A stretch of DNA of 64,000 nucleotides from Geminicoccus roseus DSM 18922 (lineage in GTDB: Bacteria; Pseudomonadota; Alphaproteobacteria; Geminicoccales; Geminicoccaceae). How positions within the stretch are numbered: the stretch's first letter is position 1; every line of letters starts with the position of its first letter. A program made the translations under genes and the position numbers. The DNA lies in NCBI RefSeq assembly GCF_000427665.1, contig NZ_KE386572.1:186001-250000 (forward strand). Direction: 5' to 3'. This document shows, piece after piece, positions 1 to 64,000 of this stretch. Under the pieces are notes generated by a model. That model had not been told where the DNA came from, did no database searches, and saw nothing but the letters and a program-made list of their open reading frames with translations.

Positions 1-772
1 TGTAGGCCTCGTAGGTCTTGCCATGCTCCTCGAGGGCCGCCTCGTAGGCAGGCCAGCCCTCGTTGATGCGGGTGTCCAGCTCCGCATAGTGGAGCAGCAG
101 GGGCGCCTCGATGCGCGGCACGTCCTCGGATGGCGGCTGCCGCCCGTAGAACGGCACGGCCGCCCCGAGTTCCGGAAAGGCAACCGCTGCGGCATTGGCG
201 ACGCCGCCGCCATAGCAGAAGCCGGTGATGCCGACCTTGTCGGTGGTGGCATCGTGCTGCATCAGGAACTCGACCGCGGCGAAGAAGTCGTTCATCAGCT
301 TCTGTGGGTCGACCTGGCTCTGGAGTTCCCGGCCCTTCTCGTCGTTGCCCGGATAGCCGCCGACCGAGGTGAGGCCATCGGGCGCCAGCGCCACGAAGCC
401 GGCCTTGGCGACGCGCCGGGCCACGTCCTCGATATAGGGGTTGAGCCCGCGATTCTCGTGGACGACGACCACGCCGGGAACCGGGCCGGTGGCGCCAGCC
501 GGACGGACCAGATAGGCGCGCACCTCGCCGTGCCCCTCCGGCGAGGGATAAGTGATGTATTCGGGAGTGATGTCCGGATCGGTGAACTCCACCTGCTGCG
601 CAAGCGCGTAGTCTGGGCTCATCGAGGCCAGAATCGCGGCTGCGGTCATGCCGCCCACCGCGAACGTGCCGGCGCGATCGAGGAACTCGCGCTTGGTGAT
701 CCTTCCATGCGCATAATAGTCGTAGAGTTCGAGCAGTTCCTGCGGAAAATCCTTGGCACTGAGACGGGCCAT
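1..772 (-). CDS. Dienelactone hydrolase family protein (3' end beyond window)
   Basis: An alpha/beta hydrolase of the dienelactone hydrolase family, which cleaves ester or lactone bonds with a Cys-His-Asp triad. The start ATG at 772 follows a GGAAGG ribosome site. The N-terminus carries KREFLDRAG followed by a hydrophobic stretch ending near ALAQQ, which resembles an export signal without the twin Arg of a classical Tat motif. The nucleophile elbow GFCYGGG supplies the catalytic Cys, and HYAELDTR probably supplies the Asp. The catalytic His would lie past the left edge, since only 257 codons are visible. Native substrate is unknown. It appears monocistronic, with about 330 bp of unassigned DNA upstream. 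Confidence 0.9.
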   Translation of the reverse strand, partial: MARLSAKDFPQELLELYDYYAHGRITKREFLDRAGTFAVGGMTAAAILASMSPDYALAQQVEFTDPDITPEYITYPSPEGHGEVRAYLVRPAGATGPVPGVVVVHENRGLNPYIEDVARRVAKAGFVALAPDGLTSVGGYPGNDEKGRELQSQVDPQKLMNDFFAAVEFLMQHDATTDKVGITGFCYGGGVANAAAVAFPELGAAVPFYGRQPPSEDVPRIEAPLLLHYAELDTRINEGWPAYEAALEEHGKTYEAY

Positions 773-1098
773 CAGCTCACCTTCCATCGGTTCGGGCAGC
801 ACCGATACATGCCCTGGAGCAATCGACGCAGGTCTATCCATACTGCTGGGCATCGACCTGGTGCGGTCGTAGCACGTCATGCACCCGACCATGTGACAGT
901 GGTACCGGGCGAAACCACATCGATCCAATCTTCATCAACGCCCGCTTGATCGCAAGGGCCGGATCAGCGTCCGTCCGCCTGTGGCCTGCTCACCCGCGAG
1001 CCGGCAAGACACCTTCCTTCGGCAGCATCGCCAGCTGGCGGCGGACAGGCCGACGCCAGCTGGGCCATGACAAGACGGGTTCAGGCTGTCGCCAGGCT
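773..1098. other. Intergenic stretch, no gene seen
   Basis: About 325 bp between the dienelactone hydrolase start and the stop of the reductase gene, both on the minus strand. It presumably holds the hydrolase promoter. I see no convincing coding frame, RNA gene or strong inverted repeat. Confidence 0.5.
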
Positions 1099-2007
1099 TT
1101 AGCTTCCCGAACTCATCCGGCTAACCTCGCTCCGCCACTCATGCTCCTCGCGGAAGCCCAGGACCTCGCGGATCTTCCGGTTGGACAAAGGCGCCTCGCG
1201 CTCGCCCATGGGCCGGGTGATCGGCGTGTCCGGGCACCACTTGGCCAGGAACTCAGGAGTCGGCAGGTCGGCGGTGATGGTGTCGTTCACCGCGTTGAAC
1301 ACCTGGAAGCCCAGCCCGTCCTTCTCCAGGCAGCGGTGGACGATCTGGGCAAGATCACGAGCGTCGATATAGCTCCAGGCATTGCGCTTGCGCGAGGCCG
1401 GGTCGGCGACGAAGCCCGGGAAGCGGTCATACTCGTGCGGCTCGATGACGTTGCCGATGCGCAGCGCGTAGATGTCGGCCTTGAAGCGCTGGGCGAAGGC
1501 GCGCGCGGTCTGCTCGTTCACGACCTTGGACAGGCCGTAGCTGTCCATCGGGTCGACGTCATAGTCCTCCTCGAGCGGGAACTGCTTGAAGTCCTTCTCC
1601 CCTTCCGCAAAGCACACGCCATAGGTCGTCTCGCTGGATGCGACCACCACCTTGCGGATGCCGAGCTTCATCGCCGCTTCGATGACGTTGTAGGTCCCCA
1701 TGACGTTGACCCGGTAGGTCTCGTTGTCCGGGTTGATCAGCACCCGCGGCACCGCGGCGAAATGCACCACCGCATCCACCGGCGCTGCCGGACTTCCATC
1801 CTCGAAGCCCTCGAAGCTGAAATGGGTGGTCATCGCGTTGAAGACCTGGCCTTCCTCGGTGATGTCGCCGACCAGGGTCGGGACCTGCGGGTGGTCGAAC
1901 GGCTTCAGGTCGAAGTTCAGCACACGGTAGCCGCGCTCGACCAGCCACGGGATCATGTGGCGGCCGGTCTTGCCGGTCCCGCCGGTGAAGAGGATGCGCT
2001 TGGTCAT
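1099..2007 (-). CDS. NAD-dependent epimerase/dehydratase (extended SDR)
   Basis: A 302-residue extended short-chain dehydrogenase/reductase. The Rossmann motif TGGTGKTG lies at the very N-terminus and the catalytic YGLSK motif is in the middle, preceded by SSETTYG, which supplies the active-site Ser/Thr. Such enzymes oxidise, epimerise or dehydrate sugars or nucleotide sugars using NAD(P). The start at 2007 gives MTKRILFTGG and has GGGAAA upstream; longer upstream readings lack family sequence. No sugar-nucleotide genes sit next to it, so the substrate (uronate, UDP-sugar or other) cannot be assigned. Confidence 0.88.
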   Translation of the reverse strand: MTKRILFTGGTGKTGRHMIPWLVERGYRVLNFDLKPFDHPQVPTLVGDITEEGQVFNAMTTHFSFEGFEDGSPAAPVDAVVHFAAVPRVLINPDNETYRVNVMGTYNVIEAAMKLGIRKVVVASSETTYGVCFAEGEKDFKQFPLEEDYDVDPMDSYGLSKVVNEQTARAFAQRFKADIYALRIGNVIEPHEYDRFPGFVADPASRKRNAWSYIDARDLAQIVHRCLEKDGLGFQVFNAVNDTITADLPTPEFLAKWCPDTPITRPMGEREAPLSNRKIREVLGFREEHEWRSEVSRMSSGS

Positions 2008-2399
2008 CTGGATCGATTTCCCTGATTGGTCTCGCTGCCGGCGTCCGGAACGGGCGCCCGCCGATGCGGCCAGCACCGCCGCTCGGCGGCAGTACCGGGA
2101 GCGACAGTGAGCAGGCGTCGAGATTGGTTGCGTCGGTGAGGTTGGCAACCGTTGGCGTGATCCCGCGGCGCTTCCGCGTTGATTGCGGAACGGCCTGCCG
2201 ATCGGGCCACATTCACCATGGCCATGCGTTGTACGGGCAGCCTGCGGCCATCAGGCTTCAAGTGATCAGGCGATCGACCCGGCAGCCTGACCAACGGCCT
2301 TGCCGATAGGTGGTCTCGCAGGTTCTGATCCGTGCAAGGCGCTCGCTACCCCCTTGCCGGCGCCGGGTGTTCGCCCGACAAGCTCGACGAGGACGCGGG
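2008..2399. other. Intergenic region between divergent genes
   Basis: About 390 bp separating the minus-strand reductase from the plus-strand glycolipid-binding-like gene. It must hold both promoters. Open frames here are short shadows without ribosome sites, and I could not pick out an operator or promoter. Confidence 0.5.
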
Positions 2400-2948
2400 A
2401 TGGTTCGCAAGCTTGTGGCCCGCTGGAAAGACTGGAACGGCCGCTCGGTGGAGCATCTGGTCGTCTCGATCGGGCCGGACGGCATCGACGCCGAAGGCGT
2501 CTATGTCGCCGCCGACGCCGACGGATTCGCCGCTCGCTACCGGATCAGCTGCGACGGATGCTGGCGCACCAGGCGGCTGGAGGTCGAGACAGTGGGCGGA
2601 GCCGGCCGGCGCGTGCTGCTCGCCGATGGCGTCGGCCACTGGCAGGACGCAGGCGGCCACCCGCTCCCGGAACTGGACGGCGCCATCGACCCGGACCTGT
2701 CGATCACGCCGTTCACCAACACCCTGCCCATCCGCCGGATCGGCGACACCGCCGGTGCCGACATCCTGACCGCCTGGGTCTCGTTTCCCGATCTTGCCGT
2801 TCATCGCGACCCGCAGCGCTACACCTGCCTGCAGCCTGGCCGGCGCTGGCGCTACGAGTCGCGGGATTCCGACTTCAGCCGCGACCTGGAGATTGACGCG
2901 GACGGTCTGGTGATCACCTACCCAGGCCTGTTCCGCCGGATCCTGTGA
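2400..2948 (+). CDS. Putative glycolipid-binding family protein (DUF1089-like)
   Basis: 182 residues starting MVRKLVARWKDW at an ATG preceded by GAGG. It matches what I know of the bacterial 'putative glycolipid-binding' family (DUF1089, PF06475): an N-terminal GRSVEHLVV segment, a central region with paired Cys and Arg residues (CDGCWRTRR), the family-like FTNTLPIRRI segment, and a YPGLFRRI C-terminus. There is no signal peptide or membrane segment, so it is probably cytosolic. Members are thought to form a beta-barrel lipid-binding fold, but the physiological role is not established. It stands alone. Confidence 0.75.
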   Translation: MVRKLVARWKDWNGRSVEHLVVSIGPDGIDAEGVYVAADADGFAARYRISCDGCWRTRRLEVETVGGAGRRVLLADGVGHWQDAGGHPLPELDGAIDPDLSITPFTNTLPIRRIGDTAGADILTAWVSFPDLAVHRDPQRYTCLQPGRRWRYESRDSDFSRDLEIDADGLVITYPGLFRRIL

Positions 2949-2999
2949 CGAAGGCCGGGCCGCACCGCAGCCAGCCCGCGGTTCCCGCCGATGTCTCCG

Positions 3000-3944
3000 T
3001 CAGGCGAGCTTTGCCTTGAGGAAGGCCGCGATCTCCTCGATCTGCCGGTCCGCATCCGGCAGCATCCGGCTGAACATCACGCAGGCATGGGTGACGCCCT
3101 CCCACAGGCTGTAGGTGACGTCGACGCCCCCCGCCTGCAGCTTGGGGACGATCTGCACCGTGTCGTCCTTCAACGGATCGAGTTCGGCCGCCGAGAGATA
3201 GAGCGGCGGCAGGTGCGTCAGGTCCTGGGCATGCAGCGGGGCGGCGTAGGGGTCGCGGCGTCGGGCGCGATCCGGCACATAGGCATCCCAGAACCAGTCC
3301 ATCGTCGCGGTCGACAGGAGATAGTCCCCTCCTCCCCATTCCCGGTGCGACTGGGTGGTGTGGTCGTCGGCATAGACACCATAGATCAGCGCGCCTGCGC
3401 GCAGCTTCACGCCCCCCTCGTCGCGCAGCCGGAGCAGGGTCGCCAGGGCGAGGTTGGCCCCGGCACTGTCGCCCGCCACCGCAAGCCGGTCCGGGTCGGC
3501 CCCGAACCTCCAGGCATCGGCATGGATCGCTCGGACCGCGGCCACGCAATCGTCGAGGGGAGCCGGGAACGGATGCTCCGGCGCCATCGCGTAGTCGACG
3601 CTGATCACCCGCAGGCCGCTGGCATTGGCTAGCCGGCGGCAGACGCCGTCATGCGTGTCGAGCGAGCAGATGACCCAGCCGCCGCCATGCAGATAAATGA
3701 TCGCCGGGCCGTTGTCGCCGGCGCCCTCGGGCACGTAGAGCCGGACAGGGACACGACGCGGGCTCGTGTCCAGGAGGAAGTCCTCTACCCGCGCGACCTC
3801 GGGGTTGCCCTCGTTCCAGTAGGCGTTGCGCTCCACCGAAAGGCGGCGCGCTTCCGCATGCGGATAGTTCTCCCAGGGCGGCAGCCCCTCCTCGGCGACC
3901 TGCTTCAGGATCGCCGCCATCTCCGTTGTTGGCTGCGCTGCCAT
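3000..3944 (-). CDS. Alpha/beta hydrolase, HSL-type esterase/lipase
   Basis: A 314-residue hydrolase of the hormone-sensitive-lipase family. It has the oxyanion-hole motif HGGGWV, the nucleophile elbow GDSAGAN, the Asp motif SAAELDPLKDD and the catalytic His in EGVTHAC, all in the usual order. These enzymes hydrolyse short-chain carboxyl esters in the cytoplasm. The start at 3944 (MAAQPTTEM) has an AGGGGGAGG ribosome site; in-frame sequence further upstream is low complexity and was excluded. It is a single-gene unit with unknown substrate. Confidence 0.92.
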   Translation of the reverse strand: MAAQPTTEMAAILKQVAEEGLPPWENYPHAEARRLSVERNAYWNEGNPEVARVEDFLLDTSPRRVPVRLYVPEGAGDNGPAIIYLHGGGWVICSLDTHDGVCRRLANASGLRVISVDYAMAPEHPFPAPLDDCVAAVRAIHADAWRFGADPDRLAVAGDSAGANLALATLLRLRDEGGVKLRAGALIYGVYADDHTTQSHREWGGGDYLLSTATMDWFWDAYVPDRARRRDPYAAPLHAQDLTHLPPLYLSAAELDPLKDDTVQIVPKLQAGGVDVTYSLWEGVTHACVMFSRMLPDADRQIEEIAAFLKAKLA

Positions 3945-4021
3945 TCCCGCCTCCCCCTTTGCACTGAACCGGCGGGAAGCTGGCACGGCCCGCCGGCATC
4001 GGCAATCGGGTCGCGCCGGCC

Positions 4022-4396
4022 TCAGTCGACCATCCGGAAATAGAACCGCCCGAACGGGGCGCCGAAGAACAGGCCTGGCCGGCGATGCCGGTGGTAGCCG
4101 TGGTGGTGGCCGCGGTCGTGCCACCGATGGTAGCCGTGATGGCCCCGGCCGTGCCGCCGGTCACGGTGCCACCAGTGTCCCCGCTCCCGCCCGCGGCCCC
4201 TGAAGGTCGGATAGTCATGGTGCCGCCAGTGGCGCTCATGGAACCGGGGGCGACTTTCCCAATGCCGGCGGTGCTCCCGCTCGACATGAGGGTTCCCCCG
4301 TCCCCGGTCGTGATGACGTTCCCGTCCGTCCGCTGCCGCTGGGATCGCGACCAGGATGGCCAGGACCATCAGGCCGATCCGCATGATGGCGTTCAT
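4022..4396 (-). CDS. Secreted His/Arg-rich small protein
   Basis: 124 residues: an N-terminal signal peptide (MRIGLMVLAILVAIPAAADG region) followed by a tail extraordinarily rich in His, Arg, Gly and Trp (HHDRGRG, HWRHHDY, GHHHGYHRH) ending in a short hydrophobic FFGAPFGRFYFRMVD. The start at 4396 has GAGGGGG upstream. I do not recognise a family. His-rich exported proteins often bind Zn, Ni or Cu, or nucleic acid/polyanions, but neither is shown here. It is divergent from the PepSY/response regulator/kinase operon starting at 4524, so shared control is plausible. Confidence 0.72.
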   Translation of the reverse strand: MNAIMRIGLMVLAILVAIPAAADGRERHHDRGRGNPHVEREHRRHWESRPRFHERHWRHHDYPTFRGRGRERGHWWHRDRRHGRGHHGYHRWHDRGHHHGYHRHRRPGLFFGAPFGRFYFRMVD

Positions 4397-4481
4397 CTGT
4401 ACCCCCTCGATCCGGCTGGGCGAGCCGGTAGCCTGAAGAGAGGTTCTAGCATTCCCGAACTGACCGGGTTCTGAACGGCGT

Positions 4482-4498
4482 TGTCAGGCTGCATTCAG
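4482..4498 (+). promoter_or_regulatory. Candidate response-regulator direct repeat
   Basis: TGTCAG and ATTCAG half-sites begin exactly 11 bp apart, the period expected for tandem OmpR/PhoB-type regulator binding. They lie about 25 bp before the start of the PepSY-regulator-kinase operon and within the divergent region shared with the His-rich gene. Autoregulation is inferred from position and spacing only. Confidence 0.3.
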
Positions 4499-4523
4499 CT
4501 ATGTCCCGGCATAAGGTGGCTGC

Positions 4524-4925
4524 ATGCTCCAGGGGACCATCCGGCCATTGCTCAGCCTTGCCGTCACGCTGGCCGCCGCCGTGACGCCGCTGCCGGTCCA
4601 GGCAAGCGATCTGCTCCAGGGCTTTGCCGCCACCCCAAGGGCGGCCGACCGGGCGCTCGACGGGCATGGCAGCGACAACCCTTTCGACCGTGAGGATGTC
4701 GGCAGCGCCAGGCGCGCCGGCGACATCCTGCCGATGTGGGAGGTGATCCGGCGCCTGGGACCGGACCTGCAGGGCCAGGTGGTCGGCACCGACATCGTCC
4801 AGCGGAGCGGGCGCTGGCTCTACCAGTTCCAGCTGCTGCGCGGCGATGGCACCCTGGTGCGGGTCTGGGCGGATGCGCAGAGCGGGGCGGTGGTCGGCCG
4901 GGACGGCAGGGAGCAGCAGCGGTGA
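4524..4925 (+). CDS. Exported PepSY-domain protein
   Basis: 133 residues with a signal peptide ending near VQASD and one PepSY-like domain: ILPMWEVIRRLGPD, then GRWLYQFQLLRGDG, then ADAQSGAVVGRD. PepSY domains are periplasmic modules often encoded next to two-component systems, where they are thought to modulate the sensor or a protease. The stop codon overlaps the GTG of the next gene, so it is translationally coupled to the response regulator. This supports an accessory sensing role for the adjacent kinase. Confidence 0.82.
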   Translation: MLQGTIRPLLSLAVTLAAAVTPLPVQASDLLQGFAATPRAADRALDGHGSDNPFDREDVGSARRAGDILPMWEVIRRLGPDLQGQVVGTDIVQRSGRWLYQFQLLRGDGTLVRVWADAQSGAVVGRDGREQQR

Positions 4926-5593
4926 AGGTCCTGGTCATCGAGGACGAGGAGGCGATCGCCGGACGGATCCTGCCGGCCCTGGCCCGGGCCGGCTTCGTGC
5001 CGGAGCGCGCCATGGACGGCGAGGACGCGCTGTTCCGCGCCACCGAGGAGGAGTTCGCCGCGATCGTGCTCGATCTGGGCCTGCCGGTGCTGGACGGGCT
5101 GTCGCTGCTGCGCCGCCTGCGGGCCGCCGGCCGGGCGACGCCGGTGCTGATCGTGAGCGCCCGGGCGAGCTGGACCGAGCGGGTCGAAGGCATCGACGCC
5201 GGCGCCGACGATTACTTGGGCAAGCCGTTCCGGGTCGAGGAACTGGTGGCCCGGGTCCGCGCCCTGGTCCGCCGCGCCCATGGCCATTTCCAGCCGATCC
5301 TGAGCGTCCGCGGCATCGAGCTGGATACCCGCGCCCGCACGGCTGCGGTGGATGGCGCTCCGGTGGCGCTCACCGCCTCGGAATGGCGGCTGCTCCATCT
5401 GCTGATGCAGAATGCCGGGCGGGTGCTGAGCCGGCAGGAACTGGCCGGCCAGCTCTACGCCGAGCATGAGGAGCGGGAATCCAACACGCTGGAGGTGCTG
5501 GTCGGCCGGCTGCGCCGCAAGATCGGCGAGGACAGGATCCGTACCCGGCGGGGCCTGGGCTACCTGATCGAGGCGGAAGGACCGGCCGGATGA
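4922..5593 (+). CDS. OmpR/PhoB-family response regulator
   Basis: 223 residues. The receiver domain (about 1-115) has the acidic pair in VLVIEDEEA, the phospho-acceptor Asp in IVLDLGLPVLDG, the conserved Ser in LIVSAR and the Lys in LGKPFRVEEL. The C-terminal winged helix (about 125-220) contains LTASEWRLLHLLM and the recognition-helix region NTLEVLVGRLRRKIG. It starts with GTG at 4922 inside the previous stop (GTGA). It should bind direct repeats such as the one at 4482 and act downstream of the kinase at 5590. It resembles PhoP-like regulators. Confidence 0.95.
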   Translation: MKVLVIEDEEAIAGRILPALARAGFVPERAMDGEDALFRATEEEFAAIVLDLGLPVLDGLSLLRRLRAAGRATPVLIVSARASWTERVEGIDAGADDYLGKPFRVEELVARVRALVRRAHGHFQPILSVRGIELDTRARTAAVDGAPVALTASEWRLLHLLMQNAGRVLSRQELAGQLYAEHEERESNTLEVLVGRLRRKIGEDRIRTRRGLGYLIEAEGPAG

Positions 5594-6942
5594 TGCGCCG
5601 CTCGCTCAGGCTGCGCCTGATCGCGGGATCGGCCTTGTGGATCGTGCTGGCGCTGCTGGTCGCCGGGCTCGCGCTGCAGTGGCTCTTCCGTGATCTGGCG
5701 GAGCGGCGGCTGGAGGACGAGTTGGTCCGCCACCTGGACCAGCTCACCGGACGGGTGTCGTCGACGCAGGATGGCCGGCTCGTGCTGAGCAGCCCGCTCA
5801 GCGACCCGCGCTTCGACACTCCGTTCTCGGGCCTGTACTTCGTGCTGGTCGACCGGGAAGGCCGGGTGACCCGCTCGCGTTCGCTCTGGGACAGCGAGAT
5901 CAGCCTGCCGGACGAGCCGGCGCCCGAAGCCGGGGTCGCCAGCTATGCCCTCACCGCCGATGGAGCCGGACCGGTCCGGGTGGTGGAACGCACGGTCCGC
6001 TTCTTCGACGTGGAGGGCAATGCTCGCCTGGCAATCGCCGGCAGCATCGGCCCGATCGTCGAGGATGTCGCCACCTTCACCCGCTTCCTGGTCACCAGCC
6101 TCGCGATCCTGGCCTTCTTGCTGATCGCAGCCGCCTGGCTGACCACCAGCATCGGGCTGCTGCCGCTCGACCGGCTCGGCCGCGCGGTCGCCCGCATCCG
6201 CAAGCGCCAGGCGGAGCGGCTCGCGACGGACGTGCCCGCCGAGGTGGCGCCCCTGGTCGAGGAGCTCAACGGCCTGCTCGCCGACAACCGCGCCATGGTC
6301 GAGCGCGCCCAGAAGGACGCGGCCGATCTGGCGCACGGCCTGAAGACGCCCCTGACCATTCTGGGACACGAGGCGGAGGCCCTGAGCCAGGCCGACCAGC
6401 CGGACCTCGGCCTGCGGCTGCAGGCCCAGGTCCAGCGCATGCAGCGGCGGATCGACCAGCGCCTGGCTGCCGCCCGCGCCCATGCCAGGGCGCGCACCGG
6501 CCAGGAGGTGGCGGTGGCGCCGGTGGTGGCCGGGCTGGTCCAGGTCCTGCGGCCCCTGGCGGAGCGCCGCAGCCTGACCCTGCACCAGGACGTGCCGGCG
6601 GAGCTGGTGTTCGGCGGCGCGCGCGAGGACCTGGAGGAGATCCTGGGCAACCTCCTGGAGAACGCGGTGAAATGGGCCGCCAGCTCGATTGCGGTGACAG
6701 GTGCGATACGGGCGGGGCGGCTGCTGCTCACGGTTGCCGACGACGGGCCGGGCCTGAGCGACGAGGACACCGCCCGGGCCCTGGTGCGTGGCGCCCGGCT
6801 GGACGAGATCACCCCCGGCGACGGATTGGGCCTGTCGATCGTCGGTGAGCTGGCCGCGGTCTATGGGGGCCGGATCGAGCTTGGCCGGGCCGCGGGCGGC
6901 GGCCTCGCCGCGACCGTGCTGCTGCCCGGAAGAACCGCCTGA
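5590..6942 (+). CDS. Sensor histidine kinase, PhoQ-like
   Basis: 450-residue inner-membrane kinase. The first membrane helix is at about 10-30, a periplasmic sensor domain follows to about 155, and the second helix is at about 160-180 (TSLAILAFLLIAAAWL). The H-box is AHGLKTPLTIL, the N-box NLLENAVKWA, and the G-boxes VADDGPGLS and GDGLGLSIV. The LKTPL form rather than LRTPL is typical of PhoQ-type kinases. Its ATG overlaps the regulator stop (ATGA). The signal is unknown; the PepSY and His-rich neighbours hint at envelope or metal stress, which is inference. Confidence 0.94.
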   Translation: MMRRSLRLRLIAGSALWIVLALLVAGLALQWLFRDLAERRLEDELVRHLDQLTGRVSSTQDGRLVLSSPLSDPRFDTPFSGLYFVLVDREGRVTRSRSLWDSEISLPDEPAPEAGVASYALTADGAGPVRVVERTVRFFDVEGNARLAIAGSIGPIVEDVATFTRFLVTSLAILAFLLIAAAWLTTSIGLLPLDRLGRAVARIRKRQAERLATDVPAEVAPLVEELNGLLADNRAMVERAQKDAADLAHGLKTPLTILGHEAEALSQADQPDLGLRLQAQVQRMQRRIDQRLAAARAHARARTGQEVAVAPVVAGLVQVLRPLAERRSLTLHQDVPAELVFGGAREDLEEILGNLLENAVKWAASSIAVTGAIRAGRLLLTVADDGPGLSDEDTARALVRGARLDEITPGDGLGLSIVGELAAVYGGRIELGRAAGGGLAATVLLPGRTA

Positions 6943-7040
6943 CCAGGATGCAGGAGTGCCGCCAGGCATACCCAGCCCGGCTGACAGATGTCCGGAACGC
7001 TTGACAGGCGCGCGCGCGGCTCCTACCTCGACGCCCGTGT

Positions 7041-7115
7041 GGCGGCGTAGCTCAGTGGTAGAGCAAAGGACTCATAAGCCTTGGGTCGGGGGTTCAAATC
7101 CCTCCGCCGCTACCA
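7041..7115 (+). tRNA. tRNA-Met (anticodon CAT), elongator-type
   Basis: 75 nt including an encoded CCA. The acceptor stem GGCGGCG pairs with CGCCGCT (one G-U), the D-arm reads GCTCAGTGGTAGAGC, the anticodon loop CTCATAA carries CAT, and the T-loop is TTCAAAT in a GGGGG/CCCTC stem. The first pair and overall sequence exclude initiator tRNA. A lysidine-modified tRNA-Ile2 also has CAT, but the body looks like elongator Met. A tRNA-scanning program would settle the isotype. Confidence 0.93.
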
Positions 7116-7144
7116 TCCTCCCCCGCTGATCCCGGACATGCGCC

Positions 7145-8023
7145 TTGAAGAACGATCGCACCGGGTTCCTGGCGGGACTCTCGGCCTATACGCTCTGGGG
7201 CCTCTATCCCTTCTACTTCAAGGCCCTGGGCCATGTGGCGACCCCTGAGGTTCTGGCGCACCGCATCGTCTGGTCGCTGCTGACCCTGGCGCTGTTCCTG
7301 CCCTTGGGCGATGCCTGGAGCGACGTCGTCCGGGTGTTCCGCACCCCGAGGCTGCTCGGCGGGATGGTCGTCTCGGCCATGATCATCTCGAGCAACTGGC
7401 TGGTCTACGTGCTGGCCGTGCAGAGCGGGCACGTGCTGGAGGCGAGCCTCGGCTACTTCCTGTCACCCCTCACCTTCGTTCTCCTTGCTCTTCTGGTCCT
7501 GCGCGAGCGGCTGCGGCCCTTGCAGTGGCTGGCGGTCGCGATCGCCGCCTGCGGCGTGCTCTGGATGATCCTGCACGCGGGCGTGGTGCCGAAGATCGCC
7601 CTGTTCCTGGGGATCACCTTCTCGATCTACGGCATGGTGCGCAAGCGGCTCCCGGTGGGCCCCCTGGCCGGCCTGTTCCTGGAATGCCTGTTCGCGACGC
7701 CGCTGGCGCTGGCGCTGCTGGGCTGGATCCACAGCGACACCGGCATCGCTTTCGGCCATGTCGACCGCGCCACCGACATCCTCCTGATTCTGGCCGGCTT
7801 CTTCACGATCGGGCCGCTCTGGCTGTTCAACGTGGCGGCCAAGCGCCTGCCGCTTACCACCCTCGGCATGCTGCAGTACATCGCCCCCACCATGCTGTTC
7901 TTCGTGGGCGCCCTGGCCTTCCAGGAGCCGGTCGATCTCGGCCGCCTCCTCGGCTTCATGGCAATCTGGGTGGCGCTGGCGATCTACAGCGTCGACACGT
8001 TCAAGGCCAGCCGCGCCACCTGA
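7145..8023 (+). CDS. rarD: EamA-family permease RarD
   Basis: 292-residue membrane protein with about ten hydrophobic segments. The N-terminal GLSAYTLWGLYPFYFKAL and the segment AHRIVWSLL are characteristic of RarD, a member of the drug/metabolite transporter superfamily whose cargo is not firmly known. It appears to start with TTG at 7145, as there is an in-frame stop at 7127 and the only nearby ATG (7138) is in another frame. The ribosome site is weak. It lies 30 bp after the tRNA and may share its transcript. Confidence 0.88.
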   Translation: MKNDRTGFLAGLSAYTLWGLYPFYFKALGHVATPEVLAHRIVWSLLTLALFLPLGDAWSDVVRVFRTPRLLGGMVVSAMIISSNWLVYVLAVQSGHVLEASLGYFLSPLTFVLLALLVLRERLRPLQWLAVAIAACGVLWMILHAGVVPKIALFLGITFSIYGMVRKRLPVGPLAGLFLECLFATPLALALLGWIHSDTGIAFGHVDRATDILLILAGFFTIGPLWLFNVAAKRLPLTTLGMLQYIAPTMLFFVGALAFQEPVDLGRLLGFMAIWVALAIYSVDTFKASRAT

Positions 8024-8128
8024 CCGGTCAGGTAGCCCTTGGCGGGATGTTGAATCCGCGCCGCGGGTCCGCCTGTCTTCCTCCTGTTCGCGCATTGAGC
8101 CCTGTCCTTGATCTAGAGCATCTCAGTT

Positions 8129-8780
8129 TTAGTCAGCTGCATAGCCAGCATTCCGAAGATAGTTGGCCCACTCGGTTGGGCTGAAGTCGTCGAGCAACTG
8201 CCCGATGGTGCTCCAGAGGGTCTCGCGGTTTCGGGCAGCGGCCTGACGCAGGAGCGTCTTGAGCTTGGCGACGGCCTGCTCGATCGGATTGAGGTCGGGC
8301 GAGCAGGGTGGCAGGTAGAGGAGGCTGGCGCCGGCCGCGGCAACCGCTTCTCGAATGCCTGCCACCTTGTGCGCGGCCAGGTTGTCCATGAAGCGCCAGC
8401 AGGCGCGTCATCCGATCCCTGCAAGGGACGCGTGCAGGAGCACGCGGAGGCACCACCACGTCTCCTGGGAACAGCGTCGGCACCAGGAACTGCTGGACAT
8501 AGGCATGGAAGGCCCTGCCGGTCATCGGCCCGTCCAGGACGAGCGGAGCGACGATGCCGCTGGAGCGCAGCCCGGCAAGCGAGGTGGTGACGTGTCAATG
8601 ACCGTGTGGAGCGGCATCGATCAGGCGCCGGCCCTTCGGCCACCAGCCGTAATGACTGACCATGTTGGTGCTGACAGTGGTCTCATCCAAGAACACGAAG
8701 CTGGCAGGATCCATCAGGGTTGCCAGCCACGCTAGCGTTGGCAGCGCCTGGCCACGTCCGGCCGATCCTGTTCCGTCGCC
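8129..8780 (-). pseudogene. IS630 transposase catalytic domain, broken
   Basis: Remnants of the DDE catalytic domain in shifted frames. FVFLDETT carries the first Asp, then PHGH is followed by an in-frame TGA (8595-8597) where the family normally has Trp. The frame continues through LVLDGPMTGRAFHAYV to FPGDVVV and is broken by a 61-bp insertion at 8390-8450. After it, MDNLAAHKVAG and SPDLNPIEQAVAKLK supply the second Asp and the Glu, ending at 8129. There is also a frame change near 8720. At least three lesions make it non-functional. Confidence 0.85.
8390..8450. repeat. 61-bp insertion with hairpin inside the transposase gene
   Basis: Compared with the expected continuous frame (GDVVV directly followed by MDNLAAHK), exactly 61 bp are extra here. 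The insert contains a perfect inverted repeat CGCGTGC-AGGA-GCACGCG and a smaller one, TCCC-N5-GGGA. I noticed no second copy in this window and no clear target duplication. It may be a REP-like palindromic element; that identity is a guess. Confidence 0.5.
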
Positions 8781-8781
8781 C

Positions 8782-9135
8782 TCAACGTCCTTTTTTATGC
8801 GGCGGCCCGAGCCGGCGCAGGGTCGACCAGATGGTCGTCAAAGAGCCGGCCTCGATGCCGCGACCGGCCAACTCGGCTTGGATCTTTGCCCGAGCGATGC
8901 CTTTGTGGCCGGCCACCAAGGCACCCAACAACTCCTCGTGCCCAGCCAGCAGAGGCTTGCGGTAGCCGCCAATCTTGGCCGGCTGGGTGCTTCCAGTCGC
9001 CCGCACTCGCCGCATCAGCCGGTGCACCGCCGTCGAACTCACCGCAAAACGAGCCGCTGCCTGACGAGCCAAACTACCGGCTTCAATCACCTGCACCAGC
9101 CGCCGACGCAGATCCTGGGACAAAGGTGCCGCCAT
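8782..9135 (-). CDS. IS630 transposase, N-terminal helix-turn-helix ORF
   Basis: 117 residues from MAAPLSQDLRRRL to PPHKKGR. The helix-turn-helix portion LARQAAARFAVSSTAVHRLM binds the inverted repeats in IS630 elements. Near its end the six-A tract would allow a -1 shift into a frame reading KKRTLRATEQDRPDV, which is the normal continuation of the family. That continuation hits a stop soon after (QR then TAG), so even with frameshifting the full transposase is not made. A start at 9150 is also possible. Confidence 0.7.
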   Translation of the reverse strand: MAAPLSQDLRRRLVQVIEAGSLARQAAARFAVSSTAVHRLMRRVRATGSTQPAKIGGYRKPLLAGHEELLGALVAGHKGIARAKIQAELAGRGIEAGSLTTIWSTLRRLGPPHKKGR

Positions 9136-9206
9136 CGCTGCCGCCTTCACTCAGACCGAGGAAGCTCCAGCGAAACCCGCAATCGTACAAACCTAAAATG
9201 CTCTAG

Positions 9207-9702
9207 CCGGTGCGGTGCCCCCGGCTGCTGGAGCCCGACGATGCTCCTACTCCACAGCACCAGGGGTCACGATCCTAATGGCGAAACGGGCGAAGGCCAT
9301 CCTGCGCAACGGAACGTCGGCAGCTTCGCCCGCCATTCCCGCCTGCCCCGGTTCCACGTGCAGCCGGAACATCGAGGTGGCGCATCGATCGGCCTGAGAA
9401 TGCCGCGGTGCAGCCTGTGCCGACTGGATCCTGGCCCGGCAGGAAATGCAAAGACGGTCGGAATTGATTGTATAGGACCAGCCGGACGCAAGCAGGCGAT
9501 GGCAAGGCGTATCCTATTCCTCAGGCCGGATCGCCATTCAGCGAAGCCAGATCATGGCCGTGGCAAGGTGGACCGGCTGGAGAGCAGCGAACGACCACAG
9601 GGTCGGGTTGCGGCCCGGCTCGAGCCTTCAGCCCTTAAAGCCGCGCAGCTGGCGGTCGGCCAAGGCAGGGCTTTTTGCTGACAGCCCGTTCCGCCGGTCG
9701 GC
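9207..9702. other. Gene-poor stretch between IS630 and flagellar block
   Basis: About 500 bp with no frame I can support. Frames present are short, lack ribosome sites and have the composition of random GC-rich DNA. It may be remnant sequence tied to the IS insertion. Confidence 0.45.
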
Positions 9703-10131
9703 TCACGCCCGCATCCTGGGCACCCCAAGATCGGCCGCGTCAGGCTCAGCACGAGCGAGTCCCCCACGAGCATGCTGGGCCAGCGCCTGTCCCACCTTGG
9801 GACGCCGGACCAGGTTCTCCACCGCGCAACGCTCCGTCGACGTCGGTTCAAGGGCAATCGCCCTTGGTCCGCGAGCCATGGCAGCCTCCTCCGCCGGGGA
9901 CGTCGCCATTGCCCGGCCAGTCCAAACCGTAAGCCAATCTCCAACCCAGGCCGCTTGCGGCACGTTGCCTTCTCCCGGCTGCCATGCCGGTCCCGGCTCT
10001 TCAGTCAGCCGTCCAGGATCAGGTCCGCCGGGGGGCTCCGGACGGTCACACCCCAGAACGGCTCCTCTTTCCGGCGAGACGGGAACCGGAGGCTGGGCAC
10101 CCGGCCCGCCGGCCGTTTCCTGAACGGCCAT
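9703..10131 (-). CDS. Hypothetical protein downstream of fliS
   Basis: 142 residues beginning MAVQETAGGPG. The ATG at 10131 lies 17 bp after the fliS stop and follows GGAAGG closely, which supports translation as the last gene of the flagellar operon. The sequence is Pro/Gly-rich in the first 60 residues, then contains WVGDWLTVW and an Ala/Arg-rich C-terminal half. It has no signal peptide or membrane segment. I do not recognise it. Third-position GC is somewhat lower than in neighbours, so it could still be a spurious frame; a homologue beside fliS elsewhere would confirm it. Confidence 0.45.
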   Translation of the reverse strand: MAVQETAGGPGAQPPVPVSPERGAVLGCDRPEPPGGPDPGRLTEEPGPAWQPGEGNVPQAAWVGDWLTVWTGRAMATSPAEEAAMARGPRAIALEPTSTERCAVENLVRRPKVGQALAQHARGGLARAEPDAADLGVPRMRA

Positions 10132-10148
10132 GGCCTTCCGGCAGCGGC

Positions 10149-10580
10149 TCAGATGCGCAGTCCCGGTCCGGCGACGGGCATGGTCGCCGGTGGCGAAGGA
10201 GTTCCGGTGATGATCTGCTCCCAGCTGGCCCGAACTTCCCGCATCAGCCTGATCACCTCGCTGCACTCGCTCGGGTCGTTGCTGACGTTGATCTGCTGAA
10301 TCTTCATGCCGATCATGACGTACCACTGCGCGAGCGAGGCCGCGACGCTGCCGCCCTGGTCATGGTCGAGGCTGGCATGCAGCGCGTCGCAGATCCGCGC
10401 CGCCTTCTGGGTCGCCTGCCAGCGATCCTCGATGCGCCCGTCCAGGCAGGCCAGCCGCGCCTCGTCGATCCTCCGGATCATCCCGTCATACAGCATCACG
10501 ATCTGCCGGGCGGCCGGGACCGTCTCGGTGGCCTGCCCGTAGGCAGATACCGCACGGTGGTGGTGGGGTTGCGGCATCAT
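10149..10580 (-). CDS. fliS: Flagellar export chaperone FliS
   Basis: 143-residue, all-helical small protein. Family signatures are AYGQATETVPAARQIVMLYDGMIRRIDEAR near the N-terminus (residues about 13-42, read as two adjacent blocks) and LAQWYVMIGMKIQQIN later. FliS binds the C-terminal disordered region of flagellin and prevents its premature polymerisation before export. It follows fliD by 12 bp on the same strand and lies in the same operon. The start has GAGGATTTTCTCGG upstream. The His-rich start (PHHHRA) and the Pro-rich tail are peripheral. Confidence 0.9.
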   Translation of the reverse strand: MMPQPHHHRAVSAYGQATETVPAARQIVMLYDGMIRRIDEARLACLDGRIEDRWQATQKAARICDALHASLDHDQGGSVAASLAQWYVMIGMKIQQINVSNDPSECSEVIRLMREVRASWEQIITGTPSPPATMPVAGPGLRI

Positions 10581-10592
10581 CCGAGAAAATCC

Positions 10593-12311
10593 TCACTTGT
10601 CCTGGCTCTGGCCGAACGCCGCCTTGATCTGCTGGAGCATGGCCTGCGCCTGGCCGAGCGCCGTCTCGAGCGCGCTGAACCTGGTGATCAGCTGGTCGCG
10701 GTAGCGGTCCGCCCGCTCGGCGATCCGGTCGATCTCCTCGCGGGCCCTGCTGCTGCCCTCCTCGATCTGGCCGATCTCGACGCTCAGCCGCCCCTCGGTC
10801 TCGTCCAGGAGCGAGGTGATCTCGTCATAGGCTTTGTCGGCGATCCCCTGGCTCGCGGTGGCGTTGATCGAGGTGCTGCCGCTGCCGGTCCAGATGAAGG
10901 AGAGCCCGGCATAGGGGGTGCCCTCCCGTCCCTTGATCACCTTTCCCGACACGTCCACCCCGATCCCGTCGATCGCGGCGCTCTCGATCTGCCCGTCCGC
11001 GTCGGCATCCACGATATCCAGGCGGAAGGCGGTGTCCTGCAGCGTGCCCTTGCGAGCATAGAGGCTGAGATCGGCCGAATCGCTCTCGAAGCGGTACTCG
11101 AAGATGTCGCGCACCCGGTCCAGCTTCGTTAGGAGCGCGTTGTCGAGCTGGCTGGCATCGACCCGCATCCGGTTGCCGGCATCCAGGGTGATGCCGAGTT
11201 CGCGCAGGCTGCCGCCGTTGGCCCCGGTGACAGCGCCTCCCATGATCGACGAGACCTGGAGCTGCACGTCGCGCAGGAAGCTGCTGCCGAACAGGGGGCT
11301 GTCGGGCGACACCGTGCCGTCGGCGCCGACCTTGCCCTGCTGCTCCAGGAAGTCCCGGAAGGCGTTGTAGGCATCCACCAGACCGGTGATCTTCTCCTGG
11401 ACAGCGCCGAGCGAGCGCTCGATCTCGATGGTGACCTTGGTGCCGGGCTCGCTCTTGAAGAAGTTGAGGGTCACTCCCTGGAGCGCATCTTCCACCTTGT
11501 TGGACGAACGCTCGATGGGTACCCCGTCGATGGTGAACCGCGCCGGCCGCGCCGCCTGGATCGGGTTTTGCACGGTTGTACCGCCATCGGCGGAAAGCCC
11601 CAGCGATGCCAAGACGTCGTCGCCGGTAGCGCCATTGTCCATCGTGATGGCCTTGCCGGTCTGCTGGGCCGTCAGGATCAGGCGCACATCCCCGTTGCCG
11701 ACCTGGAGCACGGTGGCACTCACGCCGGTGGTGGCGCTCCGGCCGTTGATCGCGTTGCGCACGTCCTGGATGGTCATGCTTCCGTCGACCGCAATCTCCG
11801 CACTGTCGCCACCCAAGAGTCCCAGCACGAGCGTGCCCGCGAACGGACCGACCTTGTCCTGGAGCTTCTGGCCGAGGGAATCCACGCTGCTGCTGGAGAG
11901 TTTCTGGGCCGTCGCGAGTTGCTCGACGACGAGCTGGAAGCTGCCGGCCTGCGCCTGGTTGGATGCGGCCACGCCCACAAGCGACGCAGGAGCGACCGCC
12001 GTGTCGGCCGACAGATAAGCGTCCTTCTTCTCGAACAGATTGTCGCCGATACCCAGCGCGCCTGGCGGGTTGCGCAGCCCGGCGACCGCGCTGCGGATAT
12101 CGTTGAGGATCGAGCGGAGTTCCGTCAGCGCAGCCACCTTGGCATCGTTGCCCGCGATCCGGGATTCCAGCCGCACCGCAGGAAGCTTTTTCACCTCCAC
12201 CAGCGACTTGATCATTCCGTCGATATCGAGGTTGGAGTTCGTGCCCGAGAGGCGGGGCGCCCCCCCCGTCGTGGCGACGCTGCCGAAACTCATGCTGCTG
12301 CTGGTTGCCAT
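10593..12311 (-). CDS. fliD: Flagellar hook-associated protein 2, filament cap
   Basis: 572 residues. The N-terminal FliD domain has LDIDGMIKSLVEVKKLPAVRLE, a split version of the usual start in which the D0 coiled segment follows. The middle has the typical FTIDGVPIERSSNKVEDALQG region, and the C-terminal domain ends with a coiled coil (ETEGRLSVEIGQIEEGSSRAREEI onward) and ALGQAQAMLQQIKAAFGQSQ. FliD caps the growing filament and folds exported flagellin. It sits between flagellin and fliS on the same strand, the common order for late flagellar genes. Confidence 0.95.
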   Translation of the reverse strand: MATSSSMSFGSVATTGGAPRLSGTNSNLDIDGMIKSLVEVKKLPAVRLESRIAGNDAKVAALTELRSILNDIRSAVAGLRNPPGALGIGDNLFEKKDAYLSADTAVAPASLVGVAASNQAQAGSFQLVVEQLATAQKLSSSSVDSLGQKLQDKVGPFAGTLVLGLLGGDSAEIAVDGSMTIQDVRNAINGRSATTGVSATVLQVGNGDVRLILTAQQTGKAITMDNGATGDDVLASLGLSADGGTTVQNPIQAARPARFTIDGVPIERSSNKVEDALQGVTLNFFKSEPGTKVTIEIERSLGAVQEKITGLVDAYNAFRDFLEQQGKVGADGTVSPDSPLFGSSFLRDVQLQVSSIMGGAVTGANGGSLRELGITLDAGNRMRVDASQLDNALLTKLDRVRDIFEYRFESDSADLSLYARKGTLQDTAFRLDIVDADADGQIESAAIDGIGVDVSGKVIKGREGTPYAGLSFIWTGSGSTSINATASQGIADKAYDEITSLLDETEGRLSVEIGQIEEGSSRAREEIDRIAERADRYRDQLITRFSALETALGQAQAMLQQIKAAFGQSQDK

Positions 12312-12437
12312 CGGTCTTCTCGCTGGGTCCCGGCGGGCTTCGTCCCAACCGCCCGCAGATCATGACGCCCCAGAGGTGTATTTTTCCTTTACCTGGAGCG
12401 GAAAATCGCGCCGGCGCCTGACAATCTCTCCGGCCAT

Positions 12438-12473
12438 CCGCCCCCGCCGCTTAGCCAGGGGCGGCGGGGGCGG
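12438..12473 (-). terminator. Hairpin after the flagellin gene
   Basis: A 13-bp perfect GC stem (CCGCCCCCGCCGC / GCGGCGGGGGCGG) with a 10-nt loop, 16 bp beyond the flagellin stop on the minus strand. No T-run follows, so it may be a weak terminator or a 3' stability hairpin that boosts flagellin over fliD. Confidence 0.5.
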
Positions 12474-12488
12474 GGCCGGCGCTTTGGC

Positions 12489-13664
12489 TCAGCGCAGGAG
12501 CTGGAGCATGGTCTGGGGCATCTGGTTGGCCTGGGCGAGCATGGAGACGCTGGCCTGGGTGAGGATGTTGGCCGAGGTGAACCGGCTCATCTCGGCGGCC
12601 ATGTCGACGTCCATCAGGGTGGAGCGGGCGGCGTCCAGGTTCTCGATCGAGGTGGCGAGGTTGGCGGCGGAGAACTCGAAGCGCGACATCATCGCCCCAA
12701 GCTCGGCCCGGGAGCCGTTGACCTGGGCGATCGCCTGGTCGATCGCGTCGCCGGCGGTGACCGCCCCCGCCGAGGTCGAGATGTCGGTGCCGGCGGTGCC
12801 CAGCGCCGTGGTGGTCATGTCGTCGATGTTGACCACCACCGTGTCGGCCGACTGCGCACCGACCTGGAAGGTCAGATCGCCGCCGCCGCCCACGGTGAAG
12901 CTCTCCGCGGTCAGCTCGGTGGAGAAGTCGAAGTTGGACAGGGAGATCGACACCCCGGCGTTGCGGAAGTTCAGCTGGCCCTCGACCACCCGCTGGTCGG
13001 TGGCGAACTCCAGCTGGATGGTGTCGGTGACGTTGCCGTAGGTGAGCGTGAAGGTGCCGATCGTGGCGTCGGTGGCATGGGTGCCGGTGGCGCTGTCGGC
13101 GCCGACATAGGCGAAGCTGACATTGCCGGTGGCGGCACCGTTGAGGTTGAGGGTCACCCCGCGGAAGTTGGCGTTGAGGTCGCCGTCGCCCTCGAACTTG
13201 GCGAACGCGCCGCTGGTCGACACGGTCAGGGTCTTGCCGGCCGAGCCGTTGAGCAGCTGGGCGCCGTTGAACTTGGTCTGGCTGGCGATGTCGCCGACCT
13301 GGGTGTTGAGCTGGCTGTATTCCTGGTTGAGGAACTGCCGCTCGTTGTCGGTGAGCGAGCCGGACTGCGACTGCACCGCGAGCGCCTTCATCCGCTGCAG
13401 GATGTCGGCGACCTTGGACATGCCGCCGTCGGCGACCTGCAGGAGGCTCTGGCCCTGCGCGGTGTTGGAGGCGGCCTGCTTGAGCGCGGTGACGTCGGCC
13501 TTCAGCCTTGTGCCCACCGCCAGCGAGGCGGCGTCGTCGGAGCCCTTCACGATCCGCGAGCCGCTGGACAGCTTGGCCAGCGAGGAGGAGGCGGCCGCCG
13601 AGTTCTGCGACAGATAGCGCAGCGCGGTGTTGGCCGAGACATTGGTGGTGGCGGTCAGGACCAT
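12489..13664 (-). CDS. Flagellin
   Basis: 391 residues with the conserved D0/D1 ends of flagellins: TALRYLSQNSAAASSSLAKLSSG and DDAASLAVGTRLKADVTAL at the N-terminus, and SRFTSANILTQASVSMLAQANQMPQTMLQLLR-type residues at the C-terminus (read as adjacent blocks). The variable surface region spans about 140-300 and is rich in Gly, Thr and Asp. It is exported by the flagellar type III system with FliS and assembled under the FliD cap. The start has GGAGT upstream, and a sigma54-type promoter lies about 115 bp upstream. Confidence 0.95.
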   Translation of the reverse strand: MVLTATTNVSANTALRYLSQNSAAASSSLAKLSSGSRIVKGSDDAASLAVGTRLKADVTALKQAASNTAQGQSLLQVADGGMSKVADILQRMKALAVQSQSGSLTDNERQFLNQEYSQLNTQVGDIASQTKFNGAQLLNGSAGKTLTVSTSGAFAKFEGDGDLNANFRGVTLNLNGAATGNVSFAYVGADSATGTHATDATIGTFTLTYGNVTDTIQLEFATDQRVVEGQLNFRNAGVSISLSNFDFSTELTAESFTVGGGGDLTFQVGAQSADTVVVNIDDMTTTALGTAGTDISTSAGAVTAGDAIDQAIAQVNGSRAELGAMMSRFEFSAANLATSIENLDAARSTLMDVDMAAEMSRFTSANILTQASVSMLAQANQMPQTMLQLLR

Positions 13665-13779
13665 CGAGCGAAACTCCTTCTACCTGAAGCGAGCCTCCCG
13701 GACCTCCCGGGAGCCCAGGCCCGGCTACCTGCCGGACCCGCCAAACCGAGGATCCCTCCCCGGCCGGCCCCGATCCTTC

Positions 13780-13796
13780 AAGCACACGCCGTGCCA
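13780..13796 (-). promoter_or_regulatory. Sigma54 promoter of flagellin
   Basis: TGGCACGGCGTGTGCTT has the GG and GC dinucleotides exactly ten bases apart and matches the -24/-12 consensus closely. It reads toward the flagellin gene, giving an untranslated leader of about 105 nt. Late flagellar genes in many alphaproteobacteria are controlled by sigma54 with an enhancer-binding activator. Confidence 0.72.
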
Positions 13797-13862
13797 GAGC
13801 CCCGCCGCCCGGCCGAGACCGGCGCCAGCCCGGCCAAAGGCGGCCCAGGGCCGGCCCCGCCA

Positions 13863-13913
13863 CCCGGCAGTTCCTGCCCACCCGGCACAACCTACCCGGC
13901 AGGAATTGCCGGG
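13863..13913 (-). terminator. Inverted repeat ending the MFS exporter transcript
   Basis: Sixteen-base arms (13863-13878 and 13898-13913) pair with one G-U mismatch around a 19-nt loop. One arm overlaps the last codons of the exporter gene. It lies before the flagellin promoter and could isolate the two transcripts. There is no T-run. Confidence 0.45.
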
Positions 13914-15085
13914 CGGGGGGCCAAGCGGGGCATGAAGGCCAGGAAGGAGAACACGGCGCAGGCGAACATCGTCAGAACCATCGGCCAGGGCGTTCCATTC
14001 TGGAAGAACCCGACAAACTGCGCGGCGCAGGCCGCGAACGCCATCTGCAGGAACCCGGACAAGCCAGATGCCGTGCCGGCAAGCTTGGCATCGACCGACA
14101 GGGCGCCGGCCTGCGCGTTCGGCACCGACAGGCCCTGGAAGAACGCGACCAGCGCCGCCGGCAGGAAGATCGCCCAGGGCGCCAGCGCCACGAACCCGAT
14201 CAGGAACAGGGACAGGCCCGTGCCCGCCACGTTGCCGATGCACCCCCACAGCACCATCCGGTCGATGCCGAAACGGCGCGAGATGCGCGAGGCCACGAGA
14301 TTGCCGATCATGAACATGAAGGCGACCGGCAGGAACCAGAGCGCGTAATGCGTGGCGGTTCCGCCCAGAACCTCCATCACCACATAGGCGCCGCCGCCGA
14401 GCAGCGCATAGTAGAGGGCCATGGAGAACGCCGACTGCAGCGCGTAGGCGATGAACTCCCGGTTCACCAGCAGACGCGCACTGCCGGCCATCAGGCCCGG
14501 TCCGTGGCGTGCGCCGGTGGAAGGCGGATGAGTCTCCGGCAGGCCTGCGAAGGCAGCCGCCAGGATCAGCAGCCCGGCGATGCCGGACGCGGCGAAGGTC
14601 GAACGCCAGCCGAACATGTCGGTGAGGCCGCCGCCCACCACCGGGGCGATCATCGGCGCCACCACCATGGCGGTGGTCACGATCGCCAGCATCGAGGCGG
14701 CATCCTCGGGCGCATGACGATCGCGGATCATCGCACGCGCGATCACCATGCCGGCAGCGCCGCCGGCAGCCTGGACCACCCGGGCGATCACCAGGATGGT
14801 GACGGAGTCGGCCAATACGCAGCCGGCACTTCCCAACAAGAACACCGCCAGGCCACCGAGCACTGCGGGACGGCGGCCGATCCGGTCGGAGATCGGGCCG
14901 AACAGCAGCATCGAGACCGCGATGGAGAGGGTCGAGAGCGAGAGGGTGAGCTGCACGGCGGCGCTGCTGGTGGCGAGGTCCGTCCGGATGACCGGCAGAG
15001 CAGGAAGGAAGATCTGCAGCGCTGCCGGACCCAGCCCGGTGAGCAGCACGAGCAGGAGCAGGAACGCCCGTTCATCGCGGATCAA
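13892..15085 (-). CDS. Bcr/CflA-type multidrug exporter (MFS)
   Basis: 397-residue, 12-helix major facilitator. Motif A appears as GPISDRIGRRPAVL after helix 2, and QIFLPALPVIRTDL and VQLTLSLSTLSIAVSML match the Bcr/CflA subfamily (bicyclomycin/chloramphenicol exporters, proton driven, inner membrane). GGGLTDMFGWRSTF follows helix 5. It starts with TTG at 15085, supported by AGGAAA eight bases before. It is divergent from the dihydroorotase gene. Actual drug specificity is unknown. Confidence 0.9.
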   Translation of the reverse strand: MIRDERAFLLLLVLLTGLGPAALQIFLPALPVIRTDLATSSAAVQLTLSLSTLSIAVSMLLFGPISDRIGRRPAVLGGLAVFLLGSAGCVLADSVTILVIARVVQAAGGAAGMVIARAMIRDRHAPEDAASMLAIVTTAMVVAPMIAPVVGGGLTDMFGWRSTFAASGIAGLLILAAAFAGLPETHPPSTGARHGPGLMAGSARLLVNREFIAYALQSAFSMALYYALLGGGAYVVMEVLGGTATHYALWFLPVAFMFMIGNLVASRISRRFGIDRMVLWGCIGNVAGTGLSLFLIGFVALAPWAIFLPAALVAFFQGLSVPNAQAGALSVDAKLAGTASGLSGFLQMAFAACAAQFVGFFQNGTPWPMVLTMFACAVFSFLAFMPRLAPRPAIPAG

Positions 15086-15195
15086 CTATGTTTCCTCCCG
15101 AGCATCGTCTCGTTCCTTCCCCAACCACCGATGGACGCGGGACGCACAAGTTTGCAAGCTTGCCCGGTGCTTGAGCCAGTGCAAGGAGAGATGAC

Positions 15196-16530
15196 GTGCA
15201 GCCCTTCGACCTCGTGATCCGTGGCGGGAAGCTGGTGACGCCCGCCGGCATCGTCGCCGCGGATCTTGGCGTGCGCGCCGGAAAGATCGCCGCGATCGGG
15301 GCGCTGCACGCGGAACCCGCGGCCTCGGTGCTGGAGGCGGAGGGGCTGCATGTGCTGCCGGGCGTGATCGACAGCCAGGTCCATTTCCGCGAGCCCGGCC
15401 TGGAACACAAGGAGGACCTGGCCACCGGCAGCGATGCGGCGGTGCTGGGCGGCGTGACCACCGTGTTCGAGATGCCGAACACCAACCCCAACACGATCAG
15501 CGCGGCGGCCCTCGCCGACAAGCTCGACCGGGCAGCCGGACGAATGCGCTGCGACCACGCCTTCTATGTCGGCGCCACCGCCGAGAACATCGAGGCGCTG
15601 CCGGAACTGGAGCGGCTTGCCGGCAGTGCAGGGATCAAGATCTTCATGGGCAGCTCGACCGGCTCGCTCCTGGTCGAGGACGATGCCTCGCTGGAGCGGG
15701 TCCTGCGGGCAGGTTTCAGGCGGGTGGCGGTGCACGCCGAGGACGAGCCGCGCCTGCGGGAGCGCAAGGCGCTGGCGGAGGCGTCCGGCGATCCCGTTTC
15801 CCATCCGCACTGGCGGGACGTCGAGGCCGCCGTTCGGGCGGTCCGCCGGCTCCTGAACGGTGCCCGCACCTGCGGGCGGCGGGTCCATGTCCTGCACATC
15901 ACCTCTGCCGAGGAGATGGAACTCCTGGCCGAGGCGCGCGACGTGGCGACGGTGGAAGTCACCCCGCACCACCTGACCATGCATGCCCCGGACTGCTACG
16001 AGCGGCTCGGGACACGGGCGCAGATGAACCCGCCGGTGCGGGACGCCCGGCATCAGGCGGCGCTTTGGAAGGCGATCCAGGAGGGCGTGGTGGACGTGTT
16101 GGGCTCGGACCATGCCCCGCACACGCTGGAGGAGAAGAACAAGCCGTATCCCTCCAGCCCGTCCGGGATGACCGGCGTGCAGACCTTGTTGCCCGTGATG
16201 CTCGACCATGTGGCGAAGGGGCGGCTGTCGCTGGAGCGGCTGGTCGACCTGACCGGGCACGGGCCGCAGCGGATCTTCCAGCTGGTGGGCAAGGGCCGGA
16301 TCATGCGCGGCTACGACGCCGACCTCGTGCTGGTGGACCTGCAGGCACGCTGGCGGATCAACACCTCCTGGCTGGCCTCCCGTGCCGGGTGGAGCCCCTA
16401 TGAGGACATGGAGATCACCGGCCGGCCGGTGTCCACCCTATTGCGCGGAGCCGTCGTGGCCCAGGACGGAGAACTGATCGGCAAGCCAGTCGGACGCCCG
16501 GTCCGGTTCATGGAGACGCTGGCAGCCTGA
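15196..16530 (+). CDS. pyrC: Dihydroorotase
   Basis: 444-residue amidohydrolase that cyclises carbamoyl-aspartate to dihydroorotate in pyrimidine synthesis. Motifs in order: GVIDSQVHFREPG, IKIFMGSSTG (Lys that may be carboxylated), HITSAEE, ATVEVTPHHLT, and LGSDHAPHT with the catalytic Asp. The usual first metal His of the DxHxH motif is Gln here, as I recall for an alphaproteobacterial subfamily. It starts with GTG at 15196 after AAGGAGAG; the nearby ATG at 15191 is out of frame. A different cyclic amidohydrolase activity is possible given the Gln. Confidence 0.88.
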   Translation: MQPFDLVIRGGKLVTPAGIVAADLGVRAGKIAAIGALHAEPAASVLEAEGLHVLPGVIDSQVHFREPGLEHKEDLATGSDAAVLGGVTTVFEMPNTNPNTISAAALADKLDRAAGRMRCDHAFYVGATAENIEALPELERLAGSAGIKIFMGSSTGSLLVEDDASLERVLRAGFRRVAVHAEDEPRLRERKALAEASGDPVSHPHWRDVEAAVRAVRRLLNGARTCGRRVHVLHITSAEEMELLAEARDVATVEVTPHHLTMHAPDCYERLGTRAQMNPPVRDARHQAALWKAIQEGVVDVLGSDHAPHTLEEKNKPYPSSPSGMTGVQTLLPVMLDHVAKGRLSLERLVDLTGHGPQRIFQLVGKGRIMRGYDADLVLVDLQARWRINTSWLASRAGWSPYEDMEITGRPVSTLLRGAVVAQDGELIGKPVGRPVRFMETLAA

Positions 16531-16536
16531 GGTTGG

Positions 16537-17064
16537 TCAGGACGTCCTGCCTCTGGGCAGGACGTTCTTCAGGACGGCGGCGCCCGCGCCCAGCCGCCCG
16601 AGCAGTTGATCCCAGTTCACCGCTCCCGGATCCTTCACCAGGACCGGAACCGGCCGCTCGTCCAGGGTGATGTCGGCGGAAATCTCGGCCCGGGTCAGCA
16701 GGCCATCCCCATCCGCGTCGTAGCTGACGAAAAGCTGGTCGAGCCCGACAAAGTCGATCGCCAGCATGGTCAGGACGGCCGCCTGCCGGTCCACCGCAGG
16801 CAGCTGGGCGGAGTTTTCCAGCATCCAGGCCCGTGCATGGTCGTGCAGGTCCTGCATCTCCAGGCGATCGAGAGCACCGTCGCGGTTGCGGTCCACGAAG
16901 CGGAAGATGCGCTCGAAGCAGTCGCGGGACGCAACCAGCGAGCAGGCAGGCCCGGTCTCGCGGAGGAACCGGTCGAAGGCCGCAGGCGTGGGCGGCGCGG
17001 CAGCCACCGGTGCCGAGAGAACCGGCAGGAGCAGAACGATGCTGGCGAGCAGGGCTTTCATCAT
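16537..17064 (-). CDS. Exported EF-hand protein
   Basis: 175 residues with a signal peptide (LLASIVLLLPVLSAPVAAA) and two canonical calcium-binding EF-hand loops, DRNRDGALDRLE and DADGDGLLTRAE, at about residues 57-68 and 115-126. Two Cys (GPACSLVASRDC) may form a disulfide in the periplasm. The ATG at 17064 lies 11 bp after the mutS stop on the same strand, so it is probably read through from mutS, although no functional link is known. Its 3' end contains the hairpin that may terminate the convergent pyrC transcript. Confidence 0.82.
   Translation of the reverse strand: MMKALLASIVLLLPVLSAPVAAAPPTPAAFDRFLRETGPACSLVASRDCFERIFRFVDRNRDGALDRLEMQDLHDHARAWMLENSAQLPAVDRQAAVLTMLAIDFVGLDQLFVSYDADGDGLLTRAEISADITLDERPVPVLVKDPGAVNWDQLLGRLGAGAAVLKNVLPRGRTS
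16542..16565 (+). terminator. Hairpin downstream of pyrC
   Basis: Perfect 10-bp stem ACGTCCTGCC / GGCAGGACGT with a 4-nt TCTG loop, 11 bp past the pyrC stop and followed by TCTTC. It lies inside the last codons of the convergent EF-hand gene, so it may act in both directions. Confidence 0.5.
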
Positions 17065-17075
17065 GGTGAGGACTA

Positions 17076-19709
17076 TTAGCAGGAACCGGCGGCTTCTTTG
17101 AGACGATAGATCAGCTCGAGCGCCGCCTTGGGCGCCAGCGTGTCCGGATCGACACCATCCAGCAGATCGCGCACCGGATCCGGCGCCGGTCCCGCCTCTT
17201 CGCGCTCGTCTGGCGGTTCCTGCAGGAGCGCCAGGAGCGGCAGGTCGTCGGCCAGGCGGGCGGCGGTGCCCCTGGCCTCGTTGCGCTCCAGCCTGGCCAG
17301 CACGTCCCGTGCACGCTTGAGGACCGGCTTGGGCAGGCCCGCCAGGGCCGCCACGTGGATGCCATAGGAACTTTCGGCGACGCCCGACGCGATCTCGTGC
17401 AGGAACACGATGCTGCCCTGCCATTCCTTGACCTTGACCCGGTGCAGGGAAAGGCGCGGCAGACTTGCCCCCAGATGGGTCAGCTCGTGGTAGTGGGTGG
17501 CGAACAGGCCGCGGCAGCGGACCTTGTCGTGCAGATGCTCGACCACCGCCCAGGCGATCGACAGCCCGTCCCAGGTCGAGGTGCCGCGGCCGATCTCGTC
17601 CAGGACCACCAGGCTGCGCTCGGTGGCCCGCGCCAGGATGGTCGAGGTCTCCAGCATCTCGACCATGAAGGTCGAGCGGCCGCGCGCGAGGTCATCGGCA
17701 GCCCCGACCCGAGAGAACAGCCGGTCGACGATACCGATCCGCGCCTCCTCCGCCGGCACGAACGAGCCGGCCTGGGCCAGCACGACGATCAGCGCGTTCT
17801 GGCGCAGGAACGTGCTCTTGCCGGCCATGTTCGGGCCGGTCAGCAGCCAGAGGCGCTGGTCCGGGGCGAGATCGCAGTCATTGGCGACAAACGCTTCGCC
17901 AGTGGCCGCCAGCGCCGCCTCCACCACCGGATGGCGCCCGCCGCGGATGGCGAATACCGGCTCCTCCACAAGGTCCGGCCGGACCCAGCCGCCGTCCCGG
18001 GCGAGCTGCGCCAGCCCGGCAGTGACGTCCAGCTCGGCCAGGGCGCTCGCCGCCAGCCGCAGCCGCCCGGCCTCGGCCAGGGCCATGCCGCACAGCTCCG
18101 CATAGATCGTCCGCTCGCGGGCATGGGCGCCCTCGGCGGCCTCGCCCAGGGCGCGCTCCAGCGCCTGCAGTTCCGGCGTGGTAAAGCGGACCGCCCCGGC
18201 CAGTCCCTGGCGGCGCACGAAACTGGCCGGCACCCTGCCCTCCTGGGCCGCCGCCACCTCGACATACCAGCCCAGCATGTTGTTGTGGCGGACCTTGAGG
18301 TTGCCGATCCCGGTCTCCTCCTTCAGGCGCCGCTCGAAGCTGTCCAGATGCGCCCGCCCGGCATCGCGCATGGAGACCAGCCGGTCGTATTCGGCATCCA
18401 CGCCCGGGCGCAGCAGGCCACCGTCGTCGACCCGCGACGGGGCCGGCTCGTTCAACGTGTCCAGCAGGCGGCGCGCGAACGGCTCCAGCCCAGCCAGATC
18501 CTTCCGCAGGGCGGCGAAGCACTCCGGTGCGTCTTGCAGACGGATGGCCGCCCGTCCGGCGCGCTCGGCGGCATCGCCCAGCGCCAGCAGGTCCCTGGGC
18601 CCGCCCCGCATGGCCGCCAGCCGCGCCAGCGGGCGCTCCGGGTCGGGCATCCCGGCCAGGATCGCGCGCAGTTCGGCACGCAGCCGGTCATCCTCCACCA
18701 GCGCGGCCACCTTGTCGGTCCGCGGGCGGATGACCTCCAGCGACGCGGCGGGCTCGGCGATCCAGCGCGCCAGCAACCGGGCGCCAATGGCCGAGGTGGT
18801 GCGGTCAACGGCGCCCAGGAGCGAGCCGGACCTCGCTCCGTCCGGGCCGCGCAGCAGTTCCAGGGAGCGGCGGGTGGCCGGATCGATCTGCAGGAGCGTG
18901 CTGTCGTCGATGCGGACCGGCTCGGCCAGATGGAAGCTTCCGGATTTCTGGGTGAGTTCCAGATAGTCCACCAGCGCGCCGGCAGCCCCGATCTCGGCAC
19001 GCTCGAAATCGCCGAACGGCGCCAGATCGGCGACACCGAACCGGCTCGTGAGGATCCGTCTGCCCACGGCAGGATCGAAGCGGACTTGGGCGATCGGTGT
19101 GACCCGGTCGGTCACCTCGCGCAACTGGCGGGCGAACAGGGCCTCCTGGAGTCGCTCGGTCGGGGCCAGGAGCTCGGCCGGCGCCAGCCGGGCCAGGGCC
19201 GCCGCCAGCATGTCCTTGGCCAGCGCCTCGGTCTCGAACCGGCCGGTCGACAGGTCGACCCGCGCGATCGCGGCACGATCCCGCTCGATCGCCACCGCAG
19301 CCAGCCAGTTGTGCTGCAGCGGATCGAGCAGGGCGTCCTCGGTTAGGGTCCCGGGCGTCACCAGCCGGATCACGTCGCGCTCGACCAGGGCCTTCCCGCC
19401 ACGCTTCCTGGCCTCGGCCGGATCCTCGATCTGCTCGCATACGGCGACCTTGAAGCCCTTGCGGATGGCACGGTGCAGATAGGTCTCCACCGCATGCACC
19501 GGCACGCCGCACATCGGCACCTCCTCGCCGCGATCCTTGCCGCGACGGGTGAGGGCCACTTCCAGCGCCGGGGCCGCCGCCACCGCATCGGCAAAGAACA
19601 GCTCGTAGAAATCGCCCATCCGGAAGAAGAGGAGGGCTTCCGGGTGGGCCTCCTTCAGGCGCCGCCATTGCGCGACCATCGGGGTCGACGCTTCGCCGTC
19701 CCGCACCAT
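17076..19709 (-). CDS. mutS: DNA mismatch repair protein MutS
   Basis: 877 residues. The N-terminal mismatch-recognition motif FRMGDFYELFF carries the Phe-x-Glu. The Walker A is LLTGPNMAGKST at about 620-630, followed by LDEIGRGTSTWDG (Walker B and signature) and FATHYHEL. MutS dimers bind mismatches and recruit MutL. The start at 19709 is chosen for AGGAG seven bases upstream; reading further upstream adds about 37 non-homologous residues. The C-terminal tail ends ALELIYRLKEAAGSC. It is divergent from an uncharacterised gene at 19926. Confidence 0.97.
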   Translation of the reverse strand: MVRDGEASTPMVAQWRRLKEAHPEALLFFRMGDFYELFFADAVAAAPALEVALTRRGKDRGEEVPMCGVPVHAVETYLHRAIRKGFKVAVCEQIEDPAEARKRGGKALVERDVIRLVTPGTLTEDALLDPLQHNWLAAVAIERDRAAIARVDLSTGRFETEALAKDMLAAALARLAPAELLAPTERLQEALFARQLREVTDRVTPIAQVRFDPAVGRRILTSRFGVADLAPFGDFERAEIGAAGALVDYLELTQKSGSFHLAEPVRIDDSTLLQIDPATRRSLELLRGPDGARSGSLLGAVDRTTSAIGARLLARWIAEPAASLEVIRPRTDKVAALVEDDRLRAELRAILAGMPDPERPLARLAAMRGGPRDLLALGDAAERAGRAAIRLQDAPECFAALRKDLAGLEPFARRLLDTLNEPAPSRVDDGGLLRPGVDAEYDRLVSMRDAGRAHLDSFERRLKEETGIGNLKVRHNNMLGWYVEVAAAQEGRVPASFVRRQGLAGAVRFTTPELQALERALGEAAEGAHARERTIYAELCGMALAEAGRLRLAASALAELDVTAGLAQLARDGGWVRPDLVEEPVFAIRGGRHPVVEAALAATGEAFVANDCDLAPDQRLWLLTGPNMAGKSTFLRQNALIVVLAQAGSFVPAEEARIGIVDRLFSRVGAADDLARGRSTFMVEMLETSTILARATERSLVVLDEIGRGTSTWDGLSIAWAVVEHLHDKVRCRGLFATHYHELTHLGASLPRLSLHRVKVKEWQGSIVFLHEIASGVAESSYGIHVAALAGLPKPVLKRARDVLARLERNEARGTAARLADDLPLLALLQEPPDEREEAGPAPDPVRDLLDGVDPDTLAPKAALELIYRLKEAAGSC

Positions 19710-19879
19710 CTGCTCCTGTTGCTGGTTGGTCCGGCCGACATGCCCGACCACGGCATGCGGCCACTTTGCGGCCCGGAAGCTGGCAGGAACTCCGGCGCGG
19801 GTCCAGCGCCGCCGCCACACCGGCGCGACGCACTTGCGCTCCGGTTGAAAGGATCTTGCAAACCCAACGCTTAGCGCTA

Positions 19880-19904
19880 GTTTCCGGCTTGCAGTTCCGG
19901 AAAC
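19880..19904. repeat. Inverted repeat upstream of an uncharacterised gene
   Basis: GTTTCCGG and CCGGAAAC form a perfect 8-bp inverted repeat with a 9-nt spacer, 21 bp before the ATG at 19926, in the divergent region shared with mutS. It could be an operator or leader hairpin. Confidence 0.3.
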
Positions 19905-19925
19905 CAGCGATTCGGACGGAAACTG

Positions 19926-20492
19926 ATGAGTCGATCCGACGGTTCATCTGACACTTGGGGAGGCACCGAGGTACCTGCCCTTCGTCGGACAGCAATCGAA
20001 CGCGCCCAGGCTCTGTCTCTCCGGATCGAGTACCTCACCTGGCCCGACCGGGCCAGGGAACTGGATCGTCTTTTCTGGGTGGATGCCAACGAACGACTTG
20101 GCCACCAGGAGATCACCGCCGTCATCAACCGGCAGGCCCTCACCTCGTCCGAGGCCCGGGCCGTCGGCGACTACGCCCGCCAGATCAAGGACGTCCTGAC
20201 CGAGACCTTCGTTCTCCTGAAGGAACCACCGGTCGTGGGCTCCGTCTGGCAGGCCTTCACCTGGCTGATGGTCTGCCGCGAGCACGAGCATGCCCCGGCC
20301 CTCGCCTGGCTGCGCACCGCGGATCCGGCCATGCTCCGGGCGCACCTGGCCAAGCTACCGGGCTTCGCCTTCCTGATCCTGGCGGCCACCCAGGACGACA
20401 CCCTGGAGAGCTTCCTGGCCCGGGACGCCTTCTGGGACGCCATGCTCGGCGCCACCCGGGAACTCGAGGTGGGCCCGGACCGCCCGGCCTGA
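19926..20492 (+). CDS. Uncharacterised cytosolic protein
   Basis: 188 residues without signal peptide or membrane helix. The sequence is mostly helical and Trp/Ala/Leu-rich, with DRLFWVDANERLGHQEITAV, AVGDYARQIKDVLTE and WQAFTWLMVCREHEHAPALAWL. I do not recognise a family. It is divergent from mutS (216 bp between starts) and its 3' end overlaps the convergent pbpC by 138 bp. Codon use resembles neighbours, so I take it as a real gene of unknown function. Confidence 0.7.
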   Translation: MSRSDGSSDTWGGTEVPALRRTAIERAQALSLRIEYLTWPDRARELDRLFWVDANERLGHQEITAVINRQALTSSEARAVGDYARQIKDVLTETFVLLKEPPVVGSVWQAFTWLMVCREHEHAPALAWLRTADPAMLRAHLAKLPGFAFLILAATQDDTLESFLARDAFWDAMLGATRELEVGPDRPA

Positions 20493-22544
20493 CCAGGGAA
20501 CCGCCAGCCGGACCCTCGCCCGCGCGCTTCGGCCAGCGGCATCCACCACGGTGATCTCGCTCCAGCCCGGGGCATGCTCCCGCCAGACCGCAGCCCGGCG
20601 GCGCCCGGGCAAGCCGGCAATCGGCCGGCCCTCCACGTACCAGCGGTAGGGGACGGTCCCGCCCCGGGCCCGCAGCGGGATCGGGACATCCGCGGCCACG
20701 TCCAGCACCGCCCCGTCCGCAGGGAACTCCAGGCGGAGCGGCGGCCCCTGGCCAGCCATGGGACTGTCGGGACCTGCCAGGCGGGCCAGACTGGCGGGTG
20801 CAGCCCCCTGGAACGGGCTGCCGGGGGGAGGCGGGCGCAGCGGCACCGGGTCAACCAGATCGAAGATCCGCGCCAGCAATGGCGCGGCGCCGCCTTGGCC
20901 GGTGCAGGCCCGGCCGCAGCTTGCCGCATCGGAACGACCGACCCAGACGCCCGCGACATGACGCCCGTCAAAGCCGACCGCCCAGCCATCCTTGTAGCGA
21001 AATGAGGTGCCGGTCTTGTACGCGAGCACCCGGTCCGGCCGCGCGCCGGAGGCCTGCGGCACCCCGCCCAGGATCGTGCGCAGCGCCGCCGCGGCGGCCG
21101 GTGACAGAAGCGGCCGGCCGGCATCGGTTGGCGCGTCGGAAAGGACCCGCGGCGCCCGGAGCCGGCCGTCGGCGGCGATCGCCCCATAGCCCGCCACCAG
21201 GTCGAGCAGCGTCACCCCGACGCCTCCCAGGATCACCGGCAACCCGGGCTGCTGGCCGTCTGCCAGGCGCAGCGGCAGCCCGGCATCGTCCAGGGCCTGC
21301 ACGAAGCCGATCGGCCCGAGCCGTTCCAGCATCGTCACCGCCGGAAGATTGAGCGACCGCTGCAGCGCCTGCGCGACCGTCACCTCGCCGGAAAAGCCGT
21401 CGTCGAAATTGTCCGGCGCGTAGTCGGCGAAGCGGCGCGGCTCGTCGTGGACCACCGTGGCCGGGTGGGCGAGGAACCGGTCGAAGGCCAGGCCATAGGC
21501 GAACGGTTTCAGGGTGGAGCCGGGAGAGCGGACCGCGGTGACATGGTCGACCATGCCGTGGCGAAGGCGGTCGAAATAGTCCGTGGAGCCCGCCCAGGCG
21601 CGCACGCTCCCGCTGTCCTGCTCCACGACCACCGCGGCCGCCCCGATCGGTGGGGACAACGTGGCAGCCGCGGCCCGAAGCAGGCGCTCCACCCCGTCCT
21701 GCAGGGCCGGATCGAGGGTGGTGGGAAGCTCATCGTCTCCTGGCGCCAGTCGCGCCACCAGCCGCTCGCTCAGATGTGGCGCCCGCATCGGCAAGGGCCG
21801 GCGATGGCGCGGCACCGGCATGGCGGTCGCTGCGGCGGCGGTGTCCGCAGTCAGCGCTCCCTGGACCTGCAGGCGGGCGATCAGCCCGTCGCGGGCAGCG
21901 CGGGCCGCCGCCGGGTACCGATCCGGGCGCAGCCGCTCCGGAGAGCGCGGCATGGTCACCAAGAGGGCGATTTCGGCCGGGCCCAGCATCGACGGCTCCT
22001 TGCCGAACCATGCCAGGGAAGCGCTGCGCACGCCTTCCAGGTCGCCGCCGAACGGCGCCAGGGTCAGCCACATCGCCAACACCTCGTTCCGGCCGTGATG
22101 CAGCGTGAGCTGCAGGGCGCGGAACATCTCCACCGCCTTGGCGCCCAGCGTCCGCGGCTGCGGGTCGATCAGCTTGGCGACCTGCATGGTGAGCGTGGAG
22201 CCGCCCGACACGACCTCTCCCCGTGTCGCCCATTGCTGGAACGCCCGGCCCAGGGCCAGGGGATCGACACCCGGATGGAGAAAGAACCGCCGGTCCTCGG
22301 CGGCCACCAGCAGATCCAGGAACAGGTCCGGCACCTGATCGGGCCTGGTCAGCATCCGCCAGCGCCCGTCGTCGGCGGGGAATGCCCGCAGCCAGCTGCC
22401 GTCCCGGGCAACCACCAGGGACGAGCGGTCGAGGAACCGGCCGAGCGGCAGAGGAAAGGCCCGGTCCAGCACCAGGCCCACACCCAGGAGCATCGCCATG
22501 GCCAGCAGGATTCCCGGCACCAAGCGGGGAAGCCGGCCGCCCAT
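20355..22544 (-). CDS. pbpC: Penicillin-binding protein 1C
   Basis: 729-residue bifunctional peptidoglycan synthase. A single N-terminal membrane helix is followed by the glycosyltransferase motifs AAEDRRFFLHPGVD (catalytic Glu) and GGSTLTMQVAKL, then a transpeptidase domain with SPGSTLKPFAYG (nucleophile Ser), SLN and KTGTSFRYKD, and the PBP1C C-terminal domain (WYVEGRPIAG). The ATG at 22544 overlaps the upstream stop; GTG at 22547 is the alternative. After the expected end near ARVRLAV it runs on about 50 residues antisense to the convergent gene. Confidence 0.93.
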   Translation of the reverse strand: MGGRLPRLVPGILLAMAMLLGVGLVLDRAFPLPLGRFLDRSSLVVARDGSWLRAFPADDGRWRMLTRPDQVPDLFLDLLVAAEDRRFFLHPGVDPLALGRAFQQWATRGEVVSGGSTLTMQVAKLIDPQPRTLGAKAVEMFRALQLTLHHGRNEVLAMWLTLAPFGGDLEGVRSASLAWFGKEPSMLGPAEIALLVTMPRSPERLRPDRYPAAARAARDGLIARLQVQGALTADTAAAATAMPVPRHRRPLPMRAPHLSERLVARLAPGDDELPTTLDPALQDGVERLLRAAAATLSPPIGAAAVVVEQDSGSVRAWAGSTDYFDRLRHGMVDHVTAVRSPGSTLKPFAYGLAFDRFLAHPATVVHDEPRRFADYAPDNFDDGFSGEVTVAQALQRSLNLPAVTMLERLGPIGFVQALDDAGLPLRLADGQQPGLPVILGGVGVTLLDLVAGYGAIAADGRLRAPRVLSDAPTDAGRPLLSPAAAAALRTILGGVPQASGARPDRVLAYKTGTSFRYKDGWAVGFDGRHVAGVWVGRSDAASCGRACTGQGGAAPLLARIFDLVDPVPLRPPPPGSPFQGAAPASLARLAGPDSPMAGQGPPLRLEFPADGAVLDVAADVPIPLRARGGTVPYRWYVEGRPIAGLPGRRRAAVWREHAPGWSEITVVDAAGRSARARVRLAVPWSGRAVRAHLEFPGGAEHGVPEGVPGQEALQGVVLGGRQDQEGEAR

Positions 22545-25500
22545 CACTCCCGGATCACCTCGAGCCGGCCTTCGGCGGTGCGGGCGAAGCTCGCCGGGTC
22601 ATACATGTCCTCGACCCGGGAAGCCGGCCAGACGAACCGCCCAGGCGTGGTGGCTCGCGCCACGTAGGCCAGCCGGAAGCGTTCCGCATAGCCGGCCAGG
22701 GCGGCAGCGAACCGGTCGTCCCGGGAGACCGTCGTCAGCGGCGGGGTCAGGTCGCCCAGCCAGGCGAGTTCCCCCTGCCGCTGGGCTCCGCCGTCCAGCT
22801 GCACCGGCTCGATCTCCAGGCCGGCCGGCAGGAGGTCCACGAGCAGGATGTCGCGCTCCCCCGGTTGACGGACCCGGCCCTCCAGCAGGATCACCACCCG
22901 CTCCCCCTGCCGGAGCGTCGTCTTGGTGGTCCCCGGCCGCTCCGGCTGCCCGGACACCACTTGGCCGTCCATCCGCAGGACGGTGCGCTTCAGGAAGAAG
23001 CCTTCCTGGGCTGGTGGCTGCGCCTCCAGCGGCAGACCGGAGGCGATGATTGTCCGGTAGAGGGTCTCGCTTCCGGCGTTGCCGAGACGGATCGGCGTCA
23101 TGTCGGGCGAAAGCGGCCGCGCCAGCTGGAGCGGTCTCCCGTCCGGTGGACGCCGTACGCCGTCCAGCTCGATCTGGACGGGCACCCCGCCGTGTGGAAG
23201 CAGGCTTGTCCCTGCACGCAGCAGCCACGCCTGGCTCTGGGTATCCAGGTTGCCGGGATCACCATAGGCGGCCGCGATCTCGACGAGGCGCCGGTCGCGC
23301 TCCTCCGTGCCGATCAGGTCGTTCTCCACCAGCAGGGCGAGACTGCCGGCGGCATCGCGCAGGTCGCTGCCATAGTCGGCGAGCGGCTCGTCGGCCACCC
23401 GCGTGCCGTTGAGCGCCGCGACGGCCCGCTCGGCACTGGGCCGGTCGCCTGAGAGTGCCAGGGCCGCCGCCACCTGCGCGCGCGCCAGATCGCTGGGGAG
23501 CGCCGCCAGATAACGCCCCTCGAACCAGCGCAGGGTCGCGACGTCGAGCCGGCCCATTCGGGCCAGCACATAGGCGGCATAGGCCCTGCCCTGCAGCCCG
23601 GCCGGCGTGGTGTCGTCGCTGGAGAACGCGATCGCCAGCTGCCCGGCAAGCTTGTCCAGGGGCCGGACCGGCACGTGGACATGCTGCTCCTGGGCGCGCA
23701 GCAGGAAATCGCCCACATAGGCGGACAGCCAGGTCTCGACCGGCGAAGTCGGCGACCACAGGCCGAACGCCCCGCCCGCACTCTGCAGGTCCACCAGGCG
23801 GCGCACCGCATCCTGCAGCCCGACCGAGGCCTCCGCCGGCTCCGGCCCCAGCCCCAGCGCCGGGCGGAGCCGGCGCGCCGCCAGCAGCGGCCCTGCCTTG
23901 CTGACTGTCTGCTCGACGCAGCCATAGGGATAGGCCATCAGGCTGTCGACCAGCCGGGCCAAGCCAAGCTCCGGCAAGGGGCCGAGCGTCACCGCGACCT
24001 CGGCCGTCCCCGGCTGGAACTGGCCGCCCAGCGCGGCGTCGATCACCAGTTCCTGGCCGGGCGTCAGGTCGCCGATGGTCCGCTCGGCCTGATGGGGCCT
24101 TGGGCTGCGCACCTCGATGGCGAAGCGGCGCTCCACCACGGCCCCGTCCGGGCCGGTCAACGTCATCCGCATCCGCGCCGTTCCCGGCAGGTCGCCAGCC
24201 TTGGCATGGACGGTCCGCCGGACGCTCGCGCCCGGCCTGACCTGCAGCGGCGCCGGCTGGCTCGGGCTCAGCGTCAGCGGCCCCTCGCTGGTCAGGTCCA
24301 CGGCCCATTGGCCTGCCGGGCCCTCGCCCAGATGGACATCGAGCAGCAGGGTCGCCTCGTCGCCGGTGCCGAGGAAGCGGGGTCGGGTCAGTTCGGCCAC
24401 CACCGGTCCGCGCACCACCGCCTTGGCCTGCGCCCGGCCAAGGCGATCCCGGCTCCAGACCACGGCCGTGACGTCGAGCCGGCCGTCGAAGTCGGGAAGA
24501 TCGAAGCGAACGGTCCGCTGACCACCCTCCCCGATCTCCACCGGACCCTGCGCCAGGCTGACGATCTCGTAGCTGCGCACCTGGTTGCCGGTGAACTGGA
24601 GCGCCATGCGGGCATCGCCACCCGTCACGATCCGGCCGCGGGCACCTTCCGGATCGATCAGCCGGCCATAGACGTCGCGCAGTTCCAGGCCGAGCCTGCG
24701 CTGGCCCAGGAAGTAGCCGACCGGATCGGGAGGCTGCTGCCCGGTGATCTGCAGCACGGCGTCGTCGACGGCCGCCAGCGCCACATAGGCCTTCTCCCCC
24801 TCGGCAAGCCCCTGGACGGTCACCGCGACCGGCAGGTCCGACCCTGGACGGCTGGTTGCCGGGACGTCCAGCGCCACCTCCAGGGTCCGCTCCGCCTTGG
24901 GCCCGGGCAGGTGCAGCACGCCGACTGCGCGGGCCGGCAGGCGCGGATGCGCGGCACCCGGCGCTGCCAGCGCCGTGGCCAGGACATACAGGCCGCCGGG
25001 CTCGATCGCCGTGGCCGGAAGCCGCACCAGACCACCTTCCGGTCCAAGCTCCGCCTCCACCCGGGTCCTGATCCGGCTGTCGGCCAGCATCACGATTACC
25101 CGCGCGCGATAGGGCGGGCGCACGAACAGGCTGAGGTCACCGCTTGGCCCATCGCTCCCGGCCTGGCTGATCTCCACCTGGTCCGGCCGCTCCTCCTCGT
25201 CGGTCGCGGACCACCAGCCGGCCGTGAAGCGCACGCTCGCGAGGTTGCCGGTGCCGGGCTCCGCCAGTTCGACCCGGAAGCGGCCGCTGGCGACCGGGTG
25301 CGTCCAGCCGACCGTGCCGTCGGCGCCGCTGCGCAGGCTGCCGGAGTCCATCGGCCGGTCGGTCACCACCGTCTCGACATTCCAGGCGCCCCCCTGCTGC
25401 ACCCAGAGATAGTCGACCTCCTCCGCGAACAGCTGCCAGTCCAGGGCGACGTTGCTGCGGGCGCGGCCCTGGTCGTCCAGGGCCCCGAACCGGAACCGGG

Positions 25501-27322
25501 CGATCCCGTTCTCGGGCAGTCCGCCGGAAAACTCCGGCAGGATGGCGACATGCCCGGCCGCCTCTGCGATCGCCAGGACGTGCTCGCTGCCGACCGGGCG
25601 GCCGTCGACATCGCTGACCCTGGCGCTCAGCACCGCCTGGAGCGGCTGGCCGGCTCCCGGTTCCTCCACCGTGATGTCGAACGCCGCCCCGCCGGTCGCA
25701 TCGGTCCGTCCGGGCGGCAGCACCCGGCGGGTTGGCAGGAACGGCAACTCCTCCGGGCCGAATCGCCAGCCTTTCCAGGCAGAAAATGGCTGCTCGGCCG
25801 GGCGCACGAGCAGTTCGGCCTCCACGGGCAGGTCGCCCGCGGGCGCTCCGAACAGATAGTCGGCCTGCACCCGCACCGTCGCCCGGGCACCCGGTGCCAG
25901 GCGGTCAGGCCCGTCCAGCTTCACCTCGAGGCGCGGCGGCACGATGTCGTCCACCGCGAAGCTCACCCGGCCGATCGGCGCGGTGCCATCCCCCACATGC
26001 GCCGTCACCGTCCAGGTGCCGGGATAGGCGCTCGCCGCCAGTTCCAACTCGACCAACGCGCCGCCGGCCGCGGCCGGCGTCACCTGCTTCCGATCGACTT
26101 CAACCTGGTCCGGCCGGGACACCACCAGCACCAGGGGCTGATCCGCCACCGCCTCGGCCTGGCGGTCGCGCAACAGGAGACCGAGATGGACGGTCTCGCC
26201 CGGGCGATAGACGCCCCGCTCCGTCCACAGGAAGGCATCCAACGCCCCGGGGGGCGTCCGCCCGTCGACGCCCCGGTCGGCCAGGTCGAGGCCGGAGCGT
26301 TCCAGGTCCAGCCAGATGAAGTCCCCGGCAGGCCCATAGGCGAACAGAGCCTGGGGCGCATCGCCGCCCTCGCCCCGCAATTCTCCCGCCGGGATCTGCG
26401 CGAAGCCGTCCGGCCCGGTCACCACCGTCGCGATCTGCCGGTTGGCCCGGGCCATCAGCACGAGCTCCCGCCCGGCAAGCGGCCGGCCATCGGTCAGGCT
26501 GGCCGCATGGACCAGGAGGCCGTCCTCGCCCTGCCAGGTGAACAGGCCGGTATCGGTCAGGGCGAACCAGCGGGTCGGCAGGCTCTGCCATGGCGGCTGG
26601 GCATCGTCGGCGGGGCGAGCGACTGCGACATAGATGCCGGGCTCGCGCGGGCCGAGCAGCCCGGCGAGCGGCACGGCGGTGGTGACCTCGCGATTGCGTT
26701 CCGCCTCGACCCGGACCTTGCCGGCGAACAGGCGCCGCCCGGTCTGGTCCTGGAGTTGCCGGATGTCCCAGCCGCTCTGCTGCCAGCCGATCGCGTTCTG
26801 GGCGATCCGCTCGACCAGGCTGCGGTCGGTGACCTGGAACAGCTCGAGACGGATCTCGTCGACATTGACGCTGGTCACCGGCAGGACCGGGTCGCCGGAC
26901 AGCGGCAGCACGTCGCCCTGGCCCCGGAAGCTCACGGCCGGAGCCCGGTCCGGGACGGCAGCCTCGAAGGAGGCGGAGCCTGCCAGGGTAGAGCCGTCCT
27001 GCGCGGCAAGGCCGGCGCGCACCAGGATGCGGTAGGTCGCGCCATGCTCCAGGCCGGAGACGCACAGGCGGTCGTTGCGGACCGACAGGGCGTGATCGCC
27101 CTTCGGAGCGACCTCGACGAAGGAGCGCAGCAGGACATCGGAAGGTCGGGCCAGCGGGCGGTCGAACGTGACGCAGGCTTCCGGCAGGGCCCTCTCCGAC
27201 GACACGTCGAGGCCGGTCGCCTCGACCGCTCCCGCCATGTCGTCCTGCGACCACGCCGGGCCAAGCCAAGCCGGCATGACGAGCAGGACCGCCAGCAACA
27301 GAAAAGTGGTCGGAAGACGCAT
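22544..27322 (-). CDS. Bacterial alpha-2-macroglobulin (YfhM-like)
   Basis: 1,592-residue exported protease inhibitor. The signal peptide (MRLPTTFLLLAVLLVMPAWL) has no lipobox Cys, so it is likely soluble or anchored another way. Multiple MG domains follow, and the thioester motif GCVEQ has Cys at about 1135. The helical thioester-domain repeats come after it. It traps attacking proteases in the periplasm by covalent thioester reaction. Its stop overlaps the start of pbpC, the well-known genomic pairing in which it is thought to protect the cell while PBP1C repairs murein. Confidence 0.93.
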   Translation of the reverse strand: MRLPTTFLLLAVLLVMPAWLGPAWSQDDMAGAVEATGLDVSSERALPEACVTFDRPLARPSDVLLRSFVEVAPKGDHALSVRNDRLCVSGLEHGATYRILVRAGLAAQDGSTLAGSASFEAAVPDRAPAVSFRGQGDVLPLSGDPVLPVTSVNVDEIRLELFQVTDRSLVERIAQNAIGWQQSGWDIRQLQDQTGRRLFAGKVRVEAERNREVTTAVPLAGLLGPREPGIYVAVARPADDAQPPWQSLPTRWFALTDTGLFTWQGEDGLLVHAASLTDGRPLAGRELVLMARANRQIATVVTGPDGFAQIPAGELRGEGGDAPQALFAYGPAGDFIWLDLERSGLDLADRGVDGRTPPGALDAFLWTERGVYRPGETVHLGLLLRDRQAEAVADQPLVLVVSRPDQVEVDRKQVTPAAAGGALVELELAASAYPGTWTVTAHVGDGTAPIGRVSFAVDDIVPPRLEVKLDGPDRLAPGARATVRVQADYLFGAPAGDLPVEAELLVRPAEQPFSAWKGWRFGPEELPFLPTRRVLPPGRTDATGGAAFDITVEEPGAGQPLQAVLSARVSDVDGRPVGSEHVLAIAEAAGHVAILPEFSGGLPENGIARFRFGALDDQGRARSNVALDWQLFAEEVDYLWVQQGGAWNVETVVTDRPMDSGSLRSGADGTVGWTHPVASGRFRVELAEPGTGNLASVRFTAGWWSATDEEERPDQVEISQAGSDGPSGDLSLFVRPPYRARVIVMLADSRIRTRVEAELGPEGGLVRLPATAIEPGGLYVLATALAAPGAAHPRLPARAVGVLHLPGPKAERTLEVALDVPATSRPGSDLPVAVTVQGLAEGEKAYVALAAVDDAVLQITGQQPPDPVGYFLGQRRLGLELRDVYGRLIDPEGARGRIVTGGDARMALQFTGNQVRSYEIVSLAQGPVEIGEGGQRTVRFDLPDFDGRLDVTAVVWSRDRLGRAQAKAVVRGPVVAELTRPRFLGTGDEATLLLDVHLGEGPAGQWAVDLTSEGPLTLSPSQPAPLQVRPGASVRRTVHAKAGDLPGTARMRMTLTGPDGAVVERRFAIEVRSPRPHQAERTIGDLTPGQELVIDAALGGQFQPGTAEVAVTLGPLPELGLARLVDSLMAYPYGCVEQTVSKAGPLLAARRLRPALGLGPEPAEASVGLQDAVRRLVDLQSAGGAFGLWSPTSPVETWLSAYVGDFLLRAQEQHVHVPVRPLDKLAGQLAIAFSSDDTTPAGLQGRAYAAYVLARMGRLDVATLRWFEGRYLAALPSDLARAQVAAALALSGDRPSAERAVAALNGTRVADEPLADYGSDLRDAAGSLALLVENDLIGTEERDRRLVEIAAAYGDPGNLDTQSQAWLLRAGTSLLPHGGVPVQIELDGVRRPPDGRPLQLARPLSPDMTPIRLGNAGSETLYRTIIASGLPLEAQPPAQEGFFLKRTVLRMDGQVVSGQPERPGTTKTTLRQGERVVILLEGRVRQPGERDILLVDLLPAGLEIEPVQLDGGAQRQGELAWLGDLTPPLTTVSRDDRFAAALAGYAERFRLAYVARATTPGRFVWPASRVEDMYDPASFARTAEGRLEVIRE

Positions 27323-27475
27323 GATGCGATCTCGGATCCGGTGCCGCCCAGTCGTGCCGGCGCCTCCGCATGAGGTCACTCCAAAACAACCGCGAGTTCA
27401 ACAGCGGCGGCAGACGGCGGCAGCTTCCTATTGCATAAATGCCGCGTGGCGAGGCCGGCAGGGGAGAGTGACGAC

Positions 27476-27994
27476 GTGCGGCAGGATCAGCTGGAGCCCA
27501 TTCACCGTGCCGTCATCCTTCCGGAATGGCTCGATTACAACGGGCATCTGAACGAGGCGTACTACGTCCTGGTCTTCAGTCACGCGACCGACCGCCTGAT
27601 CGATCTGATCGGCATGGACGACACTTGGCGGCGGGCCCATGACATGACCGTCTACACCCTGGAATCCCACATCCGCTATCTGGAGGAAGTGGGGGTGGGC
27701 GTGGAGGTGACGGTCGGTTGCCGGCCGATCGAGCTGGATGCCAAGCGCCTGCGGCTGTTCCACACCATGCAGCGCGCCGACAACCAGCGCGTCCTCGCCA
27801 CGGCCGAGATGTTGCTCGTCAACATCGATTCCCTGGGGCCCCGGTCAGCACCCTGGGACAGCGCGGTTCGCGCCCGCCTTGACGCACTTCAGGAGATCTA
27901 TGCAGGCAGGCCGTGGCCGGAAGGCTGCGGGCGATCAATCTCCCTGCACCGCCCACGCAACTCTCGAGCTGAAGTCGAGACCGAAATCGGGTGA
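27476..27994 (+). CDS. Hotdog-fold thioesterase
   Basis: 172 residues with the 4HBT-type hotdog signature LDYNGHLNEAYYV (catalytic Asp in DxNxH) and ESHIRYLEEVGVG. It resembles the stand-alone thioesterases related to the C-terminal domain of carnitine dehydrogenases, which hydrolyse betainyl- or acyl-CoA. The GTG at 27476 follows GGGGAGAG by a proper spacing and is preferred over TTG at 27431. No carnitine genes are adjacent, so the substrate is open. Confidence 0.8.
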   Translation: MRQDQLEPIHRAVILPEWLDYNGHLNEAYYVLVFSHATDRLIDLIGMDDTWRRAHDMTVYTLESHIRYLEEVGVGVEVTVGCRPIELDAKRLRLFHTMQRADNQRVLATAEMLLVNIDSLGPRSAPWDSAVRARLDALQEIYAGRPWPEGCGRSISLHRPRNSRAEVETEIG

Positions 27995-28344
27995 GTTATA
28001 GTACCCCGACCGGCTCGGCGCGCCTTCCGCAAAGAAGCGTCCGCGTCGATCCGGCCGGGGCCTGATAGCATCCGCACCCAGATCATTATCAACTGGCCTG
28101 TGGGCCATCATGACTGGATCACCGGGATATATGATCGGTGCTCCGTAGCTACACGTTTAACCGGGCTGCCGCTGTTCGGTCTGTGACAAAATGCACGTCT
28201 GAAGATGTTTGCCGTACAAAAAGATTCGGTTCTGCTTTCTGAGAAACCCTCTCATTGGCGGCCCGTTGGCAGGTGACCCGGTTCCATGGCGGTGGCAGGA
28301 CGTCGCTGTCGAACACGGCATCCAAGCCTAGAATGAGAGAGCAG
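27995..28344. other. Intergenic, relatively AT-rich
   Basis: About 350 bp before the aldo/keto reductase. The part from about 28080 to 28260 is noticeably richer in A and T than its surroundings, as expected of a promoter region. No gene or clear motif could be picked out. Confidence 0.45.
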
Positions 28345-29217
28345 ATGACGGTCAACGCGAATGCTGCAGGCACGATCAGGATCGGCGGAGAACTCGAGGT
28401 AGCCCGGCTGGGCTACGGAGCGATGCGGCTGACCGGGCAGCCAGGCAACTGGGGTCCTTATCCCGACCAGGAACATGGGGTCGACGTCCTGCGCCGGGTG
28501 GTCGAACTCGGGGTGACCCTGATCGATACCGCGCACGCCTACGGCCCGGGCTTCAACGAGGCGCTGGTCGCCAAGGCTCTGCATCCCTACCCGGACAATC
28601 TGGTCATCACCACGAAGTGCGGGATCGCCAAGGTCGGTCCTGGAATCAACTATCGCGACGGGCGGCCGAAGGCGATCCGGACCATCCTGGAAGCCAGCCT
28701 CCTGCAACTCCGGCGCGATCATGTCGATCTGCTGCAGTTGCACTGGGTCGACCAGGACACGCCGATCGAGGAGTCGGTCGGGGCGATGCATGACCTGGTC
28801 CGCGAGGGCAAGGTCCGCCATGTCGGCATTTCCAACGTCACGCTCGACGAGTTCCACCGCGCCAGGACAGCCGGGCCGATCGCCTCGGTGCAGAACCGCT
28901 ACAGCCTGGCGGACCTCACCAACGACCCGATCGTCGATGCCTGCACGGAAGCCGGGATCGTGTTCTTCCCGTACGGACCGCTCGGCGCCGACGCCTCGCG
29001 CCCGGGCGCACCCCTGGCATCGAGCAGCGGGCGTCTCGCGGGGGCTGCCAGCATGAAGAACTGCACGCCCGCGCAGCTGGCGCTGGCCTGGCTGCTCGCC
29101 CGCAGCCCGATGATCCTGCCGATTCCTGGCACCACCTCGCGGCACCATCTGGAGGAGAATGTCGCGGCTGCCGGCATCCGCCTGACGCCGGATGAGGTCC
29201 GCTCCCTGGCCGGGTGA
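28345..29217 (+). CDS. Aldo/keto reductase
   Basis: 290-residue TIM-barrel NADPH-dependent reductase. Catalytic tetrad residues are seen in LIDTAHAYG (Asp, Tyr), TTKCG (Lys) and LQLHWVD (His); the NADPH site is IPGTTSRHHLEEN. It probably reduces aldehydes or ketones in the cytosol. The start at 28345 has GAGAG upstream; ATG at 28333 would add four residues. It is a single gene followed by a hairpin. Confidence 0.92.
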   Translation: MTVNANAAGTIRIGGELEVARLGYGAMRLTGQPGNWGPYPDQEHGVDVLRRVVELGVTLIDTAHAYGPGFNEALVAKALHPYPDNLVITTKCGIAKVGPGINYRDGRPKAIRTILEASLLQLRRDHVDLLQLHWVDQDTPIEESVGAMHDLVREGKVRHVGISNVTLDEFHRARTAGPIASVQNRYSLADLTNDPIVDACTEAGIVFFPYGPLGADASRPGAPLASSSGRLAGAASMKNCTPAQLALAWLLARSPMILPIPGTTSRHHLEENVAAAGIRLTPDEVRSLAG

Positions 29218-29235
29218 GGCTTGCGCCGCATCACC

Positions 29236-29259
29236 GGGCGATGGTGCCAGCCATCGCCC
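29236..29259 (+). terminator. Hairpin after aldo/keto reductase
   Basis: Perfect 9-bp stem GGGCGATGG / CCATCGCCC with a 6-nt loop, 18 bp after the stop codon. No T-run follows. Confidence 0.5.
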
Positions 29260-29394
29260 TGGAGGCGGAACTGCACCATATTTAGCCAAGACGGACTGTT
29301 GGACTGGATATGGTGCTCGTCGCCTTGCGCAAAAGTCAGTATGGCCCGGCACTGATCCTGCCGCCCGATCCTGGGACGAGAAAAGGCTATCGTG

Positions 29395-30891
29395 ATGACC
29401 GTTGATCGCGCCACGCCCAAGGCGAAGACCGGCATCGCCGGGCTGGACGACATTCTCGTCGGAGGGCTGGCGCGCGGGCACGTCTATCTGCTGGAAGGCA
29501 ATCCGGGCACAGGCAAGACCACCATTGCCCTGGATTACCTGCTGGAAGGCGCGGCACTGGGAGAAAGGTGCCTCTACATCACTCTCTCCGAGACGGAGCA
29601 AGAACTCCGGTCCGGCGCGGCATCGCATGGCTGGGAGCTGAACGAGAACATCAGGGTGTTCGAGCTGGTGCCGCCAGAAAGCCTGCTCGACGCCAACCAG
29701 CAGCAGAGCCTGCTCTATTCGGCGGATCTCGAGCTGGGCGAGACCACCCGGATGATCTTCGATGCGGTGGAGCGGGAGAAGCCGAGCCGGATCGTGCTGG
29801 ACAGCCTGTCCGAGATCCGCCTCCTGGCCCAGAGCTCCCTGCGCTACCGCCGGCAGATCCTGGCGCTGAAGCATTATTTTGCCCGGCATGGCGCCACCGT
29901 GCTGATGCTCGACGACCTGACCTCCGAAGCGGCCGACCGCACCGTCCACAGCGTCGTGCACGGCGTCGTCCGCCTGGAGGAACTGGCCCCCAATTATGGC
30001 GCGCAGCGCCGGCGAATGCGCGTCCTCAAATACCGTGGCCAGGCGTTCCGTGGCGGGTTCCACGACATGACGATCCGGACCGGCGGCGTCGAGGTCTTTC
30101 CACGTCTGGTCGCGGCGGAGCACCGCAGTCCGATCGCCCGCCAGACAAGCACGAGTTGCATCCCGGAACTGGATCAACTGCTCGGCGGCGGGATCGAGAG
30201 CGGGTCTAGCACGCTGGTGCTCGGTCCGGCCGGCACCGGCAAGTCGATCGTCACCCTGCACTTCGCCCACGCGGCGGTCCAGCGCGGCGAGAAGGCGGCC
30301 CTGTTCATCTTCGACGAAGAACTGGGGATGCTGTTCGACCGCGCCAAGAAGTTGAACATCGACCTGGAGCAGTTGAGCAGCGAGGGCCGCCTGTTCATCG
30401 AGCAGGTCGATGCCGCCGAGATGTCGCCCGGCGAGTTCGCCCATCGGGTACGCGAGCAGGTCAGCAGCCATCAGGTCAAGACCGTGGTGGTCGACAGCCT
30501 GAACGGTTTCCAGGCGGCGATGCCCGACGAGCATGCCGTCATCCTCCATCTGCACGAATTGCTGCAGTACCTGAACCGGCAGGGGGCCAGCACCTTCCTG
30601 ACGGTGGCGCAGCACGGGCTGGTCGGCGACGGTCAGGCGCCGATCGACATCACCTATCTTGCGGACACAGTGATCCTGCTTCGCTATTTCGAAGCGCACG
30701 GCCGGGTCCGGCGTGCGATGTCGGTGATCAAGAAGCGGGCTGGCCTTCACGAGGACACGATCCGCGAATTCAAGATCACCCATCAGGGCCTCCTGATCGG
30801 CGAGCCGCTCCACAGCTTCCAGGGGGTCCTGACTGGAGCGCCGACCTATGCCGGAGAGGCAAATCCTCTTCTGGGAACGGCCCGGGCGTGA
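29395..30891 (+). CDS. KaiC-like double-domain ATPase
   Basis: 498 residues with two RecA-like KaiC domains. The first has Walker A GNPGTGKTT at 35-43 and SETEQELRS as the catalytic carboxylate region; the second has GPAGTGKSI and FIFDEEL. The segment aligned by eye with the cyanobacterial phosphorylation sites reads DITYLADT, giving Thr-Tyr instead of Ser-Thr. It therefore may hydrolyse ATP and autophosphorylate differently from clock KaiC. There is no kaiA or kaiB in the window. The stop overlaps the GTG of the hybrid kinase (GTGA), so the two are co-translated and probably work in one signalling path. Confidence 0.9.
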   Translation: MTVDRATPKAKTGIAGLDDILVGGLARGHVYLLEGNPGTGKTTIALDYLLEGAALGERCLYITLSETEQELRSGAASHGWELNENIRVFELVPPESLLDANQQQSLLYSADLELGETTRMIFDAVEREKPSRIVLDSLSEIRLLAQSSLRYRRQILALKHYFARHGATVLMLDDLTSEAADRTVHSVVHGVVRLEELAPNYGAQRRRMRVLKYRGQAFRGGFHDMTIRTGGVEVFPRLVAAEHRSPIARQTSTSCIPELDQLLGGGIESGSSTLVLGPAGTGKSIVTLHFAHAAVQRGEKAALFIFDEELGMLFDRAKKLNIDLEQLSSEGRLFIEQVDAAEMSPGEFAHRVREQVSSHQVKTVVVDSLNGFQAAMPDEHAVILHLHELLQYLNRQGASTFLTVAQHGLVGDGQAPIDITYLADTVILLRYFEAHGRVRRAMSVIKKRAGLHEDTIREFKITHQGLLIGEPLHSFQGVLTGAPTYAGEANPLLGTARA

Positions 30892-32912
30892 CGATCTCGG
30901 AACGCGCTCTCGTCTTCACGCCCACCGGGCGCGACGCCTCCGTCGCGGCGGCATTGCTGCGGGAAGCGGGAATTGGGTCGACGATCTGCTGTGACATGGA
31001 AGCCCTTTGTCACGGGCTGGCCGAGGGGGCTGGCCTTGCGATCGTCACGGAAGAAGCGTTCCGGACCTCGAACCTGAGAATGGTGGCGCAGTGGATCGAG
31101 CAGCAGCCGTCCTGGTCTGATTTTCCGTTCGTGCTGCTGACCGAACGAGGCTCCGACACGGAACAGAACCCGGTTGCGGCGCGCCTGTCCAGCGTGCTGG
31201 GCAACGTCATCTTCCTGGAACGTCCTTTCCATCCGACCACCCTGATCGGCGTGGTCCAGAATGCGTTGCGCGGGCGTCGGCGCCAGTACGAAGCCCGGAC
31301 CCAGCTGGAGGCGATCCGCGAAAGCGAGGAGCGCCTTAGCATGGCGCTGAAGGCCGGGCACCTGGGAACCTGGGAATACGACCTGGCGACCGGGGTGCTC
31401 ACCACGTCGGAGCACTGCCGGATGAATTTCGGCCGCTCCCCGGACGACCCGTTCAGTTACGAGGAACTGCTCGAGAGCGTCCATCCTGCTGACCGGGCGC
31501 GCATGAAGGCGGCCGTCCGGCACAGCATCACCAGCGGCGACGACTACCTCATCGAGTATCGGGTCGTCTGGCCGGACGGGAGCCTGCACTGGATCGAGAT
31601 CCGCGCGCGGATCATTGAAGATGGCCGGTCCCGCCGCCTGATCGGAGTGTCCAGCGACATCACCGCCCAGAAGACGGCGCAAGCCGAACTGCTGCGGTTC
31701 AGCGAGACGCTGGAACAGCAGGTCCAGGAGCGCACCGCCGAACTCCGGCAGAAGGAGGCGGCGCTGCGCCAGGCCCAGAAGATGGAGACCATCGGCCAGC
31801 TTACCGGCGGCGTCGCCCATGACTTCAACAACCTGCTGATGGCGGTGATCGGCAACATCGATCTCCTGCGCCAGAAGATCCCCGATTCGCCCCATCTCCA
31901 GCGCTACCTGGACGGTGCGCTCCAGGGTGCGCAGCGCGGGGCGGCGCTGACCCAGCGTCTGCTCGCGTTTGCCCGTCGCCAGGACCTGGCGCCCGAACCC
32001 GTGGATCTTCGTCTCCTGGTGGAGGGCATGCATGCCCTGATCGAGCGCTCGCTTGGCCCTTTGATCTCGATTGATCTCCGGCTGGCCGACGCCATGCCTC
32101 CGGCGATCGTCGATTCGAACCAGCTGGAGCTCGCGATCCTCAACCTGACCGTCAACGCGCGCGACGCGATGCCGGATGGCGGGCGCCTGACGATCGAACT
32201 GGACCAGAGGCCGCCGCCGATAGGTCTGGCGCTGACACCGGGACAGTATCTTCGCCTTGCTGTCCGGGACAACGGGGCCGGAATGGATGCGCGCACCCTG
32301 GAGCGCGCCATCGAGCCGTTCTTCTCGACCAAGGAATTCGGCAAGGGTACCGGCCTGGGCCTGTCCATGGTCCACGGTCTTGCCGTGCAACTCGGCGGAA
32401 CACTCAATATCGTCAGCCGGATCGGCGAGGGCACCACCGCCGAACTCTGGCTGCCCGTCTCGGAGGTGGAAGTGAAACGCGGCGTAACGTCTGATCAGGA
32501 AGTCACCGCAGCCCCCAGTTCCACCATTCTCGTGGTCGACGACGATGCGCTGATCGCCATGAGCACGGTCGATATGCTGGAGGACCTGGGTCATACCGTC
32601 ATCGATGCCCAGTCCGGCAAGCAGGCGCTCGAGATCCTGGAGGGCGGCACCCATGTCGACGCGATCGTCACCGATCATGCGATGCCCGGGATGACGGGAG
32701 CGGAACTCGCCATGAAGGCGCGGGAGCTGCGGCCCGACATCCCGATCCTCCTGACCACCGGCTATGCCGACCTTCCGGCCGGAGTGGGCATCGACCTCCC
32801 GCGCCTGGGCAAGCCCTACCAGCAGCGCGATCTGGCGGAAAAGCTGTCGAAGCTCCTGAACGCGGCCCGGGAAACCCGGCTGGCCGACGCGGCCAAAGAC
32901 CCCGTCGATTGA
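30888..32912 (+). CDS. Hybrid histidine kinase with pseudo-receiver and PAS
   Basis: 674 residues, no membrane helix. The first 130 residues look like a receiver domain without its phospho-Asp (LAIVTEEAF) and with RPF in place of KPF. Then come a PAS domain (about 145-270), a coiled coil, HisKA with His311 in [11 protein letters not shown], an ATPase domain ([25 protein letters not shown]) and a genuine receiver with Asp596 in [12 protein letters not shown] and Lys in LGKPYQQ. Its translation is coupled to the KaiC-like gene, which is the likely partner. Confidence 0.93.
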
Positions 32913-33017
32913 TCTTCGGAACAGCCGCCCCTCTCTCCTCCCCGTGGGCAACCGCGAGGTCCGGGCTGCCTGCGCGGCAGGTCACCGCCAGCCGTCCCTG
33001 CAATCAGCGAGCTGTCG

Positions 33018-35858
33018 ATGTCGATTCCTGATCCGGCGCGGTATGGCTTCCTGAGCGGTGGCGGGGAGATGGCTGGAATCATCCAGGCCTTCGACTGGTC
33101 GACAACGTCGCTGGGACCGCTCAGCCTCTGGCCGGCACGGGTCCGTGCCGTGGTCAGCCTCATCCTGCGGGCGCGGCTGCCCATGGTCGTGTTCTGGCAC
33201 GACGACAGCACGGCGATCTACAACGACAGCTACAGGACGATCGCGGGAAGCCGTCACCCGGCCCTGCTCGGCTCCAGGATCCGGGAAAGCTGGCCGGAAC
33301 TGGCGGCCTCTCCCGATGGCGATGTCATCCGCACGGTCCTCTCGGGCCAGGCGGTCAGCTATGTCGACCAGCATGTCGTCGTCTCCAAGGGCGGTGTCTG
33401 CAACGATATCTGGTTCGACCTGCACTGGAGCCCGCTGCTCGACGATGACGCCGTGCCGGAGGCAGCGCTCGCGACGGTGATGGAGACCACCGAGCGGGTC
33501 GATGCCGAGCAGCGCCTGCGCGTGGCGCAGCGGGCCGGCGGGGTCGGCACCTTCGAATGGTATCCGGAGAGCGGCAAGCTGGACGTCTCGGACGAGTTCC
33601 GGCGGATCTGGGACATTCCGGCCGATCAGCCGGTCACCGATGCGATGCTGATCGGCATGATCGAGGCGGAGGACCGGCCGCGGACGGGGCCGGCCCGGTT
33701 CCACCTGCCGAACCCGCTGGAATACACCGAGTACCGGATTCGCCGCGCCTCCGACGGCGCCCAGCGCTGGATCTCCCGACGGGGCGAGGTCATCCCGGTC
33801 GCGGACGGCGGGCCACGGCGCTTCCTCGGCGTCGCCATCGACATCACCGACCGCAAGCATGCCGAAGAGGCGGTCCGCCAGAGCGAGGCGCGCTGGCGGG
33901 GCCTGTTCGAGGAGATGCAGGAAGGCTTCTTCGTCGCCGAACTGGTGCGCGACGCGGACGGCAAGGCCATCGACTTCCGCTTCCTGGAAGCCAATCGGGC
34001 CTTCGAGCAGCATACCGGGCTCGTCTGGAACGATACCAACGGCCGCCGGGTCCGGGAGGTCATCCCGACGATCGAGGACAGCCTGATCGCGAACTATGCC
34101 CGGGTCGTCGACACCGGGCGACCGATGCACTTCGAGGTCCCGGTGGAGATTCTGGGAGGCCGCTGGTTCGAGGCCCGCGCCCGGCCGGCCGGCGGTGACC
34201 GGTTCGCCGTCCTGTTTCTCGACATCACCGACCGCAAGAGCGCCGAGGCGGCGCTGGCGGAAAGCGAGGGACGGTTCCGCTCGCTGGCGCAATCCCTGCC
34301 GGCCCATGTCTGGATCGCCATGCCGGATGGCCGGTTGCGGTGGTTCAATGACCGGATTTTGGCCTATGCCGGAGCGGATGCCGAGGAACTGGCCGGTGAC
34401 AGATGGATCAGCCTCGTCCATCCGGACGATCGGCAACCGACGCAGGAACGGTGGGGCGAGGCCCTGGCCTCGGGGTCGCCGTACCACACCGAGTTCCGCC
34501 TGCGCCGGCATGACGGCACCTATCGTTGGCATGTCGTGCGGGCTGTTCCCATCAGGGACGAGAAGGGCGAGATCCAGCGATGGGTCGGCAGCAACAGCGA
34601 CATCGAGAGCCAGAAGGTCGCCACCGAGACCATGGCCAGGCTCGCCGAGACCCTGGAGGAGCGGGTCGCCGAACGAACCGCGGAGCTGACCGCCGCCCAC
34701 GAGGCGCTTCGCCAGAGCCAGAAGATGGAGGCGGTCGGCCAGCTCACGGGCGGCATCGCCCATGACTTCAACAACCTGCTCCAGGGCATCGTCGGCTCGC
34801 TCGATCTGGTGCGGCGCAGGATCGCCCAGGGCCGCGTCGCCGAGGTGGACCGGTTTGTCGCCGGTGCGATGGGATCGGCCGAGCGCGCCGCCGCCCTGAC
34901 CCACCGCCTGCTGGCCTTCTCGCGCCGCCAGCCGCTCGACCCGAAGCCGGTCCAGGCGAACCCGCTGGTCGCCTCCATGGAAGAGCTTCTCCGGCGCACC
35001 ATCGGGAAGGATATCCGGCTGGTGTTCGCTCTGGGCGGTGCCCTCTGGCAGACGCGCTGCGATCCCAACCAGCTGGAAAACGCCATCCTGAACCTGGTGA
35101 TCAACGCCCGCGATGCGATGCCGGAAGGCGGCCAGTTGACCATCGAGACGTACAACGCCCATCTCGACAGCGCCTACACCAGCCGGGCCGGCGAGATGAC
35201 CCCTGGCCAGTATGTCTGCATCGCCGTCACCGACACCGGCTCCGGCATGGCGCCGGAAGTGATCGAGCGCGCCTTCGAGCCGTTCTTCACCACCAAGCCG
35301 ATCGGCATGGGGACTGGGCTGGGCCTCTCGATGATCTACGGCTTCGCGCGGCAGTCCGAGGGCCATGCCAAGATCTATTCGGAGGTCGGCATCGGCACGA
35401 CCGTGAAGCTCTATCTGCCGCGCCATCTCTCTGAAGACGCCGAGCAGGCGGCCGCCGAAAAGGCGACGGACGAACCGGCCGGCACGCAGCCAATGTCGGT
35501 CCTGGTGGTCGAGGACGACGCGATCGTCCGTGGCCTCGTCGTCGAGGTCCTCAAGGAGGCCGGACATTCCGTGCTGGAAGCCGAGGACGGGGTGACCGGG
35601 CTGCAGATGCTTCAGTCCTCGCGCCGGATCGCCCTGCTGATCACCGATGTGGGGCTGCCCGGGCTGAACGGCCGCCAGGTGGCCGATGGCGGCCGAGCGG
35701 TCCGCCCGGACCTGAAGGTGCTGTTCATGACCGGCTATGCCGAGAGCACCGCCCTCGCCCGCGGCTTCCTGGAGCCGGGCATGGCGATGATCACCAAGCC
35801 CTTCCCGCTGGCGACCCTAGCCAGCCGGATCCGCATGATCCTGGAGGATCCCGGATGA
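33018..35858 (+). CDS. Multi-PAS hybrid histidine kinase
   Basis: 946 residues, cytosolic. A PAS-like N-terminus (WSTTSLGPLSLWPARVRAVV, the usual start of this kinase group) is followed by three more PAS domains to about 550, a coiled coil, HisKA with His582 in [13 protein letters not shown], an ATPase domain ([31 protein letters not shown]) and a C-terminal receiver with Asp877 in LITDVGLPGLNG and Lys in ITKPFPL. It lies 105 bp after the first hybrid kinase on the same strand. It could be a second input into the same path; the ligand is unknown. Confidence 0.94.
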   Translation: MSIPDPARYGFLSGGGEMAGIIQAFDWSTTSLGPLSLWPARVRAVVSLILRARLPMVVFWHDDSTAIYNDSYRTIAGSRHPALLGSRIRESWPELAASPDGDVIRTVLSGQAVSYVDQHVVVSKGGVCNDIWFDLHWSPLLDDDAVPEAALATVMETTERVDAEQRLRVAQRAGGVGTFEWYPESGKLDVSDEFRRIWDIPADQPVTDAMLIGMIEAEDRPRTGPARFHLPNPLEYTEYRIRRASDGAQRWISRRGEVIPVADGGPRRFLGVAIDITDRKHAEEAVRQSEARWRGLFEEMQEGFFVAELVRDADGKAIDFRFLEANRAFEQHTGLVWNDTNGRRVREVIPTIEDSLIANYARVVDTGRPMHFEVPVEILGGRWFEARARPAGGDRFAVLFLDITDRKSAEAALAESEGRFRSLAQSLPAHVWIAMPDGRLRWFNDRILAYAGADAEELAGDRWISLVHPDDRQPTQERWGEALASGSPYHTEFRLRRHDGTYRWHVVRAVPIRDEKGEIQRWVGSNSDIESQKVATETMARLAETLEERVAERTAELTAAHEALRQSQKMEAVGQLTGGIAHDFNNLLQGIVGSLDLVRRRIAQGRVAEVDRFVAGAMGSAERAAALTHRLLAFSRRQPLDPKPVQANPLVASMEELLRRTIGKDIRLVFALGGALWQTRCDPNQLENAILNLVINARDAMPEGGQLTIETYNAHLDSAYTSRAGEMTPGQYVCIAVTDTGSGMAPEVIERAFEPFFTTKPIGMGTGLGLSMIYGFARQSEGHAKIYSEVGIGTTVKLYLPRHLSEDAEQAAAEKATDEPAGTQPMSVLVVEDDAIVRGLVVEVLKEAGHSVLEAEDGVTGLQMLQSSRRIALLITDVGLPGLNGRQVADGGRAVRPDLKVLFMTGYAESTALARGFLEPGMAMITKPFPLATLASRIRMILEDPG

Positions 35859-35925
35859 GCCTTGGGCGATCACTCTGGGCCCGCCACACCGTGATGCATC
35901 GGCTGAACAAGAAGGACAGCATGGC

Positions 35926-36837
35926 ATGAACACGATTCTCGTCACCGGGGCGGCAGGCCTGATCGGACGCGCCGTCGCCGCCCAGTTGCGGGCGCGAGGC
36001 GACCGGGTGGTTGGCATCGACCGGATGGCGTCGGGCAGCGACGAGACGGTCGTGATGGAATGCGACCTGCGCGACAGCCATCGCCTGCACGCGATCGCCG
36101 CTGCCACGACGCTGGACGCGATCATCCATTGCGGCGCCCATTCCGGCCCGATGGTGGCCCGGGACAATCCGTACGACCTGGTGCAGGTCAACGTGGTGGG
36201 CACGGCCAATGTCCTGGAGGTGGCCCGGATCCATCGGCTGCGCCGGCTGGTGAACTGCTCGTCGGTGAGCACCTATGGCGATACCGGGCCCGGTCCGGTG
36301 ATCGAGGACGTGCCGCAGCAGCCTTCGACCGTCTATGGCGCCACCAAGCTGGCGGCGGAGAAGATCACCACCGCCTATGCGGTGGAGCACGGGCTGGATA
36401 CCGTCTCCCTGCGTCTGTCCTGGGTCTATGGGCCGAACCGGACCACGTTCTGCATCCTGCGCCAGATGGTGGCGGATGCCTTGGCCGGCCGCCCGACCCG
36501 CACCACGAGCGGGGCCGATGCGCTGCGGCAGTACATCCACGCCGAGGATGCCGCCACCGCGCTGGTCTGCGCGCTGGATGCATCCAACCTCACCCAGCGG
36601 GCCTACAACGTCACCGGCGACGACTGCCGCACCATGACCGAAGCGGCCAATGTGGTGCGCCAGATCCTGCCGGAGGCCGACATCGTGCTCGGGCCGGGTC
36701 CGGACCTGGGCGACGACCAGCAGCAGCGCTTCGACATCTCCGCGGCCCGCCGCGACCTGCGTTACACGCCCGCCATCTCGCTGGAGCAGGGCATCCGCGA
36801 CATGGCGGAGACCCTGCGCGCTGGCCGCGCCGGCTAG
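35926..36837 (+). CDS. NAD-dependent epimerase/dehydratase
   Basis: 303-residue extended SDR. The N-terminal TGAAGLIGRAV binds NAD; the active site has NCSSVSTYGD and YGATKLAAEK. It resembles UDP-glucose 4-epimerase-type enzymes but without other polysaccharide genes nearby. Its stop overlaps that of the convergent PfkB kinase gene by three bases. It is more likely linked to the sugar metabolism genes next door than to the kinases upstream, but that is inference. Confidence 0.88.
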   Translation: MNTILVTGAAGLIGRAVAAQLRARGDRVVGIDRMASGSDETVVMECDLRDSHRLHAIAAATTLDAIIHCGAHSGPMVARDNPYDLVQVNVVGTANVLEVARIHRLRRLVNCSSVSTYGDTGPGPVIEDVPQQPSTVYGATKLAAEKITTAYAVEHGLDTVSLRLSWVYGPNRTTFCILRQMVADALAGRPTRTTSGADALRQYIHAEDAATALVCALDASNLTQRAYNVTGDDCRTMTEAANVVRQILPEADIVLGPGPDLGDDQQQRFDISAARRDLRYTPAISLEQGIRDMAETLRAGRAG

Positions 36838-37790
36838 GGCTGCCCGGCCAGGAAGCGGTCGATGGCGGCCAGGTCCGGCAGGCTCTCCATGCCGCCGGTC
36901 CGGGTCGCCGTCAGCGCCCCGGCGGCGCAGCAGCGGCGCGCCAGCGTCTCGAGGGCCGGGGTGCCCTCAAGGACGAAGTCGCGCCTGGCCAGTTCGGTCA
37001 GCATCATCGCCATGAACGCGTCGCCGCAGCCGATCGTGTCGACGGTCTCCACCTTGAAGCCGCTCACCGCGGCGCGGTCGTCGCGCGTGAAGACCTCTGC
37101 CCCGGCCGGTCCCCGGGTGACCGCGACCACGTTCAGGCCGTCATGCCAGAGGGAGCGGACCGCCTGACCCGGATCGTCGATGCCGGTCAGCATGACCAGC
37201 TCCTCGTCGCTGATCTTGACGATGTTGGCGGCCCGGACCACCTCGCGCGCCGCATCCAGCATCGCGTCCCGGTCGCCCCACAGATGGACCCGCAGGTTCG
37301 GGTCGGCCGAAACCAGGATGTTGGCGGCCTGGGCGATCTCTACCGCGCGGCGCTGGGCGGCGGCGGAAGTGGGCTGGGCCAGGAACAGGCTGCCGGTATG
37401 GAACACCCGGGTACCACGCAGCACGTCCAGAGCCAGGTCGTCGGGCGACAGGTCGGAATCAGCGCAGCCGTCGCGGTAAAAGAAGAAGTCCCGGTCGCCC
37501 TCGGCGTTGAGGGTCACCACCGCGAGCCCGGTCCGCCTGGTCGCCGTGGAGCGGACCGCCTCGGTCGCCACGCCGTTGTCGCGCAGCGTGTCGACCAGCA
37601 TCCGGCCGAACGCCTCCTCGCCGACCTTGGTCAGCATCGCCGCCCGGCCGCCCAGCCGCGCCACCCCGACCGCCACGTTGCCGGGCGCCCCACCGGGCTT
37701 GGCCACGAACTGCATGCTGCCGTCCCTGGAGGGGAGCGGCACCAGGTCGATCAGCAGCTCGCCGATCGAGACGACGTCGTACTTGCTCAC
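36834..37790 (-). CDS. PfkB-family carbohydrate kinase, fructokinase-like
   Basis: 318 residues. The N-terminal GELLIDLVP and substrate motif PGGAPGNVAVGVARLGG are typical of bacterial fructokinases. The C-terminal signature TVDTIGCGDAFMAMML carries the catalytic Asp and anion hole. It would phosphorylate an imported sugar, most likely fructose, with ATP. It begins with GTG inside the stop of the ABC ATPase gene (GTGA) and is the last gene of the sugar-uptake operon that also encodes a cupin phosphoglucose isomerase. Confidence 0.9.
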   Translation of the reverse strand: MSKYDVVSIGELLIDLVPLPSRDGSMQFVAKPGGAPGNVAVGVARLGGRAAMLTKVGEEAFGRMLVDTLRDNGVATEAVRSTATRRTGLAVVTLNAEGDRDFFFYRDGCADSDLSPDDLALDVLRGTRVFHTGSLFLAQPTSAAAQRRAVEIAQAANILVSADPNLRVHLWGDRDAMLDAAREVVRAANIVKISDEELVMLTGIDDPGQAVRSLWHDGLNVVAVTRGPAGAEVFTRDDRAAVSGFKVETVDTIGCGDAFMAMMLTELARRDFVLEGTPALETLARRCCAAGALTATRTGGMESLPDLAAIDRFLAGQP

Positions 37791-38836
37791 TGGATCCGCT
37801 CACCGCTGGTCTGGTCGAACAGGTGCACCGCCCGCTCCTCGAAGCCGATCCCGACCTTCTGCCCGATCGTGCCGGCGAAGTCCTTGTCGGCCTTGACCGT
37901 CACCGTCGCGTCGCCGCAGCGGCAGGTGACCAGGGTGTGGTCGCCGATCAACTCGCTCGCATAGATCTCGCCGGCAAGCTGCCCCTGCCCGGGCCCGGTC
38001 AGCCGGCCATCCTCCGGACGGATCCCGGCGACCACCGCCTGGTTGCTGCGCCGGCTCATCGTGCCGAAGCTGCCGGCATTGCAGTCGAAGCGGCCGTCCT
38101 TGAGCGATCCTTCCAGCACGTTCATGGGCGGCGAGCCGATGAAGCCCGCCACGAACAGGTTGGCCGGGTGGTTGTAGATGTTAGCCGGCGTGTCGAGCTG
38201 CTGCAGCACGCCCTTCTCCAGGATCGCCACCCGGTGCGCCAGGGTCATCGCCTCGATCTGGTCGTGGGTGACGTAGATCGTGGTGATGCCCAGTTCGTGC
38301 TGCATGTGCTTGAGCTCGGCGCGCATGTGCCCGCGCAGCTTGGCGTCCAGGTTGGAGAGCGGCTCGTCCATCAGGAAGGCGGAGGGCCGCCGGACGATGG
38401 CCCGGGCCAGCGCCACGCGCTGGCGCTGGCCGCCGGAGAGCTGGCGCGGGAACCGGTCGAGCAGGTGGTCGAGTTGCACCTGCTGAGCCACGTCGCGCAC
38501 CGCGGTCTCGATCTCCGCCTTGGGCCTTTTGCGCACCATCAGCGGGTAGGCGATGTTGTCGAACACCGTCTTGTGCGGATAGAGCGCGTAGGACTGGAAG
38601 ACCATCGCCACGTCGCGGTTCTTGGGCAGGACGTTGGTGACGTCCCGCTCGCCGATCAGGATCCGCCCGGACGTCACGCTCTCCAGCCCCGCGATCATGC
38701 GCAAAGCGGTGGTCTTGCCCGAGCCGGACGCACCCAGCAGCACCAGGAACTCGGCCGGCTTCACCTCCAGCGAGAGCGCCTTGAGGACTTCGATGTTGCC
38801 GAACGACTTGGACGCCCGGTCGAGGATGATCGTCAT
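37787..38836 (-). CDS. Sugar ABC transporter ATPase, UgpC/MalK type
   Basis: 349 residues. Walker A GASGSGKTT, Q-loop FQSYALYPH, signature LSGGQRQRVALARA, Walker B AFLMDEPLSNLD and H-loop YVTHDQIEAM are all intact. The C-terminal regulatory TOBE/OB domain (IRPEDGRL, LIGDHTLVTCRCGD) is as in MalK-like proteins. It powers the two permeases encoded upstream; the operon order is binding protein, permease, permease, ATPase, kinase. Confidence 0.94.
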   Translation of the reverse strand: MTIILDRASKSFGNIEVLKALSLEVKPAEFLVLLGASGSGKTTALRMIAGLESVTSGRILIGERDVTNVLPKNRDVAMVFQSYALYPHKTVFDNIAYPLMVRKRPKAEIETAVRDVAQQVQLDHLLDRFPRQLSGGQRQRVALARAIVRRPSAFLMDEPLSNLDAKLRGHMRAELKHMQHELGITTIYVTHDQIEAMTLAHRVAILEKGVLQQLDTPANIYNHPANLFVAGFIGSPPMNVLEGSLKDGRFDCNAGSFGTMSRRSNQAVVAGIRPEDGRLTGPGQGQLAGEIYASELIGDHTLVTCRCGDATVTVKADKDFAGTIGQKVGIGFEERAVHLFDQTSGERIQ

Positions 38837-38858
38837 CGGCGAGACTCGCTCATGCGCA

Positions 38859-39896
38859 TCAGCCCTTCACCGCGCCGAGCAGCATGCCCTTGGCGATGAA
38901 TCGCTGCAGGAGAAGGGTGAGGAAGATCACCGGCAGGATCATGAGCAGGATCAGCACGCTCATGTACCACCATTGCGGGCCGCGGGTGGCGTTCTGGGCG
39001 GCGACCAGCACCGGCATGGTCTGGGCGTTGGCGCTGGAAAGGAACAGGGCCAGCAGGTACTCGTTCCAGGCCAGGATCAGCACGAGCAGGCTGGTCGCCA
39101 CCAGGCCGGGCCTGGCCAGGGGCAGGACGATCCCGAAAAAGATCGCGAAGCGCGAGGCGCCGTCCAGCGACGCGCTTTCCTCCAGGTCCTTGGGGATGGT
39201 GACGAAGAAGTCGTACATCAGCCAGACCACGATCGGCAGGTTGACCGTGGTGTATGTGGCGATCAGGGCGGTGCGGGTGTCGAGCAGGCCGATCGTCTGG
39301 AACATCACGTAGATCGGCAGCGCGGCCACCACCGGCGGCAGGATGCGCTGCGAAATGATCCAGAACAGGATGTCGCCGTTGCCGAGCGAGGCGCGCATGG
39401 TCCGCCCGGCGGCGCGCGCCAGCAGCAGGAACAGCGCCAGGGCCACCACCGCCGCGATCCACCAGGGCACGCCGAAGCCCGCCACCGCGACGATCATCAG
39501 GGCGCCCAGCAGGATGAACAGCAGGATCGAGCCGAACTTCGGCGCGAACTCCAGGCGGGAGAGCGCATAGGCCGCCATGGAGCCGATCAGCATCGCCAGC
39601 GCGGTGGAGACGAACGCCACCACGATCGAGTTCATGTAGGGGCGCAGCGTGTCGTTGCCGAGATCGACGAAGATGTACTCCCAGGCGTGCAGCGAGGGCA
39701 GGAAGTCGATGAACGGCAGGTAGACCGGCCCAGCCGAGACGTGGATCGGCAGCTTCAGCGAGGTGATCACGATCCAGTAGAGCGGGAACAGGACCACCAG
39801 GCTCCAGACGATCAGCCCGCCATAGACCAGCACAGCGCCCAGTGGCGACATCGTTTCCAAGGACTTCGGCTCGGTCAGCCGCTTCAGGATGCTCAT
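38859..39896 (-). CDS. Sugar ABC permease, MalG-like, with extra hydrophobic insert
   Basis: 345-residue inner-membrane subunit. The EAA loop EESASLDGASRFAIFFGIVLP contacts the ATPase (residues shown as a short block). Typical MalG proteins are near 280 residues; here about 50 residues at 122-172 add two extra hydrophobic segments (LGALMIVAVAGF and VVALALFLLLARAAG) between SRLEFAPK and WIISQRILPP. The ATG at 39896 overlaps the stop of the upstream permease (ATGA). Confidence 0.9.
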   Translation of the reverse strand: MSILKRLTEPKSLETMSPLGAVLVYGGLIVWSLVVLFPLYWIVITSLKLPIHVSAGPVYLPFIDFLPSLHAWEYIFVDLGNDTLRPYMNSIVVAFVSTALAMLIGSMAAYALSRLEFAPKFGSILLFILLGALMIVAVAGFGVPWWIAAVVALALFLLLARAAGRTMRASLGNGDILFWIISQRILPPVVAALPIYVMFQTIGLLDTRTALIATYTTVNLPIVVWLMYDFFVTIPKDLEESASLDGASRFAIFFGIVLPLARPGLVATSLLVLILAWNEYLLALFLSSANAQTMPVLVAAQNATRGPQWWYMSVLILLMILPVIFLTLLLQRFIAKGMLLGAVKG

Positions 39897-41044
39897 GTCC
39901 TGGCCCCCCGCATGGGCTTCACCACGAAGTTGAAGAACGAGACGCAGGTGATGGTCGCGAGGAACAGGAGCACGTAGGCGACCGCGGCCGAGCCGCCGAG
40001 GTTGAGCGCCCGCCACTCGATGAAGGCGTGCAGCGTCAGGGATTCGGTGGCGATGCCCGGCCCGCCATTGGTGAGCACGTTCGGCAGGTCGATGATCTTG
40101 AACGCCTCGATGGTGCGAATCAGCACGACCGTGGCGGCCACAGGCGCGATCGACGGCCAGGTGATGTCGCGGAAGATCTGCCAGCCGCTCGCCCCGTCCA
40201 GCTGCGCCGCCTCGACCTCGTCGCGCGGCTGGCTCTCCACCGCGGCCAGGAGCACAATGAAGATGAACGGGATCCACTGCCAGCTGTCGCCGATCAGGAC
40301 CACGAACCGGGCGCTCCAGGCATCCGCCGACCAGGATGTCTGCGCATAGCCCAGCCAGTGCCACAAGGGCGCGAACGGGCCGACCGCGGTGTCGGCCAGC
40401 ATCCGGAAGGTGTAGGCGATGCCGACCGGGGTCACCATCAGCGGCACGAAGAACAGCACCCGGAAGAAGCTGCGGCCACGGATCGGCTTGGCGCACAGCA
40501 GGGCCAGGCCCAAGCCGATCGCGAACTGCAGGGCGACGCCGCAGACCACGTAGAACAGGGTGACGCCGATCGTACCGAGCTGGCCCGCGTCGGTCAGGTT
40601 GGTCGCCACCAGCACCGAGAGCGCGATCGCGGTGACAGCGGTGATGGTCCGCCCGATCAGCCCGACCACGGTGACCCGCTGGTGGCGGACGTAGTGGGCG
40701 AAGAACCAGACGAACAGGGCGATGGTCGCGCCCATGATCGTCCAGCCGAGCAGGCTCACCGTGCCGAACGTGCCCAGCAGATGGAACTGCTGGGAGCCGG
40801 TGAACATCTTCTTGAAGTTCAGGAAGCCGATATAGCTCAGCGTGTAGCCGCCCGGCGCCAGCTTGAAGCGCGACAGGGCCAGGTAGGCCGAGGCGATCAG
40901 GGGAAAGATCGAAAAGCCCAGGATCAGGATCACCGCGGGCAGGATGAACATCCGGCCTGCCTGCCGGTCCATCCAGTCCTGAAGGCTCTCGCGCTCCGGC
41001 GGAGCTGCCACCATCCGTTCGGTGGCCGAAGGCGTCATGGCCAT
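39893..41044 (-). CDS. Sugar ABC permease, MalF-like
   Basis: 383 residues with about eight hydrophobic segments. The EAA motif is VEAAQLDGASGWQIFRDITWP near the C-terminal third (shown as one block). The N-terminal cytosolic part precedes FILPAVILILGFSIFPL. It forms the channel with the MalG-like partner. The start at 41044 (MAMTPSATERM) is preferred; the in-frame extension upstream is unlike permeases. The binding-protein gene ends 85 bp upstream. Confidence 0.9.
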   Translation of the reverse strand: MAMTPSATERMVAAPPERESLQDWMDRQAGRMFILPAVILILGFSIFPLIASAYLALSRFKLAPGGYTLSYIGFLNFKKMFTGSQQFHLLGTFGTVSLLGWTIMGATIALFVWFFAHYVRHQRVTVVGLIGRTITAVTAIALSVLVATNLTDAGQLGTIGVTLFYVVCGVALQFAIGLGLALLCAKPIRGRSFFRVLFFVPLMVTPVGIAYTFRMLADTAVGPFAPLWHWLGYAQTSWSADAWSARFVVLIGDSWQWIPFIFIVLLAAVESQPRDEVEAAQLDGASGWQIFRDITWPSIAPVAATVVLIRTIEAFKIIDLPNVLTNGGPGIATESLTLHAFIEWRALNLGGSAAVAYVLLFLATITCVSFFNFVVKPMRGART

Positions 41045-41129
41045 CGCTGTCCACCCATCCTTGGAAGATCCTGTTGCCGAGGGCGAGGCGGGCTGGCCGG
41101 CGGATCTCCCGCCGGCCAGCCCCACCGGT

Positions 41130-42605
41130 TCACTGCGCGCCGATGGTGGCCTTGTAGGACTCCAGCTGCTCCTCGGTGCCGAGTTCCTCGTTCACCTCGT
41201 TCCAGCCTTCCACGATCGCTTCCACAGCCTGGTCGACATCCAGCTCGCCGGCGAGGTAGCGGGCAACGGCGGTGTCGAGCACGACCTGCTGGTAACGCTG
41301 GTTCTGCGGGATGCGCAGGTCCAGGATCATGTTCGGGCTGTTCAGGCTGGTCTTGATCGCGCCGAGATAGCTTTCGGCGTTCTCCTTGCCCATGCCCATC
41401 TCGGCCCAGGCGTCGACCTCGTCGAGCTGCGACATCCGGTACGGATTGAAGCCGGTCTGGCCCTTCTTCACGTCCTCGTTCGACTGCTCCGGCTGCGTCA
41501 GGTAGGAAAAGAACGCATAGGCAGCGTCCTTCACCTTGGGATCGGCGTTGGTGTTGATGCCGCCGCCCCAGCCGCCGAACGCCGCATAGGGCGCATGGTT
41601 CAGGCCGTCGATCGCATGCGGGCAGGTCTGGTCGTCGCAGGCGACGAACTCGCCGGTCTCACGGTCGACCACCTGGTCGCTGCCGGGCAGGATGGTGGCG
41701 CCTACCTTGCCCACCACCTTGCTCATGGAGGGATCGACCGACATCGGGCCGATGTCGCCCCAGTCCATCGACAAGGCGCAGCGCCCGGCCACGAACATCA
41801 CCCGGGTGTCGGACACGTCCAGGTTCAACTCGTCCGGCGGACCGTACTTGGAGGTCTCCTTGTAGACCTCCAGCGCCTTCTTGAACCCGGCATTGTCGAT
41901 CAGCGGGGTCATGTCCTCGTCGGTCTGGAAGAACGCGCCCTGGCTGGTGCCCTGGGACTGGACGTAGGGGCTCGCCACCGAGGTGATGAACCAGTAGCCC
42001 TGCGCGTTGCGCTTCTTGCCGATGCACGAGCCGAAGTCCGGCGTGCCATCGCCGTTCAGGTCCTTGCCGTGCGCGGCTTCAGCAATGTCCAGATAGTCCT
42101 CCCAGGTCTTCGGCGGCTGCTTGCCGAGCTCCTCCAGCACGTCCGTGCGGTAGAAGATCATGTGGAAGTCGCCGTCGAACGTCATCATGTAGGTCTTGCC
42201 GTCGTACTTCTGCGAGAAGTCGCGGAAGAACGGCGCGATGTCGTCCTGCTGCAGGTCCTGGTCGTCGGCCATCCGCTCGGTCAGGTCCTCGAGGAACCCG
42301 GCCGCGGCGTAGTCCACCATCCACTGGGGCGCGAACACGGCGGCGTCGATCGAGTTGGTCTGGGTGGTCCAGTCGGTGAGAAGCTTCTGGTAGATGTCCG
42401 AGAAGGGCACGGTGATCACGTTGATCTTCGCGCCGGTCATCTTCTCGAACTCGGGCGCGCGCGCCTGCATCGGCCCGGAAATGGCGGGGCCGGTCTGGGT
42501 CAGGATGTTCACGGTCACGCCGTCGAACTCGGCGGCGAACGCCGGCAGTGCTGCCGCGGCGACGCCCGCCATGGCAGCGCTGGCGATCCAATTGCGAAGC
42601 TTCAT
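41130..42605 (-). CDS. Periplasmic sugar-binding protein of ABC transporter
   Basis: 491 residues with a signal peptide cut near LPAFAAEFDG. The fold is the family 1 solute-binding type: GVTVNILTQTGP, FDGDFHMIFYRTDVLEELG, and GGWGGGINTNA near the C-terminal half. It delivers a sugar or glucoside to the two permeases. GGGGAGGG lies right before the start, suggesting high expression, as usual for binding proteins. Cys pairs (CIGKK, CDDQTC) are present and may form a disulfide. Confidence 0.92.
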   Translation of the reverse strand: MKLRNWIASAAMAGVAAAALPAFAAEFDGVTVNILTQTGPAISGPMQARAPEFEKMTGAKINVITVPFSDIYQKLLTDWTTQTNSIDAAVFAPQWMVDYAAAGFLEDLTERMADDQDLQQDDIAPFFRDFSQKYDGKTYMMTFDGDFHMIFYRTDVLEELGKQPPKTWEDYLDIAEAAHGKDLNGDGTPDFGSCIGKKRNAQGYWFITSVASPYVQSQGTSQGAFFQTDEDMTPLIDNAGFKKALEVYKETSKYGPPDELNLDVSDTRVMFVAGRCALSMDWGDIGPMSVDPSMSKVVGKVGATILPGSDQVVDRETGEFVACDDQTCPHAIDGLNHAPYAAFGGWGGGINTNADPKVKDAAYAFFSYLTQPEQSNEDVKKGQTGFNPYRMSQLDEVDAWAEMGMGKENAESYLGAIKTSLNSPNMILDLRIPQNQRYQQVVLDTAVARYLAGELDVDQAVEAIVEGWNEVNEELGTEEQLESYKATIGAQ

Positions 42606-42670
42606 CTGACCCTCCCCGGTCTTGTTGCTCGTCGATGGCCGCGCCGCCGGCTTTCGTGCCGGTCGCCGCG

Positions 42671-43234
42671 TCAGGATGCGAAATTCGGGTTGTCCACCAC
42701 CACCGCGTGGCCGTCCCGCTCCACCACGAGCTTGCGCATGCCCTTGTCCAGGATCTCGCCATACTCGTGGCCGGCATCGGTGGCACAGTGCCAAACGAAC
42801 ACCAGCTTGTCGCGTCCGGTATTGATGGACCGGTGCGCCCAGTCGGGCGGGATGAACGCGCAGATGCCGGGCTTCATCTCCACGGTGCGGGTCTCGCCGT
42901 CGCGGGACTGCAGGAGCAGGATCCCTTCCCCGGACTGGGTGTAGTAGGTCTCGCCGCACTCGCGCCGTTCGTGGAAGTGGCCGCGGGTCATGTAGTACTC
43001 GGCCCCGACCCGGCCTGGCGCCATGATGGTGGTGCCGAAGGCGAGGTCGCTGTCCTTGAAGCGATAGTCGATCACCTCGTAGGCGACCGGATCATCCGCC
43101 TGGAGGAGCGCGTCGAAGGCCGCCCGGTCCTGATAGAGGCCGCCAAGTTCGCTGAGGCGCTTCACGTAGCTGCCGGTGGATGGGGTGACCGCCCCAGATG
43201 TCCCGTCGATCCGCACGCCTGCAGGCAGCAACAT
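42671..43234 (-). CDS. Cupin-type glucose-6-phosphate isomerase
   Basis: 187 residues. The cupin motif TRGHFHERRECGETYY has the TxGHxH...E metal ligands of the archaeal-type phosphoglucose isomerase family, and a further His follows in WAHRSIN. It interconverts fructose-6-P and glucose-6-P with a bound divalent metal. GAGGAGG lies before the ATG. As first gene of the sugar ABC operon, 66 bp before the binding protein, it would feed phosphorylated fructose from the PfkB kinase toward glucose-6-P. Confidence 0.88.
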   Translation of the reverse strand: MLLPAGVRIDGTSGAVTPSTGSYVKRLSELGGLYQDRAAFDALLQADDPVAYEVIDYRFKDSDLAFGTTIMAPGRVGAEYYMTRGHFHERRECGETYYTQSGEGILLLQSRDGETRTVEMKPGICAFIPPDWAHRSINTGRDKLVFVWHCATDAGHEYGEILDKGMRKLVVERDGHAVVVDNPNFAS

Positions 43235-43450
43235 TCCGGCCTCCTCTGGCCGCGACCCTAGGCACGACCCCTCCCGTTGGAGGGCGTTCTCCAGCCAAAC
43301 GTCAGGCTTTTCAAGGTAGTTCTGGTTCGGCCACGGCGCCGCCGCCCGGTGGCGACTGCCACAAGCCTGCCATCATGCCTGTCCTATCGACGTCGAGCTG
43401 TTCTTACTACACTCTCTGTGACGACATTGTCCGACGCCCGGGGGAAAAAC

Positions 43451-45376
43451 ATGGCTGTCCGCAACCGGCTGCTCGCGTCTGTCACCTGCCTCATGCTCGT
43501 CAGCCCCGCCGCCTGGGGGCAGGACAAGGACGAGGCGGCGCTCGTGGCGAAGGGCGAATACCTTGCCCGCGCCGCGGACTGCATGCCATGCCATACCGCC
43601 CCGGGCGCCAAGCCATTCTCCGGTGGGCTCGGCATGAGCACGCCGTTCGGCACCCTCTTTTCGGTCAACATCACGCCCGACAAGGAGACCGGGATCGGGG
43701 CGTGGACGTTCGACCAGTTCAAGGCCGCCCTTCATGACGGCGTGCGCGCCGACGGCGCGTATCTCTACCCGGCCATGCCGTTCGACGCCTACACCAAGAT
43801 CACGGACGAGGACCTGCAGGCGCTCTGGGCCTACTTCCGCAGCCTCCCGCCGGTGAAGGCCGAGAACAAGGCCAACCAGCTCGAGTTCCCGTTCAGCATC
43901 CGGCTGGGCATGCTCGCCTGGCGCGAGCTGTTCTTCACGCCGCAGACCTTCACGCCGACCGCAGGCAAGAGCGAGGCATGGAACCGGGGCGCCTACCTGG
44001 TGGAGGCGCTGGGCCACTGCTCGGACTGCCACACCCCGCGCAACCTGATGGGCGCCGTCAAGGGCAAGGAGCATTTCATCGGCGCGGAGATCGACGGCTT
44101 CTACGCGCCGCAGATCTCCGCCGCCGCCCTTGCCGACAATTGGACCAGCGCCGAGCTGAAGACGTTCCTCAAGACCGGGACCGGCGAAAACAAGACCAGC
44201 GTGTTCGGACCCATGGCCGACGTGGTCGAGCACAGCCTCAGTCACCTGACCGACGCCGATCTCGACGCCATGGTCACCTACCTGCTGGACAGCCCGCCAC
44301 CGCAGGACGTGCCCACCCCGCAAAAGCAGTCGCCGCTGCCGGCCGACGTCTATCAAAGCGCTTCCAAGCTCTATATCGACCAGTGCGCCACCTGCCACCA
44401 GCCGCACGGGACCGGCATCGCCGGCTCGGTTCCGCCCTTGAAGGGCAATCCCGCGGTGACGGCCACGGAGCCCTACAACGTGCTGGCGGTGGTGCTGGAC
44501 GGGCTGCCGTCCAGCGGCAAGTACGACGCGATGCCCTCCTTCGCCGGCCGGCTCTCCGACCGACAGGTCGCCGATCTGGCCAACTATGTCCGCACCAGCT
44601 GGGGCAACGACGGCGCGGCCAACGCCACCGCCAAGATGGCGGGTGTGTGGCGCAGCACCACCAGCGTCCCCGATGTCGGCACGGAAAGCGCCGCGGCCTT
44701 CCAGTGTCCGCAGGTAGGCGGCGCGCCGGGCGGCACCGGTCCGGACGCCCAGGCGGTCCAGGCCGTCGCCGAGATGGTCAAGGGCGGGAACCGCAACGTC
44801 CACGATCTGGTCGACGCGTACCAGGCGCAGGCCTCCGGCGCCGATCCGGCCGAGATCGTCAACGCCGTGATCTCCGCCTACTGCCCGGCCGTCGCAGCCG
44901 ATGACACGCCTGCCTACATGAAGCAGGCAGAGCTGGAGCGGGTCGCAAGGCAGGCTGCGGCCGATGTCTCCCCGGCGACGGCGGCCGCGCCGCTTCCTGA
45001 CGTCGACCTGACCTGGGCTGTCCAGGTCGGCCACAGCGTCCTCGCCCGCGAGGCGAAGGAAGGAACCACGACGCTTGCCTGCCCACCCGACAACGGCAAG
45101 CTGGTTCCGGCCGGTCTGGTCGCCAGCGCGACCGCGATCTTCGGCAAGCCGGCCCTTCCGGTGACGGGCAAGGCCCGCCAGGAATATGTCGATCAGCTGC
45201 TGGCCAAGGAGCCGAAGGCATCAGAGGCCGACATCGCCAATGCCCTGATCATGGCCCATTGCGCGAGGCTGGTGGCCGACCAGGGCGTCAGCGAGGCCGA
45301 GCGGCGCACCTGGCAGGAAACGTTTGGCCAGGAGGTCATCCAGGGGCTGCAGATGCGTACAGCCCGGGCGAACTGA
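43451..45376 (+). CDS. Triheme cytochrome c with duplicated C-terminal Cys module
   Basis: 641 residues with a signal peptide. Three heme c sites are CMPCH (44-48), CSDCH (190-194) and CATCH (312-316), as in the cytochrome subunit of membrane alcohol/aldehyde/gluconate dehydrogenases, which pass electrons to the quinol pool or oxidase. Those subunits usually end near residue 430-470. Here about 215 more residues contain two similar segments, each with a Cys pair (419/478 and 544/604) and NAVISAYC / NALIMAHC. No dehydrogenase large subunit is adjacent. Start at 43451 follows GGGGGAAAAAC. Confidence 0.9.
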   Translation: MAVRNRLLASVTCLMLVSPAAWGQDKDEAALVAKGEYLARAADCMPCHTAPGAKPFSGGLGMSTPFGTLFSVNITPDKETGIGAWTFDQFKAALHDGVRADGAYLYPAMPFDAYTKITDEDLQALWAYFRSLPPVKAENKANQLEFPFSIRLGMLAWRELFFTPQTFTPTAGKSEAWNRGAYLVEALGHCSDCHTPRNLMGAVKGKEHFIGAEIDGFYAPQISAAALADNWTSAELKTFLKTGTGENKTSVFGPMADVVEHSLSHLTDADLDAMVTYLLDSPPPQDVPTPQKQSPLPADVYQSASKLYIDQCATCHQPHGTGIAGSVPPLKGNPAVTATEPYNVLAVVLDGLPSSGKYDAMPSFAGRLSDRQVADLANYVRTSWGNDGAANATAKMAGVWRSTTSVPDVGTESAAAFQCPQVGGAPGGTGPDAQAVQAVAEMVKGGNRNVHDLVDAYQAQASGADPAEIVNAVISAYCPAVAADDTPAYMKQAELERVARQAAADVSPATAAAPLPDVDLTWAVQVGHSVLAREAKEGTTTLACPPDNGKLVPAGLVASATAIFGKPALPVTGKARQEYVDQLLAKEPKASEADIANALIMAHCARLVADQGVSEAERRTWQETFGQEVIQGLQMRTARAN

Positions 45377-45516
45377 CCGTTCGTCGCACGGCCTTACGCT
45401 GTCCGGCACCGGCATGATATCTGGTGATGGTCCATCAGGAGATCGTGCCGGTGCCTTCCGCTTTCGTGTCGCCATATGGGCCAGGCCACGCGGACGCATG
45501 CCAGGCACGGCGGAGC

Positions 45517-47655
45517 GTGAAGGATGCGCCCGCCAGGCAGATCGGCCGCGTGGCCCTGGCAGCCGCTGTGGTCGGGCTGCTCGGCGCCGGCCCCGCCGCT
45601 GCCGTGGAGAGCGCGGCGGTCAGCTCGCCGCAGACCACGGTCAGCCTGATCAGCGAGGCGGCGGCGATCGCGCCGGGCGAGCCGTTCCGCCTGGGCCTTC
45701 GCCAGGTCATCGCACCCGGCTGGCACACCTACTGGTCCAATCCCGGCGACGCGGGCGCGCCACCGGAACTGGCCTTCGACCTCCCCAAGAACGCATCCGC
45801 CAGCGACCTGTCCTTTCCGGCGCCCGAGCGGATCCCCTACGGCCCGCTGGTCAATTTCGGCTACGAGGGCGAGGTCGTCCTGCCCCTGACCGTCACCCCG
45901 CCGGCCGACCTGCAGCCGGGCCAGCGCTTCGAGATCCGGGCCGACGGCTACTGGCTGGTCTGCGCGGACATCTGCATCCCCGAGGAGGACAGTTTCCACC
46001 TGGACCTGCCGGTCGAGGCCGCCGCCCGTCCCGCCCCGGACACCGCGGCGCTGTTCACCGCCGCCGAGGCGGCCCTGCCCCGCTCCTCCCCCTGGCAGGC
46101 CACGGCGGGGTTCGAGGGCGATGCCGGCGTCCTGCAGCTTTCCGGCGAGATGCTCACGCCCGGCTCGGTCACCGAGGCCTTCTTCTTCCCGGCGGCATCG
46201 GGCGTTCTCGACCATGCGGCGCCGCAGGAACTCCACCTGGCGCCGGGCACGCTCAGCCTGTCCCTCACCCGCGCCAAGGGCGAGCTGCCGCCGCGGCTGG
46301 ACGGCGTGATCGCGGTGACCGACGCGGCCGGCAGCCGCAGCAGCTATGTCGTGAGCAGCGAGCTTGGCGCGGTCCCCGTGGTGGCCAGCACACCGGCCCT
46401 GCCGCTGTGGCAGGCAGCCGCCTTCGCGGTGCTGGGCGGGCTGTTGCTCAACCTGATGCCCTGCGTGTTTCCGATCCTCGCCATGAAGGCGGTGGGGATC
46501 GCCGCGCTTTCCGGAGCGCGCAACGGCGTGGTGCGCGGCCATGCCGCCTCCTATACGGCAGGCGTCCTCGTCTCGTTCCTGGCGCTGGGCGGCCTGCTTC
46601 TCCTGCTCAAGGCCGCAGGGGCGGTGGCCGGCTGGGGCTTCCAGTTCACCTCGCCCGTGTTCGTCGCCGCGATGGCCTGGCTGATGCTGGCGGTCGGGCT
46701 GAACCTTTCGGGGGTCTACGCCATGGGCCGGCCGGTCACCGCCGGCGGCAAGCTCGCCGACCGGAGCGGCCATCTCGGCAGCTTCGCCACCGGCGCGCTG
46801 GCCGTGCTGGTGGCGACCCCCTGCACCGCGCCGTTCATGGCCGCCGCGATCGGCGCGGCCTTCGCGATGCCGCCGGCAGCGACGCTGGCAGTGTTCGCGG
46901 CGATGGGCCTGGGCATGGCCGCGCCCTATGCGCTCCTGGCCTTCGCTCCGGGGCTGGCCCGGCTGCTGCCCCGTCCGGGCCTGTGGATGGAGCGCCTGAA
47001 GCAGGTCCTGGCCTTCCCGATGTACGGCGCCGCCATCTGGCTGGCCTGGGTGCTGACCGTGCAGGCCGGGGCGGACGGGGTCCTGCTGGTCCTGGCCGGC
47101 GCCCTGCTGATCGCCTTCGCCGCCTGGGCGCTGGGGGTCGCCCAGGGGGCGGCGCCGCGCGGGCGGATCGTCGGCCAATGCACCGCCGGCGTCGCCACTG
47201 CGATCGCCCTGGCGCTCCTGCCGCAGCTCGGCTCGTCCGCGGTCGGGCCCGCCCTTGCTGAGACCGGTGCGCCCGGGACCGAGCGATGGAGCGAGGCGCG
47301 GGTCGCAGCGCTCCAGGCCGAGGGACGGCCGGTCTTCGTCAACTTCACCGCGGCCTGGTGCATCACCTGCAAGGTCAACGAGGGGGTCGCACTGGAGACG
47401 GCCGCGACCCGGGCGGCGTTCGAAGCGGCCGGCGTCGTCACCCTGGAGGGTGACTGGACCAGCGGCGATCCGGTGATTTCCGCGTTCCTGGAGCGTCACG
47501 GGCGGGAAGGCGTGCCGCTCTACCTGCTCTATCCGGCCGGCGGCGGCGCGCCCACCGTCCTCCCGCAGATCCTGACCCAGTCGATCGTGCTCCAGGCGCT
47601 GGAGCCGGCCGCCGCCCGCACCACCACCGCGCGGGCAATGTCCGCGCAGGGTTGA
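45517..47655 (+). CDS. ScsB/DsbD-like thiol:disulfide interchange protein
   Basis: 712 residues from the preferred start. Signal peptide (GRVALAAAVVGLLGAG), periplasmic N-terminal domain with Cys in LVCADICIPEED, eight-helix membrane domain with LMPCVFPILAMK and VATPCTAPFMAA, and a C-terminal thioredoxin domain with AAWCITCK. It moves reducing equivalents from cytosolic thioredoxin to the periplasm, keeping, for instance, heme-binding Cys reduced. This fits the c-type cytochrome gene just upstream. GTG at 45517 gives a normal signal peptide; ATG at 45427 would add a 30-residue leader. Confidence 0.88.
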   Translation: MKDAPARQIGRVALAAAVVGLLGAGPAAAVESAAVSSPQTTVSLISEAAAIAPGEPFRLGLRQVIAPGWHTYWSNPGDAGAPPELAFDLPKNASASDLSFPAPERIPYGPLVNFGYEGEVVLPLTVTPPADLQPGQRFEIRADGYWLVCADICIPEEDSFHLDLPVEAAARPAPDTAALFTAAEAALPRSSPWQATAGFEGDAGVLQLSGEMLTPGSVTEAFFFPAASGVLDHAAPQELHLAPGTLSLSLTRAKGELPPRLDGVIAVTDAAGSRSSYVVSSELGAVPVVASTPALPLWQAAAFAVLGGLLLNLMPCVFPILAMKAVGIAALSGARNGVVRGHAASYTAGVLVSFLALGGLLLLLKAAGAVAGWGFQFTSPVFVAAMAWLMLAVGLNLSGVYAMGRPVTAGGKLADRSGHLGSFATGALAVLVATPCTAPFMAAAIGAAFAMPPAATLAVFAAMGLGMAAPYALLAFAPGLARLLPRPGLWMERLKQVLAFPMYGAAIWLAWVLTVQAGADGVLLVLAGALLIAFAAWALGVAQGAAPRGRIVGQCTAGVATAIALALLPQLGSSAVGPALAETGAPGTERWSEARVAALQAEGRPVFVNFTAAWCITCKVNEGVALETAATRAAFEAAGVVTLEGDWTSGDPVISAFLERHGREGVPLYLLYPAGGGAPTVLPQILTQSIVLQALEPAAARTTTARAMSAQG

Positions 47656-47743
47656 CCATCGACACTAGGGGAGCGCCCGCGCGGTTGACTCCTGCCGCCG
47701 GCATGTCCCCCTGCCCCGGACCGACCGAACGGGGGACACCTGC

Positions 47744-48571
47744 ATGACCGACCAGCCAGCGAGATTCCGGAGCGGCTGCCAGACCTTCACCTGGGAGATG
47801 CTGGGCGAGCGGTGGACCGGCAACGCCGATGACCTGCTCCGCGCGATCGCAGAGGCCGGCTACGAGGGCATCGAGATCACCGACACCATGATCGGGCATT
47901 ATGCCGGGCGCGCCGACGCCTTCCGGACGGCGCTGGCCGCGCACGGCCTCACCCTGGTCGCGTTCGCCTGCGGCAGTTCCAGCGGGTTCACCGAGGAGGC
48001 GGCGATCACGACCGACCTCGCCATGATCGACCGCGCCCTCCTGTTTGCCTCGGCCTTCCCCGGCGCCCACCTGTCGCTGGGCAGCGCCACGGTGGTGTCG
48101 CCCGGCGCGCGTGCCGCCAAGTTCGAGACCGCCGCCCGCATCTACGACGAGGCCGGCCGGCACGGCCGCGCCTTGGGCGTGCCGGTCGCCTTCCATCCCA
48201 GTTCGCACCACAACACGCTGCTGTTCGACCGGGCCGACTACGACCGGATCATGGAACTGACCGACCCGGATCTGGTCGGCTGGGTCCCCGACACCGGTCA
48301 CATCATCCGCGGCGGTCAGGACGTCGCCGAAACCATGGAGCGCCACCGAGCACGAATCCGCTACGTCCACCTCAAGGACGTCGACGAAGCGGGGCAGTGG
48401 CAGATGCTGGGTGCTGGCGCCTGCGATGTCGGCCGGGTGCTGGAGGTCGCGGCCCGCGCGCCCGGCTTCAACGGCTGGCTGGTCCTGGAGGAGGAGTCGG
48501 ATCAGGCCGCGCAAGACCCGGCTGCCGCGGTCCAGGTCAACCGCGCGACTCTGCGCAGCTTCGGCGTGTGA
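47744..48571 (+). CDS. TIM-barrel sugar isomerase/epimerase
   Basis: 275 residues of the AP endonuclease 2-like TIM-barrel family (inosose dehydratase/xylose isomerase-like). Metal-binding residues can be seen in EGIEITDT, FHPSSHHN, WVPDTGH, HLKDVD and LVLEEE. Such enzymes isomerise, epimerise or dehydrate sugars and inositols. It lies upstream of a ribose-class ABC system and Gfo/Idh/MocA gene on the same strand, so they probably form one catabolic set. Confidence 0.87.
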   Translation: MTDQPARFRSGCQTFTWEMLGERWTGNADDLLRAIAEAGYEGIEITDTMIGHYAGRADAFRTALAAHGLTLVAFACGSSSGFTEEAAITTDLAMIDRALLFASAFPGAHLSLGSATVVSPGARAAKFETAARIYDEAGRHGRALGVPVAFHPSSHHNTLLFDRADYDRIMELTDPDLVGWVPDTGHIIRGGQDVAETMERHRARIRYVHLKDVDEAGQWQMLGAGACDVGRVLEVAARAPGFNGWLVLEEESDQAAQDPAAAVQVNRATLRSFGV

Positions 48572-48591
48572 TATACGAGTTCCCGGAATGC

Positions 48592-48627
48592 TGTTCATGA
48601 ACAAAATCGAGCGTTCATGCTACGAAC
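48592..48627. promoter_or_regulatory. Candidate double operator of the ribose-class ABC operon
   Basis: A perfect 12-bp palindrome TGTTCATGAACA (48592-48603) is followed by GTTC-N7-GAAC (48613-48627). The centres are about 22 bp apart, two helical turns. This arrangement suits a dimeric sugar-responsive repressor. The regulator is not in the window. Confidence 0.45.
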
Positions 48628-48665
48628 ACAGCAAGGTGGCACCTCTATACATGAAGCGCATGCGG

Positions 48666-48696
48666 TTGACATCGTGACGGGATCGATGTCGATACT
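48666..48696 (+). promoter_or_regulatory. Possible sigma70-type promoter
   Basis: A perfect -35 TTGACA (48666-48671) with a possible -10 GATACT (48691-48696) at 19-bp spacing, about 60 bp before the binding-protein start. The long spacing fits a promoter needing help or repression control. Confidence 0.35.
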
Positions 48697-48755
48697 TTCC
48701 GAGAAGGCAGCACCACAGCACCAGAACAAGCTGCCTCCCTCAGGGAGATGAGCGG

Positions 48756-49751
48756 ATGAGCACGTCCGTATCTGCGCTCGCGCTTGGCACCGCGCTGGTC
48801 GCCGGCATCCTGTCCCTGCCGGCCGCCGCCGCCGACAACACCCGGGTCGCCGCGGTGATCAAGGGCCTGGACAACCCGTTCTTCCAGTACATGCGCCAGG
48901 GCATCGACGAGCGGGCCCAGGAGCTGGGGGCGGAGGTCAATGTCCAGGCGGCTGCCGGCATGGGCGATTCCACCGGCCAGGCCGACCGGTTGTCCGCCGT
49001 GGCAATGCAGGACTATGGCTGCTACTTGGTCAACCCGATCAGCGTCAGCAACCTGGTCCAGGCCCTGGTGCCGGTGGCGCAGAAGGGCGCGCCGATCGTC
49101 AACATCGACAGCGTGGTCGATCCCGCCCAGGCCGAGGCCGCCGGCTTCCAGGTCGACACCTATATCGGCACCGACAATGTCGAGGCCGGCCAGATGGCAG
49201 GCGAGGAAATGCTCCGGCTGCTGCCCGACGGCGGCAAGGTCGCGCTGATCGCCGGGGTGGTCGGCGACGTCGGCAGCAATGCCCGGATCAAGGGCTTCCA
49301 GGAGGCGGTCGAGGGCAAGCTCGAGGTGGTCCAGATGGTCAGCGCCGACTGGGACCGCGAGAAGGCGCTGACCGCCACCGACACGATCCTGCGCGCCCAT
49401 CCGGACCTGGCCGGCATCTTCGCCGCCAACGACATCATGGCGCTGGGCGCCCAGCGCGCGGTGATGAGCGCCGGCTCGGACGCCAAGGTGATCGGCCTGG
49501 ACGGCATCACCGACGCGCTCCAGTCGGTGGCCGACGGCCAGCTCGCCGCGACCGTCTCGCAATATCCCTACGTGGTGGGGGCCATGGGCCTGGAAGCCTG
49601 CCTGGCCGCCGCGGCCGGCAACGACCTGCCCGACAACGTCAACGCCCCGGTGCAGCTCATCACCCCGGACAATGCCGAGACCGCGCTGAAGAACTTCCCG
49701 CGGCCGGCCGGCGACTACCCGGATCCGTTTCGGGACATGCTGCAGCAGTGA
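48756..49751 (+). CDS. Ribose-class periplasmic sugar-binding protein
   Basis: 331 residues with a signal peptide (cut near AAADN) and the periplasmic binding protein fold of the RbsB type: VIKGLDNPFFQYMRQGIDE, NIDSVVDP, GIFAANDIMALGA and VIGLDG. It binds a pentose, hexose or polyol. GGGAG lies upstream, and two operator-like palindromes precede the gene. Its stop overlaps the next GTG (GTGA). Confidence 0.93.
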   Translation: MSTSVSALALGTALVAGILSLPAAAADNTRVAAVIKGLDNPFFQYMRQGIDERAQELGAEVNVQAAAGMGDSTGQADRLSAVAMQDYGCYLVNPISVSNLVQALVPVAQKGAPIVNIDSVVDPAQAEAAGFQVDTYIGTDNVEAGQMAGEEMLRLLPDGGKVALIAGVVGDVGSNARIKGFQEAVEGKLEVVQMVSADWDREKALTATDTILRAHPDLAGIFAANDIMALGAQRAVMSAGSDAKVIGLDGITDALQSVADGQLAATVSQYPYVVGAMGLEACLAAAAGNDLPDNVNAPVQLITPDNAETALKNFPRPAGDYPDPFRDMLQQ

Positions 49752-50740
49752 GCGCCTCGGATCGCGCCGCCGACGGCGAGGCGGGCACGCGCCTGCCTCG
49801 CCCGGCACGGCCGGCCCTGCTGGAGCCGTCGTTCTGGGCCGACTGGGCCGCGGTGGTCGGGCTGGCCGGGCTGGTGCTGGTGTTCGGCCTGACCGCGCCG
49901 GCCTTCTTCACCACCGCCAACCTGCAGGCGGTGCTGCTGGCCTCGGCGATCCTGGTGGTGGTCGCGGTGGGGCAGACCTTCGTGGTGGCCACCGCCGGCA
50001 TCGACCTGTCGATGGCCGCCAACATCACGCTGGGCGCCATCCTGCTGGGACTGACCTATGCCGGCGGCTACGGCACCCTGCCCGCCTGCCTGCTCGCGGT
50101 GGCCGCCGCCGCGTTCGTGGGCTTTTTGAACGGGCTGGTGATCACCCGCGGCAGGATCCCCGACTTCGTGGTGACGCTCGGCAGCCTGTCCGCGGTCACC
50201 GGTGCTGGCCTGATCCTGTCCAGCGGCGAGCCGACCATGGTGTCCAGCCTGTTCCTGCTCAAGCTCTCCAGCGGCCGGATCGGCATCCTGGGCTATCCGG
50301 TTCTGGTCGCCGCCGCGGTGGCCCTGGTCGGCCATGTCCTGCTCTACCACACCCGCTTCGGCGTTCACCTGCTCGCCACCGGCGGCCATGCCGAGAGCGC
50401 CCGCTCGCTCGGCATCCACACCGACCGGGTCAAGATCGCCGCCTACACCATCTCCGGGGCCTGCGCCGGGATCGCCGCGATCCTGCTGGTGGCGCGGATC
50501 GGCTCCGCCGAGCCCACCGTGAACACCAACCTGCTCCTGAACTCGGTGGCCGCGGTGGTCCTGGGCGGGGTCAGCCTGTTCGGCGGGCGCGGCAGCATCC
50601 TGGGCCCGGTGTTCGGCGCGCTGATGCTGACCACGCTGGTCAACGGCCTGACGCTGCAGGGCGTCTCCGCCTTCTACCAGCCGCTCGCCGTCGGCATCAT
50701 CGTGGTGCTGGCCGCCTTGATCATGCGCTACCAGCGATGA
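49748..50740 (+). CDS. Ribose-class ABC permease
   Basis: 330-residue permease of the BPD_transp_2 family with about ten hydrophobic segments. Markers are TAGIDLSMAANITLGA and LGGVSLFGGRGSILGPVFGA. It is a single-type permease likely to act as a homodimer, as in RbsC. It starts with GTG overlapping the upstream stop and ends overlapping the ATPase start (ATGA), so translation is coupled through three genes. Confidence 0.93.
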   Translation: MSASDRAADGEAGTRLPRPARPALLEPSFWADWAAVVGLAGLVLVFGLTAPAFFTTANLQAVLLASAILVVVAVGQTFVVATAGIDLSMAANITLGAILLGLTYAGGYGTLPACLLAVAAAAFVGFLNGLVITRGRIPDFVVTLGSLSAVTGAGLILSSGEPTMVSSLFLLKLSSGRIGILGYPVLVAAAVALVGHVLLYHTRFGVHLLATGGHAESARSLGIHTDRVKIAAYTISGACAGIAAILLVARIGSAEPTVNTNLLLNSVAAVVLGGVSLFGGRGSILGPVFGALMLTTLVNGLTLQGVSAFYQPLAVGIIVVLAALIMRYQR

Positions 50741-51516
50741 GCACGGCCCCCACCGATCCGATCCTGGCCGACGCGATCCTCGCCTGCGCCGGGATCGACA
50801 AGCATTTCGGCGGCATCCATGCCCTCAAGGACGTGGCCTTTTCCGCCAGGCGCGGCGAGGTCACCGCCCTGGTCGGCGACAACGGGGCCGGCAAGTCGAC
50901 GCTGATCCGCTGCCTTGTCGGGGTGCACGTCCCCGACAACGGCGAGATCTTCTTCGATGGCCGCCCCGCCCGGTTCGCGGATCCCGACGCCGCCCGCCGG
51001 GCCGGCATCGAGACGGTCCACCAGAACCTGGCGCTGATCGACGAGCTGACCGTCGCGCAGAACCTGTTCCTCAACCGCGAGATCGTCCGCCGGATCGGTC
51101 CGCTCGCCTTTCTGGACCGCAGGGCCATGCGGGTGCAGGCGCGCTCCCTGCTGTCCCGCCTGTCGATCAACGTGCCCTCGGTCGAGCAGCGGGTCCGCCG
51201 CCTGTCCGGCGGCCAGCGCCAGGCGATCTCGATCTGCCGGGCGGTGGGCGCCGGCGCCAGCCTCGTGGTCATGGACGAGCCGACCGCGGCGCTGGGCGTC
51301 CAGGAGACCGCCAATGTCGAGGCGCTGATCGCGCGGCTGCGCGAGGAACGGGTCAGCGTCATCCTGATCAGCCACAATTTCGACCAGGTCCTGCGCCTGT
51401 CTGATCAGGTCTGGGCGATGCGCGCCGGCCGGATTGTGGGTACCAGGCGCACCGCCGAGACCAGCGGCGAGGAACTGGTCGCGCTCATCACCGGTGCTGC
51501 CGGCAAGGCCGCCTGA
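50737..51516 (+). CDS. Single-domain sugar ABC ATPase
   Basis: 259 residues. Walker A GDNGAGKST, signature LSGGQRQAIS, Walker B LVVMDEPTAALG and H-loop LISHNF. Unlike RbsA or XylG it has only one nucleotide-binding domain, so it must work as a dimer with two permease copies, as in FrcA-type systems of alphaproteobacteria. It overlaps the permease stop. Confidence 0.93.
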   Translation: MSTAPTDPILADAILACAGIDKHFGGIHALKDVAFSARRGEVTALVGDNGAGKSTLIRCLVGVHVPDNGEIFFDGRPARFADPDAARRAGIETVHQNLALIDELTVAQNLFLNREIVRRIGPLAFLDRRAMRVQARSLLSRLSINVPSVEQRVRRLSGGQRQAISICRAVGAGASLVVMDEPTAALGVQETANVEALIARLREERVSVILISHNFDQVLRLSDQVWAMRAGRIVGTRRTAETSGEELVALITGAAGKAA

Positions 51517-51533
51517 ACCATGGAGCCCTCCCG

Positions 51534-52619
51534 TTGACCATCCTGAACGTCGGCCTGATCGGCCTGGGCGAGGTCGCCCAGTCCATCCACCTGCCGACCC
51601 TGGCCGACCTGCGCGACCGCTTCCGGATCGCGGCGGTGCACGACGTCTCGGCCGAGCTGACCGGCCTGGTCAGCGGCCGCTATGCCGATGTGCGCGTCCA
51701 TGACAGCGCCCGGGCCCTGATCGACGATCCCGCCATCGACGCGGTGTTCATCCTCTCGCCCGACGAGACCCACAGCCGCTATGTCCGCATGGCGATCGCG
51801 GCCGGCAAGCACATCCTCCTGGAGAAACCCGCCTGCCTGAACCTGCGCGAGATCGACGAGCTGCTGCCGCTGGCCGAGCGGCACACCAAGACCCTGTTCG
51901 TCGCCTACATGCGCCGCTACGCGCCGGCCTATCTCGCCGCCAAGGCCGAGCTGCCGCCGGCGGCCGAGATCACCCACGTGCGCATCCACGACCTGATCTC
52001 GCTCGGCACCGAGTTCATGCGCCACAGCCAGGACATCCTCTACCCCAAGGACGTCCCGGCCGACCTGCGCCAGGAGAGCGCCGCCCGCCGCGAGGGGCTC
52101 TACCGCGAGGTGGTGGGCACGGACGCCCCGCCGGACCTGGTCCAGGCCTATGCGATCCTGACCTCGATGAGCTGCCACCACCTGTCGGCCATGCGCGAGC
52201 TGATCGGCGAGCCCAAGCGCGTGCTGGCCGCGCACCGCACCAATGGCGGCTTCAACAACGCGATCACCTTCGACTACGGCCACTATCTCTGCCAGTACCA
52301 GGCGGCGATCGACCGGATCGGCCTGTTCGACGCGATGATCGAGGTGCGCTCGGACAGAAAGCGCGTGCGCATCGTCTACGACACCCCCTACATCCGCAGC
52401 CTGCCGACCCGGCTGGAGATCGCCGAGCGGGGCGAGGACGGGGTGAAGCAGCGCATCCTGGGCCCGTATTACTCGGACGCGTTCGCCGCCGAGCTCAAGC
52501 TGTTCCACCGGCACGTCCAGGACGGGACCCGCCCCAAGACCGACCTCGCCGACTTCCGCAAGGACCTCGAGCTCTGGGCGGCGATCGTCGAGCGGATGCG
52601 CGACCGGCCGCCGACCTGA
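51534..52619 (+). CDS. Gfo/Idh/MocA family dehydrogenase
   Basis: 361-residue NAD(P)-dependent oxidoreductase. Rossmann motif GLIGLGEVAQSIHLP, catalytic region HILLEKPACLN and the C-terminal substrate domain (DYGHYLCQYQ). It probably oxidises the sugar or inositol imported by the upstream ABC system. It begins with TTG at 51534 after GGAG; no ATG is in frame nearby. It is the final gene of the unit and is convergent with the bd oxidase operon. Confidence 0.88.
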   Translation: MTILNVGLIGLGEVAQSIHLPTLADLRDRFRIAAVHDVSAELTGLVSGRYADVRVHDSARALIDDPAIDAVFILSPDETHSRYVRMAIAAGKHILLEKPACLNLREIDELLPLAERHTKTLFVAYMRRYAPAYLAAKAELPPAAEITHVRIHDLISLGTEFMRHSQDILYPKDVPADLRQESAARREGLYREVVGTDAPPDLVQAYAILTSMSCHHLSAMRELIGEPKRVLAAHRTNGGFNNAITFDYGHYLCQYQAAIDRIGLFDAMIEVRSDRKRVRIVYDTPYIRSLPTRLEIAERGEDGVKQRILGPYYSDAFAAELKLFHRHVQDGTRPKTDLADFRKDLELWAAIVERMRDRPPT

Positions 52620-52627
52620 CGCCGGTC
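52603..52627. terminator. Weak hairpin between convergent operons
   Basis: GACCGGC and GCCGGTC form a 7-bp stem with an 11-nt loop spanning the stop of the dehydrogenase and the stop of the DUF2474 gene. It could end transcription in both directions, although no T-run is seen. Confidence 0.35.
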
Positions 52628-52745
52628 AGTTGACGCAGAACCGGATCACCGCGCCCACCAGCCCCACGGCGGCCACCCCGGCCGCCCACAGGCCCACGAA
52701 CCACAAAATTCGTCGCGGCCAGTCCTTCTTCGCCTGCCCCGCCAT
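52626..52745 (-). CDS. DUF2474-type bd-oxidase microprotein
   Basis: 39 residues: MAGQAKKDWPRRILWF followed by one membrane helix (VGLWAAGVAAVGLVGAVI) and a short RFCVN tail. The DWPRR then Trp-rich helix pattern is that of the DUF2474 family, tiny membrane proteins encoded after cioAB/cydAB, analogous to CydX in stabilising the oxidase. Its ATG lies two bases after the cioB stop, so it is translationally coupled. It is too short for many gene callers. Confidence 0.85.
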   Translation of the reverse strand: MAGQAKKDWPRRILWFVGLWAAGVAAVGLVGAVIRFCVN

Positions 52746-52747
52746 GG

Positions 52748-53749
52748 TCAGTGATAGCCCTCATGCCCGGTCTTGCCGCGGAACACCCAGTAGGAATAGG
52801 CGGTATAGGCCAGGATGATCGGGATCAGGATCGACGCGCCCACCAGCATGAAGAGCTGGCTCTTCTCCGGCGAGGCCGCGTCCCAGATCGTGATGGCGCC
52901 CGGGATCACATAGGGGAACATGCTCACCCCCAGGCCGATCAGGCCCAGCGCGAACAGGGCCAGGGTGATCAGGAACGGCCAGTACTCCCAGCGGCGCGCC
53001 AGCCCGATGAAGAACAGCACCGAGGCGACGGCAACCAGGATCGGCACCTGGGCGGCGAACAGGACCTGCGGGAAGGTGAACCAGTTCCGATAGTACTCCT
53101 CGCTCAGGAACGGCGTGGCCAGGCTCACCAGCACGATGCAGCCGACCGTGGCCGGGCCCAGGATCCTGGCCAGCCGGAAGCAGTGGTCCTGGAGCTGACC
53201 TTCGGTCTTCATGATCAGCCAGGTGGCGCCCAGCAGCGCATAGCCGACCACCAGGCTCACCCCCACCAGCACGCTGAACGGCGACAGCCAGTCCCACCAG
53301 CCGCCGGCGTAGGAGCGCCCCTCCACGGTGATGCCCTGGAGCAGCGCACCCAGGGTGATGCCCTGGGCCAGCGCCGCGACCACCGAGCCGACGGTGAAGC
53401 CCACGTCCCACCAGCGGCGGTGGCCGGGGTCGCGCCAGCGGAACTCGAACGCGACCCCGCGGAAGATCAGCGCCAGCAGCATGGCGATGATCGGCGCGTA
53501 GAGGGCCGGCAGGATGATGGCGTAGGCCAGCGGGAACGCCGCCATCAGCCCGCCGCCGCCCAGCACCAGCCAGGTCTCGTTGCCGTCCCACACGGGCGCC
53601 ACCGTGTTCATGGCGCTGTCCCGCTCCCGGCCGACCGCGAAGAACGGGAACAGGATGCCGATGCCCAGGTCGAACCCGTCCATGACCACGTAGGCGAACA
53701 CCGCGAACGCGATCACGAACGCCCAAACCACAGTAAGGTCGATGATCAT
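52748..53749 (-). CDS. cioB: Cytochrome bd-type quinol oxidase subunit II
   Basis: 333 residues, about nine membrane helices. The N-terminal FAYVVMDGFDLGIGILFPF and WDGNETWLVLGGGGLMAAFP are the family hallmarks. It pairs with subunit I to oxidise quinol and reduce oxygen to water without pumping protons. The ATG at 53749 overlaps the subunit I stop (ATGA). Confidence 0.95.
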   Translation of the reverse strand: MIIDLTVVWAFVIAFAVFAYVVMDGFDLGIGILFPFFAVGRERDSAMNTVAPVWDGNETWLVLGGGGLMAAFPLAYAIILPALYAPIIAMLLALIFRGVAFEFRWRDPGHRRWWDVGFTVGSVVAALAQGITLGALLQGITVEGRSYAGGWWDWLSPFSVLVGVSLVVGYALLGATWLIMKTEGQLQDHCFRLARILGPATVGCIVLVSLATPFLSEEYYRNWFTFPQVLFAAQVPILVAVASVLFFIGLARRWEYWPFLITLALFALGLIGLGVSMFPYVIPGAITIWDAASPEKSQLFMLVGASILIPIILAYTAYSYWVFRGKTGHEGYH

Positions 53750-55185
53750 GCCCCTGCCTCCGCGCCGCGCCCGCCGATGGTGCGGTCCGGATCGACCGCC
53801 GACGCCGGGGTGATTCCCGCGGCCCGTTGCGGCTGCTCGCGGACCGCCTCCGGACCCGGCTCCCCGGCATGCGGCGCATGGCCCATCAGCTTGAGGATGT
53901 AGAGCGTGCCGGCGCTGAACACGACGAAGTAGACGACCACGAACACCAGCAGCGACGTCGCCACCGCCGGCGCCTCCAGAGGTGCCACCGAATCCGCGGT
54001 GCGCAAGAGGCCGTACACCGTGTAGGGCTGGCGGCCGACCTCGGTGGTCACCCAGCCGGCGATCACCGCGACGAACCCGGCCGGGCCCATGGCGAGCGCG
54101 AACCAGTGCAGCGGACGCCACTGGTAGAGCCGCCCCTTGAAGAACGCGAGGGCGCCGGTGGCCCCCAGGAACAGCATCAGGAAGCCCAGGCCCACCATGA
54201 TGCGGAACGACCAGAACACGATCGCCACCGGCGGCCACTCATCCTCCGGAACGGTGTCCAGCCCCTTGAGCGGCGCGTCCAGGCTGTGCTCCAGGATCAG
54301 GGACGACAGCTTGGGAATGGCGACCTCGTAGTGCACCGTGCGCTCCTCCTCGTCCGGCAGGCCGAACAGGATCAGCGGCGCGCCGTCGGGATGGCTCTCG
54401 AAATGGCCTTCCATGGCCATGATCTTGGTGGGCTGGTGCTCCAGCGTGTTCAGCCCGTGCGCGTCGCCCAGGAAGATCTGGACCGGTGCGGCGATGGCGA
54501 TCATGCCGATCGCCATGGTGAACATCACCCGCGCCCCCTCGTTGATCCGGTCGCGCAGCAGATGGAAGGCGCCCACGGCACCCACCACCAGCGCCGTGGT
54601 GAGGTAGGCTGCCATCACGGTGTGGGCGAGCCGGAACGGGAAGGACGGGTTGAACACGATCGCCCACCAGTCCACCGGCACGAACTGGCCGACATCGTTC
54701 ATGGCGAAGCCGGCCGGCGTGTGCATCCAGCTGTTGACCGACAGGATCCAGAACGCGGAGGTGAAGGTGCCGATCGCCACCGCCAGGGTGGCGGCGTAGT
54801 GCAGCCCCTTGCCGACCCGGTTCATGCCGAACAGCATCACGCCCAGGAAACCCGCTTCCAGGAAGAACGCGGTCAGCACCTCGTAGGCCATCACCGGCCC
54901 GATCACCGGCCCAGCCTTGTCGGAGAACACCGACCAGTTCGTGCCGAACTGGTAGGACATCACGATCCCCGACACCACGCCCATGCCGAAGGCGAGCGCG
55001 AAGATCTTCACCCAGTACTTGAACAGCCGGAGATAGATCTCTCTGCCCGTCCACAGCCACAGGCCCTCCAGCACGGCGAGGTAGCTGGCGAGGCCGATCG
55101 AGAAGGCGGGAAAGATGAAATGGAACGAGACGGTGAAGGCGAACTGTATCCGTGCCAGCAATAGCGCATCGAACTGTTCGAGCAT
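53746..55185 (-). CDS. cioA: Cytochrome bd-type quinol oxidase subunit I, CioA-like
   Basis: 479 residues. Heme ligands lie in RIQFAFTVSFHFIFP (His22) and FRLAHTVMAAYL, with the GRQPYTVYG motif of subunit I. The loop between helices 6 and 7 is short, as in cyanide-insensitive CioA proteins rather than long-loop CydA. It binds the three hemes and the quinol. The operon is cioA, cioB, DUF2474. The C-terminal 45 residues are charged and Pro-rich. Cyanide insensitivity is inferred from the subfamily only. Confidence 0.95.
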   Translation of the reverse strand: MLEQFDALLLARIQFAFTVSFHFIFPAFSIGLASYLAVLEGLWLWTGREIYLRLFKYWVKIFALAFGMGVVSGIVMSYQFGTNWSVFSDKAGPVIGPVMAYEVLTAFFLEAGFLGVMLFGMNRVGKGLHYAATLAVAIGTFTSAFWILSVNSWMHTPAGFAMNDVGQFVPVDWWAIVFNPSFPFRLAHTVMAAYLTTALVVGAVGAFHLLRDRINEGARVMFTMAIGMIAIAAPVQIFLGDAHGLNTLEHQPTKIMAMEGHFESHPDGAPLILFGLPDEEERTVHYEVAIPKLSSLILEHSLDAPLKGLDTVPEDEWPPVAIVFWSFRIMVGLGFLMLFLGATGALAFFKGRLYQWRPLHWFALAMGPAGFVAVIAGWVTTEVGRQPYTVYGLLRTADSVAPLEAPAVATSLLVFVVVYFVVFSAGTLYILKLMGHAPHAGEPGPEAVREQPQRAAGITPASAVDPDRTIGGRGAEAGA

Positions 55186-55617
55186 CGATCTCTCCCCCGC
55201 TCCTCGCAGGTGTCAAATAGTACCTCGTTCCGCTCCCGGCAGCCGCGATCGACCTGCCTGAGGCGGAGAAGCGCAGGCTACGCTTCATCGCGCGCCGGCT
55301 GCCCGGGTGCCCAGCCTCGCCGTTGCCGCCGGGCCCAGCGCCACCAGAGCGGCACTGCCCTGCGACGCGATCCCGGCGCGGCCATGGTTCCGACAAGGAT
55401 CTCCCGCATCCGCCGAAGAGGCGGCGCCGGCAGGTCCCGCTCCAGGATCTCCGGGCGGCTTCGGTACCGTCTTTGCCGCAAGCCGCTCTATGATGATCCG
55501 GCTGAAATCACCCTTTGCCGCATCACGACCACCCGGTCCGGCGACTTGACCGGGATACGCCGCGACCTGCGCCGCTGGATCACCCCCCACACCCTGTCGA
55601 GACGCACGACCCGAAGC
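55186..55617. other. Intergenic upstream of the oxidase operon
   Basis: About 430 bp between cioA and the YciA gene, both on the minus strand. It should hold the cioAB promoter. I searched by eye for an FNR-type TTGAT-N4-ATCAA site and found none. No gene is supported. Confidence 0.5.
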
Positions 55618-56001
55618 CTAGGCCGGGTCGGGTTCCGCGGGCAGTTCGCGCGGCCGGCGGTCCTCGCCGATGGCGACAAAGGTGAACACCGCCTCGGTCA
55701 CCCTGGTCTCCTGGTCGCCTTCCCGGGGACGGCGCCAAGCCTCGATCCGGATCTTGATCGAGGTGCGGCCGGTGGAAAGGATTTCGCCGTAGAAGCTGAC
55801 CTCGTCACCGACCAGGACCGGCTTCAGGAAGGCCATGCCCTCCACCGCGATGGTCACGGTGCGGCCGCGCGCCCGCCTGGTCGCCACGCTGCCGGCCGCC
55901 AGATCCATGTGCGCCATCAGCCAGCCGCCGAAGATGTCGCCGGCCGGATTGGTGTCGGCGGGCATGGCGGTGGTGCGGATCACGGGCATCAGGTCGGGCA
56001 T
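55618..56001 (-). CDS. yciA: YciA-like acyl-CoA thioesterase
   Basis: 127-residue hotdog thioesterase. The motif ADTNPAGDIFGGWLMAHMD includes the catalytic Asp, and VAVEGMAFLKPV-type sequence (here IAVEGMAFLKPVLVGDEV) follows. YciA enzymes hydrolyse many acyl-CoAs and are hexameric. The start at 56001 (MPDLMPVIR) gives the usual length; an upstream extension runs antisense to the MscS gene and was rejected. The ribosome site is weak. Confidence 0.88.
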   Translation of the reverse strand: MPDLMPVIRTTAMPADTNPAGDIFGGWLMAHMDLAAGSVATRRARGRTVTIAVEGMAFLKPVLVGDEVSFYGEILSTGRTSIKIRIEAWRRPREGDQETRVTEAVFTFVAIGEDRRPRELPAEPDPA

Positions 56002-56181
56002 CGGTTCTCGCAGGCCTGGGTGGTAGCCCCAGCCTATCCGGCCGGTGAAGGGGCGGCCAGGAACTCGCAGTTCCTCCCGGCGTTGGAAGGTCCAGCGGTC
56101 CTTTGGGGAGTTGGCCGGCCTGTCAGGGATCGTGCCGGCCCGGCTCGGGGGACCGGTCGCGAGCCTAAGAACGGAGCCCGA

Positions 56182-57162
56182 ATGGACGAACTCCCCCCGG
56201 AAGTGAGCCTGGCCTGGCAGAAGGTCGACGCCATGATCGCCGGCTTCTTCCGCCTCCTGCCCAACATGGTCATCGGGCTGGTGGTGCTGGCGGTGTTCGT
56301 GGGGCTTGGCTGGCTGGCCAGCCTGTTGTGCCGGCGCTTCCTCACCCATCGCGACCGGGCCAATCTCGGCCAGGTGCTGGGCGGCTTCGTCTGGTGGGTA
56401 GTGATCCTGCTGGGCGTGCTGGTGGCGATGACCATCGTGTTCCCCTCGGTGAAGCCGGCCGACCTGCTGGCCACGCTCGGCATCGGCTCGGTGGCGATCG
56501 GCTTCGCGTTCAAGGACATCCTGCAGAACTGGCTGGCCGGCCTGCTGATCCTGTTCCGCCAGCCGTTCCGGCCGGGCGACCAGATCGTGGTGGAAGGCAA
56601 CGAGGGCACCATCGAGCGGATCGAGACCCGCGCCACCCTGATCCGCACCTATGACGGGCGGCGGGCGATCATCCCGAACAGCGTCGTCTATGCCAGCGCC
56701 GTCACGGTCAACACCGCCTTCCCGATCCGGCGCAGCGAGTATGATGTCGGCATCGGCTACGGCGACGGCATCGAGGCGGCCCGCGACGCGATCCTGGGCG
56801 CGGTGACGTCGCTGGACGGGGTCGAGCGCGACCCGGCGCCGGAGGTGCTGGCCTGGGACTTGGCCGCGTCCGCCGTGATCCTGCGGGTGCGCTACTGGAC
56901 CGCGTCGGAGCGGATCGACGTGGTCCGCCAGCGCGGCCGGGTGGTGGAGGCGGTCAAGAACGCCCTGGACGACGCCGGAATCGACATGCCGTTCGACACC
57001 CAGGTCATGCTGCTGCACGATCAGACCGAGGAGACCGACGGCATGCGCGGGGTGCAGCGCGAGGGCTGGCCGAAGGCCGAGCGTCCGCCCCGCCCGCGCT
57101 GGCAGGTGACCGCGAGCGGCGGGCAGGAGCGCGCCCTCGCCGGCGAGCCTCGGCAGTCATGA
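56182..57162 (+). CDS. Small-conductance mechanosensitive channel, MscS-like
   Basis: 326 residues. Three hydrophobic segments include the pore helix region LATLGIGSVAIGFAFKDIL, followed by the beta domain RPGDQIVVEGNEGTIERI and IIPNSVVYASAV. It releases solutes upon hypo-osmotic shock. GGAG lies before the ATG at 56182. It starts a same-strand run with a K+ channel, YihY, AI-2E and catalase, suggesting a stress theme. The C-terminal 45 residues are charged and divergent. Confidence 0.93.
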   Translation: MDELPPEVSLAWQKVDAMIAGFFRLLPNMVIGLVVLAVFVGLGWLASLLCRRFLTHRDRANLGQVLGGFVWWVVILLGVLVAMTIVFPSVKPADLLATLGIGSVAIGFAFKDILQNWLAGLLILFRQPFRPGDQIVVEGNEGTIERIETRATLIRTYDGRRAIIPNSVVYASAVTVNTAFPIRRSEYDVGIGYGDGIEAARDAILGAVTSLDGVERDPAPEVLAWDLAASAVILRVRYWTASERIDVVRQRGRVVEAVKNALDDAGIDMPFDTQVMLLHDQTEETDGMRGVQREGWPKAERPPRPRWQVTASGGQERALAGEPRQS

Positions 57163-57184
57163 TCTCGCAGCGGCCAGGAGGCGC

Positions 57185-57976
57185 ATGATCCAGTCGACCG
57201 GACGACGCCGCAACGCCGGCAAGGAACGGATCCGGGAGCTCTACGAGGGCAACACCAGCCGGGCCCACCGCTTCCGCTACGGGCTGTTCGTCTTCGACCT
57301 GACCACCATCCTGTTCATCATCGGCACCTCGTTCCTGCCGCGCAGCGACGTGGTCGAGACGATCGACGTCGTGTTCGGCATCGTGCTGCTGGCCGATTTC
57401 CTGGCCAGGTTCTGGGTGAGCCGCACCCGGATGCAGGACCTGCTGCGCCCGTCCACCTGGGCCGACATCGTGGCGCTGGCCTCGTTCCTGAGCCCGATCG
57501 TCGGCGAGGGCGCGGGCTTCCTGCGGATCCTGCGCACCCTGCGCCTTTTGCGCACCTACCAGTTCCTGAGCCGGCTGCGCCGGGACAGCCGCTTCTTCCG
57601 CCAGAACGAGGACGCGATCCTGGCGGTCACCAACCTGGTGGTGTTCATCTTCGTGATGACCGGGATCGTCTACACGACCCAGTTCTGGAGCAACCCGGAC
57701 ATCCACAACTACATGGATGCCCTCTACTTCACGGTCACCTCCCTCACCACCACCGGCTTCGGCGACATCACCCTGCCCGGCACCACCGGGCGGCTGATCT
57801 CGGTGGTGATCATGATCTGCGGGGTGACGCTGTTCCTGCGGCTGGCCCAGGTCCTGTTCCGGCCGCACAAGGTCCGCTTCCCCTGCCCCACCTGCGGCCT
57901 GCAGCGCCACGATCCGGACGCGGTGCACTGCAAGGCCTGCGGCACGCTCCTGAACATTCCCGACGAAGGGTACTGA
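57185..57976 (+). CDS. Voltage-gated-type K+ channel with C-terminal zinc ribbon
   Basis: 263 residues. The six-helix VIC architecture has an Arg-rich S4 (RILRTLRLLRTYQFL) and the selectivity filter TTTGFGD. After S6 comes an unusual tail with CPTC and CKAC, a rubredoxin/zinc-ribbon-like metal site. The filter TGFGD is a variant of TVGYG found in some bacterial channels. It may couple K+ flux to redox or metal state, which is speculation. It follows MscS by 22 bp. Confidence 0.88.
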   Translation: MIQSTGRRRNAGKERIRELYEGNTSRAHRFRYGLFVFDLTTILFIIGTSFLPRSDVVETIDVVFGIVLLADFLARFWVSRTRMQDLLRPSTWADIVALASFLSPIVGEGAGFLRILRTLRLLRTYQFLSRLRRDSRFFRQNEDAILAVTNLVVFIFVMTGIVYTTQFWSNPDIHNYMDALYFTVTSLTTTGFGDITLPGTTGRLISVVIMICGVTLFLRLAQVLFRPHKVRFPCPTCGLQRHDPDAVHCKACGTLLNIPDEGY

Positions 57977-58031
57977 CGATCGGCAAAAACCGCCCCGCCA
58001 CGCGATCCATCCCAGCCGGAGCGCCATCCGG

Positions 58032-58919
58032 ATGAGGGTCTTCGCCCCGCTCCTCACCCTGCGGGCGGTGATGCGGCGCCTGCGCGACGACGACGTGCTG
58101 ATCACCGGATCCAGCGTGGCGTTCTTCGTGCTGCTGGCGGTGTTCCCGGCGCTGTCGGCCCTGGTTGCCCTGTTCGGGCTGTTCGCCGAGCCCGAGCGGA
58201 TCGAGCAGCTGGTGGAAGCGCTCCGCTCGATCCTGCCCGACACCAGCACCCAGGTGGTGGTCGAGCATATCCGGCGCTTTGCCGAGCGCTGGCAATCGGC
58301 CGGCAGCGTGCCGAGCTTCGCCCCCTATGTCGGCTTCGCCATGCTGCTGTGGAGCGCCAATGTCGGCACCAAGGGGCTGTTCCGCGGCCTGAACCGGATC
58401 TACCGCTGCGAGGAGAGCCGCGGCATCCTGCGCTTCTACGCGGTCACCCTGCTGTTCACCCTGGCCGGCATCCTGTTCCTGCTGCTGGCGATCGCCGTGG
58501 TCCTGATCATCCCGGCGCTGCTGGAACTGCTGGGCGTCGGGGAAGGCCGGCGGCAGGTGATCGGCCTGCTGCGCTGGCCGGTGCTGCTGGTGCTGGTCAC
58601 CGGCGTCCTGACGCTCCTGTTCCGGTACGGCCCCGCCTGCGGCCGGGCGCCCTGGATGGCGGTGCTGGCGGGCAGTGCCGTCGCCTCGCTGCTCTGGCTG
58701 GGCGGCTCGGTGCTGTTCTCCTGGTATGTCACCAACCTGGGCAATCTTTCCGAGCTCTACGGCTCCTTGAGCACCGTGATCGGTTTCATGATCTGGATCT
58801 GGCTGTCCGCCAGCGCCGTCCTGATCGGCGCCGAGGTGGATTCGGCAATCCGGACCCGCCGCCGCCGGAGCGCGGCCAAGAAGGAAACGCCGGCAGCCCT
58901 GCGCCCGCAGCCGGGCTGA
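58032..58919 (+). CDS. YihY/virulence factor BrkB family membrane protein
   Basis: 295 residues with about six helices. Family markers: SSVAFFVLLAVFPALSALVAL, LLWSANVGTKGLFRGLNRIY and LSELYGSLSTVIGFMIWIWLSA (partial blocks). Once misnamed RNase BN, the family is of uncertain transport or envelope function. It sits 55 bp after the K+ channel in the same orientation. Confidence 0.88.
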   Translation: MRVFAPLLTLRAVMRRLRDDDVLITGSSVAFFVLLAVFPALSALVALFGLFAEPERIEQLVEALRSILPDTSTQVVVEHIRRFAERWQSAGSVPSFAPYVGFAMLLWSANVGTKGLFRGLNRIYRCEESRGILRFYAVTLLFTLAGILFLLLAIAVVLIIPALLELLGVGEGRRQVIGLLRWPVLLVLVTGVLTLLFRYGPACGRAPWMAVLAGSAVASLLWLGGSVLFSWYVTNLGNLSELYGSLSTVIGFMIWIWLSASAVLIGAEVDSAIRTRRRRSAAKKETPAALRPQPG

Positions 58920-58943
58920 CCACCACCGCGCGAAAGGACCGTC

Positions 58944-59963
58944 ATGCCCGAGCCGACCTCGGCATGGACCCGCCGGCTGCTGGCCGTCATCGCCCTGGTG
59001 CTCGTCACCATGGGGCTGCGCGCCACCTATTCGGTCACCATGCCGCTGGCGGTGGCCTGCGTGATCATTGCCGCGGTCTGGCCGGTCAAGCCCTGGCTCG
59101 ACCGGGTCCTGCCCTCCAAGCTCAGCTATGCCGGAACGATCCTGGTGCTCTTGCTGGTGCTGGGCGGCTTCACCGCCTCGGTCTATTTCTCCGCCCTGCA
59201 GGTCATGCACGCCTTCAGCCAGAACTGGGACCGGTTCGAGGCGGCCTACAGCTCGGCCAGCGACATGATGGACGGGCTGGACGTGCAGCTGGGCAGCAAG
59301 GAGGGCTACCAGCGCCTGATCGGCTTTGGCCAGAGCATCCTGTCCAACGCCTACACGATCTTCGTCTATCTGGGCTTCATCGCGCTGCTGGTGATCCTGG
59401 GACTGCCGGAGGTGCCGGCCCTGCAGCGCAAGCTGCGCGACGAGCTGCACTTTCGCGAGCGGCGCGAGGTGGTGCAGGCCGCCGGGGAAATCTCCGCCAA
59501 GATCCGCAGCTATCTGGGGGTGACCACGCTGACCAGCCTGATCACCGGGGTGGCCTGCGCGGTCTGGTCGGTGGTGACCGGGCTGGAGCTGTTCCTGGTC
59601 TGGGGGCTGCTCAACTTCCTGCTGAACTACATCCCGGTGGTCGGCAACCTGGTGGGCATCGTCCCGCCCACGCTCTACGCGATCATCCAGTACGACGGCT
59701 GGACCATGCCGGCGGTGGTGTTCGCCGGCTTCCTGCTGATCCAGCTGGCGGTGAGCAACTTCGTCTACCCCATGCTGCAGGGCCACAGCCTGTCGCTCTC
59801 GCCGATCGCGATCGTGGTGATGCTGGCGTTCTGGAGCTGGGTCTGGGGCATCGCCGGGGCGCTGATCGCGATCCCGGTCACCACCACCCTCGTGATCGTG
59901 TGCGAGCATTTCCCGGCCACGCGCTGGATCGCCACCCTGCTCTCCAACCCGCGCCGGCCCTGA
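58944..59963 (+). CDS. AI-2E/PerM family transporter
   Basis: 339 residues with about eight helices. Family features: a long extracytoplasmic/cytoplasmic middle region, [20 protein letters not shown], and [20 protein letters not shown] and [15 protein letters not shown]. Members are linked to autoinducer-2 export or Na+/H+ antiport, so substrate cannot be stated. It lies 24 bp after the YihY gene and is probably cotranscribed. Confidence 0.9.
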
Positions 59964-60042
59964 GCCTCAGCAGGAACTTCGGCTGCCAGGACCGGTTGGC
60001 TGGGGTACACTTCCCCATCTGCTGCCCGTCCGGAGCGAACTT

Positions 60043-62145
<2,103 letters not shown>

Positions 62146-62166
62146 GCCAAGGCGCCTGGAGGCCGG

Positions 62167-62183
62167 GGCCGGCTCAGCCGGCC
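62167..62183. terminator. Short palindrome between convergent katE and hypothetical gene
   Basis: GGCCGGCTCAGCCGGCC is a perfect 7-bp inverted repeat with a 3-nt loop, 22 bp after the catalase stop and over the stop of the convergent gene. It could end both transcripts. No T-run is present. Confidence 0.35.
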
Positions 62184-62995
62184 TTCGGGCCTGGCACCTG
62201 CGGGGCCGGCAGGCCTTTCGGGCGCTCCCAGCGGGCGAAGGCGGCAAGCTTGGCGTCCAGATAGTCTTCCCAATATTGCCGGTCCCGGGCGCTGCGCTCG
62301 GCGGCAGACAGGGTGGCCGGGGACAGAGCCGCCGGGGTGGCCGGCTGGGGGTGCCGGCGGTTGCCGGGTTCGTTTGGTCGTCCGGCCGCTGCCGCCGGGC
62401 GGGCTTCCGGCTGGTCGCCCTCCCAACCGTCCCCGGCCTGGCCGTCCTCGTCCCAGGCCTCGTCCTCGGGGTCGTCGTCGCCATCCGTCCCGGGTTCGTT
62501 TCGCCACGGATCGGCGCCGGGTTCGCTCGCCTGGGGGACCGGCGGGCGGCGGCCGTCCAGGTTCGCCATCAACTCCTTGAACTCGCGCAGGTGCTGGGCG
62601 CGGTAGCGGGCCAGATGCACCAGGCGCTGCTGGCCGTCCGGCGCCGGTCCGCCCTCGCCGGCCAGGTGGTCGGCTTCGGCGTCGAGCCTGGCGTGCTGCT
62701 CGGTCTCCTGGCGGGACAAACGGAACTGCCGCCAGACATTGTCGACCAGCAATTCAGTCAGGCAGATGCGCAAGGGATCGTCGTCGCCGGCGCAGCGGTC
62801 CAGCATCGCCAGGCGCAGGCGCTCATAGGCCTCGGCATCCTCGCCGGCCAGCACCCGGATCTCGCGGGCGCAAAGCCCATGGCGCAGCGCGTTGCGCGCC
62901 GAGGCGGCCTTGCCCTCCTCGGTGGCGGGGCCGCGTGAGCGGGCGCCGTTGCGGCGGGCGGCTTCGATCTGGGCGGGCGAGCGGGCGATGGGCAT
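62174..62995 (-). CDS. Uncharacterised protein with N-terminal GARSRGP motif
   Basis: 273 residues. The N-terminal NGARSRGPATEEGKAAS followed by RNALRHGL is a recurring motif of a widespread bacterial hypothetical family, often near mobile or repetitive regions. The middle is helical and charged (LLVDNVWRQFRLSRQETEQHA), then a Pro/Glu/Asp-rich disordered segment, then a Trp-containing C-terminal helix (RQYWEDYLDAKLAAFARWERP). No catalytic residues are recognised. An AT-rich promoter lies just upstream. Function unknown. Confidence 0.72.
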   Translation of the reverse strand: MPIARSPAQIEAARRNGARSRGPATEEGKAASARNALRHGLCAREIRVLAGEDAEAYERLRLAMLDRCAGDDDPLRICLTELLVDNVWRQFRLSRQETEQHARLDAEADHLAGEGGPAPDGQQRLVHLARYRAQHLREFKELMANLDGRRPPVPQASEPGADPWRNEPGTDGDDDPEDEAWDEDGQAGDGWEGDQPEARPAAAAGRPNEPGNRRHPQPATPAALSPATLSAAERSARDRQYWEDYLDAKLAAFARWERPKGLPAPQVPGPKAG

Positions 62996-63031
62996 GGCGG
63001 GGCTCCGGGAGGATGATGGTCCTTCTGGAGA

Positions 63032-63059
63032 TATATATAGGAATATTATCAATTCGCAA
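63032..63059 (-). promoter_or_regulatory. Sigma70-type promoter of the GARSRGP-motif gene
   Basis: TTGCGA, a 16-bp spacer and TATATA on the minus strand, ending about 37 bp before the ATG at 62995. The stretch is sharply AT-rich in a GC-rich background, which strengthens the call. Confidence 0.5.
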
Positions 63060-63635
63060 TCCTGACCTCTGCCTTGGTCCTCAGCCGAGAGCCACGCGAT
63101 ACGCTCAGAATTCTTGTTGAACGAGAGAGCAGGCAGGCAGCCAGGTCATCAATATCCGCCGGGTCGACATCTGTAGGGCAACCGGTACTCCAGCCAAAGA
63201 CCATGATCCGGTTCAGGTTACGACTGATGATCAGGAAATTAGAACCAGATGAGCTTGAACGCCGCGGGAGTAGTGATAGCTCTTTGCAGCGTAAGAGCGC
63301 CGAAGGCGGCACAGATAGCCGCGTCCAGGTCGAGACCCGCGAGGGGCTTCGCGACAGGATGATCTAGGTCAAGTGGCAAGCACGTTGGGTCTGCGAACAT
63401 GCGGAGTGGGCGAGAGCGCGTGCAGAATGCAGAGACAGCGGGCTTCTCCACTCCGTGTCACCAGCCCGTTCGAGGCTTTTTGAGGTCCTAGAGACCGGCG
63501 CCTATGAGGACAACGCAGTCCGATACTCTGCATCCAGTTTTTCACCACGAAAGATGCCTCAGCAGGCAAGCGGGAGTTTGACATGCAGGCTCGGATCGTT
63601 CCGAATAATAGCGCCCATCGGCACTCGCCGGCCCA
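63060..63635. other. Gene-poor, less GC-rich stretch
   Basis: About 575 bp with no supported gene. GC content is visibly lower than elsewhere. A minus-strand frame at 63239-63451 contains LAGLDLDAAICAAFGAL, faintly like the end of DUF429/RNase H-like proteins, and could be the residue of a broken gene. The region separates the GARSRGP gene from the HNH gene and may mark foreign DNA. Confidence 0.4.
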
Positions 63636-64000
63636 ATGAAAGACACTCCTCCGGCCCGAGTCCGCAACCAGGCCGAAGCACGCCGGGTGCTCAACGAGCA
63701 CTATCCCTTCAAGTGCTGCGCGGTATGCGGGCTGCAACTAGCGACGTGCCTGACGGTTGCTCACCTCGACCACGATGCCAGCAACAACGGCCCCGACAAT
63801 CTGGCGCGTCTGTGCCAGACGCACCATTGGATGTACGATGCCGGATTGTACCCGGTGGAGGCCATCAGGCTTCTCCAAGCCCATTGGCAGACCATCGAGG
63901 GCAAGCCCAGCCACAAGGCCAGGATGAAGGACGCCGGCGCCAAAGCAGCCCTTACGCGCAAACGAAGTGCGGCGGCCCGCAAGGCCGTCGAGACGCGAAG
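63636..64000 (+). CDS. HNH endonuclease-like protein (runs off right edge)
   Basis: At least 121 codons from the ATG at 63636, open at the window end. The zinc-knuckle/HNH pattern is FKCCAVCG, then VAHLDHDASNNGPDNLARLC, then QTHHWMYD, giving the His-Asn-His-type metal site. After it comes VEAIRLLQAHWQ and a basic tail (AALTRKRSAARKA) suited to DNA contact. HNH proteins nick or cut DNA in restriction, homing or repair contexts; which applies here cannot be judged without the sequence to the right. No good ribosome site is seen. Confidence 0.75.
   Translation, partial: MKDTPPARVRNQAEARRVLNEHYPFKCCAVCGLQLATCLTVAHLDHDASNNGPDNLARLCQTHHWMYDAGLYPVEAIRLLQAHWQTIEGKPSHKARMKDAGAKAALTRKRSAAARKAVETR

Follow-up and report, generated by a model that had tools for sequence, protein, structure and literature searches.

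A putative exported cysteine-pair module, found as a tandem duplicate at the C-terminus of a triheme cytochrome c of Geminicoccus roseus

In glucose, alcohol, fructose, and aldehyde dehydrogenases, the cytochrome subunit carries three haem c domains, and so does a protein encoded in the stretch of DNA analysed here (64,000 nucleotides of Geminicoccus roseus DSM 18922, hereafter the window). A phmmer search against PDB matches it to 8hdd_B (1.4e-82), 8gy2_B (8.8e-82), 7w2j_C (1.2e-73), and 8gy3_A (2.4e-67). The best-scoring stretches of these matches lie within residues 8-408, and none enters the C-terminal tail. Compared with these subunits, the window protein has about 230 extra residues with two Cys-pair modules, and, unlike dedicated dehydrogenase cytochrome subunits, it has no dehydrogenase genes among its immediate neighbours. 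Its core has the three CXXCH motifs and the homology across the haem domains that characterize the ADH/GDH/FDH triheme superfamily. As for the features of a dedicated subunit, no PQQ, FAD or Mo dehydrogenase subunit is co-encoded (a GPI-type isomerase and DsbD are encoded closest to it), and the chain continues long past haem domain III. Thus, we classify the protein as a triheme cytochrome of the superfamily and not as a dehydrogenase subunit; a dehydrogenase partner may be encoded elsewhere in the genome.

The gene occupies positions 43451..45376 on the forward strand and encodes 641 aa, according to the open frame, Pfam, and an orthologue in the congener (L002/L063). Pfam Cytochrome_CBB3 matches the protein in three stretches (5e-24). 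Residues 1-23 (43451..43519) form a putative signal peptide, recognised by eye, and are followed by haem sites CMPCH at residue 44 (43580..43594), CSDCH at residue 190 (44018..44032), and CATCH at residue 312 (44384..44398). After the third haem domain, there are four cysteines, at residues 419, 478, 544, and 604. Measured from the beginning of the third CXXCH, the rest of the chain is 330 residues long, versus 83-117 in the module-less three-haem relatives examined. A promoter and terminator scan gave nothing usable. Elsewhere in the window, fragments resembling an insertion-sequence transposase lie at 8132-9150 on the reverse strand, and the gene of a KaiC-like ATPase and, immediately after it, that of a probable sensor kinase occupy 29392-32909 on the forward strand (both by eye).

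An earlier sequence-only reading had taken the tail for an internal duplication with Cys-Cys distances of 59 (419/478) and 60 (544/604). Both distances are exact, and the duplication is borne out by direct comparison and by profile search. In the direct comparison, the two halves of the tail score 70, which is equalled by none of 5000 shuffles (shuffle maximum 56). The main profile HMM, built from 14 module sequences with own-genus rows excluded, matches two units of the window protein over nearly their full length: copy 1 at residues 416-506 (44696..44968, Cys 419 and 478, domain E 2.7e-10) and copy 2 at residues 542-634 (45074..45352, Cys 544 and 604, domain E 2.3e-7). The gap between the two matches, residues 507-541 (44969..45073), is a linker, and its residues 511-540 are 50% identical to the congener. 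The congener conserves all four cysteines at a tail identity of 58%; although its halves are not significantly similar when compared directly (score 41, equalled by 375 of 5000 shuffles), the main profile again reports two nearly full-length units (domain E 1.2e-7 and 2.4e-10). As a control, the best of 2000 shuffled tails reaches a full E of 0.37 with this profile. Narrower profiles give a less clean picture. One of cytochrome modules only gives one shuffled tail an E of 0.026, at 12.1 bits, where the window protein scores 55.6 bits. Another, of stand-alone proteins only, finds the two units of the window protein, the second in part, and weakly matches the first unit of the congener (domain E 0.0095). 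The independence of the main profile is partial, since its members were recruited via a search chain begun from the window's own units. Judged by these comparisons, the tail is confirmed as a tandem duplication of one module.

Outside the genus, the module is found both at the end of cytochromes and as a protein of its own. Within the family of the organism, a search with the tail at E 0.01 gives matches in 3 of 31 genomes, and the convincing ones are the window genome and its one congener (G001 and a second place in G004 were dropped). In an even sample of the class, at least 8 of 385 genomes have the module at E 0.001, as a cytochrome tail in five (G000, G144, G410, G361, and G311) and as a stand-alone protein in three (G109, G308, and G385). 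In the order of G361, matches at E 0.01 are reported for at least 11 of 150 genomes; 10 were retained, all with triheme cytochromes, and G421 was dropped. Since the class profile searches scored about a dozen candidates per genome at most, these counts are lower bounds. In the first module search, 8 of 15 genomes (E 1.6e-4 to 0.0087) were counted as chance, two judged from the protein (L012 and L013) and six from the match table alone. G311 is among these six, and its true module place came from other searches.

Stand-alone module proteins make up 13 of 21 loci examined, all from Reyranella and close MAGs (L042-L054). The other eight loci (L055-L062, 6001-6063) are Streptomyces sequences sharing a 21-residue stretch that resembles the helix before the second Cys; it is likely a chance match or a common helix motif, and these loci were dropped. 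A further stand-alone copy, in Polymorphobacter, is found in 2 of 72,556 plasmid records (WP_216711146.1, annotated as a hypothetical protein) and has a lipobox-like start by eye; one more genome besides these two genera also encodes a stand-alone module. The Reyranella and Polymorphobacter proteins have the spacing of the window module and the signature CP ... (A/G)(Y/F)CP but, unlike the window protein, no cytochrome part. Two of three stand-alone examples inspected have no Cys beyond the module pair, counting from the start chosen.

A single module ends 13 other triheme cytochromes that were fetched (L064-L075 and L039), all of which have one Cys pair after the core. L069 has an extra Cys 39 residues past the third CXXCH, and L065 reaches the contig end after its module. 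These proteins share with the window protein the core group and the position of the module after haem III but differ in having one module, not two; among the cytochromes examined, two copies are confined to the window's genus. Searched against plasmids, the full window protein matches 758 records, none of them across >80% of its length, and two single-module tails found no plasmid. The module thus recurs, as a single copy, in one group of cytochromes and occurs also as a stand-alone protein, neither of which was within view of the sequence-only reading.

The window units show the characters of the module family: a Cys pair 58-63 residues apart (the spacing counted in module proteins), CP and A(Y/H)C contexts, and a match to the own-genus-free profile. 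Among 17 aligned rows (18 minus the near-copy L009), the invariant columns are the first Cys, the Pro after it, and the second Cys (17/17). This invariance of Cys is inflated because the rows were recruited by profiles that reward Cys. Columns with A, Y, N, L, P, K, and F are kept in 14-16 of 17 rows and one acidic column in 13, while His, Met, and Trp stay below 60% in every column of these rows. The sequence-only reading had also allowed for a metal site in the tail, and Cys is indeed a common ligand, of which the doubled form has four. Single modules, however, have one Cys pair, and the columns offer little beyond the invariant C, P, and C, with one acidic position at 13/17 and no His, Met or Trp at 60%. 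The metal site is thus not borne out, and binding of a metal or an extra cofactor by these cysteines appears extremely improbable.

According to AlphaFold, the stand-alone Reyranella unit forms four helices (21-32, 36-50, 56-72, and 79-97; pLDDT 83.8, pTM 0.77); the third helix contains the second Cys, and the first Cys falls in an N-terminal stretch of low confidence. The model of the window tail shows the same helix order twice, with lower overall values (pLDDT 65.3, pTM 0.47). Copy 1 is well predicted (tail positions 23-34, 40-50, 56-72, and 78-96), and copy 2, modelled with no aligned relatives, has low confidence (144-153, 164-176, 182-199, and 205-230). The module is most likely a putatively exported four-helix unit of roughly 93 residues with one Cys pair.

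Evolution is faster in the tail (dN/dS of about 0.46) than in the core (0.21), as would also be expected of an extension under loose constraint, so that the tail might be a weakly constrained spacer with no function of its own. Its dN/dS is, however, still well under 1, which indicates purifying selection, and both cysteines are kept in 17/17 rows from several bacterial families. A mere spacer is therefore very unlikely in our judgement.

The domain libraries searched do not recognise the module. With the tail as query, all Pfam and NCBIfam models stay under their cut-offs; with the 18 module sequences included, Pfam gives nothing below E 0.016 (CUE, 1 member) and NCBIfam nothing below 0.0048 (MSMEG_6209_Nter, in 3 of 18 members, which scores 16.8 bits against L009 at a cut-off of 25). 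The module is absent from the copies of Pfam and NCBIfam searched. The sequence-only reading had named as its own refutation a tail that is a common part of dehydrogenase cytochrome subunits and holds no repeat, and neither the domain searches nor the PDB searches point to such a tail. PADLOC gives no match with the tail as query, and PHROGs reports weak unnamed families (phrog_5648 at 0.00056 for 1 member and phrog_23669 at 0.00075 for 3 members). The PDB sequence search with the module yields nothing convincing (best 0.017, a triosephosphate isomerase). Fold comparison gives no clear PDB relative by Foldseek (best E 0.64); with VIA-align the best Z is 6.9, for a designed repeat protein, which according to the tool is in the common range for helical bundles. 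No such tail is described in the parts of papers that the literature search covered.

The HdeA/HdeB acid chaperones are small, helical, and periplasmic, and have one Cys pair. Since a gene annotated as HdeA/B lies about 1.3 kb away from the stand-alone gene of Polymorphobacter, kinship with this family was considered. Profile comparison gives it no support: hhalign of the module against one HdeA/B-annotated protein reports E 0.82 over 9 columns, and the HdeA family is absent among the Pfam rows for the 18 modules and among the best 50 rows of each fold table.

The relation of module-bearing cytochromes to others was assessed with a tree of 39 cores, in which the 15 module-bearing ones fall on one side of a branch and the 24 others on the opposite side (support 93/94); none of 500 label shuffles clusters as tightly. 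A smaller earlier tree of 24 rows gives 65/93, and both supports are under the tool's starred level. The nine plasmid loci fetched for the trees were hand-picked among the first 40 matches (L095 was excluded, a different cytochrome having been picked there), and L081, a paralogue from the window genome on a long branch, was excluded from the second tree. Most simply, this pattern suggests that the module was joined to this triheme cytochrome group once. The expectation that a paired-Cys domain is not a normal part of such cytochromes holds in the comparisons made, in which the best-scoring stretches of the PDB matches stop by residue 408 and the module is present in 0 of the 16 other class cytochromes (those with an E of 1e-70 or lower among 240 class genomes). 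The latter end 83-110 residues after the third CXXCH start, with no further Cys past that motif. Among the homologues of the window genome itself (L081, L083, L085, and L086: one triheme, one diheme, and two with a single CXXCH), none shows a comparable tail in the frames read. Two module-less triheme cytochromes, from Methylobacterium nodulans (L088 1516-2727) and Mesorhizobium (L089 1423-2700), have a b(o/a)3-type cytochrome oxidase as their neighbour rather than a dehydrogenase.

As for the genomic neighbourhood, a cupin-type glucose-6-phosphate isomerase gene (PF06560, 42671-43234, reverse strand) lies upstream and divergent from the cytochrome, itself adjoining sugar ABC transporter genes. 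Downstream on the forward strand is a DsbD/ScsB-type thiol exporter gene (45424..47655, start approximate; Pfam DsbD_N, DsbD_TM, and Thioredoxin_7). The order of these genes is the same in the congener. The sequence-only reading had pointed to this exporter as a neighbour of the cysteine tail. The adjacency itself stands, as the two genes are neighbours on the same strand in both syntenic own-genus genomes, and the functional link turns out to be weak. It is conceivable that the Cys pairs are redox-active and are reduced by the adjacent exporter, so that the cytochrome would couple thiol and haem redox states. In the congener, the DsbD gene beside the cytochrome carries the sole DsbD_TM match of the genome (the window genome has two others), and a peroxiredoxin-like gene (L063 473-1099, reverse strand) then follows, between DsbD and a sugar isomerase-like gene; at the corresponding place in the window (47656-47743) there is none. 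The sugar genes on both flanks are, however, equally shared by the window and the congener (by eye from gene starts), and the adjacency thus carries little weight and may be mere synteny. Moreover, the tail has neither a CXXC motif nor a thioredoxin-family match. In the other module-cytochrome genomes, a DsbD_TM match is present in 11 of 13 and near the cytochrome in 0 of these 11: the distance is about 63 kb in G410 and over 1 Mb in G311, and in the other nine all matches are on other contigs, where closeness across a contig break is possible. Altogether, we regard redox-active Cys pairs as quite unlikely.

Our preferred reading, to which we assign a probability of roughly 55%, is that the window protein is an orphan periplasmic triheme electron wire, whose disulfide-braced module was joined once, doubled in its own genus, and serves for docking. 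The module group, the single joining, and the own-genus doubling are based on profile, alignment, and tree. The protein would be exported to the periplasm (by eye from the signal peptide), where DsbA-type oxidation would close one structural disulfide per module (419-478 and 544-604); a disulfide within each module is plausible. The modules would then dock the triheme wire on a membrane or periplasmic partner, such as an oxidase, a reaction centre or a dehydrogenase, and electrons would pass through the three haems, not the cysteines. Alternatively, the tail might be a membrane anchor or an oligomerisation unit rather than a specific docking domain, with the doubling strengthening attachment. 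The helical predicted fold would suit this role, as would the fact that module-less three-haem relatives end, 83-117 residues after the third CXXCH start, at about the beginning of the module. The small stand-alone form of the module and the lack of a long hydrophobic stretch in the module sequences (by eye) nevertheless make an anchor or oligomerisation unit unlikely.

The docking reading can be compared with the surroundings of single-module relatives. Reaction-centre genes (PF00124) are found in 7 of 15 module-cytochrome genomes, as a raw count, and in 0 of 2 genomes of the window's own genus. In three genomes of one phototrophic genus, which are not independent, the single-module gene directly follows pufL, pufM, and tetraheme pufC: it overlaps the pufC stop in L066 (6823-8511, forward strand), comes 8 bases after pufC in L067 (reverse strand), and 22 bases after it in L068 (7133-8854, forward strand), with starts set by eye. 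PufL and PufM have PF00124 support in all three loci, while PufC is identified by Pfam CytoC_RC in L068 (2.9e-125) and by four CXXCH and gene position in L066 and L067. In the other four reaction-centre genomes, the distance between puf and the module cytochrome is about 10 kb in G465 (where genes of bch and crt type, named by eye, lie close to the cytochrome) and about 48 kb in G311, and in G521 and G476 the cytochrome is on another contig. The PufL motif, used as a marker of Acidiphilium, has His rather than Glu at all three puf-linked loci, which are accordingly not identified with that genus.

In the parts of papers covered by the literature search, there is no second cytochrome gene behind pufC, and the triheme forms described are variants of PufC itself or dehydrogenase subunits. 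According to PMC10715153, acidophilic taxa of the Acetobacteraceae have deranged bc1 complexes; the puf-linked genomes are not assigned to these taxa, but such complexes make a role of the module cytochrome as reaction-centre donor worth testing. The position of the single-module gene directly behind pufL-M-C fits docking on a membrane electron-transfer complex. Tentatively, and with less than even confidence, the module might mark an unrecognised orphan triheme subfamily that plugs into membrane electron-transfer complexes, with the puf-linked product feeding the reaction-centre cytochrome and the window's genus rewired via a second docking module.

A putatively exported module, unrecognised by the copies of Pfam and NCBIfam used, now has a sequence definition and is tied to a single group of cytochromes, respiratory or photosynthetic. 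With the puf-linked members, donation to the reaction centre can be tested directly. If the tentative joint reading is true, their product would pass electrons from periplasmic oxidations to the reaction-centre cytochrome, by-passing or supplementing the bc1/cytochrome c2 route.
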